A DNA stretch of 64,000 bases from Kribbella sindirgiensis (GTDB lineage Bacteria > Actinomycetota > Actinomycetes > Propionibacteriales > Kribbellaceae). Position numbers and translations under genes: made by a program. The stretch covers positions 310,001 through 374,000 of the forward strand of contig NZ_SJKA01000005.1 of assembly GCF_004331435.1 (NCBI RefSeq), written 5' to 3'. A model generated the notes under the pieces. The model was not told the DNA's origin, searched no databases, and saw only the letters and a list, made by a program, of their open reading frames with translations. Shown here in pieces: positions 1-64,000 of this stretch. Within the stretch, counting starts at the first letter, position 1. The number at the start of each line of letters is the position of its first letter.

Positions 1-386
1 ACGCCGCCAACGACGGCACCGCCGGCGGTGCGATCGCCGCGCTGAAGGGCGGTGGCGTGCAGCCGCTGCCACCGGTCACCGGGCAGGACTCGGAACTGGC
101 CGCGATCCAGCGGATCATCGCCGGTGACCAGGCGATGACCATCTACAAGGCGGTCAAGCCGCAGGCCGAAGCCGCCGCCAAGGGCGCCGTGGCGCTGGCG
201 AACGGCGGCAAGCCCGAGTCCACCACCGACAAGAGCGGCGTACCGTCGACGATTCTCGACCCGGTCGCGGTGACCAAGGACAACATCAAGGACACCGTGG
301 TCAAGGACAACATCTACAAGGTCGGCGACATCTGCACCGCCGCCTTCGCGGCCGCCTGCACCGCCGCAGGCCTGAGCAGCAACTAG
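1..386 (+). CDS. xylF: Sugar ABC transporter substrate-binding protein, xylose type (3' end only)
   Basis: The 5' end lies outside the window. The reading frame is open from base 3 and the last 128 residues are present, ending in TAG at 384-386. They read like the C-terminal lobe of periplasmic-binding-protein type 1 sugar receptors: an AANDGTAGGAI segment that lines the sugar pocket, a VTGQDSE segment, and a late Cys pair (ICTAAFAAAC) typical of actinobacterial XylF-type lipoproteins. The protein would be lipid-anchored outside the membrane and deliver a pentose or related sugar to the ATPase and permease that follow. A strong hairpin (413-442) separates it from the ATPase gene. Xylose is the best guess for substrate because the permease also looks XylH-like; another aldose is possible. 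Confidence 0.85.
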   Translation, partial: AANDGTAGGAIAALKGGGVQPLPPVTGQDSELAAIQRIIAGDQAMTIYKAVKPQAEAAAKGAVALANGGKPESTTDKSGVPSTILDPVAVTKDNIKDTVVKDNIYKVGDICTAAFAAACTAAGLSSN

Positions 387-412
387 CCGCCCATTGGCCC
401 GCCCCCTCGTCG

Positions 413-442
413 CAGCCCCCCGCAGTGAGGTGCGGGGGGCTG
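413..442 (+). terminator. Intra-operon hairpin after the sugar-binding-protein gene
   Basis: A perfect 12-bp stem, CAGCCCCCCGCA / TGCGGGGGGCTG, with a 6-nt loop (GTGAGG). No T-run follows. Placed between the binding-protein gene and the ATPase gene of one operon, it probably acts as a partial terminator or 3' mRNA stabiliser that keeps binding-protein mRNA in excess. Confidence 0.75.
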
Positions 443-513
443 TGCCGGGCCCCTCCCCAACCGCGCCCCCGGCGAGGATCATGGCCTGAAATAAGCCCCA
501 GGAGGCTGATCGA

Positions 514-1338
514 GTGACTGTGACCCCAAGTACCCCGACTCCCCTCGACGTCGGCGCCGGTACGGTGCTGACGCTGCAGGGGATTTCCAAGCGTTTCGGC
601 GCCGTCCAGGCCCTCAAGAACATCGAGCTGGACGTCCGCGCCGGTGAGGTACTGGCCCTCGTCGGCGACAACGGCGCCGGCAAGTCGACGCTGGTCAAGA
701 CGATCGCCGGCGTCTACACCGCCGACGACGGGTCGATGGTGTTCGACGGCAAGCCGGTCCGGGTCGGCAGCCCGGCCGAGGCGCAGCAGCTCGGCATCGC
801 CACCGTGTTCCAGGACCTGGCGCTGTGCGACAACCTCGACGTGGTCGCGAACCTGTACCTCGGCCGCGAACTGCACAAGAACGGCGCGCTCGACGAGGTC
901 GAGATGGAACGCTCGTCCTGGGAGCTGCTCCGGCAGCTGTCCGCGAAGATCCCGTCGGTCCGGATCCCGGTCGCCAGCCTGTCCGGCGGCCAGCGCCAGA
1001 CCGTCGCGATCGCGCGCAGCCTGCTCGGCCGGCCCAAGGTCGTGATGCTGGACGAGCCGACCGCGGCCCTCGGCGTAGCTCAGACCGCCGAGGTCCTCAA
1101 CCTGGTCGAGCGGCTCCGCGAACGCGGTCTCGCGGTGATCCTGATCAGCCACAACATGGCCGACGTGATGGCGGTCGCCGACCGGGTCGCCGTACTCCGT
1201 CTCGGCCGCAACAACGGCGTCTTCGTGGTCAGCGAGACCCGGACGCAGGACATCATCGCCGCCATCACCGGCGCCACCGACAACGCGGTCTCCGAACGCG
1301 CAGCGCGCCGGAGCAAGGAAGAGGGACCGGCCTCATGA
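514..1338 (+). CDS. xylG: Sugar ABC transporter ATP-binding protein (single-domain, XylG/FrcA-like)
   Basis: 274 residues with one complete ABC domain: Walker A GDNGAGKST at 51-59, Q-loop Gln100, signature LSGGQ at 156-160, Walker B VVMLDEP at 176-182 and the switch His213 (ISHN). E. coli XylG is about twice as long with two fused domains; this single-domain form is common in actinobacteria and in FrcA, so it should homodimerise. The GTG start at 514 is supported by GGAGG at 501-505, 8 nt upstream. The last codons overlap the permease start (ATGA at 1335-1338), so the two are translationally coupled. It powers sugar import at the inner face of the membrane. Confidence 0.92.
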   Translation: MTVTPSTPTPLDVGAGTVLTLQGISKRFGAVQALKNIELDVRAGEVLALVGDNGAGKSTLVKTIAGVYTADDGSMVFDGKPVRVGSPAEAQQLGIATVFQDLALCDNLDVVANLYLGRELHKNGALDEVEMERSSWELLRQLSAKIPSVRIPVASLSGGQRQTVAIARSLLGRPKVVMLDEPTAALGVAQTAEVLNLVERLRERGLAVILISHNMADVMAVADRVAVLRLGRNNGVFVVSETRTQDIIAAITGATDNAVSERAARRSKEEGPAS

Positions 1339-2636
1339 GTCTCCAAGGATCGGGGACCCGCCCCCAGGACATCAGTACGACGGCGGCGCCCGAGGAGAAC
1401 GGTGCGGCCCAGCTGCCGGCCGATCTCCAGGACGAGCGGCTGATCGCCCGGGAGGGCATCAGCGGCGCGGTCGGCGCCTTCACCTCCCGGCTGCGGTCCG
1501 GTGACCTGGGCTCGGTCCCGGTCGTCGTCGGCCTGGTCATCATCTGGGCGGTCTTCCAGATCGCGAACAGCTCGTTCCTGTCCAGCCGCAACCTGGTGAA
1601 CCTGACGCTGCAGACCACGTCCGTCGGGGTGATTGCCCTCGGCATCGTTCTGGTCCTGCTGCTCGGTGAGATCGACCTCTCGGTCGGCTCGGTCAGCGGC
1701 GTGGCGGCCGCGGTCGTCGGCGTCACCTTCGTCAACCAGGGCTGGCCGATCGTGCTGTCGCTCGTCGCCGCCATCGCGCTCGGCGTACTGATCGGCCTGT
1801 TCTACGGCCTGCTGTACACCCGCTTCGGCGTACCGAGCTTCGTCATCACCCTCGCCGGTCTGCTCGGGTTCCTCGGGCTGCAACTGCTGGTGCTCGGCAA
1901 GGACGGCACGATCAACCTGCCGTACGACTCCGCGCTGGTCGGCTTCGCGACGCGGAGCTTCCTCTCTCCCGCGATGGCCTACGCGCTGGTCGCACTGGTC
2001 GTCGCCGCCTATGCGCTGAGCCGTTGGCAGGGCCGGACCGCCCGCGCCGCGGCCGGTCTCTCCGCGGCGCCGAACTCGGTGATCGCGATCAAGGCCGCCG
2101 GCCTCGCGATCGTGCTGCTGATCCCGGTCGCGGTCCTGAACGGCGACCGCGGCGTCTCGTCGATGTTCCTGCTCTTCCTCGCACTGGTCGTGATCACGGA
2201 CCTCGCCGTACGCCGGACGCGCTGGGGCCGCTCGGTCTTCGCCGTCGGCGGCAACGTCGAGGCCGCGCGCCGGGCCGGTATCAACGTCCGGATGATCTAC
2301 CTGTCGGTGTTCGCCGCCTGCACCACCTTCGCCGCGGTGGGCGGCATCCTCGCGGCGGCGCGGCTGGTCGCGGTCGGGCAGGCCAGCGGCGGCACGGACG
2401 TGAACCTGAACGCGATCGCGTCCGCCGTGATCGGCGGCACCAGCCTGTTCGGCGGCCGCGGTTCGGCGTACTCGGCGCTGCTCGGCGCGTTGGTGATCAC
2501 CTCGATCTCCAACGGTCTCGCGCTGCTCAGCCTGGACTCCAACGTCCGCTACATCGTCACCGCGGGCGTGCTGCTGATCGCGGTCACGATCGACTCGCTC
2601 AGCCGCCGCAGCCGCCAGGCCCACGGCCGCGCCTGA
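1335..2636 (+). CDS. xylH: Sugar ABC transporter permease (XylH-like)
   Basis: 433 residues. An upstream in-frame extension exists, but the ATG at 1335 sits in an ATGA overlap with the ATPase stop and is the natural start. After a 55-60 residue soluble N-terminus come about ten hydrophobic segments of the BPD_transp_2 family. The EIDLSVGSVSG motif and the GGTSLFGGRGS motif near the C-terminus are the typical ATPase-contact and gating segments of ribose/xylose permeases, and LGKDGTINLP resembles XylH rather than RbsC. It forms the membrane channel of the system encoded by the two genes before it. A hairpin terminator follows within 25 bp. Confidence 0.92.
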   Translation: MSLQGSGTRPQDISTTAAPEENGAAQLPADLQDERLIAREGISGAVGAFTSRLRSGDLGSVPVVVGLVIIWAVFQIANSSFLSSRNLVNLTLQTTSVGVIALGIVLVLLLGEIDLSVGSVSGVAAAVVGVTFVNQGWPIVLSLVAAIALGVLIGLFYGLLYTRFGVPSFVITLAGLLGFLGLQLLVLGKDGTINLPYDSALVGFATRSFLSPAMAYALVALVVAAYALSRWQGRTARAAAGLSAAPNSVIAIKAAGLAIVLLIPVAVLNGDRGVSSMFLLFLALVVITDLAVRRTRWGRSVFAVGGNVEAARRAGINVRMIYLSVFAACTTFAAVGGILAAARLVAVGQASGGTDVNLNAIASAVIGGTSLFGGRGSAYSALLGALVITSISNGLALLSLDSNVRYIVTAGVLLIAVTIDSLSRRSRQAHGRA

Positions 2637-2656
2637 CTGTTGCCAGACACAAGAAA

Positions 2657-2680
2657 GCCCCCGTCGCCGTTGACGGGGGC
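2657..2680. terminator. Bidirectional terminator between convergent ABC operons
   Basis: Perfect 9-bp stem GCCCCCGTC / GACGGGGGC with a 6-nt loop. It lies between the sugar permease stop (2636) and the peptide ATPase stop (2706, minus). On the minus strand it is followed by TTTCTTG, so it works best for the peptide operon, but it can stop both. Confidence 0.75.
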
Positions 2681-2705
2681 CATCTTGGTTCTGTGCGGTT
2701 CGGTT

Positions 2706-3749
2706 CTAGGCGGTTTCGGCGATCAGGTCGACCTTCGGCTCCGCGAAGTGGCAGGCGGCCGTGTGACCCGGCGTCGACTGCGGCTTGATCTCCAGCAGCG
2801 GCTCCTGGGTGGCGCAGATGTCCTCCGCCTTCCAGCAGCGGGTCCGGAACCGGCAGCCGCTCGGCGGGTCGATCGGCGAGGGTACGTCGCCGACCAGCCG
2901 GATCCGCTCCTTCGGCGGGACGCCCCGGATGGTGCCGAGGTCCGGCGCCGCCGACAGCAGCGCCTGCGTGTACGGGTGCTGCGGCGCGTTGTAGATCTGG
3001 TCCCGGCTGCCCTGCTCGACGATCTTGCCGAGGTACATCACCGCGACCTCGTCACAGAAGTGCCGGACGACGCCGAGGTCGTGGGCGATGAACACGAACG
3101 CGATCCCGAGGTCCTTGCGCAGGTCCTCGAGCAGGTTCATCACCTGGGCCTGGATCGACACGTCGAGCGCGGACACCGGCTCGTCGGCGATGATCACCTC
3201 GGGCTCCACCGCGAGCGCCCGGGCGATCCCGATCCGCTGCCGCTGACCGCCGGAGAACTCGTTCGGGTACCGGTTGTGGTGCTCCGGGTTCAGGCCGACG
3301 CGCTCCAGCAGTTCCTGGACCCGCGCGAGCTCCTGCCCCTTCTTGACCAGGTTGTGCACGCGCAGCGGCGTACTGATGATGTTGCTGACCGTCTGCCGCG
3401 GGTTCAGCGAGCTGTACGGGTCCTGGAAGACGATCTGCAGCTGGCGGCGGAACGGCCGCAGCTCCCGCTCCTTCAGCTGCGCGATGTCCGTGCCCTTGAA
3501 CACGATCTCGCCGGACGTCGGGGTCAGCAGCCGGGTGATCATCCGGCCGGTGGTCGACTTACCGCAGCCGGACTCGCCGACCAGGCCGAGGCTGGCGCCG
3601 GCCTTCAGCTCGAAGGACACGCCGTCGACGGCCTGCACGACCTTCTTGGTGCGGCCGAGACCGGCGGCTTCCTTGATCGGGAAGTGCATCTTCAGGTCGC
3701 GGACCTGCAGCAGTGTGTCGCGCGGGGTGTCGTTCTTGGTTTCGCTCAT
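2706..3749 (-). CDS. Oligopeptide/dipeptide ABC transporter ATP-binding protein, DppF/OppF type
   Basis: 347 residues, the second ATPase of the peptide operon. It has Walker A GESGCGKST, Q-loop VFQDPYSSLNP, signature FSGGQRQRI, Walker B VIIADEPVSALD and the H-loop IAHDL. The C-terminal 60 residues carry the oligo_HPY extension with four cysteines (CRFRTRCWKAEDIC and a later Cys), which in this family binds an iron-sulfur cluster or metal. It pairs with the DppD-type ATPase upstream. The ATG at 3749 is 18 bp after the DppD stop. Last gene of the operon, followed by the terminator at 2657-2680. Confidence 0.93.
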   Translation of the reverse strand: MSETKNDTPRDTLLQVRDLKMHFPIKEAAGLGRTKKVVQAVDGVSFELKAGASLGLVGESGCGKSTTGRMITRLLTPTSGEIVFKGTDIAQLKERELRPFRRQLQIVFQDPYSSLNPRQTVSNIISTPLRVHNLVKKGQELARVQELLERVGLNPEHHNRYPNEFSGGQRQRIGIARALAVEPEVIIADEPVSALDVSIQAQVMNLLEDLRKDLGIAFVFIAHDLGVVRHFCDEVAVMYLGKIVEQGSRDQIYNAPQHPYTQALLSAAPDLGTIRGVPPKERIRLVGDVPSPIDPPSGCRFRTRCWKAEDICATQEPLLEIKPQSTPGHTAACHFAEPKVDLIAETA

Positions 3750-3767
3750 GGTTCCTCAGTCCCCTCG

Positions 3768-4898
3768 TCAGCCCAGTCTCGGCGCGATCTCGGTCTCGTA
3801 GATCGAGGCCTTGTCGTGCAGGTGACAACGGGAAGTGTGCGCACCGGCGCCGTCGACCGGCAGCAGGTCCGGGAGTTGGGTGGTGCAGAGCTCGCCCTTG
3901 ACGCGATCGACGTACGGGCAGCGGGCCGCGAACGAGCAGCCCTCCGGCAGGTTCAGCAGGCTCGGCGGTAGGCCCTTGATCGGGCGCAGCCGCTCGTTGG
4001 CCGCGGAAACGGTCGGGATCGACTCGAGCAGACCCCAGGTGTACGGCATCCGCGGGTTCGCCAGGACGTCCTCGGCGGTGCCGTACTCGACACAGCGCCC
4101 GGCGTACATCACCAGGACGTCGTCGGCCATCTCGGCGACCACCCCGAGGTCGTGGGTGATCAGCACGATCGCGGAGCCGAACTCCTTCTGCAGGTTGTTC
4201 AGCAGGTCCAGGATCTGCGCCTGCACGGTCACGTCCAGCGCGGTGGTCGGCTCGTCGGCGATCACCAGCTTCGGGTCGTTGATCAGGCTCATCGCGATCA
4301 TCGCGCGCTGCCGCATACCGCCGGAGAACTCGTGCGGGTACTGCGAGAACCGGCGCGGCGGGTTCGGGATCCCGACCAGGTCGAGCATCTCCAGCGCCCG
4401 CTTCTTCGCCACGTCCTTGGAGACCTTGTGGTGCACGCGGTACGCCTCGACCAGCTGGTTGCCGATCGTGTACAGCGGATGCAGCGAGGACTGCGGGTCC
4501 TGGAACACCATCGACATCGCGTCGCCGCGGATCTTCATCAGGTCGTTCTCGGACAGGCCGACGAGTTCGTCGCCGCCCAGCCGGATCGAGCCGGTGATCC
4601 GGGTCCGCTTGCGGTCGTGCAGGCCCATCACGGCCATACTCGACACCGACTTGCCGGAGCCGGACTCGCCGACGATGGCCAGCGTGCGGCCGAGCGGGAC
4701 CGAGTAGCTCAGCCCGTTGACGGCGCTCACCAGACCGTCGGCGGTCGGGAACTTCACGGCCAGGTCCTCGACCACCAGGTACGGCGTCTCGCCGCTCGGG
4801 TTGATCGAACCCTGCCGGCGTTCACGGGTGGCGACCGACGGACCGCGCTTGGCGTCCACAGGAGCGTCCTTCTTGTCTTCGGGGGCGGGAGTGCTCAC
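3768..4898 (-). CDS. Oligopeptide/dipeptide ABC transporter ATP-binding protein, DppD/OppD type
   Basis: 376 residues from a GTG start at 4898, chosen because GTGA (4895-4898) overlaps the stop of the permease gene; a longer open frame upstream is antisense to nothing real but runs through the permease and was rejected. A 40-residue charged N-terminal tail precedes the ABC domain: Walker [20 protein letters not shown], signature FSGGMRQRA, Walker [18 protein letters not shown]. The C-terminal oligo_HPY region has the CSFAARCPYVD cysteines. It forms the ATPase heterodimer with the DppF-type protein encoded next. Confidence 0.92.
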   Translation of the reverse strand: MSTPAPEDKKDAPVDAKRGPSVATRERRQGSINPSGETPYLVVEDLAVKFPTADGLVSAVNGLSYSVPLGRTLAIVGESGSGKSVSSMAVMGLHDRKRTRITGSIRLGGDELVGLSENDLMKIRGDAMSMVFQDPQSSLHPLYTIGNQLVEAYRVHHKVSKDVAKKRALEMLDLVGIPNPPRRFSQYPHEFSGGMRQRAMIAMSLINDPKLVIADEPTTALDVTVQAQILDLLNNLQKEFGSAIVLITHDLGVVAEMADDVLVMYAGRCVEYGTAEDVLANPRMPYTWGLLESIPTVSAANERLRPIKGLPPSLLNLPEGCSFAARCPYVDRVKGELCTTQLPDLLPVDGAGAHTSRCHLHDKASIYETEIAPRLG

Positions 4899-5887
4899 GA
4901 CAGCCTCACTCGCGGGTCGATCAGGCTGTAGCCGATGTCCACCAGGAAGTTCATCGCGACGATGATCACCGACGCGACCAGCACGGTGCCCATGATCACG
5001 GGCAGGTCGTAGTTGTTCAGGCTGTCCAGCACCAGCTGCCCGAGCCCGGGGAGGTCGAAGATCCGCTCGGTGAAGATCGCGCCGCCGAGGCTGCCGGCGA
5101 TGTCCAGGCCGAAGATCGTCACGACCGGGATCAGCCCGGAGCGGAGCGCGTGCTTGTAGGTGACCACCCGGTCGGACAGGCCCTTGGCCCGTGCGGTCCG
5201 GATGTAGTCCTCGCTCAGCGTCTCGACCATGGATCCGCGGGAGTACCGCGCGTAGGACGTGCAGTTGTAGATGCCGAGCACCAGCCAGGGAGTCAGCAGG
5301 CCGGCGATGAACTTCCCGAAGTTCTCCGAGGGTGGTGTCCACTCACCCCGCGGCAGGATCGGGTAGACGATGGTCAGGTACAGCGCGACCATCAGCGCCA
5401 CGATGTAGTAGGGCACCGAGCTGACCACCAGCGTGCTGGTCATCAACGCCCGGTCGCCGAGGCTCCCGCGTCTCTTCGCGGCCATCGATCCGACGAACAC
5501 ACCGATCGTCAGGACCAGGACGGCGTACCCGAGGACCAGCGACAACGTCACCGGGAACCTGGAGCCGATCAGTTCCGTGACCGGCCGGTCGTTCTTGAAC
5601 GAGAAGCCGAGGCACGGCGCCGCGCAGTGCTGCGTGACACCGGACGTGGTGAAGTCGCGGCCGGCGAAGATCCCGATCGTGTAGTCGGCGAACTGCTCGA
5701 CCTTCGGCCGGTCGAGGTTCAGGTTCTTCGTGATCTCCTCATAGCGCTGCTGCGTGCAGTTGCGCTCACCGCAGATGGCGGCGGCCGGATCGGTCGGCGC
5801 GATGAAGAACAGCGCGAACGTCGCGATCAACGTTGCCAGCACCACACTGAGCGCGCTGACCAAGCGGCGCGCCACGAAATAGAGCAC
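4895..5887 (-). CDS. Peptide ABC transporter permease, DppB type
   Basis: 330 residues, GTG start at 5887 behind an AGGAG. Six predicted membrane spans; the N-terminal MLYFVARRLVSALSV segment, a long external loop with four cysteines between spans 1 and 2 (about residues 38-90, including CGERNC and CAAPC), and the cytoplasmic EAA-like loop SEDYIRTARAKGLS are typical of DppB. The Cys-rich external loop recurs in the second peptide permease of this window (62463-63446), so it seems to be a lineage trait. A 16-bp hairpin separates it from the upstream binding-protein gene. It pairs with the DppC-type permease at 7784-8791. Confidence 0.93.
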   Translation of the reverse strand: MLYFVARRLVSALSVVLATLIATFALFFIAPTDPAAAICGERNCTQQRYEEITKNLNLDRPKVEQFADYTIGIFAGRDFTTSGVTQHCAAPCLGFSFKNDRPVTELIGSRFPVTLSLVLGYAVLVLTIGVFVGSMAAKRRGSLGDRALMTSTLVVSSVPYYIVALMVALYLTIVYPILPRGEWTPPSENFGKFIAGLLTPWLVLGIYNCTSYARYSRGSMVETLSEDYIRTARAKGLSDRVVTYKHALRSGLIPVVTIFGLDIAGSLGGAIFTERIFDLPGLGQLVLDSLNNYDLPVIMGTVLVASVIIVAMNFLVDIGYSLIDPRVRLS

Positions 5888-5908
5888 GGGATTATCTCCT
5901 CACCGATC

Positions 5909-5945
5909 GGCGTGGTGCCCGGACTTGTGGTCCGGGCACCACGCC
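5909..5945 (-). terminator. Intra-operon 16-bp hairpin after the peptide-binding-protein gene
   Basis: Perfect inverted repeat, GGCGTGGTGCCCGGAC / GTCCGGGCACCACGCC, with a 5-nt loop (TTGTG). It lies between the binding-protein stop (5985) and the next permease start (5887). No T-run. As with the sugar operon, it probably limits read-through or protects the 3' end, raising binding-protein yield over the membrane parts. Confidence 0.8.
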
Positions 5946-5984
5946 ACCCTCAGTGGATCAGTACTGCTTCAGAACGGACGTCGG

Positions 5985-7742
5985 TCAGGGCTGCTTCAGG
6001 AACATCGAGGTGAACTCGAACACGCCCTGGGTCGGGTCGTTCACCGCACCGCCGATGTTCTTGCCGACCGGCATGTTGCTCGAGCTGTAGTAGAGCGGCA
6101 GGACCGGGAGGTACTTCTCCATGATCTCCTTGTCGATCTTCGGCCACTCCTTCAGCTGCTCGTCCGGAGACTTGGCCTGGATCGCCTCGATCTGCTTGTC
6201 CAGCTCCGGGTCCTTCAGCTGACCGACACTGTTACCCGCCGCGACCGCTGCGGACGTGAACAGCACCGGGAACCAGCTCGTGGCACTCGGCCAGTCGGAG
6301 CACCAGCCGGCCGGGGTGCGGCCGATGTTGACCGGAGCGTCCGGCGCACCCGTGAACTTACGGATGTTGGCCTTCGGGACACCGATCGCCTTGACCTTGA
6401 AGCCGGCCTTCTCGAAGACCTGCTTGCGCAGCTGGTTGGCCTGGGTCGAGATCTTGTCGTCGATCGAGTAGTACCAGCTGAGCTCGAAGTTCGACTTGCC
6501 GATCTTGGCCAGCTCGTCCTTGACCTCCTTGGCGACCGCGTCGTCCTCGGCGCCGTTACCGGTGCCGTTCAGGCCCGGCAGCTCGTACTTCTCGTAGCCC
6601 GGGACGGCCGGCGGCAGGATCGTCGACGCGGGCGGGTCGGTGGTCGGGTTCAGACCGGCGACCTTGCGCCACGAGTTGTACGGGTACGCCTTGGCGATCA
6701 GCTTGCGGACGTCCAGCGGGATCTTCTGGGTGTCCATCGTGTACATGTTCGTGCACGGCGACTGACCGGTGATCAGCTGCGCCTGGTCCTTGACCTCGGG
6801 CAGCAGCGTGGTGTCCAGGTTCGAGTAGTTCACCGCGTTGGCGTCCGGGCCGGAGCTGACCAGCACCTGGCGCTGCGCCTTGATGGTGTCCTGACCGAAC
6901 TTGAAGTCCCAGCCGTCGACGTACTGGTGCCGCACCGGGTCGGTGTTCGGGTCCCAGTTCGGGTTCTTCACCAGCTTGAGCTCGCTGCCCGGGTTGTAGG
7001 ACTGGACCATGTACGGACCGGTCGACATCGGGTGCTGCTCGTAGTTCTTCTGGGTGTCCTTCGCCTTCGGCATCGGCGCGAAGAGCGGGAACGCCGCGTA
7101 GAACGGCAGGTCGTCGAACTTCTTCGCCAACTTGATGACCAGGGTGTGGTCGTCCGGCGTCTCGACGCCCTTGTAGACGTCGCCCCCGGCGACGTACGGA
7201 CCCTTGTAGGTCTGTCCGTCCAGGAAGTAGTCCATCTGGTACGTCGGGCCGTTCTCGTACAGCGTGTGCGCGAAGGACCGCTTGATCGCGTACGCGTAGT
7301 CCTCGGCCTTGACCGGCGTACCGTCCTGGTACTTGATGCCCTGCTTGAGCTTGAAGGTCCAGGTCAGGCCGTCGTCGGACTTGGTGCCGAGGTCCTCAGC
7401 CAGGTCCGGTACCAGCACCGGCTTCTTGTCCGGGCCGTCGAGGCGGAACTGGGTCAGCGCGCGGAAGTACAGCTTCTCGATCGCGTTGCCGTCCACGTAG
7501 TACGTGTCGGTCGGGTCGAAGCCGGAGGGCGTCACGTCGGACAGGACGGTGATCGTCCCGCCCTTCTTCGCGCCCTCGACGTCAGGGGCCGGGCCTTTCG
7601 CAGTGGGGTCCGTCGCCTTGACCTGGGCGCCTCCCACCGCGTCGGTGCCGCCCTTGCTGCCGCTGTTCGAGGACGGGCTGCCACAGGCCACGGCGGTCAG
7701 CATGACCGTCGCCGCGACTGCGGTTATCCGTTTCCACTGCAT
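5985..7742 (-). CDS. Peptide ABC transporter substrate-binding lipoprotein (SBP_bac_5 family)
   Basis: 585 residues from the ATG at 7742. The N-terminus is a lipoprotein signal: MQWKR, a hydrophobic core, then the lipobox LTAVAC with Cys20, followed by a Ser/Gly linker. The rest is a full-length cluster C receptor: GGTITVLSDVTPSGFDPTD near the start, WTFKLKQGIKYQDGTPVKAEDY, and STGPYMVQSYNPGSELKLVKNPNWDP are family hallmarks. It captures oligopeptides or similar solutes outside the membrane. It is the second gene of an operon with the unusual order permease C, receptor, permease B, ATPase D, ATPase F. Confidence 0.93.
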   Translation of the reverse strand: MQWKRITAVAATVMLTAVACGSPSSNSGSKGGTDAVGGAQVKATDPTAKGPAPDVEGAKKGGTITVLSDVTPSGFDPTDTYYVDGNAIEKLYFRALTQFRLDGPDKKPVLVPDLAEDLGTKSDDGLTWTFKLKQGIKYQDGTPVKAEDYAYAIKRSFAHTLYENGPTYQMDYFLDGQTYKGPYVAGGDVYKGVETPDDHTLVIKLAKKFDDLPFYAAFPLFAPMPKAKDTQKNYEQHPMSTGPYMVQSYNPGSELKLVKNPNWDPNTDPVRHQYVDGWDFKFGQDTIKAQRQVLVSSGPDANAVNYSNLDTTLLPEVKDQAQLITGQSPCTNMYTMDTQKIPLDVRKLIAKAYPYNSWRKVAGLNPTTDPPASTILPPAVPGYEKYELPGLNGTGNGAEDDAVAKEVKDELAKIGKSNFELSWYYSIDDKISTQANQLRKQVFEKAGFKVKAIGVPKANIRKFTGAPDAPVNIGRTPAGWCSDWPSATSWFPVLFTSAAVAAGNSVGQLKDPELDKQIEAIQAKSPDEQLKEWPKIDKEIMEKYLPVLPLYYSSSNMPVGKNIGGAVNDPTQGVFEFTSMFLKQP

Positions 7743-7783
7743 GGTCGGGTTTCTCCTTTTCTGCCGCTGGGGCAATCGCCGTA

Positions 7784-8791
7784 CTACCGGCGAGTCTTGG
7801 GGTCGAAGGCGTCCCGGATCGCGTCTCCGAGCAGGGCCAGCGCGAGCACCAGAGCGGTGATCCCGATGACCGGCAGCCAGAGGTAGAGCGGGTCGGCCTT
7901 GTACCAGTTGGTGGCGACGGCGATCGTCTGGCCCCACGAGGGCTTCGGCTCGACCAGTCCGACACCGAGGAACGAGAGCCCGGCCTCCGCGGTCACGTAC
8001 GCCGGGACGGCCAGCGAGGCCGAGATCACGATCGGGGCCACCAGGTTGGGCAGCAGCTCCTTGAACAGGACCTGCCAGGTCGGCACACCGATCGCCTTCG
8101 CGGCGAGCACGAACTCGCGCTCGCGCAGCGAGAGCACCTCGCCGCGGATGATCCGGGCCAGGCCCGCCCAGCCGAAGAACGCGAGGACGAAGATCAGCAC
8201 GTAGAACCGGATGTTCGCCTGGTCCTCCGGCGACAGGTTGAACGACCCGCCGCGCAGCGACTCGACGATCGGGACCAGCGCGATCGCGAACAGCAGGAAC
8301 GGCAGGCTGAGCACGAAGTCGATCAGCCAGGAGATGATCCGGTCCACCCAGCCGCCGAGGAAGCCGGCCAGCAGACCCATCACGACGCCGATCGCGGTGC
8401 CGACCACGGTCGCCAGGAACGCGATGATCAGCGACGGGCGGGCGCCGTACACCCAGCGGGCGAAGTTGTCCCGGCCGGTCTTCGGCTCGATGCCGAACCA
8501 GTGGTCCGCGGTGATGCCGATCGTCGGGTAGCCGAACTCGTCGATCTGCTGGGTGTTGAAGGTGCTGATGTCCTGGCCCTCGAGCTTGGACAGCAGCGGC
8601 GCGAAGATCGCGACCAGGACGAAGAACAGCACGATCGACGCGCAGATCACCGCGACCCTGTCCTTGCGGAGCCGGTCGAAGGCGATCCGGCTCGGCGACT
8701 TGCCGTGCGGAGTGGCGGCCGTGCGGGCCGGCTCCGCAGAGGCCGGGTGATCTTCGACCCCTACGGTCGAGTCGGGCGACCCAATACTCAT
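7784..8791 (-). CDS. Peptide ABC transporter permease, DppC type
   Basis: 335 residues from ATG 8791; a GTG six bases upstream (8797) is in frame, but GGAG at 8797-8800 is spaced properly only for the ATG. About 40 soluble residues, then span 1 (VAVICASIVLFFVLVAIFAPLL), a large external loop containing the family segment HWFGIEPKTGRDNFARWVYGARPSL, and five more spans. The EAA-like loop is LREREFVLAAKAIGVPTWQVLFKELLPN. First gene of the peptide operon; its promoter region is 8792-9142. Confidence 0.92.
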   Translation of the reverse strand: MSIGSPDSTVGVEDHPASAEPARTAATPHGKSPSRIAFDRLRKDRVAVICASIVLFFVLVAIFAPLLSKLEGQDISTFNTQQIDEFGYPTIGITADHWFGIEPKTGRDNFARWVYGARPSLIIAFLATVVGTAIGVVMGLLAGFLGGWVDRIISWLIDFVLSLPFLLFAIALVPIVESLRGGSFNLSPEDQANIRFYVLIFVLAFFGWAGLARIIRGEVLSLREREFVLAAKAIGVPTWQVLFKELLPNLVAPIVISASLAVPAYVTAEAGLSFLGVGLVEPKPSWGQTIAVATNWYKADPLYLWLPVIGITALVLALALLGDAIRDAFDPKTRR

Positions 8792-9142
8792 TCGCACTCC
8801 GTCAGTTCAGTCGGCCGGATTTCGGTCCGCGGATCCGGCACACATCGGTGGATGGCGTGCCGACCTTTGCTCTCTTGAGGGCTCCGGTCAAATCGCCTTG
8901 ACAAGCGATTCCGTCCGAGCCGGGCGCTAGCCTGCCCGACGCGGTGACACCAAACCAGCAGTGCCCGGCAGCGGTAAACAAATCGTTACCGGAACCGGTA
9001 GTCGAACGGGATAATTGCCCCGTTTGGTCACCGTCCGCAGTTGAGCCCTTGCGAAACGCGTCGGCACAGTACCGACAGTGGCCATTTTGTGCCAGGTTAT
9101 TACGGACGGTAACGATTCTCGACGTTCGGTCGCGGAACGGGG
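8792..9142. promoter_or_regulatory. Gene-free 350-bp region upstream of the peptide operon with repeated motif
   Basis: No coding signal on either strand. It holds several related repeats: AATCGTTACCG at 8981-8991 and its exact reverse complement CGGTAACGATT at 9107-9117; CGGTAA-N8-TTACCG at 8972-8991; TACCGG-AA-CCGGTA at 8987-9000; and an imperfect long inverted pair, 8942-8955 with 9021-9033. This density suggests a regulator-binding region for the peptide operon. The flanking gcvT gene ends here, so its own promoter is elsewhere. Confidence 0.5.
8863..8891 (-). promoter_or_regulatory. Weak candidate promoter of the peptide operon
   Basis: On the minus strand, TTGACC (8886-8891) is followed after 17 nt by AAAGGT (8863-8868), about 70 nt upstream of the ATG at 8791. 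The -35 is good and the -10 is poor, so this is only a suggestion. Confidence 0.3.
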
Positions 9143-10264
9143 TCAGCGCACGTGAACCGTCACGAAGGGCGGTTTGACGACGTCGAAGGTTTCCCCGCGG
9201 CCCCGGATGTCGACGGTTACCTGATCGCCTTCTTTCACCGACGCGTCCAGCAACGCCAACGCAATACCTTTCTTCAGCGTCGGCGAGAACGTTCCGGAGG
9301 TAACTTCACCCAGCGCCGTACCAGATTGATCCAGAACCGCCATGTGCGGCCGCGGAATACCCCGTCCGGCGGCCCGCAGGCCGCGCAGGATCCGGGCCGG
9401 TCCGCGCTCCTTCTCGGCGCGCAGGGCCGCGTCGCCCCAGAAGTGCTCCTTCTTCCAGCCGACGGCCCAGCCCGACCGTGCCTGGACGGGCGTGATGTCC
9501 GGCGCGATGTCCTGACCGTGCAGCGGGTACCCCATCTCGGTCCGCAGCGTGTCCCGCGCGCCCAGTCCGGCCGGGACGATGCCGTACTGCTCGCCGGCCG
9601 CCAGCAGCGCGTCGAACACCGCCACCGCGGCGGCGTTCGGTACGACGAGCTCGAAGCCGCGCTCACCCGTGTAGCCGGTGCGGCACACGACCACCGGCGT
9701 ACCGCCGAAGTCGGCTGTCGCGAAGGACATGTAGTCCATGCCGTCTCTGCCCGTCGGCAGGCCGATCGCGGACACCACCTCGTCGCTGTTCGCGCCCTGC
9801 ACCGCGAGGATCGCGTAGTCGTCGTGGACGTTGGTCACCTCGACGCCGTCGGGTGCGTCGGCCTGGAGCAGGCGCACGACCTCGGCCGTGTTGGCAGCGT
9901 TCGGGATCAGGAACACGTCGTCGTCGGCGTGCAGGTAGGCGATCAGGTCGTCGACCACTCCCCCGTTCTCGTTGCAGCACAGCGTGTACTGCGCCTGACC
10001 GGGCGCGATCTTGCCGAGATCGTTGGTCAGGCACGCGTTCACGTACGCCGCGGCGCCCGGACCCTTGACGGTCGCCTTGCCGAGATGGCTGACGTCGAAG
10101 ACGCCGACCGACGTACGCACCGCGGTGTGCTCGGCCACGACGCCGGAATACTCCAGGGGCATCTCCCAGCCGCCGAACTCGGCGAACTTGGCGCCGAGCG
10201 CGACGTGGCGCTCGTGCAACGGGGACTTCTTCAGAACAGGCGACTGCGAAGATGACGGGGTCAT
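9143..10264 (-). CDS. gcvT: Glycine cleavage system T protein (aminomethyltransferase)
   Basis: 373 residues, the usual length, from ATG 10264; a longer upstream open frame has no family match and was discarded. The protein opens with [30 protein letters not shown]-type sequence, then VFDVSHLGK, the tetrahydrofolate-binding GCVT_N domain with [12 protein letters not shown], and the C-terminal beta-barrel with the RGxG-like end. T protein takes the aminomethyl group from lipoyl-H protein and passes the methylene to tetrahydrofolate, releasing ammonia. The other gcv genes are not in this window. Transcribed away from pepA. I looked for a glycine riboswitch in the 97-bp gap and saw none. Confidence 0.94.
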
Positions 10265-10361
10265 GGAGCGCAAACTACCGGACGCGTAGCATGCGGAGGC
10301 AGCTCGCACGTACCGTGACGACCGGCTGTCTGCCCGCCGGTCAAGGAGGACTGAGGATTTC

Positions 10362-11858
10362 GTGACCACCATCACCCTGAGCAAGTCAGATGCCGCCGGC
10401 GTCAAGAGCGACGCCGTGGTCATCGGCGTGGTCAAGAGCGGCGGCGGTGTCACGCTGCCGGCCGGCACCGAATCGCTGAACGCCGCGTACGGCGGGAAGC
10501 TGGTGGAGGTGCTGTCCGGGCTCGGCGCCACCGGCAAGGCCGGCGAGGTGACGAAGGTGCCCGGTCCCAACCCCGGCAAGTCGGCCACCCTGATCGCGGT
10601 CGGTCTCGGCGCCGCCCCGGACGGCGAACTGAAGACCGAGGACCTGCGGACCGCGGCCGGGACCGGTGTGCGGGCCGCCAAGATCTCTCAGTCCGTCGCG
10701 TTCGCGCTTCCGACTCCGGACGCCGAGTGCGTGCGCGCGGTGGCCGAGGGCGCGCTGATGGGTCGCTACGCGTTCACGGCGTACAAGTCGTCGGACGGCG
10801 CGAACGACGCGCCCGGCAACCTGACCGTGCTCACCGACCTGGCCCGGAACAAGGACGCCAAGGCCGCCCTCGAGCGCGCCCAGGTGACCGCGGAGGCCGT
10901 CGCGCAGGTGCGCGACTGGGTGAACACGCCGCCGTCGGACCTGCACCCGGCCGAGTTCGCGGCCGACGCGGTCAAGCTCGGCAAGGAGTACGGCGTCAAG
11001 GTCGAGGTGCTCGACGAGAAGGCGCTCGCCAAGGGCGGGTACGGCGGCATCCTCGGCGTCGGCCAGGGCTCGAGCAACCCGCCGCGGCTGGTCCGGCTGA
11101 CCTACACCCCTCGCAAGCCGGTTACGCACCTCGCGTTCGTCGGCAAGGGCATCACCTTCGACTCCGGCGGCCTGTCGCTGAAGACGTCGACCGGCATGGT
11201 GAGCATGAAGTCCGACATGGCCGGCGCCGCCGCGGTGATCGGCGCGACGATCGCCATCGCCCGGCTCGGCCTGCCGGTCCAGGTGACGTCGTACGCCGCG
11301 ATGGCCGAGAACATGCCGTCGGGTTCCGCGGCCCGGCCTTCCGACGTGCTGACGATGTACGGCGGCAAGACCGTCGAGGTGCTGAACACCGACGCCGAGG
11401 GCCGCCTGGTACTCGGTGACGCGCTGGTCCGCGCGTCCGCGGACCAGCCCGACCTGATCATCGACGTGGCCACCCTGACCGGCGCCTGTGTCGTTGCCCT
11501 CGGCACCAAGGTGGCCGGTGCGTTCGGGAACACCGACACGGCCCGCGACCGGGTGGTGGACGCGGCGGTCGCGGCGGGTGAGTCGATGTGGCCGCTGCCG
11601 ATCCCGGCCGAGATGCTGGACAAGCTGAAGTCGCACTCCAAGGTCGCCGACCTGGCGAACATCACCGGCGAGCCCTGGGGCGGCGCCCTCGCCGCGGCCG
11701 CCTTCCTCGGCGACTTCGTTGCTGACGGCATCGACTGGGTGCACCTGGACGTCGCCGGCCCCGCCTTCAACGACGGCGGCCCTTCCGGTTACACCCCGAC
11801 CGGCGGCACTGGCTACGCCGTCCGCACCCTGGTCGAGCTCGCCGCCTCAGCGAGCTGA
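10362..11858 (+). CDS. pepA: Leucyl aminopeptidase (M17 family)
   Basis: 498 residues from GTG 10362, with AAGGAGG at 10343-10349. The N-terminal macro-like domain occupies about 1-170 and the catalytic domain the rest. All M17 ligands are visible: Lys262 and Asp267 in [10 protein letters not shown], Lys274, Asp285, and Asp344/Glu346 in the signature NTDAEGRL (342-349) with catalytic Arg348. It is a cytoplasmic two-metal hexameric exopeptidase removing N-terminal Leu and other residues, fitting with the peptide importers in the window. In many actinomycetes pepA lies next to lpdA; here the 3.5-kb block at 11922-15724 comes between. A GU-containing hairpin terminator follows. Confidence 0.95.
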
Positions 11859-11880
11859 GGAGCGAATCTCCAGCATGGTG

Positions 11881-11911
11881 CAGCCGGTCCCGGTGCGATA
11901 GGGGCCGGCTG
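11881..11911. terminator. Terminator between convergent pepA and the DUF2848 gene
   Basis: Stem CAGCCGGTCCC / GGGGCCGGCTG (11 bp with one G-U pair), 9-nt loop, then TTCCT. It lies 22 bp after the pepA stop and 11 bp before the stop of the opposing gene, so it can serve both. Confidence 0.7.
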
Positions 11912-11921
11912 TTCCTGCACG

Positions 11922-12593
11922 TCAGTCCCAGGCCGGTGCGAGCTGCTCGATCGAGTACACGACGCGGCTGCTGAGACCGCGCGGGTCGGTCAGCTCCACC
12001 CGCCACGCGTCGGCGAACTGGTCGACGCCCGGGATCATCGGGATCGTCCCGCTGAGCAGCACGGTGCCCGGAACGATCCGCTCCCCCAGCTCCTCGATCC
12101 AGTACGACGGCGGCAGCAACTGTGCCAGTGTCCCGTCCTGGATCAGCGTCTCGACGTCCCCGTGCCGGACCCACGCCTTCAAGGTGAACCGGTCGAGTTC
12201 GTCCTCGATCTCCCTGAGCGGCCAGGCGACGTCACCGAGCAGGTCCGGCGCGGATTGCTTGCTCCAGGCAACGCCATGCACCTCGAGGGCCCGGTCCGTG
12301 TGATCGCACGCGGCCGTGAGCAAGACGTCGTCCTCGCCGACCACCAGCGCCCACTCCGCCTCACCGGACGTCTTGGCGTGGGCGACCTGCACGACCTCCG
12401 GCCGTCCGACGAGTGACGCGGACAGCGGGTACAGCGTCGGGATGCGGCGCGGAGCCGGTACGCCGAGCTGGGCCAGCTCGTCCACGTGATGCTGGACCTG
12501 CGCGGTGTCACGGCCGGCGTAGCCCGCGTTCAGCGCATAGCGGACGGTGACCGCCCGCTCACTCCCGTCGGGCAAGGTGAACCGCATCGTCAT
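11922..12593 (-). CDS. DUF2848 family protein
   Basis: 223 residues from ATG 12593, behind GGAGG. The sequence looks like the DUF2848 family, which resembles fumarylacetoacetate-hydrolase folds: an N-terminal beta-rich part, PTLYPLSASLVGRPEVVQV and HAKTSGEAEWALVVG in the middle, and a C-terminal PGTVLLSGTIPMIPGVDQFADAW segment that recalls the FAH metal/substrate loop. No reaction is assigned to the family as far as I know. It is divergent from the MFS transporter and shares with it a 90-bp promoter region holding the operator at 12640-12655, so it probably belongs to the same catabolic unit as the transporter and the amidase. Confidence 0.75.
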   Translation of the reverse strand: MTMRFTLPDGSERAVTVRYALNAGYAGRDTAQVQHHVDELAQLGVPAPRRIPTLYPLSASLVGRPEVVQVAHAKTSGEAEWALVVGEDDVLLTAACDHTDRALEVHGVAWSKQSAPDLLGDVAWPLREIEDELDRFTLKAWVRHGDVETLIQDGTLAQLLPPSYWIEELGERIVPGTVLLSGTIPMIPGVDQFADAWRVELTDPRGLSSRVVYSIEQLAPAWD

Positions 12594-12639
12594 CGGGCTC
12601 CTCCAGATTTTCTTGAATCAGCGCTTGCGTGAACACGTC

Positions 12640-12655
12640 GTATACAACGAGTATG
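12640..12655. promoter_or_regulatory. Candidate operator of the local GntR regulator (site 1)
   Basis: GTATACAACGAGTATG, an ATAC-N5-GTAT dyad between the divergent DUF2848 and MFS genes. It matches the site before the GntR/amidase pair (14608-14623, reverse complement) at 14 of 16 positions. It lies 47 bp from the DUF2848 start and 28 bp from the MFS start, so one bound dimer could control both. Confidence 0.7.
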
Positions 12656-12683
12656 GAGCATCCCCTCAAGGAGGTCCACCTCG

Positions 12684-13985
12684 ATGTCCAGCGCTCCGCC
12701 CTCCCCTCCCGATCGCCGCGGTCTGCACAAGGCCTTCGCCGCGAGCCTGTCCGGCACCTCGCTGGAGTGGTACGACTTCGCCGTCTACAGCTCCGCCGCC
12801 GCCCTCGTCTTCGGCGACCTCTTCTTCCCCGGCAGCGATCCGCTGACCGGGACGCTGCAGGCCTTCGCGACGTACGCCGTCGGGTACGTCGCGCGCCCGC
12901 TCGGCGGCATCTTCTTCGGCCGGCTCGGGGACGTGATCGGCCGCAAACGCGTACTGGTCGCCACCCTGCTGCTGATCGGCGTCGCCACCTTCTTCATCGG
13001 CTTGCTGCCGACGTACGCGTCAGCCGGCGCCCTGGCACCGACGCTGCTGGTCGTACTCCGCTTCGCGCAGGGCGTCGGAGTGGGTGGCGAGTGGGGTGGG
13101 GCTGTGCTGCTGAGCAGTGAGTTCAGCGAGGCGGGTCAACGCGGCTTCTGGGCGTCAGCCGCCCAGGTCGGTCCGCCGCTCGGGACATTGCTGGCCAACG
13201 GCGTGCTGGCTGTCCTGGCCGGGGCGTTGTCCGAGGACGCGTTCCTCAGCTGGGGCTGGCGGGTCGCCTTCCTGCTGTCCGCCGTACTGGTCGCCTTCGG
13301 TCTCCTGATCCGTTCCAGGCTCGAGGAAACGCCGGTGTTCCGCGAACTCGAGGCGCGAGGCGATCGGCCGACAGCTCCGGTGTCCGAGGTGCTGCGGACG
13401 CAGCGGCGCCCGCTGATTGCAGCGATCCTGGCCAGAGTGGGTCCGGACGTGCTGTACGCGATGTTCGCGGTCTTCGTCCTGACGTACGCGACCAAGGAGT
13501 TGGGCATGAGTCGCGGCGAGGCGGTGACCGCGGTGCTGGTCGGTTCTGCGCTGCAGGTCGTGCTGATTCCCTGGTCCGGCTGGCTTTCGGACCGGTACGG
13601 GCGTCGTACGGTCTATGCGATCGGTGCGGTCGGAGGAGCCGTGTGGAGCGTGGTGTTCTTCGCGATGGCGTCGTCGCTGGCGACCGTGCTCCCGGGAGTG
13701 GTGATCGGGCTGGTGTTCCACTCGCTGATGTACGGGCCGCAGGCGGCGTTCGTGTCGGAGCAGTTCACCGCGAGGCTGCGATACACCGGGAGCTCACTCG
13801 CCTACACGTTCGCAGGCGTCATCGGCGGTGCGCTCGCGCCGCTGGCGTTCACGTACTTCCTCGCCAAGGCGGGCACCGGCTACGTGATCGCGGCGTACAT
13901 CATCGTGGCGTGCTCGATCACGCTTGTCGGCCTGCGCCTCGGCCGGGCCGTGCAGGAGGACTCCCTTGCCGTCAGCCCTGCATGA
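12684..13985 (+). CDS. MFS transporter, metabolite:H+ symporter (MHS) subfamily
   Basis: 433 residues from ATG 12684, AAGGAGG at 12668-12674. Twelve predicted spans. SLEWYDFAVYS at 26-36 is the MHS hallmark after the N-terminus, and RPLGGIFFGRLGDVIGRKRVL is the family motif A between spans 2 and 3; a second motif A copy, LSDRYGRRTVYAIG, precedes span 8. The subfamily imports carboxylates, betaines or related small solutes with protons. Its neighbours (amidase and DUF2848 protein) suggest an amide, nitrile-derived or organic acid substrate. Its promoter region has the GntR operator at 12640-12655. The 3' end overlaps the end of the GntR gene (13972). Confidence 0.9.
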   Translation: MSSAPPSPPDRRGLHKAFAASLSGTSLEWYDFAVYSSAAALVFGDLFFPGSDPLTGTLQAFATYAVGYVARPLGGIFFGRLGDVIGRKRVLVATLLLIGVATFFIGLLPTYASAGALAPTLLVVLRFAQGVGVGGEWGGAVLLSSEFSEAGQRGFWASAAQVGPPLGTLLANGVLAVLAGALSEDAFLSWGWRVAFLLSAVLVAFGLLIRSRLEETPVFRELEARGDRPTAPVSEVLRTQRRPLIAAILARVGPDVLYAMFAVFVLTYATKELGMSRGEAVTAVLVGSALQVVLIPWSGWLSDRYGRRTVYAIGAVGGAVWSVVFFAMASSLATVLPGVVIGLVFHSLMYGPQAAFVSEQFTARLRYTGSSLAYTFAGVIGGALAPLAFTYFLAKAGTGYVIAAYIIVACSITLVGLRLGRAVQEDSLAVSPA

Positions 13986-14610
13986 GAACCGAGCCGGTGG
14001 TGCCGAGATGGCTGAGGATCGCCTTCTCGGCTGCCGCCGGTTCGCCGGCCGCCAAGCCATCGACGATGGCCTGGTGCTCGGCGAGGACATCCTGCCGGCG
14101 AGTGGCGCTCCGTTGCAGGGCCACGACGCCGAGGAGCACGTGCTTGGACCGCAGGTTGTCGTACAGGCGACCGAGCACCGAGTTGCCGCCGGCCTCGACG
14201 AGGAGCGCGTGGAACTTGCTGTCCAGCTCGATGAACGCCTTGGCGTCGCCCTGCTCGACGATCGCCCGCTGCTGCTCGAGGACGTCGTTCATCGCCTCGA
14301 CCGGAGCCGCATCCGCCGCGAGAGAAGTCGACGCGGCCCAGCACTCGATCACACCGCGGGCCTGCATCAGCTCGGCGATCTCGCGGCCGGGCAGCGGCGC
14401 GACGAACGCACCGCGGTGCGGCACGAGCTGGACCAGGTCCTCGGCGGCGAGCATCAGCAACGCCTCGCGCACCGGCGTACGGGAGATGCCGACCTCGGTC
14501 GCGACGACCTGCTCGTTGATGAACGTCCCCGACACGGCCGGGTCGCTCAGCACCGTCCCCCGCAAGTACTGATAGGCACGATCACGGCCGGAGTCCCCAC
14601 TCAATTGCAT
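13972..14610 (-). CDS. GntR-family transcriptional regulator, FadR/FCD subfamily
   Basis: 212 residues if read from ATG 14610; an in-frame TTG at 14616 would add two residues. Neither has a clear Shine-Dalgarno, and the start lies inside the operator 14608-14623. The N-terminal winged helix (about 1-70) contains VSGTFINEQVVATEVGISRTPVREALLMLAAEDLV, and the FCD ligand-binding domain follows, with the metal/acid-binding helices (ELDSKFHALLVEAGGNSVLGRLYDNLRSKH). It should repress the divergent amidase gene, itself, and the DUF2848/MFS pair through the two matching sites. Tail-to-tail overlap of 14 bp with the MFS gene. Confidence 0.88.
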   Translation of the reverse strand: MQLSGDSGRDRAYQYLRGTVLSDPAVSGTFINEQVVATEVGISRTPVREALLMLAAEDLVQLVPHRGAFVAPLPGREIAELMQARGVIECWAASTSLAADAAPVEAMNDVLEQQRAIVEQGDAKAFIELDSKFHALLVEAGGNSVLGRLYDNLRSKHVLLGVVALQRSATRRQDVLAEHQAIVDGLAAGEPAAAEKAILSHLGTTGSVLMQG

Positions 14611-14623
14611 ACTCAATGTATAC
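14608..14623. promoter_or_regulatory. Candidate operator of the local GntR regulator (site 2)
   Basis: CATACTCAATGTATAC, an ATAC-N5-GTAT dyad covering the GntR start codon and ending 16 bp before the amidase ATG (14640). It is the near-identical inverted twin of 12640-12655. Binding here would give autoregulation and control of the amidase. Confidence 0.72.
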
Positions 14624-14639
14624 AGCTTCGGAGGTTCTG

Positions 14640-15410
14640 ATGACAGTCGTGCACGTGGCCGCGGCCCAGATCAGCAGCGGACCCGACCCGGTCGCCAACC
14701 TGGCGACTGCGACCGGCGCGGTCCGGGACGCGGCCGCCGGCGGCGCCGAACTGATCATCCTGCCCGAAGCCACGTCGGCCTGCTTCGGGACCGACCTGGG
14801 TTCGATCGCCGAGCCGTTGGACGGACCGTTCGCCACCGGTCTGCGGAAGGCCGCGGCGGACGCCGGGGTCGTCGTGGTCGCCGGCCTGTTCGAACCGTCC
14901 GAGGACGGGCGGGTGTACAACACGCTGCTCGTCACGGGACCCGGCGTCGAAGCGTCGTACCGGAAGATCCACCTGTACGACGCCTTCGGGTCGCGCGAGT
15001 CGGACACTGTTGCTCCGGGCAAGGATCTGGTGACGTTCGCCCTGCGAGACGTGACGATCGGGCTGGCGACCTGTTACGACCTGCGGTTCGCCGACCAGTT
15101 CACCGCGCTCGGGCGGCTCGGTGCGGAACTGATCGTCGTACCGGCGTCGTGGGGTGCGGGGCCGGGCAAGGAAGAGCAGTGGGACCTACTGACGCGTGCT
15201 CGCGCCGCGGACGCTCAGGCCTGGTTGCTGGCGTGCGACCAGGCGTATGTACCGCCCGTCGGCACGGATCCGCTGGGGATCGGGCGCAGCAGCCTGACCA
15301 CTCCCCTGGGTCAGAGCCACACGAGACTCGGCGCCGGAACTGAAACCTTGCACGCTGTTGTCGACACTGCCGTCGTCGCCGCTGTCCGCGCCCGGGTGCC
15401 GATTCTCTAG
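14640..15410 (+). CDS. Carbon-nitrogen hydrolase (nitrilase superfamily amidase)
   Basis: 256 residues from ATG 14640, with GGAGG at 14630-14634. The Glu-Lys-Cys triad is clear: Glu43 in LILPEAT, Lys109 in YRKIHLYDAF, Cys145 in GLATCYDLRF. The KIHLYDAF segment and length are like the Nit1/Nit2 (omega-amidase and deaminated-glutathione amidase) branch, so amide hydrolysis is more likely than nitrile hydrolysis. Cytoplasmic. It shares the GntR operator with the regulator gene and so probably acts with the MFS importer and the DUF2848 protein on one imported compound. Its stop overlaps the end of the convergent 105-residue protein gene by 4 bp. Confidence 0.9.
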   Translation: MTVVHVAAAQISSGPDPVANLATATGAVRDAAAGGAELIILPEATSACFGTDLGSIAEPLDGPFATGLRKAAADAGVVVVAGLFEPSEDGRVYNTLLVTGPGVEASYRKIHLYDAFGSRESDTVAPGKDLVTFALRDVTIGLATCYDLRFADQFTALGRLGAELIVVPASWGAGPGKEEQWDLLTRARAADAQAWLLACDQAYVPPVGTDPLGIGRSSLTTPLGQSHTRLGAGTETLHAVVDTAVVAAVRARVPIL

Positions 15411-15724
15411 GAGAGGCCGTTCTTCTTCATGCGGGCGTTGTACTCGCGCATCCGTGGCGGGTAGCCGACGACGGCCGCGTCGTACGACGGGATGCCGAGG
15501 CGGTTCGCGAAGTCGTGGGCCCACTTCACCGACGGGACCCGGCGGCGGGTCCACTCGCCGTCCACAGCGACCAGCAGCAGGGTGTACTCCGTCACCGCCG
15601 TCCGCGGCTCGACGAACCCCTCGACGCCCTGACGGGTCTGGGCGAACTCGCGCAGGTGCGCCTGGTCGGGAGTGTCCGACCGGCGCATCGTTCCGGCCTT
15701 CTGCCGGCGACCGAACCACTTCAT
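15407..15724 (-). CDS. Conserved small hypothetical protein
   Basis: 105 residues, ATG 15724. No domain I can name. It has a basic N-terminus (MKWFGRRQKAG), a beta-rich centre (TEYTLLLVAVDGEWTRRRVPS) and a C-terminal VVGYPPRMREYNARMKKNG segment. No signal peptide or membrane span. Small proteins of this look sit beside the lpdA/sucB locus in other actinomycetes, sometimes labelled oxidoreductase without reason. Divergent from lpdA; the 196-bp gap between them holds no other gene. Confidence 0.65.
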   Translation of the reverse strand: MKWFGRRQKAGTMRRSDTPDQAHLREFAQTRQGVEGFVEPRTAVTEYTLLLVAVDGEWTRRRVPSVKWAHDFANRLGIPSYDAAVVGYPPRMREYNARMKKNGLS

Positions 15725-15920
15725 GGGAGTAAGTGTCCACTATCTGTGCAAGTCCGGGCCGAAATCCTGGATAACGGTTGCGGCCGATCCCGGCCTGCCC
15801 GCCACGACCGGCCCGGGGATGGATCCGGGCCTGATCGGTGACAAGATGACGCCGGGCCGGAACCGCGATCCGGGGCCGCCCGCCCAGACCCACAGCCTGT
15901 TGGACCCCACGGAGGAACCT

Positions 15921-17300
15921 GTGACTGACAGTGGCACGACGTACGACCTGGTGATTCTCGGCGGCGGCAGCGGTGGTTACGCCGCCGGACTGCGCGCGGC
16001 GACGCTCGGCCTGTCCGTGGCGCTGGTCGAGAAGGACAAGGTCGGCGGGACCTGTCTGCACCGTGGGTGCATCCCGACCAAGGCGCTGCTGCACGCGGCC
16101 GAGGTCGCGGACTCGGCGCGCGAAAGCGAGCAGTTCGGGGTCCGGACGACACTCGAGGGCGTCGACATGGGCGGCGTGAACAAGTACAAGGACGGCGTCG
16201 TCGACCGGCTGTTCAAGGGTCTGCAGGGCCAGTTGAAGGCCCGCGGCATCACGGTGATCGAGGGTGAGGGCCGGCTGACTTCGCCCACCACGGTCCAGGT
16301 CGGCGACACGACGTACACCGGCCGTAATGTCCTGCTCGCCTCCGGCTCGTACTCCAAGTCGCTGCCCGGTCTCGAACTCGACGGGCACCGGGTGATCGCG
16401 AGCGAGCACGCGCTGACGCTCGACCGGGTCCCGGAGTCCGCGGTGATCCTCGGCGGCGGCGTGATCGGCGTCGAGTTCGCGTCCGCGTGGACGTCGTTCG
16501 GCACCAAGGTGACGATCGTCGAGGCGCTGCCGCGGCTGGTCCCGGCCGAGGACGCCGACTGTTCGAAGACCTTGGAGCGCGCGTTCCGGAAGCGGAAGAT
16601 CGCGTTCAAGACCGGTACGCCGTTCGAGTCCGTCGCGGTGACCGACTCCGGCGTCCGGGTGACCGTCGCGGGCGGCGAGGTGATCGAGGCCGAGCTCCTG
16701 CTGGTCGCCGTCGGCCGGGGCCCCAACACGACGGGTCTCGGGTACGAAGAGGTCGGTGTCGCGCTCGACCGCGGGTTCGTGACCGTCGACGCGACGCTGC
16801 AGACCAGCGTGCCGGGCGTCTACGCGGTCGGCGACATCGTGCCGGGCCTGCAGCTCGCGCACCGCGGGTTCCAGCAGGGCATCTTCGTCGCCGAGCACCT
16901 CGCGGGCCTCGCCCCGGCGCCGATCGACGAGGCCGGCATCCCGCGCGTGACGTACTCCGAGCCGGAGGTCGCGTCCGTCGGGCTGACCGAGGAGCAGGCC
17001 CGGGAGAAGTACGGCGACGTCGAGATCCTCAACTACAACCTCGGCGGCAACGGCAAGTCGCAGATCCTGAAGACGGCCGGGTTCGTGAAGCTGGTCCGCG
17101 CGCGGGACGGTGCGGTCGTGGGGCTGCACATGGTCGGTTCGCGTGTCGGCGAGCTGATCGGCGAGGCCCAGCTGATCTACAACTGGGAGGCGTACCCGGC
17201 CGATGTCGCGCCGCTGGTGCACGCGCACCCGACCCAGAACGAAGCCCTCGGAGAGGCCCACCTCGCCCTCGCCGGGAAACCTTTGCACTTCCATGACTGA
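15921..17300 (+). CDS. lpdA: Dihydrolipoyl dehydrogenase (E3)
   Basis: 459 residues from GTG 15921, with GGAGG at 15911-15915; an upstream in-frame extension lacks a ribosome site. The FAD-binding GGGSGGYAAG is at 14-23 and the redox-active disulfide lies in GGTCLHRGC with Cys45 and Cys50. NAD-binding GGGVIGVEFAS sits in the middle, the second FAD motif YAVGDI after it, and the dimer-interface HAHPTQNEALGEAH near the end provides the His-Glu acid-base pair. It reoxidises dihydrolipoyl groups of the E2 encoded next, and of glycine cleavage H protein, making NADH. Probably cotranscribed or neighbouring with sucB, though a short hairpin (17302-17323) lies between. Confidence 0.96.
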   Translation: MTDSGTTYDLVILGGGSGGYAAGLRAATLGLSVALVEKDKVGGTCLHRGCIPTKALLHAAEVADSARESEQFGVRTTLEGVDMGGVNKYKDGVVDRLFKGLQGQLKARGITVIEGEGRLTSPTTVQVGDTTYTGRNVLLASGSYSKSLPGLELDGHRVIASEHALTLDRVPESAVILGGGVIGVEFASAWTSFGTKVTIVEALPRLVPAEDADCSKTLERAFRKRKIAFKTGTPFESVAVTDSGVRVTVAGGEVIEAELLLVAVGRGPNTTGLGYEEVGVALDRGFVTVDATLQTSVPGVYAVGDIVPGLQLAHRGFQQGIFVAEHLAGLAPAPIDEAGIPRVTYSEPEVASVGLTEEQAREKYGDVEILNYNLGGNGKSQILKTAGFVKLVRARDGAVVGLHMVGSRVGELIGEAQLIYNWEAYPADVAPLVHAHPTQNEALGEAHLALAGKPLHFHD

Positions 17301-17301
17301 C

Positions 17302-17323
17302 CCTGCTGGGCCGCCCCAGTAGG
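17302..17323 (+). terminator. Short hairpin after lpdA
   Basis: CCTGCTGGG / CCCAGTAGG, 9-bp stem with one G-U pair and a 4-nt loop (CCGC), directly after the lpdA stop. No strong T-run. A partial terminator between lpdA and sucB is likely. A lone -10-like TAGGCT at 17386-17391 may start sucB transcription. Confidence 0.5.
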
Positions 17324-17428
17324 TTGGAACCGCAGGAGCGTCAAGGACGGCCGTGACCCGGATCCCGGGCGCTCCGGCGGCACCGTAGGCTGACACTCGA
17401 CCGATCAGACGAAGGAGCAACGACCGTC

Positions 17429-19282
17429 ATGCCGACCTCTGTATCCCTGCCGGCCCTCGGGGAGAGCGTCACCGAAGGAACCGTCACCCGCTGGCTCAAG
17501 CAGGTCGGTGACACGGTTGCCGTGGACGAACCCCTGCTGGAGGTCTCGACCGACAAGGTCGACACCGAAATCCCGAGCCCCGTCGCCGGCACCCTTCTCG
17601 AGATCAAGGCCGCCGAGGACGAGACCGTCGAGGTCGGCGCCGAACTGGCCGTGATCGGCGACGCCGGCGAGGCCGGCTCCGCACCTGCGGCCCCCGCCGA
17701 GCCCGCCGCCGAGCCCGCGCCGGCCGCCGAGCCCACTCCCGCTCCGGCTGCTGAGTCCGCTCCGGCCCCGGCTGCCGAGGCTCCGGCTCCTGAACCTGCT
17801 GCTGAGGCTCCTGCTCCGGCCGAGGCTGCTCCCGCTGACGGTGCGTCCGGCGCGTCCGGTACGTCGGTGACGCTGCCCGCGCTGGGTGAGAGCGTGACCG
17901 AAGGCACCGTGACTCGCTGGCTGAAGCAGGTCGGCGACGACGTGGCCGTCGACGAGCCGCTCCTCGAGGTCTCCACCGACAAGGTCGACACCGAGATCCC
18001 GAGCCCGATCGCCGGCAAGCTCCTGGAGATCAAGGTCGCCGAGGACGAAACCGTCGAGGTCGGCGCCGAACTGGCCATCGTCGGCTCCGGCGCAGCCGCC
18101 CCCGCCGCCGCTCCGGCAGCCTCCGCTCCCGCCGCACCGGCCCAGGCTGCTGCTCCTGCCCCGGCCGCTGCTCCTGCCCCGGCTGCTGCTCCCGCACCGG
18201 CCCCGGCTGCTGCTCCCGCTCCGGCTGCTGCTCCCGCTCCGGCCGCTGCTCCCGCTCCGGCGGCTCAGGCTCCTGCTCCGCAGGCGGCTCCGGCTGCGGC
18301 CGCGCCGGCCCCGGCAGCAGCTCCGGCTCCCGCGGTGTCGCCGAACGGCGCTGCCGACGGCGCGAACTACGTCACCCCGCTCGTCCGCAAGCTCGCCGCG
18401 GAGCACGAGGTCGACCTGAACGCCGTACAGGGCACCGGCGTCGGCGGCCGTATCCGAAAGCAGGACGTGATCGCCGCCGCCGAGGCGAAGAAGGCCGCCG
18501 CGGCAGCACCCGCTCCGGCAGCCCAGGCCGCGGCCCCGGCCGCAGCCGCGAAGGCCCCGGCGGTCAGCCCGCTGCGCGGCACCACCGAGAAGATGAGCCG
18601 GATCCGCAAGGCGATCGCGGCCCACATGGTCAACAGCCTGAAGGTCTCGGCCCAGCTGACCACGGTCGTCGAGGTCGACGTCACCGAGATCGCCAAGCTG
18701 CGGAACAAGAAGAAGGCGGAGTTCGAGGCCCGCGAAGGCGTCAAGCTGTCCTTCCTCCCGTTCTTCGCGCTCGCCGCGGTGGACGCGCTCAAGCAGTACC
18801 CGAAGCTGAACGCGTCGATCGACGAGGAGAAGGGCGAGATCACGTACCACGCCGCCGAGCACCTCGGCATCGCGGTGGACGTGGAACGCGGCCTGATGGT
18901 CCCGGTCGTGCACAACGCCGGCGACCTGAACATCGCCGGCCTGGCGAAGAAGATCGCCGACCTCGCCGACCGCACCCGGAACAACAAGGTGCTGCCGGAC
19001 GAGATGGCGGGCGGCACGTTCACCATCACCAACACCGGTAGCCGGGGCGCGCTGTTCGACACCCCGATCCTGAACCAGCCGCAGGTCGGCATGCTCGGGA
19101 CCGGCGCCGTGGTGAAGCGCCCGGTGGTCATCACCCACCCGGAGCTCGGCGAGACGATCGCGATCCGGCAGATGGTGTACCTGGCGCTGACCTACGACCA
19201 CCGCCTGGTCGACGGCGCCGACGCGGCCCGTTACCTGACGGCCGTCAAGCAGCGCCTCGAAGAGGCCCAGTTCGACGTCTGA
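17429..19282 (+). CDS. sucB: Dihydrolipoamide acyltransferase (E2) of a 2-oxoacid dehydrogenase complex
   Basis: 617 residues from ATG 17429, behind AAGGAG. Two lipoyl domains, each with the DKV lysine: Lys43 and Lys185. They are joined by Ala/Pro-rich linkers (about 83-145 and 219-310) built of APA/PAA units. Then the E1/E3-binding domain at 313-350 ([27 protein letters not shown]), another flexible linker, and the acyltransferase domain with catalytic His591 and Asp595 in the DHRLVDG signature. Actinobacterial proteins of this type are named SucB but often serve the pyruvate complex as well. Works with LpdA upstream; needs LipA and LipB, encoded in this window, for lipoylation. Confidence 0.94.
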
Positions 19283-19296
19283 TCCGATCGGACACC

Positions 19297-19345
19297 CGGC
19301 GCCGGTGCCTGTCTCCCCGGAGACGGACACCGGCGCCGTTCTTTC
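19297..19345 (+). terminator. Rho-independent terminator after sucB
   Basis: Stem CGGCGCCGGTG (19297-19307) / CACCGGCGCCG (19328-19338), extended inward by GTCTC / GAGAC, and followed by TTCTTTCTCT. A strong, classical terminator 14 bp after the sucB stop. Confidence 0.88.
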
Positions 19346-19374
19346 TCTCGTGAACCGGCAAGGAGCACAGCGGG

Positions 19375-20262
19375 ATGAAGTACGTACTGGCCGGAGCGTC
19401 CGGCTTTCTCGGTAAGGCGCTCGCCCGCGACTTGGTTGCCAACGGCCACCAGGTGGTCCGGCTGGTACGCCGTCCGCCGTCGACACCGGACGAGGTGCGC
19501 TGGGACCCGGCCCGGGGCGATCTCGACCCGGGCGCCCTGGACGATCCCGACGTCCTGGTCAACCTGGCCGGCGCGAACATCGGCCGCCCGTGGACACCGA
19601 CGTACCGCCTGAAGATCCGCGAGAGCCGCGTCTCGACCACCGCGACCCTGGCCGCGGTGGCGACCCAGCTCGACCGTCGGCCGGCGCTGCTCACGCAGAG
19701 CGGGATCGGCGGCTACGGCACCGACCTCGGCGATCGCATCCTGACCGAGGACTCCGACCTGGGCGAAGGCTTCCTGGCCGACGTCGTCCGGCTGTGGGAG
19801 GGCGCGCTCGAACCGGCCCGTGAGGCAGGCAGCCGGGTGGCCGCGCTGCGCACGGGCGTCGTGCTCGACAGCAAGGCTCCTGCGTTCCAGCTTCTTTCTC
19901 TCCCCTTCCGCCTCGGTCTCGGCGGCCGCCTCGGGCCTGGAACCCAGTACTTCCCGGTGGTCTCGCTCACCGACTGGATCCGCGCCGTCCGGCACGTCGC
20001 CGAGAACGACAGCGTGAGCGGACCGGTCAACATCACCCTGCCGACACCGGCCACCAACCTCGAACTCGCCGAAGCCCTGGCAACCGCCCTGCACCGGCCG
20101 TCCCTCGTCCCGGTGCCCGCCATCCTCATGAAGGCCGCCCTCGGCGAGTTCGCCTGGGAACTCCTCGGCAGCAAACGTGCCCTCCCAACCCGCCTCCAGT
20201 CCACCGGCTTCACCTTCCACCACCCCACAGTCACCACCGCAATCTCCGCCGCCCTCGCCTAG
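19375..20262 (+). CDS. TIGR01777-type epimerase (SDR family, SulA/YfcH-like)
   Basis: 295 residues from ATG 19375, behind AAGGAG. It begins with the NAD(P)-binding GASGFLGKALARDL (8-21) and contains the family-specific VNLAGANIGRPWTPTYRLKIRESRV segment, SGIGGYGTD, LRTGVVLD, and WIRAVRHVAEN; the C-terminal DUF1731-like part ends in LPTRLQSTGFTFHHP. Members are found in most bacteria, and no substrate is firmly known to me. In the actinomycete chromosome it regularly follows sucB, which hints at a housekeeping role. Soluble, cytoplasmic. Confidence 0.9.
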   Translation: MKYVLAGASGFLGKALARDLVANGHQVVRLVRRPPSTPDEVRWDPARGDLDPGALDDPDVLVNLAGANIGRPWTPTYRLKIRESRVSTTATLAAVATQLDRRPALLTQSGIGGYGTDLGDRILTEDSDLGEGFLADVVRLWEGALEPAREAGSRVAALRTGVVLDSKAPAFQLLSLPFRLGLGGRLGPGTQYFPVVSLTDWIRAVRHVAENDSVSGPVNITLPTPATNLELAEALATALHRPSLVPVPAILMKAALGEFAWELLGSKRALPTRLQSTGFTFHHPTVTTAISAALA

Positions 20263-20271
20263 ACCCCATGC

Positions 20272-20525
20272 CGAGGACGAACGCACGGTCGACGGCGAGA
20301 CGTTGATCCAGGGCGACGCGGCGGAGCTGCCGTTCGCCGACGGTGTCTTCGCTACTGTCGCCGTACTGTGGCTGTCCACCGACGTCGACGACTTCGGGAG
20401 GCAAGTCGCGTACTGCATCCAAGCCGGATGGTCGTGATCTACGGGGCCCATCCGTGCTTCAACGGCCGCTGGCTGATCTCCTCAACGCCTTCGCCGGCGC
20501 GGGTCTGACCTGCTTGGATTTCTGG
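20272..20525 (+). pseudogene. Remnant of a class I SAM-dependent methyltransferase
   Basis: Three short stretches in three frames keep methyltransferase sequence in the right order. Frame 2 (to 20437) reads LIQGDAAELPFADGVFATV, the motif II/III region. Frame 1 (from 20428) reads MVVIYGAHPCFNG, the strand-5 region after the cofactor site. Frame 3 (20457-20525) reads RPLADLLNAFAGAGL, the C-terminal helix. The glycine-rich motif I end is lost and a large piece between the last two stretches is missing. The decay runs straight into the start of the next gene. Confidence 0.7.
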
Positions 20526-21095
20526 ATGGCGACTCTCTTCGTTGATCTGGAAACTACGAGTGTTCGGGAACCTTGGCTGCCAGGTGGCCGGCAGATCTGG
20601 CAGTTGGCGGTGATCCGGCGGGAGGACGACGGGCGGGAGACGGCGTACAACCGGTTCGTCCGGCCGGACGAGCTGGATCTGTCGGTCGCGACCGAGCGGG
20701 CGCTCGAGATCAGCCGCTTTCACCGCCACCCGTCGCTGAACGGATCCGAGCAGGACGTGAGCCGCGGTCGAGAGGTCGCGGAGCTGATGGTCGACCTGAC
20801 CTCCGACGAGCCGCTGTGGGTAGGGGCGGCGCCGTGGATGGATGCGACCGATGTACTGCACCTGATGCATCTCAACGGCTTAGTCGCAGATGACGCGGCG
20901 GACGTGCCGTGGGACTTCCGGCTGGTGTGCGTGATCAGCCAACTGTTGGGCCGGACGAACCTGCCGCCGACTGCGGACGTCGGCGAGATGTCGGCGGCTG
21001 TCGGCGTCGACCAGTCCTCGTACGCGATTCACGATGCGTTGGCGGACGCCTACTTCGTGCGGGACGTTTTCGACGCGCTCAATCGGCCAAGCTGA
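20526..21095 (+). CDS. DEDDh 3'-5' exonuclease-like protein (RNase H fold)
   Basis: 189 residues from ATG 20526. The N-terminus MATLFVDLETTS carries the DxE exonuclease motif I (Asp7, Glu9), and IHDALADAYF near residue 173 matches motif III, H-x4-D. Between them, WVGAAPWMDATDVLHLM may supply motif II. This is the DnaQ/oligoribonuclease fold, but shorter and more divergent than oligoribonuclease. It would trim DNA or RNA 3' ends; substrate unknown. The frame continues upstream through the methyltransferase remnant without a stop, so the remnant may have supplied its present 5' region. No good Shine-Dalgarno is visible. Confidence 0.65.
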   Translation: MATLFVDLETTSVREPWLPGGRQIWQLAVIRREDDGRETAYNRFVRPDELDLSVATERALEISRFHRHPSLNGSEQDVSRGREVAELMVDLTSDEPLWVGAAPWMDATDVLHLMHLNGLVADDAADVPWDFRLVCVISQLLGRTNLPPTADVGEMSAAVGVDQSSYAIHDALADAYFVRDVFDALNRPS

Positions 21096-21115
21096 AGATC
21101 GTCTGGTTCGGTGGG

Positions 21116-22768
21116 TCAGGTTTGGGTGATTGCCGTGATGCGCCAGGTGTGGACTGGTTGACGATCAGAGCTGCGGGATGGGGCTGCGGTGCGTGGGGTG
21201 GTTGTCAGGGTGATCAGTCTGGTGGCTGGGGAGCCTGGTGGGAGTGGGGTTTTGGCGCCGGTGCGGTCGACTGCTTGACCGGCTGTCAGGTGGTCGGTGG
21301 TCCTGAGGGTGACCGTTGTCGCGGTGCGGCGGGTGATGGCGGTGCTTTCGATCGTGATGCGGAGACCTTGGACGCGGACGTTCTGTTGGCGGTAGGTGGA
21401 CAGGAGCGCGCGGTCGGTGCGCCACGGGGCGCTGCCTGGGACATAGATGCGGTCGAGAGCGTCTAGGTCCAGAGTCCAGAAGGCTTGGGCGCGTTGGGCG
21501 TCGAGCGCCTGCAACGTCTCGATCCAGGTGGCCAGCTCTGCTGCGGACGCGGAGGGTGGAGCCGACGTCGTGGCACGGCCCTGGCTCGGCGATGGCTCGG
21601 GTCGCCCGGGCGTCGTTGGGTGCGCGGCAGTAGGTGACTGAGTGGGCGGGGATTCGGGCGTGCGTTGGGTTGTGGACTGCGGATTGGTGGGGTCTGGTTG
21701 GGCGGTGGCTGGGGTGTTGAGGGTGCGGAGGGTGGCGATGGCGATCGCGAGCACGATGATCGCGGCCAGGCCGGCTGCGGCCAGTACGCCGTACGCGGGG
21801 TGTGGGAGTCGTGCGAGCGCGGGGAGCGCTGCGAACCTGGTGCGGCGGGACTTGGTGCGGCGGATGGGGCGGATGCGCTTCGAGCGGGCCTTGGCGGACG
21901 GCGCGGAGGGGTGGGGTCGCTTTGGTTGCGTCAGAGGTGCGGGCGGTGGGTCCGCCGGAGGTGGAGCGAGCGGTCCGCGGGACACGGCTGGCGAATCGTC
22001 GTCGTCAGCAGACCCTCCCGACGACGTCGGAGCGTGACCGCCTGGCCCAGCGACACTCGTCGCGGACGGAGCGGTGGACGGAGGGGTGGGCGTAGGGGTG
22101 GGCGAGGTGTCAGGGCCGGCCGGGGGATTCGTTGTTGGTGGGCTGGTGAGTGGGGCCAGGTCGATCGGGGCGGCGGGGGTGTGGGTCAGGAGGCGGTGCG
22201 GGAGGGATTTGAGGGGGGTGTTGGTGATGAGGGTGGGTGGGAAGGGGGTGGGGTGGGCGCTGACGTGGTGGGTGAGGGTGGCTAGGGAGTGGTGGTCGGT
22301 GGTGGGGGTGGTGGGGCGGAGGGTGGCGTCGGTGAGGATTGGGCGGCCTTCGGCGTCGAAGAGGATGTTTTCGGGGGTGATGGAGCCGTGAGTGAGGTTG
22401 GAGGCGTGGAGGTGGGTCAGGGCGTCGGCCAGCGGGGCGAGGAGGGTGACTAGTTCGCCGCGGGACAGTGGGCCGCGGCGGGTGAGCAGGGCGGCCAGGC
22501 TGCCGGCGGCCAGGTGCTGGGTGATCAGGATCCAGCCGGTACCGGTCTCGCGGAACTCGTGGAGCTGCGCGACATGCGGGTGCCGGAAGCGGGACAGCAT
22601 GCTCAAGTCCTCGCGGAGCCGCCCGCGGTCGGGATAGGCGCTGTGTGGGACGTGTTTGAGCACGGCGTTGCGGCCCGAGGCGCGGTCCCGGACCTGCCAG
22701 ACGGTGCCGGCCGGTCCGGACCCGAGCTCGCGGCGCAGGCTGTAGCCGGTGAGATCTGCGAGGTCCAT
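21116..22768 (-). CDS. Membrane-anchored serine/threonine pseudokinase with SnoaL-like exterior domain
   Basis: 550 residues from ATG 22768. Residues 8-150 follow the PknB kinase N-lobe and early C-lobe: GSGPAGTVW for the glycine loop (16-24), Lys38 in AVLKHV, then HGSITPENI at 127-135 where active kinases have HRDLKPENI, and DAT (147-149) in place of DFG. Both the catalytic Asp and Lys of the loop are lost and the activation segment dissolves into a long Pro/Thr/His-rich linker, so catalysis is very unlikely. One membrane span lies near residue 345 ([22 protein letters not shown]). The exterior C-terminal 120 residues look like an NTF2/SnoaL-type fold ([31 protein letters not shown]). Perhaps a binding or scaffold protein. 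Confidence 0.72.
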
Positions 22769-22849
22769 GCCCAAGAGGATGCACCGATCGCGACGACGCC
22801 CGTCGAAGTTATCCACAGCCCAGGGCGCCGGGCCCGATCGGCCGCCGCC

Positions 22850-22855
22850 TACACT
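22850..22855 (+). promoter_or_regulatory. -10 element of lipB, leaderless type
   Basis: TACACT ends 7 nt before the GTG at 22863, so transcription would begin at or next to the start codon. No Shine-Dalgarno is present. Confidence 0.5.
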
Positions 22856-22862
22856 CGAAGGC

Positions 22863-23579
22863 GTGAGGGCGATCAGGTACGTGGAAGCCGGATTCGGCGC
22901 CGACGCGGTGCGCTACGAGACCGCGTGGGCCGAGCAGCGACGACTGCACTCGGAGGTTGCCGAGGGCACCGGCTCGGACACGGTGATCCTGCTCGAGCAC
23001 CCGCCGGTCTACACGGCGGGCAAGCGCACCGAGCCGCACGAGCGGCCGCTGGACGGTACGCCGGTGGTCGACGTGGACCGGGGCGGCAAGATCACCTGGC
23101 ACGGCCCCGGGCAACTGGTGGGGTACCCGATCGTCAAGCTCGCCTCCCACGTGTACGTCGTGGACTACGTCCGGCGGCTCGAGGAGGCGCTGATCGCCGT
23201 CTGCGCCGACCTCGGGGTGAAGACCGGCCGGGTCAAGGGCCGCAGCGGCGTCTGGGTCGCGGCCGACGACCGCGGCCGGGAGCGGAAGATCGCCGCGATC
23301 GGGATCCGGGTCGCGCAGGGCGTGACCATGCACGGTTTCGCGCTGAACTGCAACAACGACCTCACCTGGTTCGACCGGATCGTCCCGTGCGGCATCTCGG
23401 ACGCCGACGTCACCACGCTCTCCAAGGAACTCGGCCGCGAGGTCACGACCACCGAGGTCCTCGCCTCGGTGCGCCGGCACCTCGACGAGCTCCTCGCCTG
23501 GGACGAGTACGAGCGCAGCCCGGACATCGACCACCACGAGGAGCCGCCGACCGCGATCACCTACGGGTTGACGGTCTGA
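22863..23579 (+). CDS. lipB: Octanoyl-[acyl-carrier-protein]:protein octanoyltransferase
   Basis: 238 residues, GTG 22863. The family block [17 protein letters not shown] lies at 74-90, the catalytic Lys142 in [12 protein letters not shown] and the acyl-accepting Cys176 in IVPCGI. LipB moves octanoate from ACP to the lipoyl domains of E2 and H proteins, the first step of lipoate assembly; LipA at 32743 then adds sulfur. In most actinomycetes lipB and lipA are adjacent; here nearly 9 kb of other genes separate them. The 3' end overlaps the sulfatase gene end by 19 bp, tail to tail. Confidence 0.96.
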
Positions 23580-24940
23580 GCCTCGAGCCCGACCTCCGCG
23601 CGCCAGTCGGCGTGCAACGAGCGCAGCCGATCGGCGATCTCCGGCTGCGCTGACAGCTGGTTGGTCTGCTCGCCGATGTCGTCGGCCAGGTTCGCGAGGA
23701 ACCAGCCCTCCCCCATCGGCGCGTGCTCGTAGTCGCGCAGATGCCGGGTGCTGGCGTCGTCCGCCACCCAGCTGAGCTTCCACTCCCCCGACCGCACCGC
23801 CCACTGGAACCCGCAGTCCCAGTGCAGATTCTCGTGCGCGGCCTCGGCGTCCCCGGTCAGTACGGGCAGGAGGTCGACACCGTCGGCGCCGTCCATGGTC
23901 GCGCCCGCCGCGGCGGCCAGCGTGGGGACCAGGTCCATCGTGCTGACGAGTGCGTCGGTACGGCGTCCCGCCGGCAACCGGTCCGGCCAGCGCCAGAGCA
24001 TCGGGATGCGGATGCCGCCGTCCCACAGCGTGTACTTCGTCCCGCGCAGCGGCGCGTTGTCGCCGAAGTTGCAGGTCGACCCGCCGTTGTCCGTCACGTA
24101 CACGACGATCGTGTCCTCGCCTGCCCGGTCGAGCAGCCGCCCGATCTCGGCGTCCATCAGCTCCAGCTGGGCGAGGTAGTACTCGCGACCGTGCGGCAGA
24201 TTCGGCACGATCACGTCGTCGTACCACTCCATGAACGGTCCGTCCGCATCCGGTGACCAGTCGCGGAACGCCGGCAGGCCTCGTGATTCCAGTTCGGAGT
24301 CCGGCAGTTGCCAGCAGAAGTTGTGGACGGCGTTGAACGCCACCATGCAGAAGTACGGCCGCTCGTCGTCCGCGTCCATGAACTCCGCCGCGCGGCGACC
24401 GAACTCCGCGGTCAGGAAGCCCTCGTGCTCAACTGGCTCGTCCCCCGACAGCAGCGGCTGCACAGCCATGTGGTGTGCGGCCGGCTGACCGTAGGACTCG
24501 ACCGACTCGTCCGAGTGATGCAGGTAGTTCAGCCGCCCGAACGACTGCCCAGCCAGCCCGTACAGCGTCTCCTCGAACCCGTGGTGCGGCGGACACGCCC
24601 TGTCCCCCACATCCTCCTTCCCGTAGTGCACCTTGCCGAAGTACCCCGTCCGGTACCCCTGGTCGCGCAGGATCTCCGCGAGCGTCGGTACGTCGTCCGG
24701 CGGGAACGCGGCCGAGTCGAACCATTGGCCGCCCCACCGCTGCTGGTACCGCCCGGAGATGATCGACGCCCGCGACGGGCTGCAGATCGGCGCCGTCACG
24801 TAGGCGTCGGTGCAACTCACTCCCTCCGCGGCCAGCCGGTCCAGCGCCGGAGTGCGGACGTCGGGCTGCACCCCGAGGGCACTGCGGTCGGCGTACCCGT
24901 GGTCGTCGGAAACGATCAGCAGAATGTTCGGAGCGGGCAA
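23561..24940 (-). CDS. Sulfatase (type I, formylglycine-dependent)
   Basis: 459 residues from a TTG at 24940, which sits 4 bp after the upstream sulfatase stop and behind AGAGGA; an ATG at 24991 is in frame but would overlap the upstream gene by 47 bp and add 17 residues of poor family fit. The protein starts with [13 protein letters not shown], giving metal-binding Asp12/Asp13, and has the CSPSR signature at Cys53, the residue oxidised to formylglycine. [16 protein letters not shown] and GKYTLW-like blocks follow in normal order. No signal peptide, so it is probably cytoplasmic. It hydrolyses sulfate esters, likely on a sugar, together with the upstream sulfatase. Confidence 0.88.
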
Positions 24941-24944
24941 CAGC

Positions 24945-26246
24945 TCATCCTCTCGAAAGGCGCGCGGCCTGGTCTGACTTTGCACGGGCATCGGTCGCGT
25001 CAGGGTCCAGCAGCAATCTCAGCTCAGCATCCAGTCGCTGCACCAGAGCCGTCTCACCGGACAGGTCGTGGAGCTCCAGTGGGTCGTCGTCGACGTTGAA
25101 GACCTGTGGCGCGTGTGCGGACCCGTAGTAGCAGTACTTCCACGGCCCGGACTTCAGCATGAAGCCACCGTCGACCATGCCCTGTGCGTGGTACTCCGAC
25201 AGCACAGGTCTGTCCTGAGCCTCCAGCAGCGTCAGACCGGGCAGTGCGGTGTCGGGTGCCATACCGGCCGCGTGTCGGAGGGTGGGGAGCACGTCGATCA
25301 GACTGACGTGTGCGGCGCTCCGGCCTGGCTGCAACGACGGGTGGCGCAGGAGCATCGGGATACGTACGGCGGGCTCGTAGAAGCACTGTTTCTGCCAGAT
25401 GCCCTGGTGACCGGCCATCTCCCCGTGGTCGCTGGTGTAGATGACCACGGTGTCGTCCGGTACGGCGGCCAGCAGCCGGCCGATCTGGTGGTCAAGGTGA
25501 CTGATCAGTGCCCAGTAGCAGACTGTCGCCTCCCGGATCTGCTCCTCCGTCAGCGGCTCGTCGTTCCGGAACCCGTGGCGTAGCAGCGAGATCACCGGGT
25601 GCTGATCGTCTGCGACGGCAGGTAGCTCGACGTCGGCCGTGTCGTACAACGCGCGGAACTCCGGTGGTGCGACCAACGGGAAGTGCGGGTGCATGTAGCC
25701 GACGTACAGCAGGAACGGCTCCTCGCCTGGGTCGCGCAGGAACTCCACAGCGGCATCCGTCGCGGCTACGTCGTGCTGCGTGTGGACGTGGTCGCCCGAC
25801 CCTTGTTCAGTGACGTGAGAGTTGGTCGGGCGTCGCCAGCCCGCCGTACGCCGGGGTGGACGGCCGCTGTGGTCGAGCCAGAAGTCCAGGTCGTCGGTGA
25901 GACGGCGGTCGAAGCCGAGCAAGCGGTCTGGTCCGTTGAAGTGCGTGCGGCCCGCTATGACCGAGGTGTAACCGGCTTCGCGTAGGTGATGGCCCCAGGT
26001 GCGGTACGACGCGTCTGGGATGACGCCGTTGTCCCAGGCCCCGAGCTGGTGCACGTACTGGCCGGCCATGAGCGAGAGGCGGGACGGCACGCACATCGGG
26101 CTGTTGGTGTAGGCGCGGTCGAACGCGACGCCCTGCGCGGCCAGGCGATCCAGATGTGGCGTCCGGACGTGCGGATGACCCGCCCAGCCGGCCGCCGCGG
26201 CGGTGTGTTCGTCGGACAGGATCACGACGATGTTCGGTGGGCGCAT
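24945..26246 (-). CDS. Sulfatase (type I, formylglycine-dependent)
   Basis: 433 residues from ATG 26246; the frame stays open far upstream but the sulfatase fold starts exactly here (MRPPNIVVILSDEHT, Asp12/Glu13 metal ligands). The signature CVPSR places the formylglycine Cys at 52. YTSDHGEMAGHQGIWQK and VRIPMLLRHP are typical of choline-sulfatase-like and N-sulfoglucosamine hydrolase-like enzymes. No signal peptide. First gene of a two-sulfatase operon. The promoter contains a LacI-type palindrome (26259-26274) just before a -10 at 26254-26259. No LacI regulator or sulfate/sugar transporter lies nearby. Confidence 0.9.
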   Translation of the reverse strand: MRPPNIVVILSDEHTAAAAGWAGHPHVRTPHLDRLAAQGVAFDRAYTNSPMCVPSRLSLMAGQYVHQLGAWDNGVIPDASYRTWGHHLREAGYTSVIAGRTHFNGPDRLLGFDRRLTDDLDFWLDHSGRPPRRTAGWRRPTNSHVTEQGSGDHVHTQHDVAATDAAVEFLRDPGEEPFLLYVGYMHPHFPLVAPPEFRALYDTADVELPAVADDQHPVISLLRHGFRNDEPLTEEQIREATVCYWALISHLDHQIGRLLAAVPDDTVVIYTSDHGEMAGHQGIWQKQCFYEPAVRIPMLLRHPSLQPGRSAAHVSLIDVLPTLRHAAGMAPDTALPGLTLLEAQDRPVLSEYHAQGMVDGGFMLKSGPWKYCYYGSAHAPQVFNVDDDPLELHDLSGETALVQRLDAELRLLLDPDATDARAKSDQAARLSRG

Positions 26247-26253
26247 GGCTCCT

Positions 26254-26259
26254 ACCCTA
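26254..26259 (-). promoter_or_regulatory. -10 element of the sulfatase operon, leaderless type
   Basis: On the minus strand TAGGGT is followed by 7 nt and then the ATG at 26246, so the transcript should start at the codon or within a base or two. Confidence 0.45.
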
Positions 26260-26274
26260 GGCAAGCGGTTGCCT
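26259..26274. promoter_or_regulatory. LacI-family operator in the sulfatase promoter
   Basis: AGGCAAGCGGTTGCCT, a 6+6 inverted repeat whose core GCAAGCGGTTGC fits the LacI-family consensus GCAA-N-CG-N-TTGC exactly. It abuts the -10 of the sulfatase operon and lies about 60 bp upstream of the divergent gene's -10. Confidence 0.6.
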
Positions 26275-26333
26275 GTGCGGGTCAGCCCAAAGGTGTGCCG
26301 AAGTGTCTGCGGGGTGTAACCGCTGTTCGTCGC

Positions 26334-26339
26334 TACCTT
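26334..26339 (+). promoter_or_regulatory. -10 element of the 353-residue membrane protein gene
   Basis: TACCTT, 6 nt before the GTG at 26346; leaderless arrangement as for lipA and lipB. Confidence 0.45.
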
Positions 26340-26345
26340 GGGGGT

Positions 26346-27407
26346 GTGTCCAAATTTCTTGGGTTCTTGCTCGGCGTAGCTGTTGCTCTGGCCGGACCGG
26401 CCGTGTTCGGGGTCCTCGCGGCGCCGGGTGGTATCGAGCTGAACGCGAAGGGGATGGCGCTTGCCTTCGGCATCGGCGCGCTGGTCTTCTGGGCCGTGGT
26501 GTCGTACTTCTCCGGGGCCGGTGCGCTGGGGGCGTTCATCGCCTTCGGCGTCCTGATCTACTGCTGGCTGTGGATCCCGAACCGGACCACGAACTTCCTG
26601 AACGACGTCCCGGGTGTCACCAACGGGATGATCGACGGGTCGAAGCAGTACACGCTGAACGGCGTGGTGCCGATCCTCGGGGTGATCTCGTTGGTGTACG
26701 CGATCCAGCTGATCGTCCACGGCGTCCAGCGTCGGCGGCGGGAGCGGGTCGAGGCCGACCGGCTGCAGCGCGAGCAGGAAGCCGCGCAGGCGCAGCAGGA
26801 GGCGGATGTCGCGGCGGTGTATCCGGTTGCCGGGGGCACCTATCAGGCGCCGGCGGCGTACGAGAGTCACACCCGGTACGACGACCTGTTCGACGAGCCC
26901 GCGGCGCAGCCGCGGAATCAGGCCGACGACCAGACGCGGCAGTTCCCGGTCGGCGAGGCGGAGGAGTTCGAGCACACCCGCCAGTTCCCGGAGGCAGATG
27001 CCGAAAGCAACTACACCGGCGAGGACACGGTCATCGCACCGCCCCCGGCGGCCGAGGAGCCGGTCGCGCAGCAGGAGCCGGTCGAGGAGACCCAGCCGGT
27101 GAAGCCAGAGCCGCAGGCGGCCGCGCCGGTTGAGGAGACCCAGCCGATGGACGCCGCGGTGGAAGAGGCTCAGCCGACGGAGGCCAAGCCCGAGGCAACC
27201 GCACCCGCTGAGGAGACTAAGCCGGTCGAGGCCAAGCCGCAGGCGGTTGAGGAGACTCAGCCGGTTGAGACGAAGGCTCCCGTTGAGGAGAAGAAGATGG
27301 AGCGGGGGGAGAAGATGGGGTCGCAGTACCGGGAGCGGATGGAGGACCCGGAGGACACCGGCGAGTTCCACCTCGCGTTCGAGAACCCTGTCGTGAAGCC
27401 CGCCTAG
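26346..27407 (+). CDS. Four-span membrane protein with Glu/Pro repeat tail (unknown function)
   Basis: 353 residues from GTG 26346. Residues 1-125 contain four predicted membrane spans, starting with KFLGFLLGVAVALAGPAVFGVL. A basic, Gln/Glu-rich coiled segment follows (RRRRERVEADRLQREQEAAQAQQEAD, about 128-153). From about residue 230 the tail is built of degenerate units around EETQPV and EAKP (at least five), probably disordered, and then ends with a more ordered MEDPEDTGEFHLAFENPVV. Two TRQFP copies occur before the repeats. I know no family. The acidic repeat tail would face the cytoplasm if the four spans place both ends inside. Confidence 0.7.
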   Translation: MSKFLGFLLGVAVALAGPAVFGVLAAPGGIELNAKGMALAFGIGALVFWAVVSYFSGAGALGAFIAFGVLIYCWLWIPNRTTNFLNDVPGVTNGMIDGSKQYTLNGVVPILGVISLVYAIQLIVHGVQRRRRERVEADRLQREQEAAQAQQEADVAAVYPVAGGTYQAPAAYESHTRYDDLFDEPAAQPRNQADDQTRQFPVGEAEEFEHTRQFPEADAESNYTGEDTVIAPPPAAEEPVAQQEPVEETQPVKPEPQAAAPVEETQPMDAAVEEAQPTEAKPEATAPAEETKPVEAKPQAVEETQPVETKAPVEEKKMERGEKMGSQYRERMEDPEDTGEFHLAFENPVVKPA

Positions 27408-27419
27408 CCTGCGCGGGAC

Positions 27420-28388
27420 TCAGGCGACGTGCATGCGCTGCTGGTGCTGGTCGCGACGGGCGTGCTCGGTGATGGCCTCGTCGTACGCCGCGCTCGCCAT
27501 CTGCAGCACCTCGCCTGCCATCTGGGCCCGTGGTGAGTCGGTGCTCCATGCGAGCACCAGCTTCCGGTGAATCGGGTCGCCGACCAGCGTGCGCGTGGTG
27601 ACATCGGCCGAGAGCATCCGGTACGACGTGGGCGAGATCAGCGCCACGCCCTGACCACTGGTCACGAACCCCATCAGCACCGACGTATCCACCGAATGGT
27701 GCTCCACCCGAGGCTGGAACCCGGCCGCCTCGCACGCCGCCCGGAACAGTACGTGGAAGCCGCTGTCGTCCGGCGGCTCACCGATCCATTCCTCGCCCGA
27801 CAGCGACGCGAGATCGACCTCGCCTCGCGTCCGCGACGCCTCCGCCACCGGGTGGTCCGCCGACAAGGCGACGTACGCCGACTCGGACTCGACCACCGTG
27901 GTGCTCTCGACCCCGGCGGGCAGCCGCAGCTCGAACCCGGGGAACTCCCGGAGCAGCGCGAAGTCCAGCCGCCCGCTCTCCAGCTGCTGCAGGAGCACAC
28001 TGGTGGACCACTCGACCTCGATGCTGACCTGTTCGATCTCGCCGTGGGCGCGCAGCCGGGACGCGATCCCGGACATCGGCGCGGTCGGGAACCCGCCGAG
28101 CCGGACCGCCGACGACTCGACCGCGGTCATCGCCGACACGGTCGCCGACAGGTGGTCGACGTCGACCAGGATGGCCCGCGCGCGGTCAACGGCGTACCGG
28201 CCGAGCGGCGTCGGCTTCACGCCGGTGCGGGAGCGTTCGAACAGCTCACCGCCGAACGCGGCCTCGATCCGTTTCAGCTGCGCGGTCAGGCTCGGCTGGC
28301 TGACCTTGAGCCAGCGGGCGGCCCGTCCGACGGACCCCGCTTCTGCCACCAGGACCACCACCCGCAGGTGGCGCAGCTCAACGTTCAT
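27420..28388 (-). CDS. LysR-family transcriptional regulator
   Basis: 322 residues from ATG 28388; a GTG/ATG-containing extension to 28418 has no family match. The winged-helix (1-60) contains the usual LRVVVLVAEAGSVGRAARWLKVSQPSLTAQLKRIEAAFG. The effector-binding domain follows. It does not face a clear target gene: the convergent membrane protein is 12 bp away and the ABC operon behind it points the same way. Its target is therefore unknown, but self-control from the 28389-28440 region is likely. A strong hairpin lies in its upstream region and ends the ABC transcript. Confidence 0.9.
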   Translation of the reverse strand: MNVELRHLRVVVLVAEAGSVGRAARWLKVSQPSLTAQLKRIEAAFGGELFERSRTGVKPTPLGRYAVDRARAILVDVDHLSATVSAMTAVESSAVRLGGFPTAPMSGIASRLRAHGEIEQVSIEVEWSTSVLLQQLESGRLDFALLREFPGFELRLPAGVESTTVVESESAYVALSADHPVAEASRTRGEVDLASLSGEEWIGEPPDDSGFHVLFRAACEAAGFQPRVEHHSVDTSVLMGFVTSGQGVALISPTSYRMLSADVTTRTLVGDPIHRKLVLAWSTDSPRAQMAGEVLQMASAAYDEAITEHARRDQHQQRMHVA

Positions 28389-28446
28389 GCGTTGAGACCG
28401 TAGTCGAGGTCTGGACACAGCACACAGCGACCCTACATTGCGGTTT

Positions 28447-28492
28447 CGTCACAGCCGGGCCCGGAGCTGTAACGCCGGGCCCGGTCGTGACG
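28447..28492 (-). terminator. Terminator after the ABC exporter operon
   Basis: Stem CGTCAC-AG-CCGGGCCCGG / CCGGGCCCGG-TC-GTGACG with a 10-nt loop. CCGGGCCCGG is itself a palindrome occurring twice. It follows the permease stop (28498, minus) by 6 bp and insulates the LysR gene. Confidence 0.78.
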
Positions 28493-28497
28493 ATGTG

Positions 28498-29664
28498 CTA
28501 CTTCGATTCGAGTGCCAGCGCCTCGCGGTAACCGAGCCGGCGGCCGGTCTGCAGCAGCGTGCGCTCGTACAGCCGCGCGCCTACCCGGACGATCAGCACG
28601 GTCGCGACCAGCAGCAGCGCGATCGCTGCCAGCGGCTGCCAGACCGGAACATCCTCGGTGAGCATCCGGCCCGGCATCGACATCGACGACGCGATCGGGA
28701 CGAACGACGCCACCGTCTTGGCCGACGAACCCGCGAACACCGAGAAGAAGAACGGGATCATCAGGATCATCTGCCCCGGCAGCGTGGTCGACCCGAGGTC
28801 CTCCTGCCGGGTCGCCAGCGAACCGGCGACCGCCCAGAGCCCGGCCAGCGCGACGAATCCGAGCACGAAGAACACCACGAACCACCCGGCGACCGGCGCG
28901 ACGACCTCGAGAATGTCGGCCTGGTCGGTGGCGAGCAGCCCGATCAGTGACGCACCCGCGATCACGACGATCTGGCTGAGCGCCAGCACCGTGTTGCCCA
29001 GGACCTTGCCCCACAGCAGCGACCGGATCGGCACCGCGGCGGCGAGGATCTCGACGACCCGGCTCTCCTTCTCCTGGACGACGCTCTGCGCGATCATCAT
29101 CCCGAAGCCGAGCGCCGTCATGTAGAACACCAGCGCCAGCCCGATGTTCACGAAGTCGGAGACGATGTCCGGCAACGGGCCCGGTTTCAGCAGTTGCAAC
29201 GAGACCTTCGTGCCGGCGTGCAGCTCCGCCGGTGACAGCCCGGCCTTCCCGGCGTTCGCTTCCATCCCGACGGCCGCGGCCGCCTCGCGAAGGGCGCCTT
29301 CCACACCGGAGTCGACGCGGTCCTTACCGAGCACGACGTACCCGTCCGCGTCCGGCAGCAGCGCGGCCTTCACCTTGCCGTCGGTGACGGCCTTCTCAGC
29401 GGCCGGCCGGTCCGCGAAGCGGGTCGCTTCGTACCCGTCGCCGCCCGCGGTCGCCGACGCCGTCTGCACGACCTTCTGGCCCGCGTCGTCGATCACGCCG
29501 ATCTTGTCCGCGCCGCCCTTGCCGGCGAGGATCGCGGGCAGGATCACCGCGACCATCACGATCAGCAGCATCACCAGCGTCGAGCCGATGAACGTCTTGT
29601 CCCGCAGTTTCGTGGTGATCTCGCGTTCCGCGATCAGCACCCACGGCTTGTCCAGGGTCTTCAT
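28498..29664 (-). CDS. ABC-2 type exporter permease (NatB/YhaP-like)
   Basis: 388 residues from ATG 29664, overlapping the ATPase stop by 4 bp. Span 1 (FIGSTLVMLLIVMVAVILPAIL, about 24-45) is followed by a 130-residue external domain with the DDAGQKVV and ALLPDADGYVV blocks seen in NatB-type permeases, then five spans. VQEKESRVVEILAAAVPIRSLLWGKVLG is the conserved ABC-2 cytoplasmic motif. It would export sodium, a drug or a lipid-like compound, with the ATPase encoded upstream. A two-component system follows on the same strand upstream, the usual partner for this exporter class. Confidence 0.9.
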   Translation of the reverse strand: MKTLDKPWVLIAEREITTKLRDKTFIGSTLVMLLIVMVAVILPAILAGKGGADKIGVIDDAGQKVVQTASATAGGDGYEATRFADRPAAEKAVTDGKVKAALLPDADGYVVLGKDRVDSGVEGALREAAAAVGMEANAGKAGLSPAELHAGTKVSLQLLKPGPLPDIVSDFVNIGLALVFYMTALGFGMMIAQSVVQEKESRVVEILAAAVPIRSLLWGKVLGNTVLALSQIVVIAGASLIGLLATDQADILEVVAPVAGWFVVFFVLGFVALAGLWAVAGSLATRQEDLGSTTLPGQMILMIPFFFSVFAGSSAKTVASFVPIASSMSMPGRMLTEDVPVWQPLAAIALLLVATVLIVRVGARLYERTLLQTGRRLGYREALALESK

Positions 29665-30542
29665 CGGGTCGCCTCCCGGAAGACGTCGCTGAGCGCCACC
29701 CGCTCCGGCCCGAACTCGAGCACCGGCCCGCGACTGATCGCTTCGGAAAGGATCTTCTGCTCCACCGCGTCATCGAGTACGTCGAACAACGCCGTACCGC
29801 CGGCCACGTCACGCACCTGGATCCCCCGCACGTCCCGCAGCCACCCGGCGTCGCCGTCCACCACCAGGCGGTACGTCGACGTGGATCCGGCCGCCAGCTC
29901 GGACACCGCGCCCGCCGCGACGACCTTGCCGCGGGACAGGACGACGAGGTCGTCGCAGAGCCGCTCGACCAGGTCGAGCTGATGGCTGGAGAACAGCACC
30001 GGCACCTCCGGCGTCACCTCCTCGCGGAGCAGGTCGACCATCGCGTCGACGGCGAGCGGGTCGAGGCCGCTGAACGGCTCGTCCAGCACCAGCGCGATCG
30101 GCTCGTGGACCAGCGCGGCCGCGATCTGCACCCGCTGCTGGTTGCCCAGCGACAGCGTCTCGAGGACGTCGGACGCGCGCTCGGCGAGCCCGAGCCGCCC
30201 GAGGATCTTGTCGGTCCGCGTGCCGGCGCGCTCCGGGGCGAGCCCGTGCAGCCGGCCGAAGAACACCAGCTGGTCGCGGATCTTCATCTTCGGGTACAGC
30301 CCGCGTTCCTCGGGCATGTAGCCGAAGTCCCGGCGTACGGCCCCGGTCAGCGGCTTGTCCTGCCACCGCACCTCGCCGGCCGTCGCGGCCAGGACGCCGA
30401 GGATGATCCGCATCGTCGTCGTCTTCCCGGCACCGTTGGCCCCGACGAACCCGGTCATCCGTCCCGGAACGACGTCGAAGGTCACGTCGTCCAGCGCCAG
30501 ATGATCACCGAACCGCCGGGTGAGCCCTGCCACCCTGAGCAT
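29661..30542 (-). CDS. ABC exporter ATP-binding protein
   Basis: 293 residues. Walker A GANGAGKTT at about 34-42, signature LSLGNQQRV, Walker B LVLDEPFSGLD, H-loop SSHQLD, then a C-terminal regulatory domain of about 80 residues (DUF4162-like, with VVDGDAGWLRDVRGIQVRDV). The LSLGNQ signature variant is typical of NatA/YhaQ-type exporter ATPases. Translationally coupled to the permease through ATGA at 29661-29664. Promoter presumably in 30543-30658, downstream of the response-regulator terminator. Confidence 0.92.
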   Translation of the reverse strand: MLRVAGLTRRFGDHLALDDVTFDVVPGRMTGFVGANGAGKTTTMRIILGVLAATAGEVRWQDKPLTGAVRRDFGYMPEERGLYPKMKIRDQLVFFGRLHGLAPERAGTRTDKILGRLGLAERASDVLETLSLGNQQRVQIAAALVHEPIALVLDEPFSGLDPLAVDAMVDLLREEVTPEVPVLFSSHQLDLVERLCDDLVVLSRGKVVAAGAVSELAAGSTSTYRLVVDGDAGWLRDVRGIQVRDVAGGTALFDVLDDAVEQKILSEAISRGPVLEFGPERVALSDVFREATR

Positions 30543-30625
30543 GTGTCACCGTTCCCATCAGCTAGCCAAAACTTCCAACGCTGCCAAAGCTAGTCAGTGG
30601 AGGTATGTCGGCACGTCGCCCGCGA

Positions 30626-30666
30626 GGGTGATCAACGACGTCATCCGTACGACGGACGGATCACCC
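30626..30666 (-). terminator. Hairpin overlapping the response-regulator stop codon
   Basis: GGGTGATC (30626-30633) pairs with GATCACCC (30659-30666), with an inner CCGT-ACG-ACGG stem. It overlaps the minus-strand stop at 30661-30663 and probably ends the two-component transcript. Confidence 0.6.
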
Positions 30667-31332
30667 GGTCGGGTCGTCTCCGGGGGTGACGAGGCCGCAT
30701 TCGTAGGCGAAGACGACGGCCTGGACGCGGTCGCGCAGGCCGAGCTTCAGGAGGACCCGGGAGACATGGGTCTTCACGGTGGCCTCGCCGACGTACAGCT
30801 GGCCGGCGATCTCGGTGTTGGTCAGGCCGCGGGCGATCAGGCCGAGGACCTCGCGTTCGCGCTCGGTCAGTTCAGCCAGCAGATCCGGCCGGTACACCCG
30901 CTCTCCCTTGCCCGTGAATCGTTTGATCACCCGACGGGTCACCTCGGGCGCGAGCAGCGCGTGGCCGGAGTGCACGACCTGGATCGCCTCCACCAGGTCC
31001 TCGGGCGCTGTGTTCTTCAGCAGGAACCCGCTCGCGCCGGCGCCGAGCGACTCGAACAGGTAGTCGTCACGGTCGAAGGTGGTGAGGATGACGACCTTCC
31101 CGGCGTCCTCCGCGACGATCCGCTGCGTCGCGGAGATCCCGTCCATCCCAGGCATCTGGACATCCATCAGTACGACGTCCGGCCGCAACGCCAGCGCCAG
31201 CTCGATCGCCTTCTCGCCGTCCGCGGCCTCGCCGACCACCTCGATCTCCGGCTCGACCGACAGGATCATCCGGAACCCGGCCCGCACCAGGTCCTGATCG
31301 TCGACCAGCAGCACCCGCATCGCTTCAGCCAT
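30661..31332 (-). CDS. NarL/LuxR-family response regulator
   Basis: 223 residues from ATG 31332, one base after the kinase stop. The receiver domain has Asp11/Asp12 and phosphate-accepting Asp57 in VLMDVQMPGMDG, with the switch Thr in ILTTFD and Lys in GFLLKN. The C-terminal LuxR helix-turn-helix is LTEREREVLGLIARGLTNTEIAGQLYVGEATVKTHVSRVLLKLGLRDR. It is the partner of the histidine kinase encoded immediately upstream, and probably controls the ABC exporter operon downstream. Confidence 0.94.
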   Translation of the reverse strand: MAEAMRVLLVDDQDLVRAGFRMILSVEPEIEVVGEAADGEKAIELALALRPDVVLMDVQMPGMDGISATQRIVAEDAGKVVILTTFDRDDYLFESLGAGASGFLLKNTAPEDLVEAIQVVHSGHALLAPEVTRRVIKRFTGKGERVYRPDLLAELTEREREVLGLIARGLTNTEIAGQLYVGEATVKTHVSRVLLKLGLRDRVQAVVFAYECGLVTPGDDPTG

Positions 31333-31333
31333 C

Positions 31334-32686
31334 TCAAGATCCCCCAGCCAACGGACGGTTCTGCGGATCCAGCGGGATCCGCACCCGGACGCGGAATCCT
31401 CCCACGGGTCGCGGGCCGATCTCGCTCTCGCCGCCGAGCAGGCCGACCCGTTCGCGGATCCCGACATGGCCGAGCCGGCTGCCGACCGGGGCGTGTTTCG
31501 GGCGGCCGTCGTCGAGGACCTCGAGCTCGACCGCGTCCCCTAGATAACGCAGCGTGACGTGGGCGCTGCGGGCCGTCGAGTGCTTGCGGACGTTCGCGAG
31601 CGCCTCCTGCGCGATCCGGTACACCGACACCGACACGGTCTTCGGCAGCTCGGCCGGTGACCCGATCTGGTGGAAGCCGACCTCCAGGCCGAGGCTGTTC
31701 GCCTCCGCGATCAGCGCCGGCAGCCGGTCCGCGCCGGCCTGCGGCTCCTTGGGATCCGGGGTCCCGACGTCGAGGTCCGGGTCGGCCGAGCGGAGCATGC
31801 CGAGCAGCTGGCGCATCTCGTTCACCGCGCTCCGGCTGGACTCCTCGATCACGTTCAGCGCGTTCTTCGCGGCATCCGGGTCGGTGTCCATCACCCGCCG
31901 GGCGCCGCCGGCCTGGATCCCGATGCTGCTGATGTGGTGGGCGACGACGTCGTGCAGCTCGCGCGAGATCCGCAGCCGCTCGTCGAGCACCGCGCGCCGC
32001 GAGTTCGCGTCCTGCTGCGCCGCCAGCTCGGTCGCCTGCTGCTCGAGCTCGAACCGCTGCCGCGCGGTCGCCCACGCGGTCCGGCCCCAGAAGTACGCGC
32101 CGAAGAAGTAGAGGACGTTCAGCGCGACGGCCAGCACCACGCTCGAGACGTACGGCGAGAACAGCGCATGGTTCGGTCCGTCGATCGCGTTGTTCCGCAG
32201 CGCCTGCACGAAGTTGAGCCCGAGCCACCCGAACATCACGATGAAGACGACCGCCACGGCGGCCTTCATCAGCCGCCGGTCGCGCGCCCAGGCGACCGCC
32301 GCGTAGATCGCCATGAACATGGTCGCCTGCGTGACCAGGTTGGCGGCGAACGCGAACAGCACCCGCTCCCCGTTCACCACGAACAGCACCGCGACCGCCA
32401 GCAGGACCGGGATCGGCCACCGGCGGCGGAAGCACAGCGGCAGCGCGGCGGCCGCGCTCAGTACGTACGGCTCGACGCCGCCGAGTCCCAGGTCCACGTG
32501 CGTCGACGAGGCCCCGCGGGCGAGCTCGGTCCCGAGCACGCCCGCGAGCGCCATCCCGAGACCGAGAAGTACGTCGTACCGCTGCTCGCGGGCCGTCGGC
32601 GCGGGACGGGTCCAGCCGCGCACCGCCGTACCGGACACCGGCGGCGTTAGCGGTTCGGCATCCGTACGCAGCTCAACGGTGGACAT
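31334..32686 (-). CDS. Sensor histidine kinase (HisKA_3, NarL-type)
   Basis: 450 residues from ATG 32686. After about 35 soluble residues there are five or six membrane spans without a large external domain, so the signal is sensed in or at the membrane (the cell-envelope-stress style). The dimerisation helix carries His245 in RISRELHDVVAHH. The HATPase domain follows with the IAQEALANVRKHS N-box, LEVLDDGRP and GIRERVGLLGGE G-box. Operon partner of the response regulator (gap of one base). The stop of lipA's promoter region is divergent. Confidence 0.93.
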   Translation of the reverse strand: MSTVELRTDAEPLTPPVSGTAVRGWTRPAPTAREQRYDVLLGLGMALAGVLGTELARGASSTHVDLGLGGVEPYVLSAAAALPLCFRRRWPIPVLLAVAVLFVVNGERVLFAFAANLVTQATMFMAIYAAVAWARDRRLMKAAVAVVFIVMFGWLGLNFVQALRNNAIDGPNHALFSPYVSSVVLAVALNVLYFFGAYFWGRTAWATARQRFELEQQATELAAQQDANSRRAVLDERLRISRELHDVVAHHISSIGIQAGGARRVMDTDPDAAKNALNVIEESSRSAVNEMRQLLGMLRSADPDLDVGTPDPKEPQAGADRLPALIAEANSLGLEVGFHQIGSPAELPKTVSVSVYRIAQEALANVRKHSTARSAHVTLRYLGDAVELEVLDDGRPKHAPVGSRLGHVGIRERVGLLGGESEIGPRPVGGFRVRVRIPLDPQNRPLAGGS

Positions 32687-32729
32687 AGCTCATCAGCGTA
32701 CGGGTGGGACGGCCCTGAGCGGGGACGCG

Positions 32730-32735
32730 TACCCT
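32730..32735 (+). promoter_or_regulatory. -10 element of lipA, leaderless type
   Basis: TACCCT ends 7 nt before the GTG at 32743, the same layout as lipB (22850-22855). Confidence 0.5.
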
Positions 32736-32742
32736 TGAGGGC

Positions 32743-33681
32743 GTGACCATCGCCCCAGAAGGACGGAAACTGCTCAGGCTCGAGGTGCGCAACGCGGAGA
32801 CCCCGATCGAGCGCAAACCCGAGTGGATCAAGACCCGCGCCAAGATGGGCCCGGAGTACCAGGCGCTGCAGAAGCTCGTGAAGTCCGAGCAGCTGCACAC
32901 GGTGTGCCAGGAAGCCGGCTGCCCGAACATCTTCGAGTGCTGGGAGGACCGCGAGGCCACGTTCCTCATCGGCGGCGACCAGTGCACCCGGCGCTGTGAC
33001 TTCTGCCAGATCGACACCGGCAAACCGGAAGCGCTGGACCGCGACGAGCCGCGCCGCGTCGCCGAGTCGGTGCGCACCATGGGCCTGCGGTACGCGACCG
33101 TGACCGGCGTGGCCCGCGACGACCTGGACGACGGCGGCGCCTGGCTGTACGCCGAGACGATCCGCCAGATCCACGAGCTGAACCCGGGCACCGGCGTGGA
33201 GATGCTCGCGCCGGACTTCAACGCCGTCCCCGAGCAGCTGGCCGAGGTGTTCTCGTCGCGGCCGGAGGTGTTCGCGCACAACGTCGAGACGGTGCCGCGG
33301 ATCTTCCGCCGGATCCGGCCCGGTTTCCGGTACGAGCGCTCGCTGGATGTCATCACCCAGGCCCGTGACTACGGGCTGGTCACCAAGTCGAACCTGATCC
33401 TCGGCATGGGCGAGACCCGCGACGAGGTCAGCCAGGCGCTGAAGGACCTGCACGCGGCGGGCTGCGAGATCATCACGATCACGCAGTACCTGCGGCCCTC
33501 GGTGCGGCACCACCCGGTCGAGCGCTGGGTGAAGCCCGAGGAGTTCGTCGAACTGGACGCCGAGGCGCAGGAGATCGGTTTCGCCGGAGTCATGTCCGGT
33601 CCGCTGGTACGGTCCTCGTACCGCGCCGGACGGTTGTACCGTCAGGCCGTTGAGTCACGTATGAACAACCAGGACAGGTAG
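32743..33681 (+). CDS. lipA: Lipoyl synthase (radical SAM)
   Basis: 312 residues, GTG 32743. Both iron-sulfur sites are intact: the auxiliary cluster CX4CX5C with Cys55, Cys60 and Cys66, and the radical-SAM CX3CX2C with Cys81, Cys85 and Cys88. The terminal Arg-Ser-Ser-Tyr segment ([11 protein letters not shown]) that supplies the serine ligand of the auxiliary cluster is also there. It inserts two sulfur atoms into protein-bound octanoyl groups, completing the cofactor for SucB-type E2 and GcvH. Two bases separate it from the DUF4191 gene, so these are cotranscribed. Confidence 0.97.
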
Positions 33682-33683
33682 AG

Positions 33684-34379
33684 ATGGCCAAGAACGACGC
33701 TCCCGAAGAGAAGACCAGCCGGCTGAAGCAGATCCGGTCGGCGTACCAGCTGACCAAGAAGTCCGAGCCGCTGGTCGGCCTGGTGCTGGCCGGGATCTTC
33801 CTCGGCATCGTCGGTCTCGCCGTGCTCGGCGGATTCCTGCTCGGCCCGCTGCTGGTGTGGATCCCGCTCGGCGTCGCGCTCGGCTTCCTGGCCGCCACGA
33901 TCGTCTTCGGCCGCAAGGTCGAGAAGGCGGCGTACAGCCAGATCGAGGGGCAGGCCGGTGCGGCCGCGTCCGCGCTGCAGACGCTGCGCCGCGGCTGGAG
34001 CGTCGACCCCGCGGTCGCGGTCACCAAGAACTCCGACATCGTCCACCGGGTGGTCGGCAAGCCCGGCATCATCCTGGTCGGCGAGGGGCAGCCGAGCCGG
34101 GTGAAGAACCTGCTCGCGGCCGAGGCCAAGAAGCACAACCGGGTCGCGGGCGGCGCGCCGGTCACCCAGATCGTGGCCGGTAAGGGCGAGGGCGAGATCG
34201 ACATCCGCAAGCTGACCAAGTACGTGATGAAGCTGCCGGCTGTGATGCAGCCGAGCGAGATCACCGACCTGCTGCAGCGGCTGAAGGCGCTGGACGCCGT
34301 CCGGCCGCAGGTGCCGATGCCGAAGGGCCCGGTGCCGACGAGTCTGAAGGGCGCCCGGCAGGCGATGCGGGGTCGCTGA
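33684..34379 (+). CDS. DUF4191 domain-containing membrane protein
   Basis: 231 residues, ATG 33684, two bases after lipA. Two predicted spans (about 30-75: VGLVLAGIFLGIVGLAVLGGFLL and LVWIPLGVALGFLAATIVFG) with a short N-terminal tail, then a soluble domain with the family block GKPGIILVGEGQPSRVKNLLAAEAKKHNRV. This family is restricted to actinobacteria and follows lipA in most of them; its role is unknown. The conserved linkage suggests a link to lipoate or membrane metabolism, but I see no catalytic motif. Confidence 0.88.
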   Translation: MAKNDAPEEKTSRLKQIRSAYQLTKKSEPLVGLVLAGIFLGIVGLAVLGGFLLGPLLVWIPLGVALGFLAATIVFGRKVEKAAYSQIEGQAGAAASALQTLRRGWSVDPAVAVTKNSDIVHRVVGKPGIILVGEGQPSRVKNLLAAEAKKHNRVAGGAPVTQIVAGKGEGEIDIRKLTKYVMKLPAVMQPSEITDLLQRLKALDAVRPQVPMPKGPVPTSLKGARQAMRGR

Positions 34380-34539
34380 AACAGCTGTTGGGGGTATCTC
34401 TGAGTGAGACACCGGTAACCCGGTGGCCGCTCAGGCAGTTGATCTGTCGTGACGTGGCACGTGTGTGCCTCCGTGTCGCGCTGTGGGGTGGCTGGTTGGC
34501 CTTAAGGTGCGACCAGGACGGATCGATACAGGGGTAGAG

Positions 34540-35835
34540 ATGACGGATGTGATGCCGCGCGTGCAGCATCCTGTACACGCGCCGGAGACCGAAACCTGGC
34601 CGACACTGGCCCGGCCACGGTCGAATCCGGTCCGTCGGTACGGCGCCGCGACGGCGATCCGGCTGATCGCCAAGGATCTCCCGGCCACGATCCACCTCGA
34701 CAGCAACCGGTCGTACGGCCTCGGCGGCCCCGCCATGCGGGTGCACCGGACGTCGGCGTTCCTGGACCGGCTCGGGCAGGACGCCGGCTCCGGGTTCGGC
34801 GAGGCGTACCTGGCCGGCGACTGGGACCCGGAGCCGGGCACCGACCTGGCCGACCTGCTGGTTCCGTTCGCCGAGCGGTTCAGCAACGAGGAGACCCGGC
34901 ACCTGCTGCCGAAGTGGGCGCAGTCGCTGCGCTGGCTGGTCACCCGGTCGCAGCCCGGTGAGCAGGAGAACGACCGGGCCGGCGCCCGCGAGAACATCAG
35001 CCGGCACTACGACCTGAGCAACCCGATGTTCTCCGAGTTCCTCGATCCGACGCTGACCTACTCCGCCGCGTACTTCGGCGGCGGCGACCCGACGGCCGAT
35101 CTCGCGACCGCGTCGTACGACGAACTCACCGCCGCCCAGCTGCGCAAGCTCGACTCGATCCTCGACGCGGCCGGCGTGCGGTCCGGGTCACGCGTTCTCG
35201 ACATCGGCTGCGGCTGGGCCAGCCTGGCGATCCGCGCCGCGCAGCGTGGCGCGTGGGTCACCGCGATCACGATCGCCTCGCAGCAGGCGTTGCTGGCGCA
35301 GCGAAAGATCGCTGAGGCCGGGGTCGGCGACCGGGTGCAGGTCGCACTGCGCGACTACCGCGACCAGATCGGCGAGTTCGACGCGGTCCTGAGCGTGGAG
35401 ATGATCGAGGCGGTCGGCGAGAAGTACTGGCCGGTGTACTTCGACGCGATCGAGCGGCGCCTCGCGCCCGGCGGGGTCGGCGTCGTGCAGGCGATCGTGA
35501 TGCCGCACGAGCGGATGCTCGCGACCCGGAACACGTTCACCTGGGTGCAGAAGTACATCTTCCCCGGCGGGCTGATCCCGTCGATCAAGGTGATCGAGGA
35601 CGTCACCGCGCAGCACACCGGCCTGCGGGCCGAGGTGATCCGCCATCTCGGCCCGGACTACGCGCGGACCCTGCGGGTCTGGCGGAACCGGTTCATCGAG
35701 CACTGGCCGGCGATCGCGGCGCTCGGGTTCGACGACACGTTCCGGCGGATGTGGGAGTTCTACCTCGCGTACTCCGAGGCGGGCTTCCGGACCGGGTACC
35801 TGGACGACGTCCAGCTGCTCCTGACGCGGCGCTAG
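34540..35835 (+). CDS. Cyclopropane-fatty-acyl-phospholipid synthase family methyltransferase
   Basis: 431 residues from ATG 34540, GGGGTAGAG just upstream; the frame is open further 5' without a ribosome site. An N-terminal lipid-binding part contains GFGEAYLAGDWD (85-96). The HYDLSNPMFSEFLDPTLTYS block follows at 157-176, and SAM motif I VLDIGCGWASLA at 219-230. FPGGLIPS and FRMWEFYLAYSEAGF at the C-terminus are also typical. It would add a methylene (cyclopropane) or methyl group to unsaturated acyl chains of membrane phospholipids using SAM. Both the CFA synthase and the tuberculostearic-acid (BfaB-type) branches fit; the sequence alone does not decide. Ends tail-to-tail with the RDD gene with a 4-bp overlap. 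Confidence 0.88.
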   Translation: MTDVMPRVQHPVHAPETETWPTLARPRSNPVRRYGAATAIRLIAKDLPATIHLDSNRSYGLGGPAMRVHRTSAFLDRLGQDAGSGFGEAYLAGDWDPEPGTDLADLLVPFAERFSNEETRHLLPKWAQSLRWLVTRSQPGEQENDRAGARENISRHYDLSNPMFSEFLDPTLTYSAAYFGGGDPTADLATASYDELTAAQLRKLDSILDAAGVRSGSRVLDIGCGWASLAIRAAQRGAWVTAITIASQQALLAQRKIAEAGVGDRVQVALRDYRDQIGEFDAVLSVEMIEAVGEKYWPVYFDAIERRLAPGGVGVVQAIVMPHERMLATRNTFTWVQKYIFPGGLIPSIKVIEDVTAQHTGLRAEVIRHLGPDYARTLRVWRNRFIEHWPAIAALGFDDTFRRMWEFYLAYSEAGFRTGYLDDVQLLLTRR

Positions 35836-36293
35836 CGGCGTACGACGATCGTCCGCGCGGCCAGGTCGTGCAGTCCGCGCCGGTCGCGGTCGAAGATCAC
35901 CGCGGGGATCAGCAGGCTGACCAGCAGCGCGCGGAGGATGCCCGCCAGCAGACCGGGCGGCGCGGTGAACGTCTTGCCGTCGCGGACCGGAAGCACCCGC
36001 AGATCGCAGATCCGGTGGCCGATGCTGCCGCCCGCGAAACCGGTCAGGATCCCGGTCGTCGCCGCGAAGAGGGCCGAGTGCATCACACCGAAGTCACTAC
36101 CGCCCGCCCACATCGGGCGGCCCATCACCACGGACGCGATCAGTCCCGCGATCAGCCAGTCGATCAGCAGCGCGAGCAGGCGGCGGCCCCAGGTCGCGAC
36201 CGAGCCCTGACCGTCCTCGGGAAGACCCAGCCGATTGCCCGGGTAACGGAATTCTTCGGTGGGTCCGGTTGCGGCTGCCGAGGATGATGCCAT
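35832..36293 (-). CDS. RDD family membrane protein
   Basis: 153 residues from ATG 36293. Three spans with the RDD signature arginine and aspartates: WGRRLLALLIDWLIAGLIAS (residues about 33-52), GGSIGHRICDLRVL, and FDRDRRGLHDLAARTIVV at the end. The N-terminus has GYPGNRLGLPEDG-like residues seen in the actinobacterial form that precedes glnA. Function unknown; other RDD proteins act in ion or small-solute transport. Divergent from glnA across a 190-bp region that contains the GlnR site. Confidence 0.9.
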   Translation of the reverse strand: MASSSAAATGPTEEFRYPGNRLGLPEDGQGSVATWGRRLLALLIDWLIAGLIASVVMGRPMWAGGSDFGVMHSALFAATTGILTGFAGGSIGHRICDLRVLPVRDGKTFTAPPGLLAGILRALLVSLLIPAVIFDRDRRGLHDLAARTIVVRR

Positions 36294-36300
36294 GATGTCT

Positions 36301-36306
36301 AGCCTA
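36301..36306 (-). promoter_or_regulatory. -10 element of the RDD gene, leaderless type
   Basis: On the minus strand TAGGCT is followed by 7 nt and ATG 36293, giving a leaderless or near-leaderless mRNA. Confidence 0.5.
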
Positions 36307-36395
36307 CGGACACGCCTCGGGACGGTCTCACGCGGACTGCGAGATCTCAGGGCGTCACCGCCGTACACCAGTGGGTCAGCGCGGACACGCTGGGC

Positions 36396-36433
36396 GTAAC
36401 ATCCGCGAAACATCAGGGTCACGACGGAGAAAC
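36396..36433 (+). promoter_or_regulatory. GlnR-binding site upstream of glnA
   Basis: GTAAC (36396), 6 nt, GAAAC (36407), 6 nt, GTCAC (36418), 6 nt, GAAAC (36429). This is the full a-b-a-b actinobacterial GlnR box with exact spacing. It lies 51-88 bp before the glnA ATG, upstream of a -10-like TACGTT at 36444-36449, the position expected for nitrogen-limitation activation. Confidence 0.88.
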
Positions 36434-36483
36434 CGGCGGGCCCTACGTTCAGATGCAATCTCTGAGCCACCCTAGGAGTACGT

Positions 36484-37908
36484 ATGTTTTCCAGCGCTGA
36501 GGAGCTGCTCGCCTACGTCAAGAACGAGGGCGTCGAGATCGTCGATGTCCGGTTCTGCGACCTGCCGGGCATCATGCAGCACTTCACCGTCCCGGTGTCG
36601 TCGTTCGGTCCCGAGGTCTTCGAGGACGGCCTCGCCTTCGACGGTTCGTCGGTGCGCGGTTTCCAGCAGATCCACGAGTCCGACATGAAGCTGCTGCCGG
36701 ACCCGACCAGCGCGTACGTCGACGAGTTCCGCAGCGCCAAGACGCTGGTGGTCAACTTCTTCGTGCACGACCCGCTGACCGGCGAGGCGTACTCGCGCGA
36801 CCCGCGCAACATCGCCCGCAAGGCGCAGGAGTACCTGAAGTCGACCGGCATCGCGGACACCGCGTTCTTCGCTCCCGAGGCCGAGTTCTACGTCTTCGAC
36901 GACGTCCGGTTCGAGACCAAGGCGAACTCCTCGCACTACTCGATCGACTCGATCGCCGGCGCCTGGAACACCGGCCGGGTCGAGGACGGCGGCAACCGCG
37001 GCTACAAGGTCCGCTACAAGGGTGGCTACTTCCCGGTCGCGCCGACCGACCACTTCGGTGAGCTGCGCGACGACATCACGCTGGCGCTGGAGCGGTCCGG
37101 CCTGACCGTCGAGCGCGCCCACCACGAGGTCGGTACGGCGGGTCAGGCGGAGATCAACTTCCGCTTCGACGAGCTGCTCAAGGCCGCCGACGACGTGATG
37201 AAGTTCAAGTACATCGTCAAGAACACCGCCTGGAAGGCCGGCAAGACCGCGACCTTCATGCCGAAGCCGATCTTCGGTGACAACGGCTCCGGCATGCACT
37301 GCCACCAGTCGCTGTGGAGCAACGGCGACCCGCTGTTCTACGACGAGTCCGGGTACGGCGGCCTGTCCGACACCGCCCGCTGGTACATCGGCGGCCTGCT
37401 CAAGCACGCCCCGTCGCTGCTGGCCTTCACGAACCCGACCGTGAACTCGTACCACCGCCTGGTGCCGGGCTTCGAGGCGCCGGTCAACCTGGTCTACTCG
37501 TCCCGGAACCGCTCGGCCTGCATCCGGATCCCGATCACCGGCTCGAACCCGAAGGCGAAGCGGATCGAGTTCCGCTGCCCCGACCCGTCGGCGAACCCGT
37601 ACCTGGCGTTCGCGGCGCAGCTGCTGGCCGGCCTGGACGGTATCCGCAACAAGATCGAGCCGGCCGACCCGGTCGACAAGGACCTCTACGAGCTGCCGCC
37701 GGAGGAGCACGCGGGTATCGCGCAGGTCCCGACCTCGCTGCCGGCCGTGATCGACGCCCTCGAGGCCGACCACGCCTTCCTGCTCGAGGGCGACGTCTTC
37801 ACCGAGGACCTGATCGAAACCTGGATCGACCTCAAGCGCGACAACGAAATCGCCCCGATCCAGCTCCGCCCCCACCCCCACGAGTTCGAGCTCTACTACG
37901 ACGTCTGA
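36484..37908 (+). CDS. glnA: Glutamine synthetase, type I-beta
   Basis: 474 residues from ATG 36484, AGGAG at 36474-36478. It opens with [32 protein letters not shown] and has the DGSSVRGFQ loop, the AEFYVFD and [12 protein letters not shown] active-site segments, the [17 protein letters not shown] block, and the adenylylation site Tyr402 in DLYELPPEE, so activity is probably tuned by GlnE. It makes glutamine from glutamate, ammonia and ATP in the cytoplasm as a dodecamer. A GlnR box controls transcription. A 17-bp stem terminator and then an IS110 element follow. Confidence 0.97.
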
Positions 37909-37940
37909 GTTCGTAGCCCGCTAGCACGCGGGTAGGTGGC

Positions 37941-38002
37941 CGGAACGGCGGCAGACCTGGGAAACGTCCTTCCGACGTCTCTCACGGTCTGCCGCCGTTC
38001 CG
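37941..38002 (+). terminator. Large terminator-like hairpin after glnA
   Basis: CGGAACGGCGGCAGACC (37941-37957) pairs perfectly with GGTCTGCCGCCGTTCCG (37986-38002). The 28-nt loop contains a nested ACGTC-N5-GACGT stem. No T-run follows. A smaller CCCGC-TAGCAC-GCGGG hairpin (37917-37932) stands before it. Confidence 0.75.
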
Positions 38003-38114
38003 CATTGGACTGTGTAACCGATGTGTACTCGCAGCCAGCTTGGAAGACCGGTCGGTTGCGCGCTCACCGTCTGGTCGCAGGTCTGAGACGGTGTCCGCCG
38101 AGTGCGCCCCCCCC
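38003..38114. other. Gene-free spacer between the glnA terminator and the IS element
   Basis: No coding or RNA signal seen. It ends in a run of eight C (38107-38114), which I take as the approximate left border of the IS110 element because a run of six C also marks the right side. Confidence 0.4.
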
Positions 38115-38129
38115 GTTACCTTCTTCGTG

Positions 38130-38340
38130 GGCCTTGAAGCAAGGCTCCTGGTCGCTGGGTCCGGTATGACTTACTGCCCCTGTCGTGTGCATGATCCGGG
38201 GGTGTTGTCGCCGGGCCTGGTGGCGTTGGTTGACCGCTGATAGGGACAGGGCCGCCTGCTGGGTAGGTCTCTTCGTAACGTGGGTGCCGGCATCCTTCGC
38301 CTGATCTGGTGACCAGGTTGGTTCGATGTGAGGAGGCAGT
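38130..38340 (+). ncRNA. Candidate IS110 bridge RNA in the transposase leader
   Basis: The 5' leader folds by eye into three successive hairpins: GCCTTG-AAG-CAAGGC (38131-38145); a long one closed by CCCTGTC (38178-38184) with GACAGGG (38245-38251), with an internal CGCC/GGCG stem; and ATCTGG-TGA-CCAGGT near 38314. IS110-group elements encode the target- and donor-specifying bridge RNA in exactly this place. GGGGGTG at 38198-38204, inside the second hairpin, is complementary to CACCCCC at the right end (39555-39561), as expected of a donor-guide segment. The RNA ends are not defined. Confidence 0.45.
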
Positions 38341-38342
38341 CT

Positions 38343-39539
38343 GTGAGTCGCCCGGAGTACGGCGTGTTCCTCGGTCTGGACGTGGGCAAGGAAGAACACC
38401 ACGCCTGCGGCCTGGATGGCGACGGTGAACGGGTACACGACAAGCCGCTGCCGCAGTCGGAGGCGAAGATCCGCGCCGTGTTGGAGGCCTTGTCGGCACA
38501 CGGTCCGGTGCTGGTGATCGTCGATCAGCCGGCCTCGATCGGCGCGCTGGCAGTGACCGTCGCACGTGACTTGGGCATTGACGTGGCCTACCTGCCTGGC
38601 TTGGCGATGCGCCGGATCGCCGACCTGCACCCCGGCTCGGCGAAGACCGACGCCCGCGACGCCTACATCATCGCCGAAGCCGCCCGCTCGATGCCGCACG
38701 CGCTGCGCCGGGTCGACACCGGCGACGAAGCGCTGGCAGATCTGGAAGTTGTCGTCGGCTACGACGACGACTTGGCCGGCGAGGGCACCCGGATCGCCAA
38801 CCGCATCCGCGGTCTGCTCACCCAGATCCACCCCGCGCTGGAACGCGTCCTGGGTCCCAAGATCCAGCACCCCGCCGTACTCGAGCTCCTGACCCGGTTC
38901 GGCGGCCCCCAAGGCCTCGCCGGCGCGACCCGGCGCCAGCTCATCACCGCCACCAAGACCCGCGCCCCACGCTCCTACGACAAGCTCGTCACCGCCGTCC
39001 AGCAGGCACTGACCGAGCAGACCGTCACCGTCCCCGGCACCCGCGCCGCCGAACATGTCCTGCCCCGGCTCGCGGCCGCTCTGGCCGGCCTGCTGACCGA
39101 ACGAGCCGACGCCGCCCGGCAGATCGAGGAGATGCTCGATGCACACCCTCTTTCCAAGGTCCTGACCTCGATACCGGGGATCGGCGTCAGGACCGGAGCA
39201 CGGATTCTCCTCGAGGTCGGCGACGGCACCGCGTTCCCCACCCCCGGCCACCTCGCGGCCTACGCCGGGCTCGCACCCGTGACCCGCCGCTCCGGCACCT
39301 CCATCCGCGGCGAGCACCCCAGCCGCGGCGGGAACAAACAACTCAAGCGGGCTTTCTTCCTCGCCGCGTTCGCCGCCCTGTCCGACCCCACCTCCCGGGC
39401 CTACTACGACCGCAAACGAGCCGCCGGCAAGAAACACAACGCCGCCCTCATATGCCTCGCCCGACGCCGAATCGATGTCCTCCACGCCATGCTCCGCACC
39501 GGCACCCTCTACCAACGCCCAACCCCGTCAGCCGCTTGA
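38343..39539 (+). CDS. IS110-family transposase (DEDD recombinase)
   Basis: 398 residues from GTG 38343, AGGAGG at 38331-38336 with 6-nt spacing. The RuvC-like N-terminal domain has Asp13 (FLGLDVGKEEHH), Asp61 (VIVDQPASIGA, where many members have Glu), and Asp103/Asp106 (KTDARDAYII). The C-terminal Transposase_20 domain follows: SIPGIGVRTGARILLEVGD and AYAGLAPVTRRSGTSIRGEHPSRGGNKQLKRA, which includes the catalytic serine region. The frame is intact and full length, so the element may be active. Recombination by this family is guided by a bridge RNA, probably encoded in its leader. Confidence 0.93.
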   Translation: MSRPEYGVFLGLDVGKEEHHACGLDGDGERVHDKPLPQSEAKIRAVLEALSAHGPVLVIVDQPASIGALAVTVARDLGIDVAYLPGLAMRRIADLHPGSAKTDARDAYIIAEAARSMPHALRRVDTGDEALADLEVVVGYDDDLAGEGTRIANRIRGLLTQIHPALERVLGPKIQHPAVLELLTRFGGPQGLAGATRRQLITATKTRAPRSYDKLVTAVQQALTEQTVTVPGTRAAEHVLPRLAAALAGLLTERADAARQIEEMLDAHPLSKVLTSIPGIGVRTGARILLEVGDGTAFPTPGHLAAYAGLAPVTRRSGTSIRGEHPSRGGNKQLKRAFFLAAFAALSDPTSRAYYDRKRAAGKKHNAALICLARRRIDVLHAMLRTGTLYQRPTPSAA

Positions 39540-39598
39540 CGAAATCCATAGGGACACCCCCCTTGACCCGGCTACCCCGTTGTCCTCGCTCGCCAATC

Positions 39599-39649
39599 GC
39601 TCGTGGGACGAGCCCTGTTTGCGGTGCTGGCAATGCCGCTAGCAGCGGC
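39599..39649 (-). terminator. Two hairpins after the membrane winged-helix gene
   Basis: GCTCGT-GGG-ACGAGC (39599-39613) and GCCGCT-AGC-AGCGGC (39635-39649, touching the minus-strand stop). They probably end the transcript of the three-gene island cluster. The rest of 39563-39648 shows no gene. Confidence 0.5.
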
Positions 39650-40467
39650 TACGCCTGGACCTGTTTGTAGAGCACGTAGTCATCGCCGTCGCGCTTCAGA
39701 TACCCCGCCTTTACGAGCGCCTCGCGCACCGCTGTGGCCGCGTCGGTTTCCACACGGTTGAGGAGAGCGAACGCGACGTTGATTGTGCTGGCGACGCTCG
39801 GTGGATACCAGTAGACCGGCTTTCCGTTCTGGTCCCCGTGGGGAGTAAGAGGCGAGAGGATGCCGACGGCACGGAGCTTTCGCACCGCGTTCCTCGCTCC
39901 GCTGTTCAGGAGTCGTACGTACTGGTTCCTCTCCAGGTGCACTCCGTACTGGCCGATCGCTCGGGCCAACTCGAAGGTGAACGGGTCCAACTCGGCTAGC
40001 TCTTCCATCAAACGGTCGACTCGGCTGGAGGTGCTACCGCCAGCGGATGGTTGCCGGGTGAGTTCGTCTAGGGAGGCGAGTGCGTTCTGAAGGGCCTCTT
40101 CTACTGCTTCTCGGTCGACATTGCTGGCGGCAGAGTCGCCTTCCGCGTTTGCGGCTGGAGCCAGCTCTGTCTTCAGCTCGGCCGCAATACCGCTGGCCAG
40201 CGCCTTGACGTCTTGAGCGCCGGATGCGATCAACGAAGGCCCTGGAATTGCATTGCCGAGCAAGCGATCCCAACCCGCTTTGATGAGGTTCTGGGTGTCA
40301 CTCGACTGCCTCTCGACAGAGGTCTCAATCTTCTGCAGGCTCTTGATGGTTTGCTCAGTGACAGCCTGCGACCGCTTGTCCACCGCCAGGGCGAACCAAA
40401 TCGCCACGATCGAAAGAGTCACACCAACGACGCCAGTGATGACGCCGATCCACGTCGGTACATCCAC
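39649..40467 (-). CDS. One-pass membrane protein with C-terminal winged-helix-like domain (unknown)
   Basis: 272 residues from GTG 40467, with AGGA just upstream; the longer frame to 40794 runs through the integrase remnant and lacks a ribosome site. A single N-terminal span, PTWIGVITGVVGVTLSIVAIWFAL (4-26), is followed by a probable coiled coil (27-60), a polar middle, an acidic helix set (VDREAVEEALQNALASLDEL), and a C-terminal part LARAIGQYGVHLERNQYVRLLNSGARNAVRKLRAVGIL...VREALVKAGYLKRDGDDYVLYK that looks like a winged helix. No family known to me. GC is lower than in the flanking core genes. It ends the minus-strand cluster after the helicase, with the integrase remnant between them. Confidence 0.6.
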   Translation of the reverse strand: MDVPTWIGVITGVVGVTLSIVAIWFALAVDKRSQAVTEQTIKSLQKIETSVERQSSDTQNLIKAGWDRLLGNAIPGPSLIASGAQDVKALASGIAAELKTELAPAANAEGDSAASNVDREAVEEALQNALASLDELTRQPSAGGSTSSRVDRLMEELAELDPFTFELARAIGQYGVHLERNQYVRLLNSGARNAVRKLRAVGILSPLTPHGDQNGKPVYWYPPSVASTINVAFALLNRVETDAATAVREALVKAGYLKRDGDDYVLYKQVQA

Positions 40468-40599
40468 GTTCCTGCCCCCTAATTGTTGAACCAACGTGCC
40501 AAGCCAGCCCTCACGTGCCGTCGCGCTCGGTGCACCAGTTAGCACCCCACGATCGGCTAGCACCCACGCTCGACCACACCTGCCCCGCTCGACGACTGC

Positions 40600-40843
40600 G
40601 GTATCCCGAGATCCCGCGAGAACGGCTGCCACGCCCACCGCCACGTCTACGCGAGCAGGCTGCTTGACGCCGGTGCGTCGATCAAGGCCGTCAGCGAGTA
40701 CCTCGGACGCGCCGACCCCGGCTTCACTCTGAAGGTGTACGCACCTCATGGCGAACAGCTCGGCGCGCACCAAGTTGGCCATCGACGCTGGCATACTGCC
40801 AGCCTCGAATCAGACAGGGCTTCCCTTCTCCGCCGTCATGTGA
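40600..40843 (+). pseudogene. 3' remnant of a tyrosine-recombinase integrase, frameshifted
   Basis: Frame 1 reads GIPRSRENGCHAHRHVYASRLL, then DAGASIKAVSEYLGRADPGFTLKVYA (to 40743). This is the box II region of actinomycete ICE-type (pSAM2-like) integrases, with the His-x-x-Arg-His motif and the nucleophile Tyr in VYA. After a shift near 40743 the next frame continues LMANSSARTKLAIDAG, the normal C-terminal tail (HLMPSS..RT..AID), to a TGA at 40841. Everything upstream of box II is lost. The rest of 40468-40599 shows no gene. Confidence 0.82.
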
Positions 40844-43032
40844 TGTCCGGCAACGGCCGATAGGAGCACCTCAGGTGCACCCCCATCGTCCTCGTTCACA
40901 TAGACACGTACATCTCTCTGGGCGCGGCTGAGCGCTAGGTAGAGGAAGGACAAAAGCCTCGTGCGCTCGTTCGTCGACGGTGCCTCGATATCGGGTATGC
41001 CAGTGACCAGGACGGTGTCAAACTGCAGACCCGCCAGGTACTCGGCCGGCGCCACGACAACGCCCCGTCGCCGATAGCCGAGTCCCTCGATGTCGGATCG
41101 CCCTGAGATCGTTGAAACGTGAAAGTTGGCAGGCTGCCCGATCCTGGATGCGAACTCAGTGAACCGCGGCCACTGGCGGCTGTCGACAACCGCGACGGCA
41201 ACTCGGCCCGATGAGTACAGGTCACGAATCGCTCGGAATAGATCATTCTCCTCGGCAGCCCTCGTTCCTGACGTGATCAGCCGGGGTAGGGGACCCGCGT
41301 CCTGCGCTGATTCGACCGAGCTGAAGTCGATATCCCAGTCATGCCCAAGGTCGAACGTTGGGAACTTGAGATGCACATGCTTGATCAACGCCAGGATTTG
41401 CGGAGTGAACCTGTGCACGGTGGTGAGCTCGAAGTTCGTGACGTCACCCAGGTCGTCGTCAGATGCCGCCGATGTGGACGACCTGGTCTCCTTCGCCGCG
41501 ATCCCGATGAACGCCTCCGATGGTGACTGGCGAGGGTCTAGCGCCATGAACACGCGCGGATAAGACGTAACGTCACGGGTCAGGAAGTGAAGTACCTGGC
41601 GCTCCAGTGGACTGAAGAGATGGAACTCATCCACGAAAACAAGGTCATACCCAACCGATTTGCGCGTACGGTTCCAGGCATGCGTCTCAAGATGACTCAG
41701 GAAGTCGGCCAGGACCTGGTCCGACGTCATCTTCGAACGGGCCTCCAGGTTCCTCATGTACCGCAAGTACAGCTCGAACACGACCCGCATCTCGTCCCTC
41801 GATGCGAGCGGGAGCATCCAAGATGCGCGTGGCAGCTGGAAGTAGCGAAGGTCTGACCCTGCTCCCGGGAAGATTGCCGCAGCGCCGATTACCGACCCGA
41901 ACTCGACGAGCAGGTCCCAAGCCAGCGCAAGTCGGTCCTCCTCGTCCGTAGAGTCGAACCGCGCGCAAAGAGTCTCGCCCACGGACGCCCGGTAGGTGAT
42001 CCAATCCTCCGCCACGAAATCGTCGAGCAGGCCCCGGATCTCGTCGAGCTGGGCCCGCTTGCCGCTATAGCTGTCCTCGCCGATGAGGCTAAACCCCGAG
42101 GTGTCCGTGAGGTAATGCGGCGACACCGTCTTCGCAATCTCGAGTAGAGGAAAGACGTCGATCTCATTCAGAATGCCTAGACCCATCGAGTCCATCGAGT
42201 CCTGAATCTGCGCCGCCAACGCCCAACTATGCGTCACCACGAGGACCCGAATCTCGTCGCCAGCGTCTCGAGCGGCCATTACCTCGCGGACGGCCTTGAT
42301 GGTGAGTGCCAGCGTCTTCCCAGACCCTGCCGGACCGCGCAGCCGAATTGACTTGTCAGTTCCAGTCTCGATGAAAGCTCGCTGGTCCTCGCTGACCGAT
42401 CTCAGCCACTGGTCGTACGACCAACCCTTAGTTGTCGATTCCTCCCGCGCCGCAAGCGACATCTCGACATCCGACGGCGCCGGTCCGCGCGCATGGTCGA
42501 AATACCGCTTGGCGGCTTGGTATGCCTGAGTCCATGCGGCGTCGATCTGCGGTACTAGTGGGTGCGGGGACCGCGCGAACTCTTCGAGTGTTTCCTTCTT
42601 GTTCGATGTGGTGGTCAACCAAAACACGACGTCCGACCGGTCGCCCGGCAACACCTCGGCGATCCATCTGCTGGCCTGCGCGTCGAGGCCGGGCACCGCG
42701 TAGAACGCGATCAGGTGGTTGTACTTGTACTGATGCCACCCGGTCGGAAGCGAAAGCGGGCCGCTAATCCGTGCGCGCTCAGCGAACGACGCCATCCGGC
42801 TCAGCACGTTCCTGCGGTGCAACGCGAGATGTTCGGGAACGTAGCGCTCCTTCAGATTCTTCTCCCGCAGCAGGACGACTCGCTGGGCGGAGTGATCATC
42901 AGTCGAGCAGATCAGCAGATCGACCTCCGGGGTGTCGATTTCGAAGAGGATCGGCGAGGCCGAAATCGCCTCTGGCGACAGCCCGGTCGCCAGTTCCCGC
43001 AGTGCGTCAACAGTTACGATCAAGGGTTTCAC
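40810..43032 (-). CDS. UvrD-like superfamily 1 helicase/ATPase of an island cluster
   Basis: 740 residues from ATG 43032. Residues 1-205 form an N-terminal domain I cannot assign. The helicase core has the Gln motif (SEDQRAF, Gln217), Walker A GPAGSGKT at 233-240, Walker B LVFVDEF at 464-470, motif III VFMALDPRQS near 495-503, and motif VI LYLALSRAQRDVRVYV near 695-710. There is no visible nuclease motif. It overlaps the upstream gene by 4 bp (ATGA at 43029-43032), so both are made together. The last 34 bp overlap the integrase remnant, suggesting that the 3' end was set by a recombination event. Related stand-alone SF1 helicases occur in phage-defence and DNA-repair loci. Confidence 0.78.
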   Translation of the reverse strand: MKPLIVTVDALRELATGLSPEAISASPILFEIDTPEVDLLICSTDDHSAQRVVLLREKNLKERYVPEHLALHRRNVLSRMASFAERARISGPLSLPTGWHQYKYNHLIAFYAVPGLDAQASRWIAEVLPGDRSDVVFWLTTTSNKKETLEEFARSPHPLVPQIDAAWTQAYQAAKRYFDHARGPAPSDVEMSLAAREESTTKGWSYDQWLRSVSEDQRAFIETGTDKSIRLRGPAGSGKTLALTIKAVREVMAARDAGDEIRVLVVTHSWALAAQIQDSMDSMGLGILNEIDVFPLLEIAKTVSPHYLTDTSGFSLIGEDSYSGKRAQLDEIRGLLDDFVAEDWITYRASVGETLCARFDSTDEEDRLALAWDLLVEFGSVIGAAAIFPGAGSDLRYFQLPRASWMLPLASRDEMRVVFELYLRYMRNLEARSKMTSDQVLADFLSHLETHAWNRTRKSVGYDLVFVDEFHLFSPLERQVLHFLTRDVTSYPRVFMALDPRQSPSEAFIGIAAKETRSSTSAASDDDLGDVTNFELTTVHRFTPQILALIKHVHLKFPTFDLGHDWDIDFSSVESAQDAGPLPRLITSGTRAAEENDLFRAIRDLYSSGRVAVAVVDSRQWPRFTEFASRIGQPANFHVSTISGRSDIEGLGYRRRGVVVAPAEYLAGLQFDTVLVTGIPDIEAPSTNERTRLLSFLYLALSRAQRDVRVYVNEDDGGAPEVLLSAVAGHHMTAEKGSPV

Positions 43033-43859
43033 GAGAACGTGGCCTCCAAAACTTCCGAATGCAGGTCGCGTACGTCCTCGTATTCTGTTGGCAGACCAAT
43101 CGACATGAAGACCAACGCGAACCTTTGCACGAGCGCGTGCGTGAACTTGTCACGCAGACGCGCAATCCGTCGGTACGTCACCTCTTGCCGCTTCGGACCG
43201 AGCGCGATGCACGGTTCCCAGATCTGCTTGAGATAACGTAGGTACGCGAAGTAACCAGCGGCCTGCCCCGGTGCGATGGACCCCAAGAAGAATGCATCGC
43301 CAGGAGGTTGCGTGTAATTGCTGCGCAACGGAGGCATCACCCGACCAAGCGCATTTTCACGCTTTGGCGGGTTTGGTCCCATTAGTTGGCCGTCAACTAG
43401 CGCTTCGACAGCCTCATTGAGAGTCAATGCCTCGGAATCCATCCTGCGGATGGATTCGAGACTCCGACGCACCGCCTCCGCCTCTCGATCGCGCAACTTG
43501 AGCAACGCAACGATCTCGGCCGGCTCCTCCTCACCAACCCATTCCCGAAGGCGGTGGGTCGATACCTTCGGCAGACCAAGCCGTGCCATGGTTGCCTGCA
43601 GATCCACGATTGCTCTTGCCACCAGCCGGTCGCGGATCTTCGGAATCTGCATTTCGGACAGGTAGTCGTCTTCTGCCAGCAGCGGCACGCAGGTCACCCG
43701 ACCGCGATGTTTGTCAAACGCCAGATCGCAGTCTGCTGTGATCACGACCAGATGGCGGTCCCATATCGTCGCACCTGGATCCACGGCCTCCAGCACATCG
43801 CCCTGACGCAACGGATCAGCGGCGGTGACTTCTCGATACTCGGTAAACGGCTCACCCAT
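43029..43859 (-). CDS. Unknown protein with TADCDLA motif, paired with the helicase
   Basis: 276 residues from ATG 43859, behind GGAGGGGG; the open frame runs 90 residues further 5' but with no ribosome site. The N-terminus is PLRQGDVLEAVDPG, then a hydrophobic strand and the motif VVITADCDLAFDKH (39-51) and RVTCVPLL. The centre is helical with many charged residues (EEEPAEIVALLKLRDREAEAVRRSLESIRRMDSEAL). The C-terminal third is basic, with YFAYLRYLKQIWEPCIALGPKRQEVTYRRIARLRDKFTHALVQRF. Proteins with a similar T-x-x-CDL strand are, from memory, often genome-island proteins next to ATPases; I cannot name the family. First gene of the cluster. Confidence 0.62.
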   Translation of the reverse strand: MGEPFTEYREVTAADPLRQGDVLEAVDPGATIWDRHLVVITADCDLAFDKHRGRVTCVPLLAEDDYLSEMQIPKIRDRLVARAIVDLQATMARLGLPKVSTHRLREWVGEEEPAEIVALLKLRDREAEAVRRSLESIRRMDSEALTLNEAVEALVDGQLMGPNPPKRENALGRVMPPLRSNYTQPPGDAFFLGSIAPGQAAGYFAYLRYLKQIWEPCIALGPKRQEVTYRRIARLRDKFTHALVQRFALVFMSIGLPTEYEDVRDLHSEVLEATFS

Positions 43860-44131
43860 TGGTTGTCCCCCTCCGTATCGGTGCGGGGCACGCCCAGCCA
43901 GACCCAGCAGCCCCTCGGCCACCCGGCTGATGCCCACAACGTCTCGCACCCGGTTACCGCTACTACATCGCCGCGGAGGTCCGATCGTTACAGAGCGTTG
44001 CAGGTCGTCAGCGTTGCTAGCTGTTCGTGTGGCCGACGCTAGCGGCTCCGATCGCACGGGTGGGCTCGACGTCGGCGGACCGGTCAGGCCCGGGCGGCTC
44101 GCTCGATCAGGGGAGAGGCTCGGCGTCATGA
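43860..44131. other. Gene-free upstream region of the island cluster
   Basis: About 270 bp with no convincing gene on either strand. It should hold the promoter of the TADCDLA-protein/helicase pair. GCTAGC occurs twice, 27 bp apart, near 44014 and 44040. The base composition changes back toward the high-GC core here, so the right border of the island is probably in or just after it. Confidence 0.4.
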
Positions 44132-44242
44132 GGGCTGGATCAGATGAGCCGTGGCCTCGATCTGCTTGACGATACCGGCCAAGCCGACCTGTTCGAACTG
44201 GCGCGCACCCGATCTGCCGGTGCTGCTACTGACGACGTCTGA
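44132..44242 (+). pseudogene. Orphan 3' gene end (unrecognised)
   Basis: A plus-strand frame opens after a TGA and reads GLDQMSRGLDLLDDTGQADL, then FELARTRSAGAATDDV, to TGA 44240-44242, followed at once by a T-tailed plus-strand terminator. A terminator in this orientation needs an upstream plus-strand gene, yet none is left. It is probably the stub of a gene cut by the island. It could also be a tiny free-standing gene; there is no Shine-Dalgarno before the ATG at 44144. Confidence 0.35.
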
Positions 44243-44258
44243 GTCGTAGTCGAACGTC

Positions 44259-44297
44259 AGCAGCCCACCCGGTCCGTCCGGGTGGGCTGCTTCGTTT
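44259..44297 (+). terminator. Strong rho-independent terminator
   Basis: Stem AGCAGCCCACCCGG / CCGGGTGGGCTGCT (14 bp, perfect), loop TCCGT, then TCGTTTT on the plus strand. It also lies just past the end of the aldo/keto reductase gene on the minus strand and may serve both. Confidence 0.88.
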
Positions 44298-45179
44298 TCA
44301 GGACAGGGTGTCGAGCTTCGCGAGTGTCTCGGTGTCGAGGTGGATGTCGGCGGCGCGGAGGTTGTCTTCGAGGTGGTTGATGCTGCGGGTGCCTGGGATG
44401 AGGGCGGTGTGGTTGTTGTGGGCGAGGATCCAGGCTAGGCAGATGGCTGCCGGGGTGGCTCCGAGTTGGGTGGCGATCTGCTGTACGACGGGGTGCTCGG
44501 TGGGAGACGGGAATTGGTCGAAGGCTGAGCCGAGGGGGAAGTACGGGATCCAGGCGATACCGTTCGCGGCGCAGAGTTGGAGTTGGGGCTCGGACGAGCG
44601 GTCCAGGAGGCTGTAGGCGTTTTGGACGCAGACGATTCCGGCGGGTAGCGCTTGTTCCAGTTGCTCGGTACTGATGTTGCTGAGGCCGATCGCGCCGATC
44701 AGGCCTTCATTGCGGAGGGCAATCAACTCGGCGAGTTGGTCGTCGAGCGGGACGATGTCGTCGCCTTCGGCGATCAGCCCCGGTCCCTGGTCGGCCCGGC
44801 GGAGGTTGACCACGGGTACCTGTTCCAGCCCGAGCGACGTCAGGTCGAGGTGGACCTGCTCGCGCAACTGCTCCGGTCGCTGCGCCAGGGCCAGTGGGAC
44901 CGGTGCGTCCACTCGGCGGGCGCCGACCTTGCTCACGATCACGAGGTCGTCCGGGTACGGGTGCAGGGCGGCCCGGATGTGCCGGTTGACCGTGGTGTGC
45001 CCGTAGAACGACGCGGTGTCGAGGTGGTTGATGCCGAGCTCCAGGGCCCGGTGCAGCACCGCGCCGGCCGTGGCTGCGTCGACGTGTTCGAGTTGCATCG
45101 CGCCGTACCCGATCCGCGCGATCTCGTACTGCCCGAGCTTGACCATGCCACCGGGGCCGCCCGGTCGTTCGGATGTCAT
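44298..45179 (-). CDS. Aldo/keto reductase
   Basis: 293 residues from ATG 45179. A (beta/alpha)8 AKR with Asp54 and Tyr59 in HLDTASFYGH, Lys84 in VIVSKVG, but RRADQG near 127-132 where the tetrad His is normally found in DLYQIH, so the usual proton-relay His seems replaced by Arg. Like other members it should use NADPH to reduce carbonyl compounds; the changed tetrad makes the activity less certain. Divergent from a TetR regulator; tandem copies of a 22-bp operator lie between the two genes, so the reductase is almost surely controlled by that repressor. Confidence 0.9.
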   Translation of the reverse strand: MTSERPGGPGGMVKLGQYEIARIGYGAMQLEHVDAATAGAVLHRALELGINHLDTASFYGHTTVNRHIRAALHPYPDDLVIVSKVGARRVDAPVPLALAQRPEQLREQVHLDLTSLGLEQVPVVNLRRADQGPGLIAEGDDIVPLDDQLAELIALRNEGLIGAIGLSNISTEQLEQALPAGIVCVQNAYSLLDRSSEPQLQLCAANGIAWIPYFPLGSAFDQFPSPTEHPVVQQIATQLGATPAAICLAWILAHNNHTALIPGTRSINHLEDNLRAADIHLDTETLAKLDTLS

Positions 45180-45203
45180 CAGCTGTGCCGTCCTCAGGTA
45201 GGC

Positions 45204-45225
45204 TAACTGGAGTTTTCTCCGTTTA
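45204..45225. promoter_or_regulatory. TetR operator copy 1
   Basis: TAACTGGAG-TTTT-CTCC-GTTTA, an imperfect dyad around GGAG-N4-CTCC. It is 24 bp from the reductase start (45179) and repeated at 45241-45262 with 20 of 22 bases the same, 37 bp apart start to start. Confidence 0.75.
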
Positions 45226-45240
45226 ACTCGACCGTAGCAC

Positions 45241-45262
45241 TAACTGGAGGTTTCTCCATTTA
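45241..45262. promoter_or_regulatory. TetR operator copy 2, overlapping the repressor start codon
   Basis: TAACTGGAG-GTTT-CTCC-ATTTA; the last A is the first base of the TetR ATG. Its GGAGG (45246-45250) doubles as the ribosome-binding site, so bound repressor would block both transcription and the site itself. Confidence 0.75.
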
Positions 45263-45852
45263 TGGGTGGGCAGACGCGACCGCTGCGGGCCGACGCGGCG
45301 CGGAAACGGGCGCAGGTGGTGGCAGCGGCCGGCGAGGAGCTGGCTGACCTTGCCCTGGCCGCGCGCGACGGTGAGCCGGCCCGCCTCTCGCTCGACCGGG
45401 TGGCCACCCGCGCCGGTGTCGGCATCGCCACGCTCTACCGGCACTTCCCCACACGGGAGGCACTCCTCGAGGCCGTCTACCACCAGGAACTGGCCCGGCT
45501 GTGCGCGGCCGCGCCCGAGATGGCCGGGTCGGCTCCCGCGGATGCGGCGCTGCTCGCCTGGATGCACCGGTACATCGACTTCGTCGACTCCAAGCGCGCG
45601 ATGGGAATCAGCCTCCGGGCCATGGTTGCCTCAGGCGCTGTCACCCAGTCGGACACCCGCGCCCGGCTGACCGCGGCGATCGCACACTTCCTCGAGGCCG
45701 GGGCGGCGTCGGGTGTGCTCAGGAGCGACGTACCTCCGGGAGACGTCGTCGCGGCGATGGCCGGGGCCGTGATCGCTGCCGACCCGGACCAGCAGCGGGA
45801 CCAGACCGAGCGACTGCTCGAGCTGCTCGTTGAAGGTCTGCGCGCTCGTTAG
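45262..45852 (+). CDS. TetR-family transcriptional repressor
   Basis: 196 residues from ATG 45262. The N-terminal helix-turn-helix reads RADAARKRAQVVAAAGEELADLALAARDGEPARLSLDRVATRAGVGIATLYRHFPTREALLEAVY, with the GVGIATLYRHFPTREAL recognition region typical of the family; the extra loop between helices 1 and 2 is also seen in other actinobacterial members. The C-terminal ligand domain follows (SBP-like TetR_C_33 type). It likely represses the divergent aldo/keto reductase and itself through the two 22-bp repeats. Tail-to-tail with the XRE gene, overlapping 4 bp. Confidence 0.92.
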   Translation: MGGQTRPLRADAARKRAQVVAAAGEELADLALAARDGEPARLSLDRVATRAGVGIATLYRHFPTREALLEAVYHQELARLCAAAPEMAGSAPADAALLAWMHRYIDFVDSKRAMGISLRAMVASGAVTQSDTRARLTAAIAHFLEAGAASGVLRSDVPPGDVVAAMAGAVIAADPDQQRDQTERLLELLVEGLRAR

Positions 45853-46694
45853 GCGAAGGTCTGGGTGCCGATGACGCGGAGGAGGTCGAGTTTTTCGCGG
45901 GCGTCGGTGCCTTCGATGGGGAGGAAGGCGCGGACTCGTATGTCGGCCGCGGGGGTCAGGAGGGTTTCGCAGGTGAGGTCGAGGTTGCCGACCTCCAGGT
46001 TGAAGAATCGCTTGCGCGGCAGGCGGCGTACGGCGACCTCGTGGAGGTCCCACAGCGCGCGGAACTCCTCGCTCCTGTCGACGAGGTCCTCGACCAGGCT
46101 GGTGACGTCTTGGTCGCCCATCCGGCGCGCGTAGGTACCGCGCAGGTCGGCGACGTGGGCGGCCGAGTGGGCGTCCCAGTCCTCCTCAGGGAACAGTTGC
46201 CGGATCGCCGGATCGGTGAACCACAGCCACGTCAGGTTCCGCGCGCGGCCGGTGCCGGAGCGGTGGCCGATGAGTACGTCGGCCAGCGCGTTCTGCCAGA
46301 GCACCTCGTCGAGGTCGGTGGCGACGAACACCGGGATGTCGTCGAGTCGCTCGACCAGACCGATCAGGCCCGGACCGAGGTGCCGTCCGGCCAGCCGGAG
46401 CGGCGGCGCGAGACCGGCCAGGTGGTACAGGTGGTCGCGCTCGTCGAGGTCGCAGCGCAGCGCGCGGGCAAGACTGGCGACGATCGGCTCCGACGGGTTC
46501 GCGCCGCGGGACTGCTCCAGCCGCGAGTAGTAGTCCGTCGACATGCCGGCCAGCTGCGCGACCTCTTCCCGGCGCAGTCCCGGCGTACGGCGGCGCGCAC
46601 CGTCCGGAAGGCCGACGTCCGCCGGTCGGAGCAGCTCGCGGCGCCGGCGGAGGAAGTCGGCCAGGCCGTCACGATCGATCACACGTTCCATCAT
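45849..46694 (-). CDS. XRE-family regulator with MmyB-like ligand-binding domain
   Basis: 281 residues from ATG 46694 (a second ATG follows at 46691). The helix-turn-helix (residues about 5-75) contains DFLRRRRELLRPADVGLPDGARRRTPGLRREEVAQLAGMSTDYYSRLEQ, which is the actinobacterial type that carries a PAS-like MmyB domain behind it (LDDIPVFVATDLDEVLWQNALADVLIG, RNLTWLWFTDP, HEVAVRRLPRKRFFNLEVGNLDLTCETL). Such regulators usually face the short-chain dehydrogenase or aldo/keto reductase they control, as here. A GGACA-ACC-TGTCC palindrome lies in the shared promoter. Confidence 0.92.
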   Translation of the reverse strand: MMERVIDRDGLADFLRRRRELLRPADVGLPDGARRRTPGLRREEVAQLAGMSTDYYSRLEQSRGANPSEPIVASLARALRCDLDERDHLYHLAGLAPPLRLAGRHLGPGLIGLVERLDDIPVFVATDLDEVLWQNALADVLIGHRSGTGRARNLTWLWFTDPAIRQLFPEEDWDAHSAAHVADLRGTYARRMGDQDVTSLVEDLVDRSEEFRALWDLHEVAVRRLPRKRFFNLEVGNLDLTCETLLTPAADIRVRAFLPIEGTDAREKLDLLRVIGTQTFA

Positions 46695-46719
46695 GCGTGA
46701 CGTCCCGTGCGCTATCCAG

Positions 46720-46732
46720 GGACAACCTGTCC
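46720..46732. promoter_or_regulatory. Candidate XRE operator
   Basis: GGACA-ACC-TGTCC, a perfect 5+5 inverted repeat 26 bp before the XRE start and 72 bp before the reductase start, in the divergent promoter region. Confidence 0.5.
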
Positions 46733-46803
46733 GTGGATGAAGTGGGCCTTCTCCCCCGCTACCGGCCGCTCCAAGGTGGAGACAACACCAAGGAGGAAAC
46801 ACC

Positions 46804-47813
<1,010 letters not shown>

Positions 47814-47817
<4 letters not shown>

Positions 47818-49709
47818 TTGTACGTAGCGGTTACGTGGTAGACGCGGCCGCCCCAGCCGTCGTCCGGGAACGAGTCGGAGATGCGGACGTAGCCGGCCTT
47901 GGCGGTGCCGAGGTACGGCGTCAGGTCGAACGTCCGGACCGCCTTGTTCTCGCCGTCGTGGTACGGCGTCGTCTCGGTCGCGACTGTGGTCCAGTTCTGG
48001 CCGTCGCCGCTGACCTGGACGACAAACTGATTGTCGATTGTCAACGATACGGATGCCGACGTGGTGTCGGACGGGAACGGGAAGCGGTAGACGAAGTACG
48101 AGTGCCCGTCGGCGAACCGGTTCTGTACGCCGTTGCTCTGCGACCCGTCCGCGTCCCACAGCCACGGCGTCTCGGCCGCCGTACCGGTGTCGAAGTCGGC
48201 GGTGTGCGCGACGAGGATGTCGGACCGGGTCGTGAACGACAGCTGCGACCCGGACGTCACCGACGCGGTCACCGAATGCAGACCGTCCGGCGTACCGGCG
48301 GGGATCGTTACGTCGAGCTGCACAGTTTTCTCCACAGGTACGGCGTTTCCACGCGTCCGGAGGGTCACGGTCGTCCGGCTCGGCGTGACGGTCCAGCCGG
48401 ATGGCGCGGTGGCTTTGACCACGGCCTGGATCACGTCACCGACCGGGGCGGTGGCCTGTACGCCGACGTTCACCTTCACGTGGGTGGTGCTGCCGGTCGC
48501 GGGCATCACCACAGGCAGAGCCGGATCGGTTGTCGCGGACAACGATCGCACCGGCGGCGTCTGCGGTACGGCGGCGATCAGTGCGCTCAACGCGCTGGCC
48601 TGGGTACGCCAGTCGAACACGTTCGGGGTCGCGCCGGACCACCGCACGCCGAGCCGGTCGGCCGCGTCGTGGTTGTTGTCCCAGATCGTGGCGGCCTGTT
48701 GCGCGACGAAGTCGGTGTAGCGGCGCTCGTGCGTGGTGTCGGCGAGATCCATCCAGTAGCGCATGAAGATGCCCTTGAACTGCTTGCCGTTGTCGTCACA
48801 CGTGCGGCCCGGCGCGTCGCAGGCCTCGGTCAGCACGCCGTCGGTCACCAGTCCGCCGGGTGCGATCGCCGCGTCCGCCAAGCGCCGTACCGTGGTCAGA
48901 AGCTGAGGGTTGCGGGTCGCGCGCCACAGCTCGAGGCCGGCACCGATCGCGAGGCCCTGGTTGTAGCTCCAGACCGTGTCGCCGTTGCTCTCGCAGTTGC
49001 TCTTCAGGCCGTCGTTCACGAGGCCGGCGGAGTTGATCATGCCGCTGCCGGTGAACCAGTTCCAGCCTTCCTGCGCACGGCCGAGCCAGCGCTTGTCACC
49101 AGGCAGCCGGTTGTGCAGCTCTGCGGTGAGGCGGATCCACAGGCCGTTGGTGACGGCGTTCTTGTAGGTGCGCTCGCCGTCCCACCACACTCCCCCGCCG
49201 CACGAGCTCGGGTCCCAGTAGCCCTCGACGTACTCCGCGATCGTGACCGCCATGTCGAGGTACTTGCGGTTCCTGGTCAGGTCGTACGCCTGGATCCAAG
49301 TCAGGCCCCACCACTCGGAGTCGTCGATGGCGCGGCTGGTGAAGTTGCCGAGCAGCTCGTCGCCGGACAGGTAGCCGGCCGGGAACTTGCCCTTGTCCTT
49401 CTCGAACGTGTTGTCCAGCTGCCCGAGGTAGCGCCGGTCGCCGGTGCGCTGCATGTAGTCGCCGATTGTCTGCAATGCGACAGCCGAGTTCCACCAGCTG
49501 GACGGGAACCAGGCCTTGTTCGGCTCGTACGAGCCCATCAGCACATCGGCCGCGACCCGCGCCCGCGCGGTCGCCGTCGCACCGGCGGACCCGGACGAAC
49601 CCGCGGCGCCGGACGAACCCGCGGCGCCGGCGGCTTGTGGCACCAGGGCCGCGGCGAGCAGGATCGCCCCGGCTGTCAGAACCTTCAGAATCTGCGCACG
49701 ACGATTCAC
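47814..49709 (-). CDS. Secreted GH76 alpha-1,6-mannanase with C-terminal binding domains
   Basis: 631 residues, ATG 49709. A Sec signal peptide (MNRRAQILKVLTAGAILLAAALVPQAAGAAG, cleavage near 29) and a Gly/Ser/Ala linker precede the GH76 domain (about 50-395). The catalytic aspartate pair is Asp129-Asp130 in AIDDSEWWGL, and the (alpha/alpha)6 barrel blocks AFPSSWWNSA, YKNAVTNGLW, WSYNQGLAIGAG and YWMDLADTTHE are there. Residues about 400-500 look like an NEW3-type beta-sandwich; the last 110 look like a galactose-binding/discoidin-type fold. It should cut alpha-1,6-mannan of fungal or actinobacterial walls outside the cell. A LacI-type palindrome lies in its promoter (49772-49781). Confidence 0.92.
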
Positions 49710-49759
49710 ACGATCTCCTCGAGATGCTTCATGGCGGCTCGGCTCACCGAGGGGCTGAA

Positions 49760-49765
49760 AAACTA
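49760..49765 (-). promoter_or_regulatory. Candidate -10 of the GH76 gene
   Basis: On the minus strand TAGTTT, about 50 nt upstream of the ATG at 49709 and 6 bp from the LacI-type palindrome. Confidence 0.35.
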
Positions 49766-49771
49766 GGGGTG

Positions 49772-49781
49772 GAAACGTTTC
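49772..49781. promoter_or_regulatory. LacI-type operator before the GH76 gene
   Basis: GAAACGTTTC, a perfect 10-bp palindrome with the central CG of LacI-family sites, 63 bp upstream of the GH76 start. No LacI gene lies in the window. Confidence 0.55.
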
Positions 49782-49851
49782 GAGACGGTATCGTCGCCGC
49801 CCCAGACAACGATGTCAATGCCTCGGGTGACCGACCCGCGAGACACTTCTG

Positions 49852-49874
49852 AAGTCGACTAATTGAGTAGACTT
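49852..49874. promoter_or_regulatory. Imperfect palindrome before the LLM monooxygenase gene
   Basis: A 23-bp dyad with outer arms AAGTC / GACTT and inner arms ACT / AGT around an AT-rich centre (18 of 23 positions symmetric). It ends 12 bp before the ATG at 49887 and would cover the promoter. Confidence 0.5.
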
Positions 49875-49886
49875 AACCTACTTCTC

Positions 49887-50936
49887 ATGACCTTTCTCTG
49901 GTACATCCCGAATCAGGTCGACCCCGGTCACCGCGGGGACGACGCCGTCCAGGGACACAACAGCATCGAGCGGCTGACCGAGCTCGCCCGGCTCACCGAG
50001 GACCACGGGTGGTCCGGCGCGCTGCTCGGCACCGGGTGGGGCCGGCCGGACACATTCACGGTCGCGACGGCGCTGGCCGCGCGGACGACGACGTTCCAGC
50101 CGCTGGCCGCGATCCGGCCCGGGTACTGGCATCCCGCCCACTTCGCGTCCGCGGCGAGCACGCTCGACCAGCTCACCGGCGGGCGCCTGCTGATCAACAT
50201 CGTCTCCGGCCAGGACAACCTCGCGGCGTACGGCGACAGCGAGGGCGACCAGCCGCAGCGGTACGCGCGCACCAAGGAGTTTCTCCAACTGGTACGGCGC
50301 TTGTGGACCGAGGAGGACGTGACGTTCGCAGGCGAGTACTTCTCCGTCACCGGCTCCACGGTCGCGACCCGTCCCGTCGTACGGGAAGGCCGCCCGCATC
50401 CGCGGTTGTACTTCGGCGGCGCGTCGGATGCGGCGCAACGGGTCGCCGCGACCGATGCCGATGTACAGCTGTTCTGGGGTGAGCCGCTCGACGGTGTCGC
50501 GGCGCGGATCGCTCGGCTGCGGGACCTGGAGAACGAGCTCGGTCGCGAACATCCGCCGCTGGAGTTCGGGCTGCGGATCACCACACTCGTCCGCGACACC
50601 AGCGACGAGGCCTGGGCCGACGCCGAGGCGAAGGTCGCGAAAATGGCCGAAACGCAAGGCTCGCGGGACCAGCGCTGGTTCAAGGCCGTCGGCCAGCAAC
50701 GCCTCCTCGACCTCGCCGAACGCGGCGAGGTCCTCGACGACCACCTCTACACCGCCCCCGGCAAGTACGGCGGTGGCGGCGCCGGCACCACCTGGCTCGT
50801 CGGCTCCCCCGACGACGTCGCCAAGTCCCTCGCCAAGTACCGCGATCTCGGCATCACACATTTCATCCTGTCCGACACGCCGTACCGCGAGGAGATCATC
50901 CGCGTCGGCGACCAACTCCTCCCGCTGTTGTCCTGA
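49887..50936 (+). CDS. LLM-class flavin-dependent monooxygenase (SsuD-like)
   Basis: 349 residues from ATG 49887. No Shine-Dalgarno precedes it; the frame is open to 49863, inside the palindrome. The luciferase-like TIM barrel starts with TFLWYIPNQVDP and has LAALRPGYWHPAHFA-type FMN-binding sequence, GGRLLINIVSGQDNLAAYGDS and EYFSVTGSTV. These blocks match alkanesulfonate monooxygenase SsuD (FMNH2-dependent desulfonation releasing sulfite). No ssu transporter or flavin reductase is nearby, so another substrate is possible. The divergent neighbour is the mannanase. Confidence 0.88.
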   Translation: MTFLWYIPNQVDPGHRGDDAVQGHNSIERLTELARLTEDHGWSGALLGTGWGRPDTFTVATALAARTTTFQPLAAIRPGYWHPAHFASAASTLDQLTGGRLLINIVSGQDNLAAYGDSEGDQPQRYARTKEFLQLVRRLWTEEDVTFAGEYFSVTGSTVATRPVVREGRPHPRLYFGGASDAAQRVAATDADVQLFWGEPLDGVAARIARLRDLENELGREHPPLEFGLRITTLVRDTSDEAWADAEAKVAKMAETQGSRDQRWFKAVGQQRLLDLAERGEVLDDHLYTAPGKYGGGGAGTTWLVGSPDDVAKSLAKYRDLGITHFILSDTPYREEIIRVGDQLLPLLS

Positions 50937-51059
50937 CGGGGAACCCCTCGGACTGATTGGATGTGACCATCGCTTGACGGACGCATGCCGAGTGTGATCG
51001 GTTGATTACCGAGCGCCAACGGTGGGTATGTGGCGCTGTGAGGCATGTGAGGAGCACTG

Positions 51060-51947
51060 ATGGTCGAATACCTGCCCCGGTCCGCGTGGAACGCGCGCCC
51101 GCCGAACGGCGGACCGGGCAACCTGACCGTGTCGCGGGTCGAAGGCGCGGTCATCCACTGGCCGGGCACCGGATCGACGAGTGTCATCCACTCCAAGGCG
51201 GCCGTCGCGTCCGCGTTGCGTGGCTGGCAGAACTACCACATGGACACCCGCGGCTGGTCGGACATCGCCTACCAGATCGCGGTCGACCAGGCCGGCCGCG
51301 CCTGGACGTTGCGCGGCTTGCGGACCCAGTCCGGCGCCAATGGCAACAGCGATCTCAACGAGCGGTACGGCGCGATCCTGCTGGTGCTCGTCACCGGCGA
51401 GCAGCCGACCGCCGCCATGAAGGCGACCACCCGTGCGGTGATCGCCGACTTCCGCAGGATCTATCCGCGAGGTACGGCGATCCGCCCGCACTCCGCGGTC
51501 CGGCCGGACGGGACCGACTGTCCCGGCGACGCCGCCCGCGCCGCGATCGCCCGCGGCGAATTCACCCCAGGCCACTCGGAGGACGACGACATGACCCCGG
51601 CCCAGATGCAGGAACTGAAGAACTTCATCGAGGCCAGGACGCAGGCCTACGCGCTCTGGACCCACCGGCAGTTGCGCAAGGACCTGTCGGCGGTGGTGAA
51701 GGCGTACGCGCTCGACATCAAGAACTACGAGCGCCAGACCGACGCCGCCGACGCCGCCCGCGCCGCCGCCGCGGTCTGGGCGACCGCTCCGCCGAGCCTG
51801 CAGGTCGGCGGCACCCCGGCCCCGGAACAGCCCACCGCGCCGGACCCGAACATGGACCCGGACCTCAGCCTCCCGGACCTCGACCCGTTCCCGGACACCC
51901 CAGCCGCCGAGGAGCCGGCCCCCAACGGCGACCAGCCGACGGCCTGA
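51060..51947 (+). CDS. PGRP/amidase_2 domain protein (N-acetylmuramoyl-L-alanine amidase-like)
   Basis: 295 residues from ATG 51060, behind GAGGAG. The PGRP domain spans about 1-165: VEGAVIHWPGTGS supplies the first zinc His, YHMDTRGWSDIAYQIAVDQAGRAWTLRG the next part of the fold, and PHSAVRPDGTDCPGD the last His and Cys ligands. The C-terminal third is a helical, Ala-rich stretch (MTPAQMQELKNFIEARTQAYALWTH) and a Pro/Asp tail. No signal peptide is visible, as in phage endolysins or proteins exported by other means. It may be a prophage-derived endolysin; no other phage gene is near. Confidence 0.82.
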   Translation: MVEYLPRSAWNARPPNGGPGNLTVSRVEGAVIHWPGTGSTSVIHSKAAVASALRGWQNYHMDTRGWSDIAYQIAVDQAGRAWTLRGLRTQSGANGNSDLNERYGAILLVLVTGEQPTAAMKATTRAVIADFRRIYPRGTAIRPHSAVRPDGTDCPGDAARAAIARGEFTPGHSEDDDMTPAQMQELKNFIEARTQAYALWTHRQLRKDLSAVVKAYALDIKNYERQTDAADAARAAAAVWATAPPSLQVGGTPAPEQPTAPDPNMDPDLSLPDLDPFPDTPAAEEPAPNGDQPTA

Positions 51948-51960
51948 TCCTGACGCGCGG

Positions 51961-52866
51961 TCAACGCCCTGCGGCCTTCCGGACCCGCAGGGCGTTGAGC
52001 GTGATCATCTCGTTCGGCCCGCTGCGCCCCCAGTCGACGACGTCCGGCGTACGGTTGCCGCCGAGCGGACCCCACCACGGCGTACCCGCGTTCCACCGTC
52101 CGTCCGGGCGACGCCGGCGCTCCAGCTCGTCCAGTGCGTCAGTGGCGCGCTCGTCCTTCGCCAGCCCCATCCGTGACAAGACGAGCAGGGCCTGCAGGAT
52201 GTCGTAATGCCAGTACGGCGGATAGCTCGGGCGTAACCACCGCGCGTTGATGACCTCGCCGGTCGCCAGGCTGCGGAACAGCCGGTGTTCCAGAAACAGC
52301 TCGCCGGCCCGCAGCGCGGCGTCCCGCGCCGCCGTCTCACCCGTGGCTCGGTAGTACTCGTAGAGTCCCCAAGCGGCAGCATGCGTCTCGTGGAACGACG
52401 ATCGCCGGCCGGACGCCGTCCGGTCGCAGTTCCAGCCGCCGTCCGGCCACTGCCACTCGATCAGCCCTTCCGCCAACTGCTGCACCCGCGGATCGGCCGT
52501 CATGCCGAACCGGCTGCAGGCGCCGAGCGTGTTGCCCTCGATCGACCCGCACCTGCGCACCAGCCCGTCGACGACAGCCACGCCGTACTTCAGCGAACGC
52601 ATGACCTCGACCAGGTCGTACTCGGCCGCGGCCACCGCCCGCGGCTCCTGCGCCGGGACCTCCAGCTCTGCCAGCGAAACGATCCGCCAGTGCGCGCCGG
52701 TCCACTTCTTGTACGCCCTCTTGTCCGCGCAGGCGTCGGTCAGCAAGCGACGCACGATCGCGCCGCTCAGCACATCCTCCCCGTGTTCCTGCCCCAGCAG
52801 GTCCCGTCGGGCCATCCCCCGAACCGCCGGCTCGCTCGACTCCAGTAGCCACGCCACCGCATCCAT
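51961..52866 (-). CDS. Alpha/alpha-toroid (squalene-cyclase/prenyltransferase-like) protein
   Basis: 301 residues from ATG 52866. Repeated helical units with W-PDGGW-type turns (EWQWPDGGWNCDRTASGR at about 141-158 and RRRPDGRWNAGTPWWGP at about 252-268), which recall the QW motifs of terpenoid cyclase folds; SFHETHAAAWGLYEY lies between. No DXDD or DCTAE catalytic motif is seen, so a non-cyclase role is likely. Cytoplasmic, no signal peptide. Divergent from the MazG-like gene across about 45 bp; tail faces the amidase gene. Confidence 0.68.
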   Translation of the reverse strand: MDAVAWLLESSEPAVRGMARRDLLGQEHGEDVLSGAIVRRLLTDACADKRAYKKWTGAHWRIVSLAELEVPAQEPRAVAAAEYDLVEVMRSLKYGVAVVDGLVRRCGSIEGNTLGACSRFGMTADPRVQQLAEGLIEWQWPDGGWNCDRTASGRRSSFHETHAAAWGLYEYYRATGETAARDAALRAGELFLEHRLFRSLATGEVINARWLRPSYPPYWHYDILQALLVLSRMGLAKDERATDALDELERRRRPDGRWNAGTPWWGPLGGNRTPDVVDWGRSGPNEMITLNALRVRKAAGR

Positions 52867-52913
52867 CTCCCCATTCTGACCCGACTGTCGGTGCGAGCTG
52901 ATTGGATAGGTGA

Positions 52914-53219
52914 GTGGATCTCCTGGAGTTGACGCAGCGGTTGGAGAAGATTTCGGTCGGGTACGGCGAGCGGCTGGGGTTCGACCGCGACCCGGACTGG
53001 TTCCTGCTGAAGCTGCAGGAGGAGGTCGGCGAACTCACGCAGGCCTATCTCCAGCACACCGGCCGGGCGCGGGCCAAGGGCGCGACGCCCGATGACATCC
53101 GCGGTACGTTCCACCAGGAGTTCGCCGACGTACTGTGCCAGCTCCTCCTCTTCGCGCACCAGCACGACGTCGACCTCTCGCAGGAGATCGAACGGAAGTG
53201 GCTGGTCTACGAGGCCTGA
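52914..53219 (+). CDS. MazG-like nucleotide pyrophosphohydrolase domain protein
   Basis: 101 residues from GTG 52914. It has the two halves of the all-alpha NTP-pyrophosphatase metal site: EEVGE (Glu36, Glu37, Glu40) and HQEFADVLCQLLLF (Glu69, Asp72). The length matches single-domain MazG-like or RS21-C6-type house-cleaning enzymes that hydrolyse non-canonical or excess nucleoside triphosphates to monophosphates. Overlaps the convergent HAAS-domain gene end by 13 bp. Confidence 0.85.
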   Translation: MDLLELTQRLEKISVGYGERLGFDRDPDWFLLKLQEEVGELTQAYLQHTGRARAKGATPDDIRGTFHQEFADVLCQLLLFAHQHDVDLSQEIERKWLVYEA

Positions 53220-53779
53220 CCGGCCGGCTGCACCTTGGCGGGCGCCTTTGCCGCCAGCACCATGCCGACCAGCAGGGCGACTCCGATCAGGATGTCAACA
53301 GTCATGCTCAGCGCCAACGGCGGCTGGATGGTGACCTCCATCCCGAGCAGGACGGCGTACGCGAGCGGCCAGCTGAGCGTGCCGAGGAGCTTCCACGCGA
53401 CGGTCCAGCGGTTCGACGACCACAGCATCCCGATACCGATCACGTAGGCGAACACCGGCACCCAGATGCCCGGCAGGAACGGACCGAGGAACACCAGCGC
53501 GAGGGCGACCATGTCGCTCGGGCGCAGCTTCGGTGGGACCTCCACCAGAACCAGCCCCTCGGTGGCCGCGGCAACGATCTCTTGCGGGTCGCCGAGGCGC
53601 TGCAGGATCTGCCGGATCTCGCTCTCCGAGGAGGCACCGGCCGCGCGCTCCTCGGCGATGTGCGTCTTCATGTCGTCGATCAGCTCGGTCCGGCGCGCGA
53701 CGGGCAACGCCTCGGCTGCCTTCGCGAGCTCCTTCAGGTACGCGTCGACCAGCCGGTCGTTGTCCTGCTCCACGTTCAT
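53207..53779 (-). CDS. HAAS-domain membrane protein (PadR partner)
   Basis: 190 residues from ATG 53779, overlapping the PadR stop by 4 bp. Residues 1-75 are the helical HAAS signalling domain (DRLVDAYLKELAKAAEALPVARRTELIDDMKTHIAEER...RLGDPQEI). About four membrane spans follow. PadR/HAAS operons are widespread in Gram-positives; the HAAS protein is thought to relay between the membrane and the regulator or a sensor partner. Role here not known. Cytoplasmic N-terminus expected. Confidence 0.85.
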   Translation of the reverse strand: MNVEQDNDRLVDAYLKELAKAAEALPVARRTELIDDMKTHIAEERAAGASSESEIRQILQRLGDPQEIVAAATEGLVLVEVPPKLRPSDMVALALVFLGPFLPGIWVPVFAYVIGIGMLWSSNRWTVAWKLLGTLSWPLAYAVLLGMEVTIQPPLALSMTVDILIGVALLVGMVLAAKAPAKVQPAGQAS

Positions 53780-54117
53780 CCCCGTCTCCCTCTTTCCAGG
53801 ATCGCGTCGACCGAGGCGCAGAACCGTTGCCAGTCCGCGGTGAACGCAGCCAGCGCCTGGCTGCCTTCGGCCGTCGATGTGTAGTACCTCCGCGGTGGGC
53901 CGGACTCGGACTCGCGCCAGCTCGTCTCGACCAGACCTTCGCGTCGCAGCCGGGCCAGCAGCGGGTAAATCGTCCCCTCGGTGGTCACCAGACCATCGAC
54001 CTCGCCCAGCGCCTTCACCAACTCGAAACCGTAACGAGGCTCTCCCTGCAACAGCGCGAGGACGCAGAACTCCAGCGTCCCGCGGCGCAGCTGCGTGAAG
54101 ACCTTCTCCGCTACCAT
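53776..54117 (-). CDS. PadR-family transcriptional regulator
   Basis: 113 residues from ATG 54117. A winged helix with the family blocks LRRGTLEFCVLALLQGEPRYGFELVKAL, GTIYPLLARLRREGLVETSW and RYYTSTAEG. It overlaps the HAAS-domain gene and probably regulates this small operon. The TACCTT -10 sits 7 nt before the ATG (leaderless), and a perfect 14-bp palindrome lies about 43-56 bp upstream. Confidence 0.92.
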   Translation of the reverse strand: MVAEKVFTQLRRGTLEFCVLALLQGEPRYGFELVKALGEVDGLVTTEGTIYPLLARLRREGLVETSWRESESGPPRRYYTSTAEGSQALAAFTADWQRFCASVDAILERGRRG

Positions 54118-54124
54118 GCGACAC

Positions 54125-54130
54125 AAGGTA
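54125..54130 (-). promoter_or_regulatory. -10 element of the padR operon, leaderless type
   Basis: On the minus strand TACCTT, 7 nt before ATG 54117; TTGCAG stands 18 nt further upstream as a -35. Confidence 0.5.
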
Positions 54131-54159
54131 CCTGTCCGCACCAAGAACCTGCAACCACC

Positions 54160-54173
54160 ACTGACCGGTCAGT
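54160..54173. promoter_or_regulatory. 14-bp perfect palindrome upstream of padR
   Basis: ACTGACCGGTCAGT. It lies between the stop of the large membrane protein gene (54182) and the padR promoter. It could be a regulator site (the TGACCGGTCA core resembles many TetR-type operators) or a short terminator stem for the gene before it. Confidence 0.5.
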
Positions 54174-54181
54174 CAGTTTGG

Positions 54182-55768
54182 TCAGCCGGTTTTGGGGCGG
54201 ATCGCGAACATCAGCATCAGGACGACGGTCGGGATCAGGATGACCCAGAGACTGTTGAGGTTGAACAAGACTGGGGCCAGGCACAACACCAGGAGGTCGA
54301 AGCCGCGGGCAGGCTGGGAGAACAGGCCGGGCGGGATCGCGCCCATCGGGGACGTGACCAGCGGTCCGGCGTACGACGGCGGCCGGGCGGACGCCTGCCG
54401 GACGGTCCCGGAAATGACGCCGGCAGCGACGGCGAAACAGGAGGTCGCGCTGCCGATCGCGGGATAGGCGCAGGCCGCCCAGACAATCGTGAACAGGCCG
54501 GGTACGACGGCCATCACCACGCGCAACTCGCGGAGGTCCCAGCCGAGCGCGCGCACCAGGCCGGTCGAGCGGCACGCGGTGCGGAGGCCGTCGAGCATCG
54601 GCCGTACGGCGATGAAGCCGGCGATCGCGGCCGCGATGGGTACCAGGACGTGGAAGCCGGCGCCGTGCACTGCGTACGGGACGACGAGCAGCCCGAACGC
54701 GACCGCGATCCGCCGCGGCCAGCGCAGAATCCGATGGAACTCGCGCTGCACGATCGCCGCGCCGTCCGCACCCCGACCGCGACGCGAGCGCACCCGCCCC
54801 TTCAACCGCCAGTGCCGACTGGCGATCACGTCACCCAGCATGCTGATATCAAGACTGCTAGCCGCCCCAGCCAGCCCCGCCAGCAGTTCACCCCCGGCAA
54901 TCACGCTCACCCGACCCAACCGATCCAGAGTCTGCGAGACCAGGATGGCGAGGACGACGCACACCGCGACCAGCACTGCGCACACCATCAGGAAGCTCAA
55001 CTGCCCGGACGTCACCGCGTCGGCGTCGCTGAGGGCCCGAAGCCCCAGCTGAGTGCGAGGCGCGTCACCGGTAAAGGTCGAGACGATCACGTTCGCGGTG
55101 GTGATGCCTGGGCTCGGTCGCGGGCGGAGGGCGAGCGCCACCGCTGGTACGACGGCGGCGAGCAGCAGCAGGTCCGCGACGCGCAGCGTCCACCGCGCCC
55201 GCCGTGCGGTCTGTTGCGCCCACACCGTGACGAGCCCGGCGAACACGAGCAACGACCCGATGAACAGTGCCGCCGTGAACACGTCGAACCACGGGGCACC
55301 CAGCAAGGCCCAGATGACCGCACCGACGATCGAGGCAATCACCGCGATCGAGGCAATCACCAGGCGGTACGCCGGGCGTAGTAGGGCCGCTCGGTTGACC
55401 GGGGTTGCGAGGAGCCAGAAGCCGGTTGCGCGGGATGCCGACACGGGGCCGACGGCGAGCAGCACGCGGATCGTGGTTGCCAGGAGCAACGGGAGGACGA
55501 TCCACGGGATCCACGCGGTCAGTTGCCCGCACGTCGACGACGTACAGCCGGCCGCGTTCGAGTTCAGGTGCCGTACGACGTTGCCGCCCGTCGCGCCGAC
55601 CATCGCCAGGGTGAACAGGACCAGGTACACGTCCTCGAAGATCTCCCAGAACGAACGGTCCGCGTGTTGCCGTCGCGTCGTCCGCATCCACGACCGCAGC
55701 GCCCGCGACGACGGGATCGTCCCGAAGTCCGAAGGGTCGAACCGCACCGGCCCGTCGGCAGCGCTCAT
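54182..55768 (-). CDS. Large membrane protein of an ABC exporter (DUF6297-like)
   Basis: 528 residues from ATG 55768, overlapping the ATPase stop by 4 bp. About 12 predicted spans in two halves, with a soluble basic loop in the middle (SRHWRLKGRVRSRRGRGADGAA). The N-terminal 60 residues are soluble. It resembles actinobacterial permease-like proteins labelled DUF6297 that are paired with a lone ABC ATPase; that name is from memory. No substrate can be predicted. It is the membrane partner of the ATPase at 55765-56409. Confidence 0.75.
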   Translation of the reverse strand: MSAADGPVRFDPSDFGTIPSSRALRSWMRTTRRQHADRSFWEIFEDVYLVLFTLAMVGATGGNVVRHLNSNAAGCTSSTCGQLTAWIPWIVLPLLLATTIRVLLAVGPVSASRATGFWLLATPVNRAALLRPAYRLVIASIAVIASIVGAVIWALLGAPWFDVFTAALFIGSLLVFAGLVTVWAQQTARRARWTLRVADLLLLAAVVPAVALALRPRPSPGITTANVIVSTFTGDAPRTQLGLRALSDADAVTSGQLSFLMVCAVLVAVCVVLAILVSQTLDRLGRVSVIAGGELLAGLAGAASSLDISMLGDVIASRHWRLKGRVRSRRGRGADGAAIVQREFHRILRWPRRIAVAFGLLVVPYAVHGAGFHVLVPIAAAIAGFIAVRPMLDGLRTACRSTGLVRALGWDLRELRVVMAVVPGLFTIVWAACAYPAIGSATSCFAVAAGVISGTVRQASARPPSYAGPLVTSPMGAIPPGLFSQPARGFDLLVLCLAPVLFNLNSLWVILIPTVVLMLMFAIRPKTG

Positions 55769-56409
55769 GGCAGCGGAGTGAGGGTGACGACGGAGTCCGC
55801 GACCGTCTCGACCAGGGCCGGGTCGTGGCTGGCGAAGAGGATCGCCGTACCGGCCTTCTTCTCCTCGACGAGCCGGTCGGACAGCCACTGCACGCCGCCG
55901 GTGTCGAGACGGGCCTCGGGTTCGTCGAGGACCATCAGCTTGCGCGGGCGGACCAGGGCCGTGGCCAGCGCGAGCCGGCGGCGCTGGCCCGACGACAGTG
56001 AACCGGGCAACTGGTCGGCGGCCGGCAGCAGACCGATGTCGTGCAGCGTCGTGTCGACCAGGTCCTCGGGTGACGAGTTGCCGTGCGCGCGGGCGAGCAG
56101 GTCGAGATGTTCGGCCGCGGTCAGGTCCGGGAAGAAGTCCAGGTCGTCGAGCAGGGTGGCGACGTCCCGGCGGACCGCCTCGGCGCGCTCGTCGATCGGC
56201 TGACCGTCGAGCAGGATCTTCCCGGCCGCCGGTTCGGCCGCGCCGACGATGCACTTCAGCACGGTCGTCTTGCCGGCACCGTTCGGACCGACCAGCGCGA
56301 TCGCCTGGCCGGCACGCAACGTGAACGTGAGGCCCTCGATCACCGGACGGTCGCCGTACTTGTGCTGCAGATCCGTCACCGCCAGCCGGGGCGCCGCCTT
56401 CTTGCTCAT
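55765..56409 (-). CDS. ABC transporter ATP-binding protein
   Basis: 214 residues from ATG 56409. Walker A GPNGAGKTT, Q-loop in LLDDLDFFPDLT, signature LSSGQRRRL, Walker B LMVLDEPEARLD, H-loop ASHDPAL. The early GDRPVIEGLTFTLRAGQAIALVG matches short exporter ATPases (CcmA/NatA-like). Translationally coupled (ATGA at 55765-55768) to the large membrane protein. Ten base pairs after the O-methyltransferase stop, so all three may share a transcript. Confidence 0.92.
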   Translation of the reverse strand: MSKKAAPRLAVTDLQHKYGDRPVIEGLTFTLRAGQAIALVGPNGAGKTTVLKCIVGAAEPAAGKILLDGQPIDERAEAVRRDVATLLDDLDFFPDLTAAEHLDLLARAHGNSSPEDLVDTTLHDIGLLPAADQLPGSLSSGQRRRLALATALVRPRKLMVLDEPEARLDTGGVQWLSDRLVEEKKAGTAILFASHDPALVETVADSVVTLTPLP

Positions 56410-56419
56410 CTGGTGCGGC

Positions 56420-57055
56420 TCACTTCTTCCGGACCAGCGTCAGCCCGTCGCCGATCCCGAGCATGATCACGTCGACCCGATCGTCCTTCGCGACGTGCGC
56501 GTTGAACTCCTTGCGGTCCGCCGGACCGTCCGCGTCCACCACCCGGCCGCCGGCCAGCGTGTTGTCGAACAGCAACAGCCCGTTCGACCGGATCAGCGGC
56601 AGCACTGTCTCGAAGTACCGGATGTACCAGTCCTTGTCTGCGTCGACGAAGGCCAGGTCGAACTCGCCGTCGAGCTTCGCCACCGACTCGTGCGCGTCGC
56701 CGATCCGAAGGTCGATCTTGCTCGCGACCCCGGCCCGCTCCCAGTAGGGGCGGCCGATAGAGGTCCACTCGTCGCTCACGTCCAGGCAGATCAGCTCGCC
56801 GTCGTCCGGCAGCCCGCGGGAGATCGCGAGCGCGGAGAACCCGGTGAAGGTGCCGATCTCGACCGCGCGGCGGGCGCCGATCAGGCGGGTCAACGTGGTC
56901 AGCAGACCGGCCTGGTCGGCGGTGGTCAGCATCCCCGCGGGGCTGCCGAGCTTCTCGGTCTCGGCGCGCAGCTCGGTGGCGATCTCGTCCAGCGGCATGC
57001 CGTGGGCGAGCATGTAGTCGTGCAGTTCCTCGGTCACCGGTACCTGATGGCCCAT
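56420..57055 (-). CDS. SAM-dependent O-methyltransferase (class I, CCoAOMT-like)
   Basis: 211 residues from ATG 57055, with GGAGGGG 8-9 nt upstream; a GTG three codons earlier overlaps that ribosome site. SAM motif I is VEIGTFTGFSALAISRGLP, motif II LICLDVSDEW, and FVDADKDWYIRYFE with DNTLAGGRV supplies the metal-binding Asp and Asn of the cation-dependent O-methyltransferase family. It would methylate a catechol-type or other hydroxyl. Bacterial members are common and rarely have known substrates. Divergent from the PfkB gene. Confidence 0.92.
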   Translation of the reverse strand: MGHQVPVTEELHDYMLAHGMPLDEIATELRAETEKLGSPAGMLTTADQAGLLTTLTRLIGARRAVEIGTFTGFSALAISRGLPDDGELICLDVSDEWTSIGRPYWERAGVASKIDLRIGDAHESVAKLDGEFDLAFVDADKDWYIRYFETVLPLIRSNGLLLFDNTLAGGRVVDADGPADRKEFNAHVAKDDRVDVIMLGIGDGLTLVRKK

Positions 57056-57091
57056 AAAAGTCACCCCTCCGTGTATTAGATCGGTCGCCTG

Positions 57092-57097
57092 TAGTCT
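57092..57097 (+). promoter_or_regulatory. Candidate -10 of the PfkB kinase gene
   Basis: TAGTCT, 53 nt before the ATG at 57151. The gene also has its own ribosome site, GAGGGAG at 57138-57144. Confidence 0.35.
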
Positions 57098-57150
57098 CTA
57101 TGGGTTGTTCTCATGCCTGACACCCACCCCACCTCGAGGGAGCACCCCGT

Positions 57151-58134
57151 ATGCGCATCGCCGTCGCCGGCTCGATCGCGACCGACATCCTGATGACGTT
57201 CCCGGGACGGTTCAAGGACCAGTTCCTCGAGGAGCAGATGCACAAGGTCTCCCTCTCGTTCCTGGTCGACGAGCTGGTCGTGCACCGCGGCGGCGTCGGC
57301 GCGAACATCTGCTACGGCATGGCCCAGCTCGGGTTCCCGTCGCTGCTGGTCGGCTCGGTCGGCGCCGATTTCGCCGAGTACGGCGCGGCGCTGACGGCGG
57401 CCGGCGTGGACATCTCGCACGTCCGCGTCTGCAGCGGCGTCCACACCGCCCGGTTCACCTGTACGACGGACCTCGACGCGAACCAGATCGCCTCGTTCTA
57501 CACCGGCGCGATGGCCGAGGCGCGCGAACTCGACCTGGGCGCGATCCATCAGGCCGCGGGCGGTGTCGACCTGGTGCTGATCGGCGCCGACGACCCGGCC
57601 GCGATGCTCAAGCACACCGAGCTGGCCAAGCAGCACGGGATCGCGGTCGCGGCCGACCCGTCGCAGCAGATGGCGCGGATGGACGGTGACGACATCCGCA
57701 AGCTCGTCGACGGTGCGGCGTACCTGTTCAGCAACGAGTACGAGGCCGGGCTGATGGTGCAGAAGACCGGCTGGAGTCACGAGGAGATCCTCGAGCGGGT
57801 CGGCGTACGCGTCACGACGCACGGCGGCGACGGCGTCGTCATCGAGGACTCCACGGGCATCCTCGCGAAGGTCCCGGCGGTACCCGCGCCGAACCTGGTC
57901 GACCCGACGGGCGGCGGCGACGCCTTCCGGGCCGGCTACCTCACCGGTCGCGCCGGGGGCCTCGACCACGAGGCGGCCGCCCACCTCGGCTGCACGCTGG
58001 CGACCACGGTGCTGGAGACGGTCGGCACCCAGGAGTACAGCCTGGACCACCCGAGCTTCCTCGACCGGCTCACCGGCACGTACGGCGCCGACGCTGCCGC
58101 CACCGCGAAGCAGGCGCTGGGGGCGATCTCCTAG
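57151..58134 (+). CDS. PfkB-family carbohydrate/nucleoside kinase
   Basis: 327 residues from ATG 57151. Ribokinase fold with the N-terminal motif VVHRGGVGANICYGMAQLG and the C-terminal ATP/anion-hole motif DPTGGGDAFRAGYLTG with catalytic Asp in GGGD. FSNEYEAGLM is the middle block. The length and HRGGVGANI sequence are nearest to actinobacterial adenosine kinase-type proteins, but fructose- or ribose-type kinases are not excluded. Cytoplasmic. A tandem repeat of AGGTCTCGTTCT follows its stop. Confidence 0.88.
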   Translation: MRIAVAGSIATDILMTFPGRFKDQFLEEQMHKVSLSFLVDELVVHRGGVGANICYGMAQLGFPSLLVGSVGADFAEYGAALTAAGVDISHVRVCSGVHTARFTCTTDLDANQIASFYTGAMAEARELDLGAIHQAAGGVDLVLIGADDPAAMLKHTELAKQHGIAVAADPSQQMARMDGDDIRKLVDGAAYLFSNEYEAGLMVQKTGWSHEEILERVGVRVTTHGGDGVVIEDSTGILAKVPAVPAPNLVDPTGGGDAFRAGYLTGRAGGLDHEAAAHLGCTLATTVLETVGTQEYSLDHPSFLDRLTGTYGADAAATAKQALGAIS

Positions 58135-58136
58135 CC

Positions 58137-58165
58137 AGGTCTCGTTCTAGGTCTCGTTCTAGGTC
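58137..58165. repeat. Two tandem copies of a 12-mer between convergent genes
   Basis: AGGTCTCGTTCT at 58137-58148 and again at 58149-58160, then AGGTC. It fills the gap between the PfkB stop and the lipoprotein stop, and the second copy overlaps the lipoprotein stop codon (58159-58161). Confidence 0.8.
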
Positions 58166-58665
58166 GAGGTGATCCGGTCGACCGTGAACGTGGCCTGTTT
58201 GCTGTTCGCGATGCTGACCCGGATCCGGTAGCCGCCGATCGCCGCGGACTTCTTCGGTCCGAGCGTGACGTGCTTGTTGCCGACGTAGAAGGTGACGGCG
58301 GTCTTGTGCCGCTCGTACCCGACCATCTGCCCGCCGTTGCAGGTGAAGCCCTGGTCGGAGATGAAGATGTTGGTGCCCGAGAAGTCGAACCGGCCGTCCT
58401 TGAGCGTCCCGGTGCAGTCCGCCTCGGGCACCACCGGCTTCGGCTTCACAGTCGGCGTGGGCTTTACGGTCGGCTTGGGAGTCGGCGTGGGAGTCGGCGT
58501 GGGTGCGGGCGGCGGCGTGACGACGGACGTCGGCGTACTGCTGTCCGGCGCCGACCCAGCGTCCGACCAGGTCCCAGACCCGCCACCGCCACATCCCGCC
58601 AGCACCAACGCCGCACCCACCACGCCTACCGCACCTACCGCACCGGCCCACCGCAGCTCACCCAT
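58159..58665 (-). CDS. Secreted lipoprotein with Pro/Thr repeat spacer (unknown)
   Basis: 168 residues from ATG 58665. A lipoprotein signal (VVGAALVLAGC, lipobox Cys25) is followed by a Gly/Ser/Thr stretch and about 30 residues of TP/KP repeats that should hold the domain away from the membrane. The C-terminal 85 residues form a small domain with two cysteines (ADCTGTL, GFTCNGGQ) and the block AIGGYRIRVSIANSKQATFTVD. I know no family. Confidence 0.75.
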   Translation of the reverse strand: MGELRWAGAVGAVGVVGAALVLAGCGGGGSGTWSDAGSAPDSSTPTSVVTPPPAPTPTPTPTPKPTVKPTPTVKPKPVVPEADCTGTLKDGRFDFSGTNIFISDQGFTCNGGQMVGYERHKTAVTFYVGNKHVTLGPKKSAAIGGYRIRVSIANSKQATFTVDRITST

Positions 58666-58831
58666 ACCGCCAGCGTCCCAACACCCCAGACGTCAGTGAC
58701 CCGAGTGGCCGCAACCTGTCACCGGCCCGATGCCCCGCCGGGACGGCGGTTCGGACCGGGAACAGGCGCTGGTGTGTGGAGACACGAAATAGCCTGTGCC
58801 CAGACCCCAAAGGGTGTCCCCGCGCCGGTTG

Positions 58832-59518
58832 TCAGTTGGTTTGCGAGCGGGCCCACAGGCCCCGGACGTGGCCGATGTGGCGCCGCATGAGCTGCTCGGC
58901 TCCTTCGCCGTCGCCGGCCTCCACGAGGTCGAGCAGCTCGTGGTGCTCGGTGGCGGACGGCACCAGCCGGCCGCTCTCGACCAGCGGGGTGAGGCCGAGC
59001 AGGCGCGTCTGGGAGCGCAGGTCCGACACAACGTCGACCAGCTTCTGGTTGCCGGAGTACGCGAGCAGCGTGACGTGGAAGACCCGGTCCGCTTCGATGT
59101 ACGCGATCAGGTCGCCGGCCTGCGCCGCCGTCACGATGTCCTCGGCGAGCTGCCGCAGCCGCGGGTAGTCCTTCGCCGGGATCGCCGGGACCACGTCCCG
59201 GATCGTCGGCGGTTCGATCAGCTGGCGCAGCGCGGCCAGGTTGTCGAGGTCCTCGTCGGACACGTCGGTGACCCGGAAGCCCTTGTTCCGCAGCGAGATC
59301 ACCAGGCCCTCGCGGACCAGGTCCAGCATCGCCTCGCGGACCGGCGTCGCGGAGACCCCGAACCGCGCGCCGAGCGTCGGCGCCGAGTACACCTCCCCCG
59401 GCTTCAGCTCGCCGGAGATCACCGCCGCCCGCAGCGCGTTGGCCACGCTGTCGCGCAGGTTCTCGCGGTGCGCCAGCCGCCGTACGCTCGGCAGCGGTCC
59501 GATCGAATCGGCAGCCAT
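58832..59518 (-). CDS. GntR-family regulator, FadR/FCD subfamily
   Basis: 228 residues from ATG 59518, AGGAGG 6 nt upstream. The winged helix has LRDSVANALRAAVISGELKPGEVYSAPTLGARFGVSATPVREAMLDLVREGLV, and the FCD domain includes the metal-binding ADRVFHVTLLAYSGN helix and LRSQTRL. It follows the peptide-operon hydrolase by 55 bp in the same direction and may sense a product of peptide or amino-acid use and control that operon. Confidence 0.92.
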   Translation of the reverse strand: MAADSIGPLPSVRRLAHRENLRDSVANALRAAVISGELKPGEVYSAPTLGARFGVSATPVREAMLDLVREGLVISLRNKGFRVTDVSDEDLDNLAALRQLIEPPTIRDVVPAIPAKDYPRLRQLAEDIVTAAQAGDLIAYIEADRVFHVTLLAYSGNQKLVDVVSDLRSQTRLLGLTPLVESGRLVPSATEHHELLDLVEAGDGEGAEQLMRRHIGHVRGLWARSQTN

Positions 59519-59573
59519 GGTTCACCTCCTGGGGCCCGGCAAGATTTCGTGGCCTATTGTGAAGCACCGGTCG

Positions 59574-60851
59574 TCACTGGTCAGGGATGCCACCCCCGAT
59601 GGCGGCGACCAGCTCGGTGAGCCGCTCGAAGACCCGCTGCGTGCCCAGCCCGTCGTGCTCGTACTCGTTCGTCACCCATGCCTGCACGTTGCCGACCCGG
59701 TGCGCGGTGTCCAGCTGCAGCCCGGAGTCGACGTACATGTCGTCGAAGTACACCGCGGCCGCCACCGGTACGTCGTTCGCGGCCAGCCGCTCCAGGTCGT
59801 ACAGCTCGGACCACCGCGACCGCTGTGCCAACGCCTCGACCGCGCCCTGGAACGGCCGCAGCCCGCGGATCTCCGCGAACATCCACGGGTACATCATCTC
59901 GCCGGTGAACAGCAGCGGCCGCGCGTCCTCGGCGAACTCCGGATGCCGCGCCCGCTCCGCCTCGGCCGCCCAGCCGGTCGCGCCGTCACCGGATCCGTAG
60001 ATGCTCTCCTGCAGCGCCGCGAACAGCGGTCCGTCGAGGTACGACGACGCTCCCAGCACGTGACCGAGGAACCCGTCGGACAGTTCGTCGCCGTCGAAGG
60101 CCTCGTCGATCAGCCAGTGGATGCGCTCGTACCCGGGCTTCATCCCGAAGTCGATCCCGAGCGACTGCAGCCGCCGTACCGTCAGCCGATCGCCGTCCGG
60201 CAGCCGTACGTCGGACTCGGCCAGCCGGTCCGCGATCCGGCCGACCCGCTCCACGTTGTGCGGGTACCGCCGGTAGAACTCCCGGTTCTTGGCCGCCACC
60301 CGCGGATAGGTCCGCCGGTACACCTCGGCCGCCGACGGGTCGATCGACGCGAGCCCGCCGGTCACGTAGCACGCGGTCAAGGCGTCCGGTGCCTTGGACA
60401 AGTAGGTGAGCGTGAGGAACCCGCCGTAGCTCTGGCCGAGCGTCGACCAGCGGCGGCCGCCGAAGACCTTGGTCCGCAGCTGCTCGGCGTCCGAAATGAT
60501 CGAGTCCGCCCGGAAGCACGCCAGGTAGTCGGCGCCTTCCGCGGCCGACATCGACGCCATCCGCCGGCCGCTGACCGGCGTACTCCGTCCGGTGCCGCGC
60601 TGGTCCATCAGGACGACCCGGTACTTCTTCAACGCGTGCTCGATCCACCCCGACACACCGGTCGGCCGTGGTCCCTTCCCGCCGGGACCGCCCTGCAGGA
60701 ACAGCAGGCACGGCAGGTCCTCGTGCTTCCGCACCGGATCGATCAGCTCCCGCGCGAACACGGTGATCGACTCGCCCGGGTTCGCCCAGTCCAGCGGCAC
60801 CGCGATCTCGTGCTCGCGGACGTGCATACCTGGAATCGTGTAGCTGGTCAT
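59574..60851 (-). CDS. Alpha/beta-hydrolase peptidase, proline iminopeptidase type (S33)
   Basis: 425 residues from ATG 60851. [11 protein letters not shown] (about 53-63) is the oxyanion HGGPG-like motif, MDQRGTGRS follows at 82-90, and the nucleophile is Ser141 in TLGQSYGG; the Asp and His fall near [11 protein letters not shown] and YEHDG at the C-terminus. S33 iminopeptidases remove N-terminal proline and other residues from short peptides. It starts inside the last codons of the OppF-type ATPase (4-bp overlap), tying peptide import directly to intracellular cleavage. No signal peptide. Confidence 0.88.
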
Positions 60852-61666
60852 CGAGCCTGCCTTCGTTTGGCGTCCCACTCCGGGTTGATCCGCGGTACGG
60901 CGGCCAGCAGCGTCTTGGTATAGGAGTCCTGAGGATCCCCGAAGACCTGGTCCCGTGTCCCCACCTCGACGATTCTGCCCCGGTTCATCACCGCGACGCG
61001 CTGCGCGATCTGCCGTACGACGGCCAGGTCGTGCGCGATGAAGACGTAGCTGAACCCGCTCTCCCGCTGCAGCCGCATCAGCAGCTCCAGCACCTGCGCC
61101 TGGATCGACACGTCCAACGCCGACACCGCCTCGTCGCAGATCACCAGCTTCGGGTTGACCGCGAGCGCCCGGGCGATCCCGATTCGCTGCGCCTGCCCGC
61201 CGGAGAACTGCGCCGGGTAGCGCCGGCAGTGGTCCGGGTTCAGCCCGACCCGCTCCATCAGCTCCTGCGTGAACGCGCGCCGGCCGTTGGCGGGCGCGAT
61301 CCCCTGGTACGTGAGCGGCGCGGTGATGATCCGCTCGACCGTGTATCGCGGGTTGAGCGACGAGAACGGGTCCTGGAACACCACCTGCACGTTGTTCCGG
61401 AACGTGGCCAGCTCCTTGCCGCTGGCCCGCGTCACGTCCTGCCCGTCGAACACCACGCTGCCCTTGGTCGGCTCCAGCAGCCGCGCGGCGATCCGTGCCG
61501 TGGTGGACTTCCCACTGCCCGACTCACCGACGATCGCGAGCGTCTCGCCCAGTTCGACCTCGAAGCTCACGTCGTCGACCGCGGTGAACGTCGACTTCCT
61601 GGCCATCGCGCCATCGCCGCGGGTGACGAACTCCTTCGTCACGCCCTGCACCTTCAACAACGTCAC
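60848..61666 (-). CDS. Peptide ABC transporter ATP-binding protein, OppF type
   Basis: 272 residues. Walker [21 protein letters not shown], signature FSGGQAQRI, Walker [21 protein letters not shown]. Unlike the homologue at 2706-3749 it lacks the C-terminal Cys-rich oligo_HPY extension and is about 75 residues shorter. Walker B has EA where most have EP. Coupled by 4-bp overlaps on both sides. Confidence 0.92.
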
Positions 61667-62466
61667 GACAGCACCTCGTCATCGATTCGCGATACGGCGT
61701 CCAGGAGCATCCGCGTGTACTCGTGCCGCGGGTCCGAGAACACCTGCTCCGCGGTCCCGTACTCGACCGGATCACCCGACTGCATCACCAGCACCCGCTG
61801 GGCGATCGAGCTGATCACCGCGAGGTCGTGGGTGATGAACATCATTCCGGTCCCGGTCGTCGACTGCAGCTCGGCGAGCAGCTCCAGGATCTGCGCCTGC
61901 ACGGTGACGTCCAGCGCGGTCGTCGGCTCGTCCGCGATCAGCAGCGACGGCGAACAGCACAGCGCCATCGCGATCATCACCCGTTGCCGCATCCCGCCGG
62001 AGAACTGGTGCGGGTAGTGGTCGACCCGGCGCGCCGCGTCCGGGATGTGCACCCGCTCCAGCGCCTCGATCGCGACCTTCCGCGCCGCGCTCCGCGATCC
62101 ACCGCGGTGGGTGCGGTACATCTCGGCGATCTGCAGACCCACCGTGTAGTAGGGATTCAGCGACGACAGCGGGTCCTGGAACACCATCGAGATCGCGTTA
62201 CCCCGCACGGATCTGAGGTCGCGGTCCGAGCGCCCGAGCAGCTCGGCGCCGTCCAGCCGGACACTGCCCGACGTCCGGGCGCCGCGCGGCAGCAGCCCGA
62301 GGACGGCGAGGGCGGTCATCGACTTGCCCGATCCGGACTCGCCGACGATCCCGACCGTCTCGTCCCGGCCGACCGTGAACGACACGTTCTTCACCACGTC
62401 GACCGGTCCCCGGCTGGTCGGCAAGGTGACCGTCAGATTGTCGACAACGAACAATTCGTCGCTCAT
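61663..62466 (-). CDS. Peptide ABC transporter ATP-binding protein, OppD type
   Basis: 267 residues from ATG 62466, chosen for its ATGA overlap with the permease stop (62463); the frame stays open upstream through the permease gene. Walker [20 protein letters not shown], signature FSGGMRQRV, Walker [20 protein letters not shown]. It also lacks a Cys-rich C-terminal extension. Forms a heterodimer with the OppF-type protein. Confidence 0.92.
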
Positions 62467-63446
62467 GCCGACACCACCCGGACCCGTGGATCGAGGGCCG
62501 TGTACAGCAGGTCCACCACGACGTTGCCGATGACAACGAAGAAGGCGGCGAGCAGCGTGACCGCCATGATCACCGGCTGGTCGTTCTTGGCGATCGAGTC
62601 GGCGGCCATCTTCCCGATCCCGTTCAGCCCGAACACGGTCTCGGTGATCAGTGCACCGCCGAGCAGGCCGGCGAAATCCATCCCGAAGATCGTGGTGATC
62701 GGTGTCAGCGCGGGACGTAACGCGTGCCGGCGCATGATCAGCGCGCCGCTCAGTCCCTTGGCCCGCGCGGTCCGGTAGTAGTTCTCGGCCAACGTGTCGA
62801 TGACATTGCTCCGGGTCAACCGTGCGTACAGACAGGCGTAGCCGACGGCGAGCACGACCCACGGCATCAGGTACGACTCGAACCAGACTGCCGGATTGTC
62901 AACAAACGACACAGCCGACGGGAACGGCAGCACCTGGAGCTTCACGACCAGCACGTACTGCAGCACCAGCGCGAGCACGTAGTTCGGCACGCTCACACCG
63001 CCGAGCGCGAGGCCCATCGCGGACCGGTCCCACCACGTGCCCTGCTTGACCGCGCTGACCAGACCACCGATCACCCCGACGAGCAGCCACAGTACGGCGG
63101 CACCGACCGCGACCGTGATGCTGACCGGAAGCCGCGCGGTGATCATGCTCCACACCGACTCGTTGGTCTGGAAGCTGTACCCGAGACACGGCGCCGAGCA
63201 GTGCACCGAGCCGTAGTCGCGGCCCGCGAAGATCCCGCTCAGGAACTCCCAGAACTGCGTGAGCAACGGCTGGTTGAGCCCGAGCACGGTACGGATCGAG
63301 TCGATGCGCTCCGGCGTACACGTCTTGCCGCAGATCATCACCGCGGGATCCGGCGAGAGCTTGAAGAAGATCAGGTACGTGAACAGGCACACGGCCAGCA
63401 GGATCAGTACGACGCCCCCGAGCCGGCCCAGGACATAGCGCGTCAT
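62463..63446 (-). CDS. Peptide ABC transporter permease, OppB type
   Basis: 327 residues, ATG 63446. Six spans, MTRYVLGRLGGVVLILLAVCLFTYLIF at the start, and a Cys-containing external loop after span 1 (ICGKTCTPERIDSI and HCSAPCLGYSFQTNESV) that closely parallels the DppB-type permease at 4895-5887. The EAA-like loop is LAENYYRTARAKGLS. Partner of the OppC-type permease at the window end. Confidence 0.93.
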   Translation of the reverse strand: MTRYVLGRLGGVVLILLAVCLFTYLIFFKLSPDPAVMICGKTCTPERIDSIRTVLGLNQPLLTQFWEFLSGIFAGRDYGSVHCSAPCLGYSFQTNESVWSMITARLPVSITVAVGAAVLWLLVGVIGGLVSAVKQGTWWDRSAMGLALGGVSVPNYVLALVLQYVLVVKLQVLPFPSAVSFVDNPAVWFESYLMPWVVLAVGYACLYARLTRSNVIDTLAENYYRTARAKGLSGALIMRRHALRPALTPITTIFGMDFAGLLGGALITETVFGLNGIGKMAADSIAKNDQPVIMAVTLLAAFFVVIGNVVVDLLYTALDPRVRVVSA

Positions 63447-64000
63447 GCGGCTTCTCCCTGGTCGATAAGGGTGCGGATCTTGTCGCCCAGGACGGTGAGC
63501 GAGAGCACGGTGAGGAACAGGAACAGGCCGGGGATCGCGAAGAACATCGGATCCACCGAGTACCAGCTCACCGAGCTCGAGATCATCTGCCCCCAGGACG
63601 CGGTCGGCGGCGAGACACCGACACCGAGGAAGGACAGACCCGCCTCGGTGCCGATGTAGCCGGGGATGGCGAGCGTCGTCATCACGACGATCGAGCCGCG
63701 CAGGTTCGGCAGGATCTCCCGGAACACCACCTGGGAGTCCTTCGCCCCGGACGCCCGCGCCGCCTCGACGAACTCACGGTTCGCCAGCGTCATCGTCTGA
63801 CCGCGGATCACCCGCGCGAGGTACGGCCAGCCGAACGCGCTGATCACCACGACCAGCAGCACCGGGCGGTTCCCGGACGGCAGCGACGACAGGATCGCGA
63901 TCATGAAGATCAGCGCCGGGAACGCCATCAGGAAGTCCATCAGCCGGGAGATGACCTGGTCGACCCAGCCGCGGTAGAACCCGGCCAGCATGCCGAGCAC
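63443..64000 (-). CDS. Peptide ABC transporter permease, OppC type (cut by the window end)
   Basis: 186 codons are present and the frame is open at base 64000, so the N-terminal third is outside. The visible part has the loop LANREFVEAARASGAKDSQVVFREILPN, the GTEAGLSFLGVGVSPPTASWGQMI block after span 5, and the final span. It overlaps the OppB-type start by 4 bp. The binding-protein gene is presumably further upstream, beyond the window. Confidence 0.92.
   Translation of the reverse strand: MLGMLAGFYRGWVDQVISRLMDFLMAFPALIFMIAILSSLPSGNRPVLLVVVISAFGWPYLARVIRGQTMTLANREFVEAARASGAKDSQVVFREILPNLRGSIVVMTTLAIPGYIGTEAGLSFLGVGVSPPTASWGQMISSSVSWYSVDPMFFAIPGLFLFLTVLSLTVLGDKIRTLIDQGEAA

Follow-up and report, generated by a model that had tools for sequence, protein, structure and literature searches.

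We report a conserved, unnamed module of two genes, in which a protein of predicted MazF/CcdB fold (gene A) is encoded next to a UvrD-type superfamily 1 (SF1) helicase (gene B). The pair is most likely a form of helicase-gated two-gene immunity that has not previously been described in the profile libraries we searched. The window, the whole stretch of 64,000 nucleotides of Kribbella sindirgiensis DNA that was analysed, carries the pair on its minus strand, inside a small island downstream of glnA. The features that the argument uses are the following:

37884 to 37908, plus strand: last 25 bases of glnA, the predicted attachment site and left end of the island
38328 to 39539, plus strand: ORF of an IS110-type transposase, 403 amino acids (family assigned by eye)
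39649 to 40471, minus strand: gene C, a neighbour outside the module, with a likely GTG start at 40471 chosen by eye (longest ORF, 39649 to 40794)
about 40630 to 40743, plus strand: tyrosine-recombinase remnant, overlapping the front of the over-long gene C ORF
40810 to 43032, minus strand: gene B, UvrD/PcrA-type SF1 helicase, 740 amino acids, GTG start
43029 to 43859, minus strand: gene A, MazF/CcdB-fold protein of 276 amino acids with a helical insert and a C-D motif
43867 to 43874, minus strand: ribosome-binding site of gene A, GGAGGGGG, strong by its sequence
44226 to 44245, plus strand: eroded right end of the island, where homology to the right flank of genome G012 starts within that genome's repeat of the glnA end

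Genes A and B overlap by four bases. A preliminary description of this DNA had read the overlap as ATGA; its first base is a G and, because gene B starts with GTG, the overlap is GTGA. On the remaining architecture the two accounts agree: gene A encodes 276 residues behind a strong ribosome-binding site and contains the stretch ITADCDLA, gene B encodes a UvrD-like helicase of 740 residues with SF1 motifs, a third ORF lies on the same strand and all three genes are lower in GC content (0.592 for A, 0.611 for B and 0.611 for C) than the whole window (0.683). A promoter scan found no promoter, and the leader RNA of gene A has a z-score of -1.94.

The preliminary description had also counted gene C as a third member of the module, and in this respect it has to be revised: the unit is A plus B. 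In the product of gene C, a single hydrophobic segment is seen at residues 118-136 of the long ORF, and the C-terminus has a weak DUF2087-like match that falls short of the cut-off (E = 0.073). No relative of it was found in the 57 other genomes searched, and the ORFs of the 41 gene B loci contain none at E ≤ 0.01; it was therefore dropped from the module.

The traces of mobility that had been noted around these genes were confirmed, namely the flanking IS110 element, an integrase scar and a return to core sequence near position 44200. The scar is a tyrosine-recombinase remnant with 39% identity over 38 amino acids to an integrase from another genome (locus L053, direct blastp), while a tblastn search of the island with the integrases of L098, L099 and L053 gave no match. 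The right boundary lies near 44.2 kb and was set by comparison with G012. Each of the 38 genomes examined from the genus has glnA, and the distance between the flanks, obtained by subtracting match coordinates, varies among them: it is 6.4 kb from glnA to the right flank in the window, 0.7-1.85 kb in G023, G005, G017, G029, G037, G007, G011, G016, G002 and G010, and 5-13 kb in G012, G019, G032 and G022. In G012, G019, G001 and G009 (loci L098-L101), the final 25-27 bases of glnA occur once more at a distance of 4-11 kb, and an integrase-like ORF, recognized by its motif pattern, adjoins glnA in G012 and G019; within the window, a repeat search returned no direct repeat of this end. Judged from these repeats, the flank spacing and the point where homology to G012 starts, elements integrate at the 3′ end of glnA in this genus, and the A-B pair most likely arrived on one that used it as its attachment site. 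Two of the glnA islands (L099 and L100) contain tail-tape-measure-like ORFs, identified by eye, and may be prophages.

We surveyed the helicase in other genomes, a check that the preliminary description had proposed, by profile searches with B. The searches yielded 22 bacterial loci and 10 loci from a viral collection, which together with the nine loci used for building the profile amount to 41. Gene A lies upstream of gene B in 37 of them; in the remaining four (L025, L030, L046 and L047), B starts no more than 132 bases from the end of a contig. The four-base overlap of the window's type recurs in 15 of the 37 loci with the A-B order. The other spacings, measured between longest ORFs, range from -76 to +20 bases, with the exception of +294 bases at L028, where A is broken. 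With this order and this overlap repeated so often, the association between A and B is more than chance.

Reverse searches with A covered 97 relatives, 396 Actinomycetota genomes and 398 Pseudomonadota genomes. They led to six further genomes with a full-length or split A (G091, G035, G046, G671, G857 and G734), and B follows A in all six, only part of B being visible in G734; G091, G035 and G046 are also loci L013-L015 among the 41. A is present in 20 of the 22 genomes known to hold B, and the two without it are the contig-end loci L025 and L030. It was found once in each of the 20, except for G503 (two copies) and a weak second match in G502. The pair is rare: full-length A occurs in one of the 396 Actinomycetota genomes, which is the window's own, and A occurs in four of the 398 Pseudomonadota genomes, one of which is the already known centre genome and one of which has a split gene. 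Pairwise distances among 28 A proteins and 28 B proteins are correlated at 0.90 (0 of 5000 permutations), a value in which shared ancestry is left in. These surveys contradict the picture of homologues that are always single, core-genomic and partnerless, as the pair stays together on plasmids, in a phage and in an island, partly beside defence genes.

The hosts belong to seven phyla (Actinomycetota, Pseudomonadota, Myxococcota, Spirochaetota, Fibrobacterota, Bacillota and Verrucomicrobiota), of which four rest on one metagenome bin each and Bacillota on one isolate. The window's helicase is closest to a Mycolicibacterium helicase, with 63% identity, compared with 44% identity to the helicase of L014, from another genome of the window's genus; this difference would fit a horizontal spread of the pair. 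Among 5426 complete Escherichia coli genomes, DNA of the pair was matched in 113, always on plasmids and never on the chromosome, and 109 of these matches span 80% or more of the pair. The E. coli form of B was found in 92 plasmid records, 84 of them conjugative, and the E. coli form of A in 88. Both genes are also carried by Klebsiella phage ST16-OXA48phi5.4 (Peduoviridae, P2-like), the sole match when annotated phages were searched with A; viral contigs searched with a close A alignment gave two loci, both already known through B. In the phage (L048, record positions 8931-11992), A and B lie as cargo between a portal gene on one side and a replication-nicking gene on the other.

A plasmid-only distribution in E. 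coli, a large share of conjugative records and a phage-borne copy are also what one would expect if A-B were a nucleic-acid-processing or repair module of mobile elements, serving plasmid or phage upkeep, recombination or counter-defence. In such a module A, as an adaptor of MazF fold or as a subunit that binds nucleic acid, would target or regulate the helicase without any cell being stopped. Two plasmid loci lie beside or near ImuA, ImuB or error-prone polymerase genes, which agrees with such a role. However, chromosomal copies occur in many phyla, partly beside restriction, BREX or Argonaute genes. We consider this explanation unlikely.

The gene neighbourhoods bear on the same choice. We scanned 20 neighbouring proteins (18 from the 138 nearest ORFs and two added), which were picked for size and promise and not at random; 11 match PADLOC models at E ≤ 1e-5 and nine match none. 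The pair is preceded by PglZ and BrxL ORFs of a BREX system at L021, directly by HsdS at L019, and by HsdM and HsdS at L027, where an RtcR-like regulator follows. A mad3/mad8-like protein lies before the pair at L029, a protein matching a type IV restriction model lies after it at L032, a short Argonaute adjoins it at L037, a GajB/RTasHel-like helicase is found further upstream at L005 and a subtilase is a neighbour at L017. Across the 138 nearest ORFs, 144 PADLOC families are touched at E ≤ 1e-10, and NCBIfam identifies integrases (three proteins), BREX proteins and also housekeeping genes, for example glmS, glmU and uvrA. The defence-gene neighbours favour a defence role, as support and not as proof.

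Two arrangements recur in these neighbourhoods. At L019, L027 and L021, A and B lie on the same strand behind HsdS, HsdM-HsdS or PglZ-BrxL, as if appended to restriction or BREX operons. On the plasmids of L005, L006 and L007, annotated multiubiquitin-ThiF-DUF6527 genes lie beside or near the pair; a search of the open-access literature returned no paper on DUF6527.

We now turn to the two proteins. SF1 motifs and a UvrD-like core are both found in protein B, which classifies it as a UvrD/PcrA-type SF1 helicase. In its AlphaFold2 model (pLDDT 82.5, pTM 0.67), the UvrD match spans residues 205-738 (Z = 33.1, 444 residues at 4.0 Å, 14% identity). The PF00580 match is above the cut-off, as is, narrowly, that of the DEAD model PF00270. 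Walker A is present in all 29 B proteins and the strict Walker B pattern in 19 of them, with the D468 and E469 columns invariant. Searches of PADLOC, Pfam, NCBIfam and PHROGs returned general helicase or short matches only. As the preliminary description had stated, no nuclease domain is seen in B, either in Pfam or by structure comparison, and A is therefore the likelier effector.

Residues 1-181 of B form an alpha/beta domain in the model. The profile search that had been advised for this part of the helicase was run and left it without a family: the window's domain has no Pfam match, and 23 B N-termini gave six single-member matches. Two matches to PDB sequences were obtained, of which the best, to ArgJ (E = 0.0042), is not convincing. 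A fold search with the whole helicase barely probes this domain; by eye, a RelE-like fold may be considered for it.

For protein A of the window (P0001), searches of Pfam, PADLOC, NCBIfam and PHROGs returned nothing at E ≤ 1; the search of the other 27 A proteins covered Pfam and PADLOC. Among the 28 aligned members, 14 Pfam families are each touched by a single member (best E = 0.017), and in PADLOC one member each touches PDC-S18, JetB, GajA and DpdE (E = 0.002-0.005); we read all of these matches as chance. Structure prediction, again a check that had been proposed, gives a predicted fold to this protein family, which every library searched had left blank. The AlphaFold2 model, built on a 28-row alignment (mean pLDDT 95, pTM 0.85), is a MazF/CcdB barrel (residues 12-256 minus the insert) interrupted by about 120 helical residues (about 63-183). 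All 50 entries listed by VIA-align are MazF/Kid/CcdB-type toxins by title (Z = 9.2-11.9), the best aligning 103 of 106 residues at 2.6 Å. Foldseek ranked MazF chains first, weakly (best E = 0.085), and a BFVD search with the model found no match (best E = 0.39).

Once the insert is removed, the sequence of A aligns in register with a MazF-like profile, with scores of 24.9 (global) and 26.5 (local), compared with 11.6 and 17.1 for the best of 60 shuffles and 3.9 and 10.5 for the reversed sequence. The HHalign probability is 30-32% with the insert removed and 1-3% at full length. The MazF-like template consists of 11 proteins, ten of them near-identical (23 ORFs were taken, and 12 whose chosen frame was without the family's RPxV stretch were discarded).

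In the structure comparison, CcdB and MazF chains resemble A to about the same degree (4ely_C, a CcdB chain: Z = 11.4, 98 residues, 2.2 Å). This likeness speaks for A poisoning gyrase or some other DNA enzyme in the manner of CcdB, once the helicase releases or steers it; the outcome would be defence-like but would consist in DNA damage and not RNA cleavage. The C-terminal residues of CcdB bind gyrase. Protein A, in contrast, ends in an extra helix and has no counterpart of these residues. In our judgement a CcdB-like poison is improbable.

The catalytic residues of MazF are an Arg and a Thr or Ser. In a register taken from the weak profile alignment, the column of R35 is Arg in four of the 28 A proteins and there is no fixed Thr at 60-63; furthermore, PF02452 (MazF/PemK) matches neither P0001 nor any of the 28 members at E values up to 1. 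That the MazF residues seem not to be kept would agree with the adaptor or binding subunit of a mobile-element module. The family has a conserved set of its own: the window's protein contains T-A-D-C-D-x(4)-K at residues 41-50, the pattern [TSN]-[APG]-x-C-D-x(4,5)-K occurs in 28 of 28 members, and G255 and R208 are present in 28 and 26 of the 28, respectively. That the C-D...K set is invariant suggests strong selection on this site, a point against the mobile-element explanation. In the model, the C-D motif directly follows the second barrel strand and, from this placement, the putative active site of A looks rebuilt rather than lost.

Broken copies provide information on how the two genes depend on each other. 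Gene B ends after 280 residues, with an IS21 gene downstream, at L050; it contains ISKpn26 at L105, where the helicase core is still an ORF; it lies in two frames at L107; and it is split at L007. Gene A is intact at each of these loci. The reverse state, a broken A beside an intact B, is found at L106 (IS1) and L028, and A is split in G734. These copies, some of which are possibly sequencing errors, suggest that neither A nor B is lethal without the other, and the survival of A beside a broken B fits an effector that needs B.

The same loci bear on whether A and B, with their MazF/CcdB fold and tight gene overlap, are an unusual toxin-antitoxin pair, in which A is toxic alone and B restrains it. 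An intact A beside a cut, IS-disrupted, frameshifted or split B would not be expected of such a pair, although B fragments may be made, A may be silent and the frameshifts may be errors. In addition, where a type II system has a small antitoxin, the partner that is kept here is a helicase of 740 amino acids. We regard a toxin-antitoxin pair as very improbable.

Two described systems offer precedents. In Hachiman, the HamA effector is constrained and activated by the HamB sensor helicase (PMC12278908), and that system resembles A-B in having two genes, a small effector of a formerly unknown family and a helicase; HamB as a sensor of aberrant DNA is the model that we propose for B. The likeness has limits. 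HamB is presented there as a Hel308-like helicase (PMC12278908), whereas B is a UvrD-type SF1 helicase, whose 18 matches to PADLOC models at E ≤ 1 include none to HamB. The predicted fold of A is that of MazF/CcdB, and neither P0001 nor the 28 members match HamA (DUF1837) in Pfam or PADLOC. AbpAB likewise joins a helicase to a partner; both AbpA and AbpB are required and the trigger is ssDNA-protein complexes or replication damage (PMC10732053). However, AbpA has a nuclease domain, and no AbpA or AbpB model in PADLOC matches A or B. The Hachiman and AbpAB precedents, together with the broken copies, lead to our reading that B senses, A acts and the cell stops.

Gabija combines a UvrD-like helicase with an effector, but A is not an OLD/TOPRIM nuclease and P0001 has no GajA match (the GajA link of one A member among 28, E = 0.004, is read as chance); GajB models match B over short stretches around Walker A only (best E = 9e-4). 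The helicase and DUF2290 system pairs a UvrD-type helicase with a small partner (PMC10952713), but PF10053 matches neither P0001 nor the 28 A members; among 198 genomes, PF10053 was found at one locus. The MazF/PemK/Kid and CcdB toxins share the barrel of A at the Z scores given above, but A differs from them by its insert of about 120 helical residues, its C-D-x(4,5)-K motif, the missing PF02452 match and a helicase partner in place of a small antitoxin. The open-access literature searched showed no MazF-fold/SF1-helicase defence pair and no match for WP_015060475 or WP_224053116; such a pair may be in print elsewhere.

The preliminary description had proposed a defence or DNA-processing module that does not obviously match a named system. 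The comparison with PADLOC and Pfam, the likelier effector role of A and the defence-type setting uphold this proposal, but not its three-gene make-up; the defence role itself, which we infer, is the most likely one. To our best explanation we give about an even chance: A and B would form a two-gene, horizontally moved, helicase-gated abortive defence in which B senses and A acts. In this scheme B, as a UvrD-type ATPase that has an N-terminal domain of its own, would patrol DNA (or RNA) and react when an invader brings about an abnormal state, for example free ends, stalled forks or complexes of phage single-stranded DNA. The effector would be A, with its MazF/CcdB fold and a rebuilt Cys-Asp-Lys(-Arg) centre. 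Its helical insert could dock on B, and A would presumably stay idle until B engages its substrate. Active A would then cut or block a growth-essential target, most likely RNA if judged by the fold, and the infected cell would cease phage production. Against this reading weigh the low HHalign probability and the weak Foldseek ranking of A, MazF catalytic residues that seem not to be kept, the nine scanned neighbours that match no PADLOC model, the housekeeping genes nearby and the rarity of the pair.

Shorter or fused proteins are reached by the A profile as well; those of L054, L056 and L096 have the C-D motif and resemble A in their C-terminal part. The protein of L054 (1189-1749) is a stand-alone C-D protein of 187 amino acids with the stretch LTQTCDLAQGK and no large insert. 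In L056 (829-2022) and L096 (1486-2544, minus strand), a receiver-like front is followed by the C-D part, and each ORF adjoins a kinase-like ORF, both labels being assigned by eye. The Pfam receiver match in L056 is short of the cut-off, Pfam leaves the C-D part of L054 and L056 uncovered, and viral contigs searched with L054 gave no match. Short A-like matches in L052 and L053 look like out-of-frame artefacts. As to their surroundings, the L054 protein lies behind a TIGR04255-like ORF (by eye), neither of the two having a Pfam match, and an EcoRII-like restriction ORF (by eye) lies beside the fusion in L096.

L056 and L096 may represent a two-component form of defence that uses the same effector and, as a lead only, these proteins suggest that one C-D domain is used with several sensors. 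Tentatively, and with the balance against it, we propose A as the founding member of a new MazF-fold superfamily of immune effectors, which would be built around a Cys-Asp-x(4,5)-Lys ... Arg centre and differ from MazF in their chemistry. Such effectors would be coupled to different sensors, to an SF1 helicase in the A-B pair and to a response-regulator-like receiver beside a kinase-like gene at L056 and L096, or be kept as a short stand-alone protein (L054). If true, bacterial immunity would possess a common effector cartridge that is unnamed in the profile libraries searched.

Pairs of a helicase and an effector are a growing class of immunity, and none that our searches found uses a MazF-type effector. 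The invariant candidate active site of A is open to direct mutation and, since about 2% of complete E. coli genomes carry the pair on plasmids, it is easy to test. If our reading of A as effector and B as sensor is right, toxin folds and DNA-surveillance helicases would be joined in one switch.
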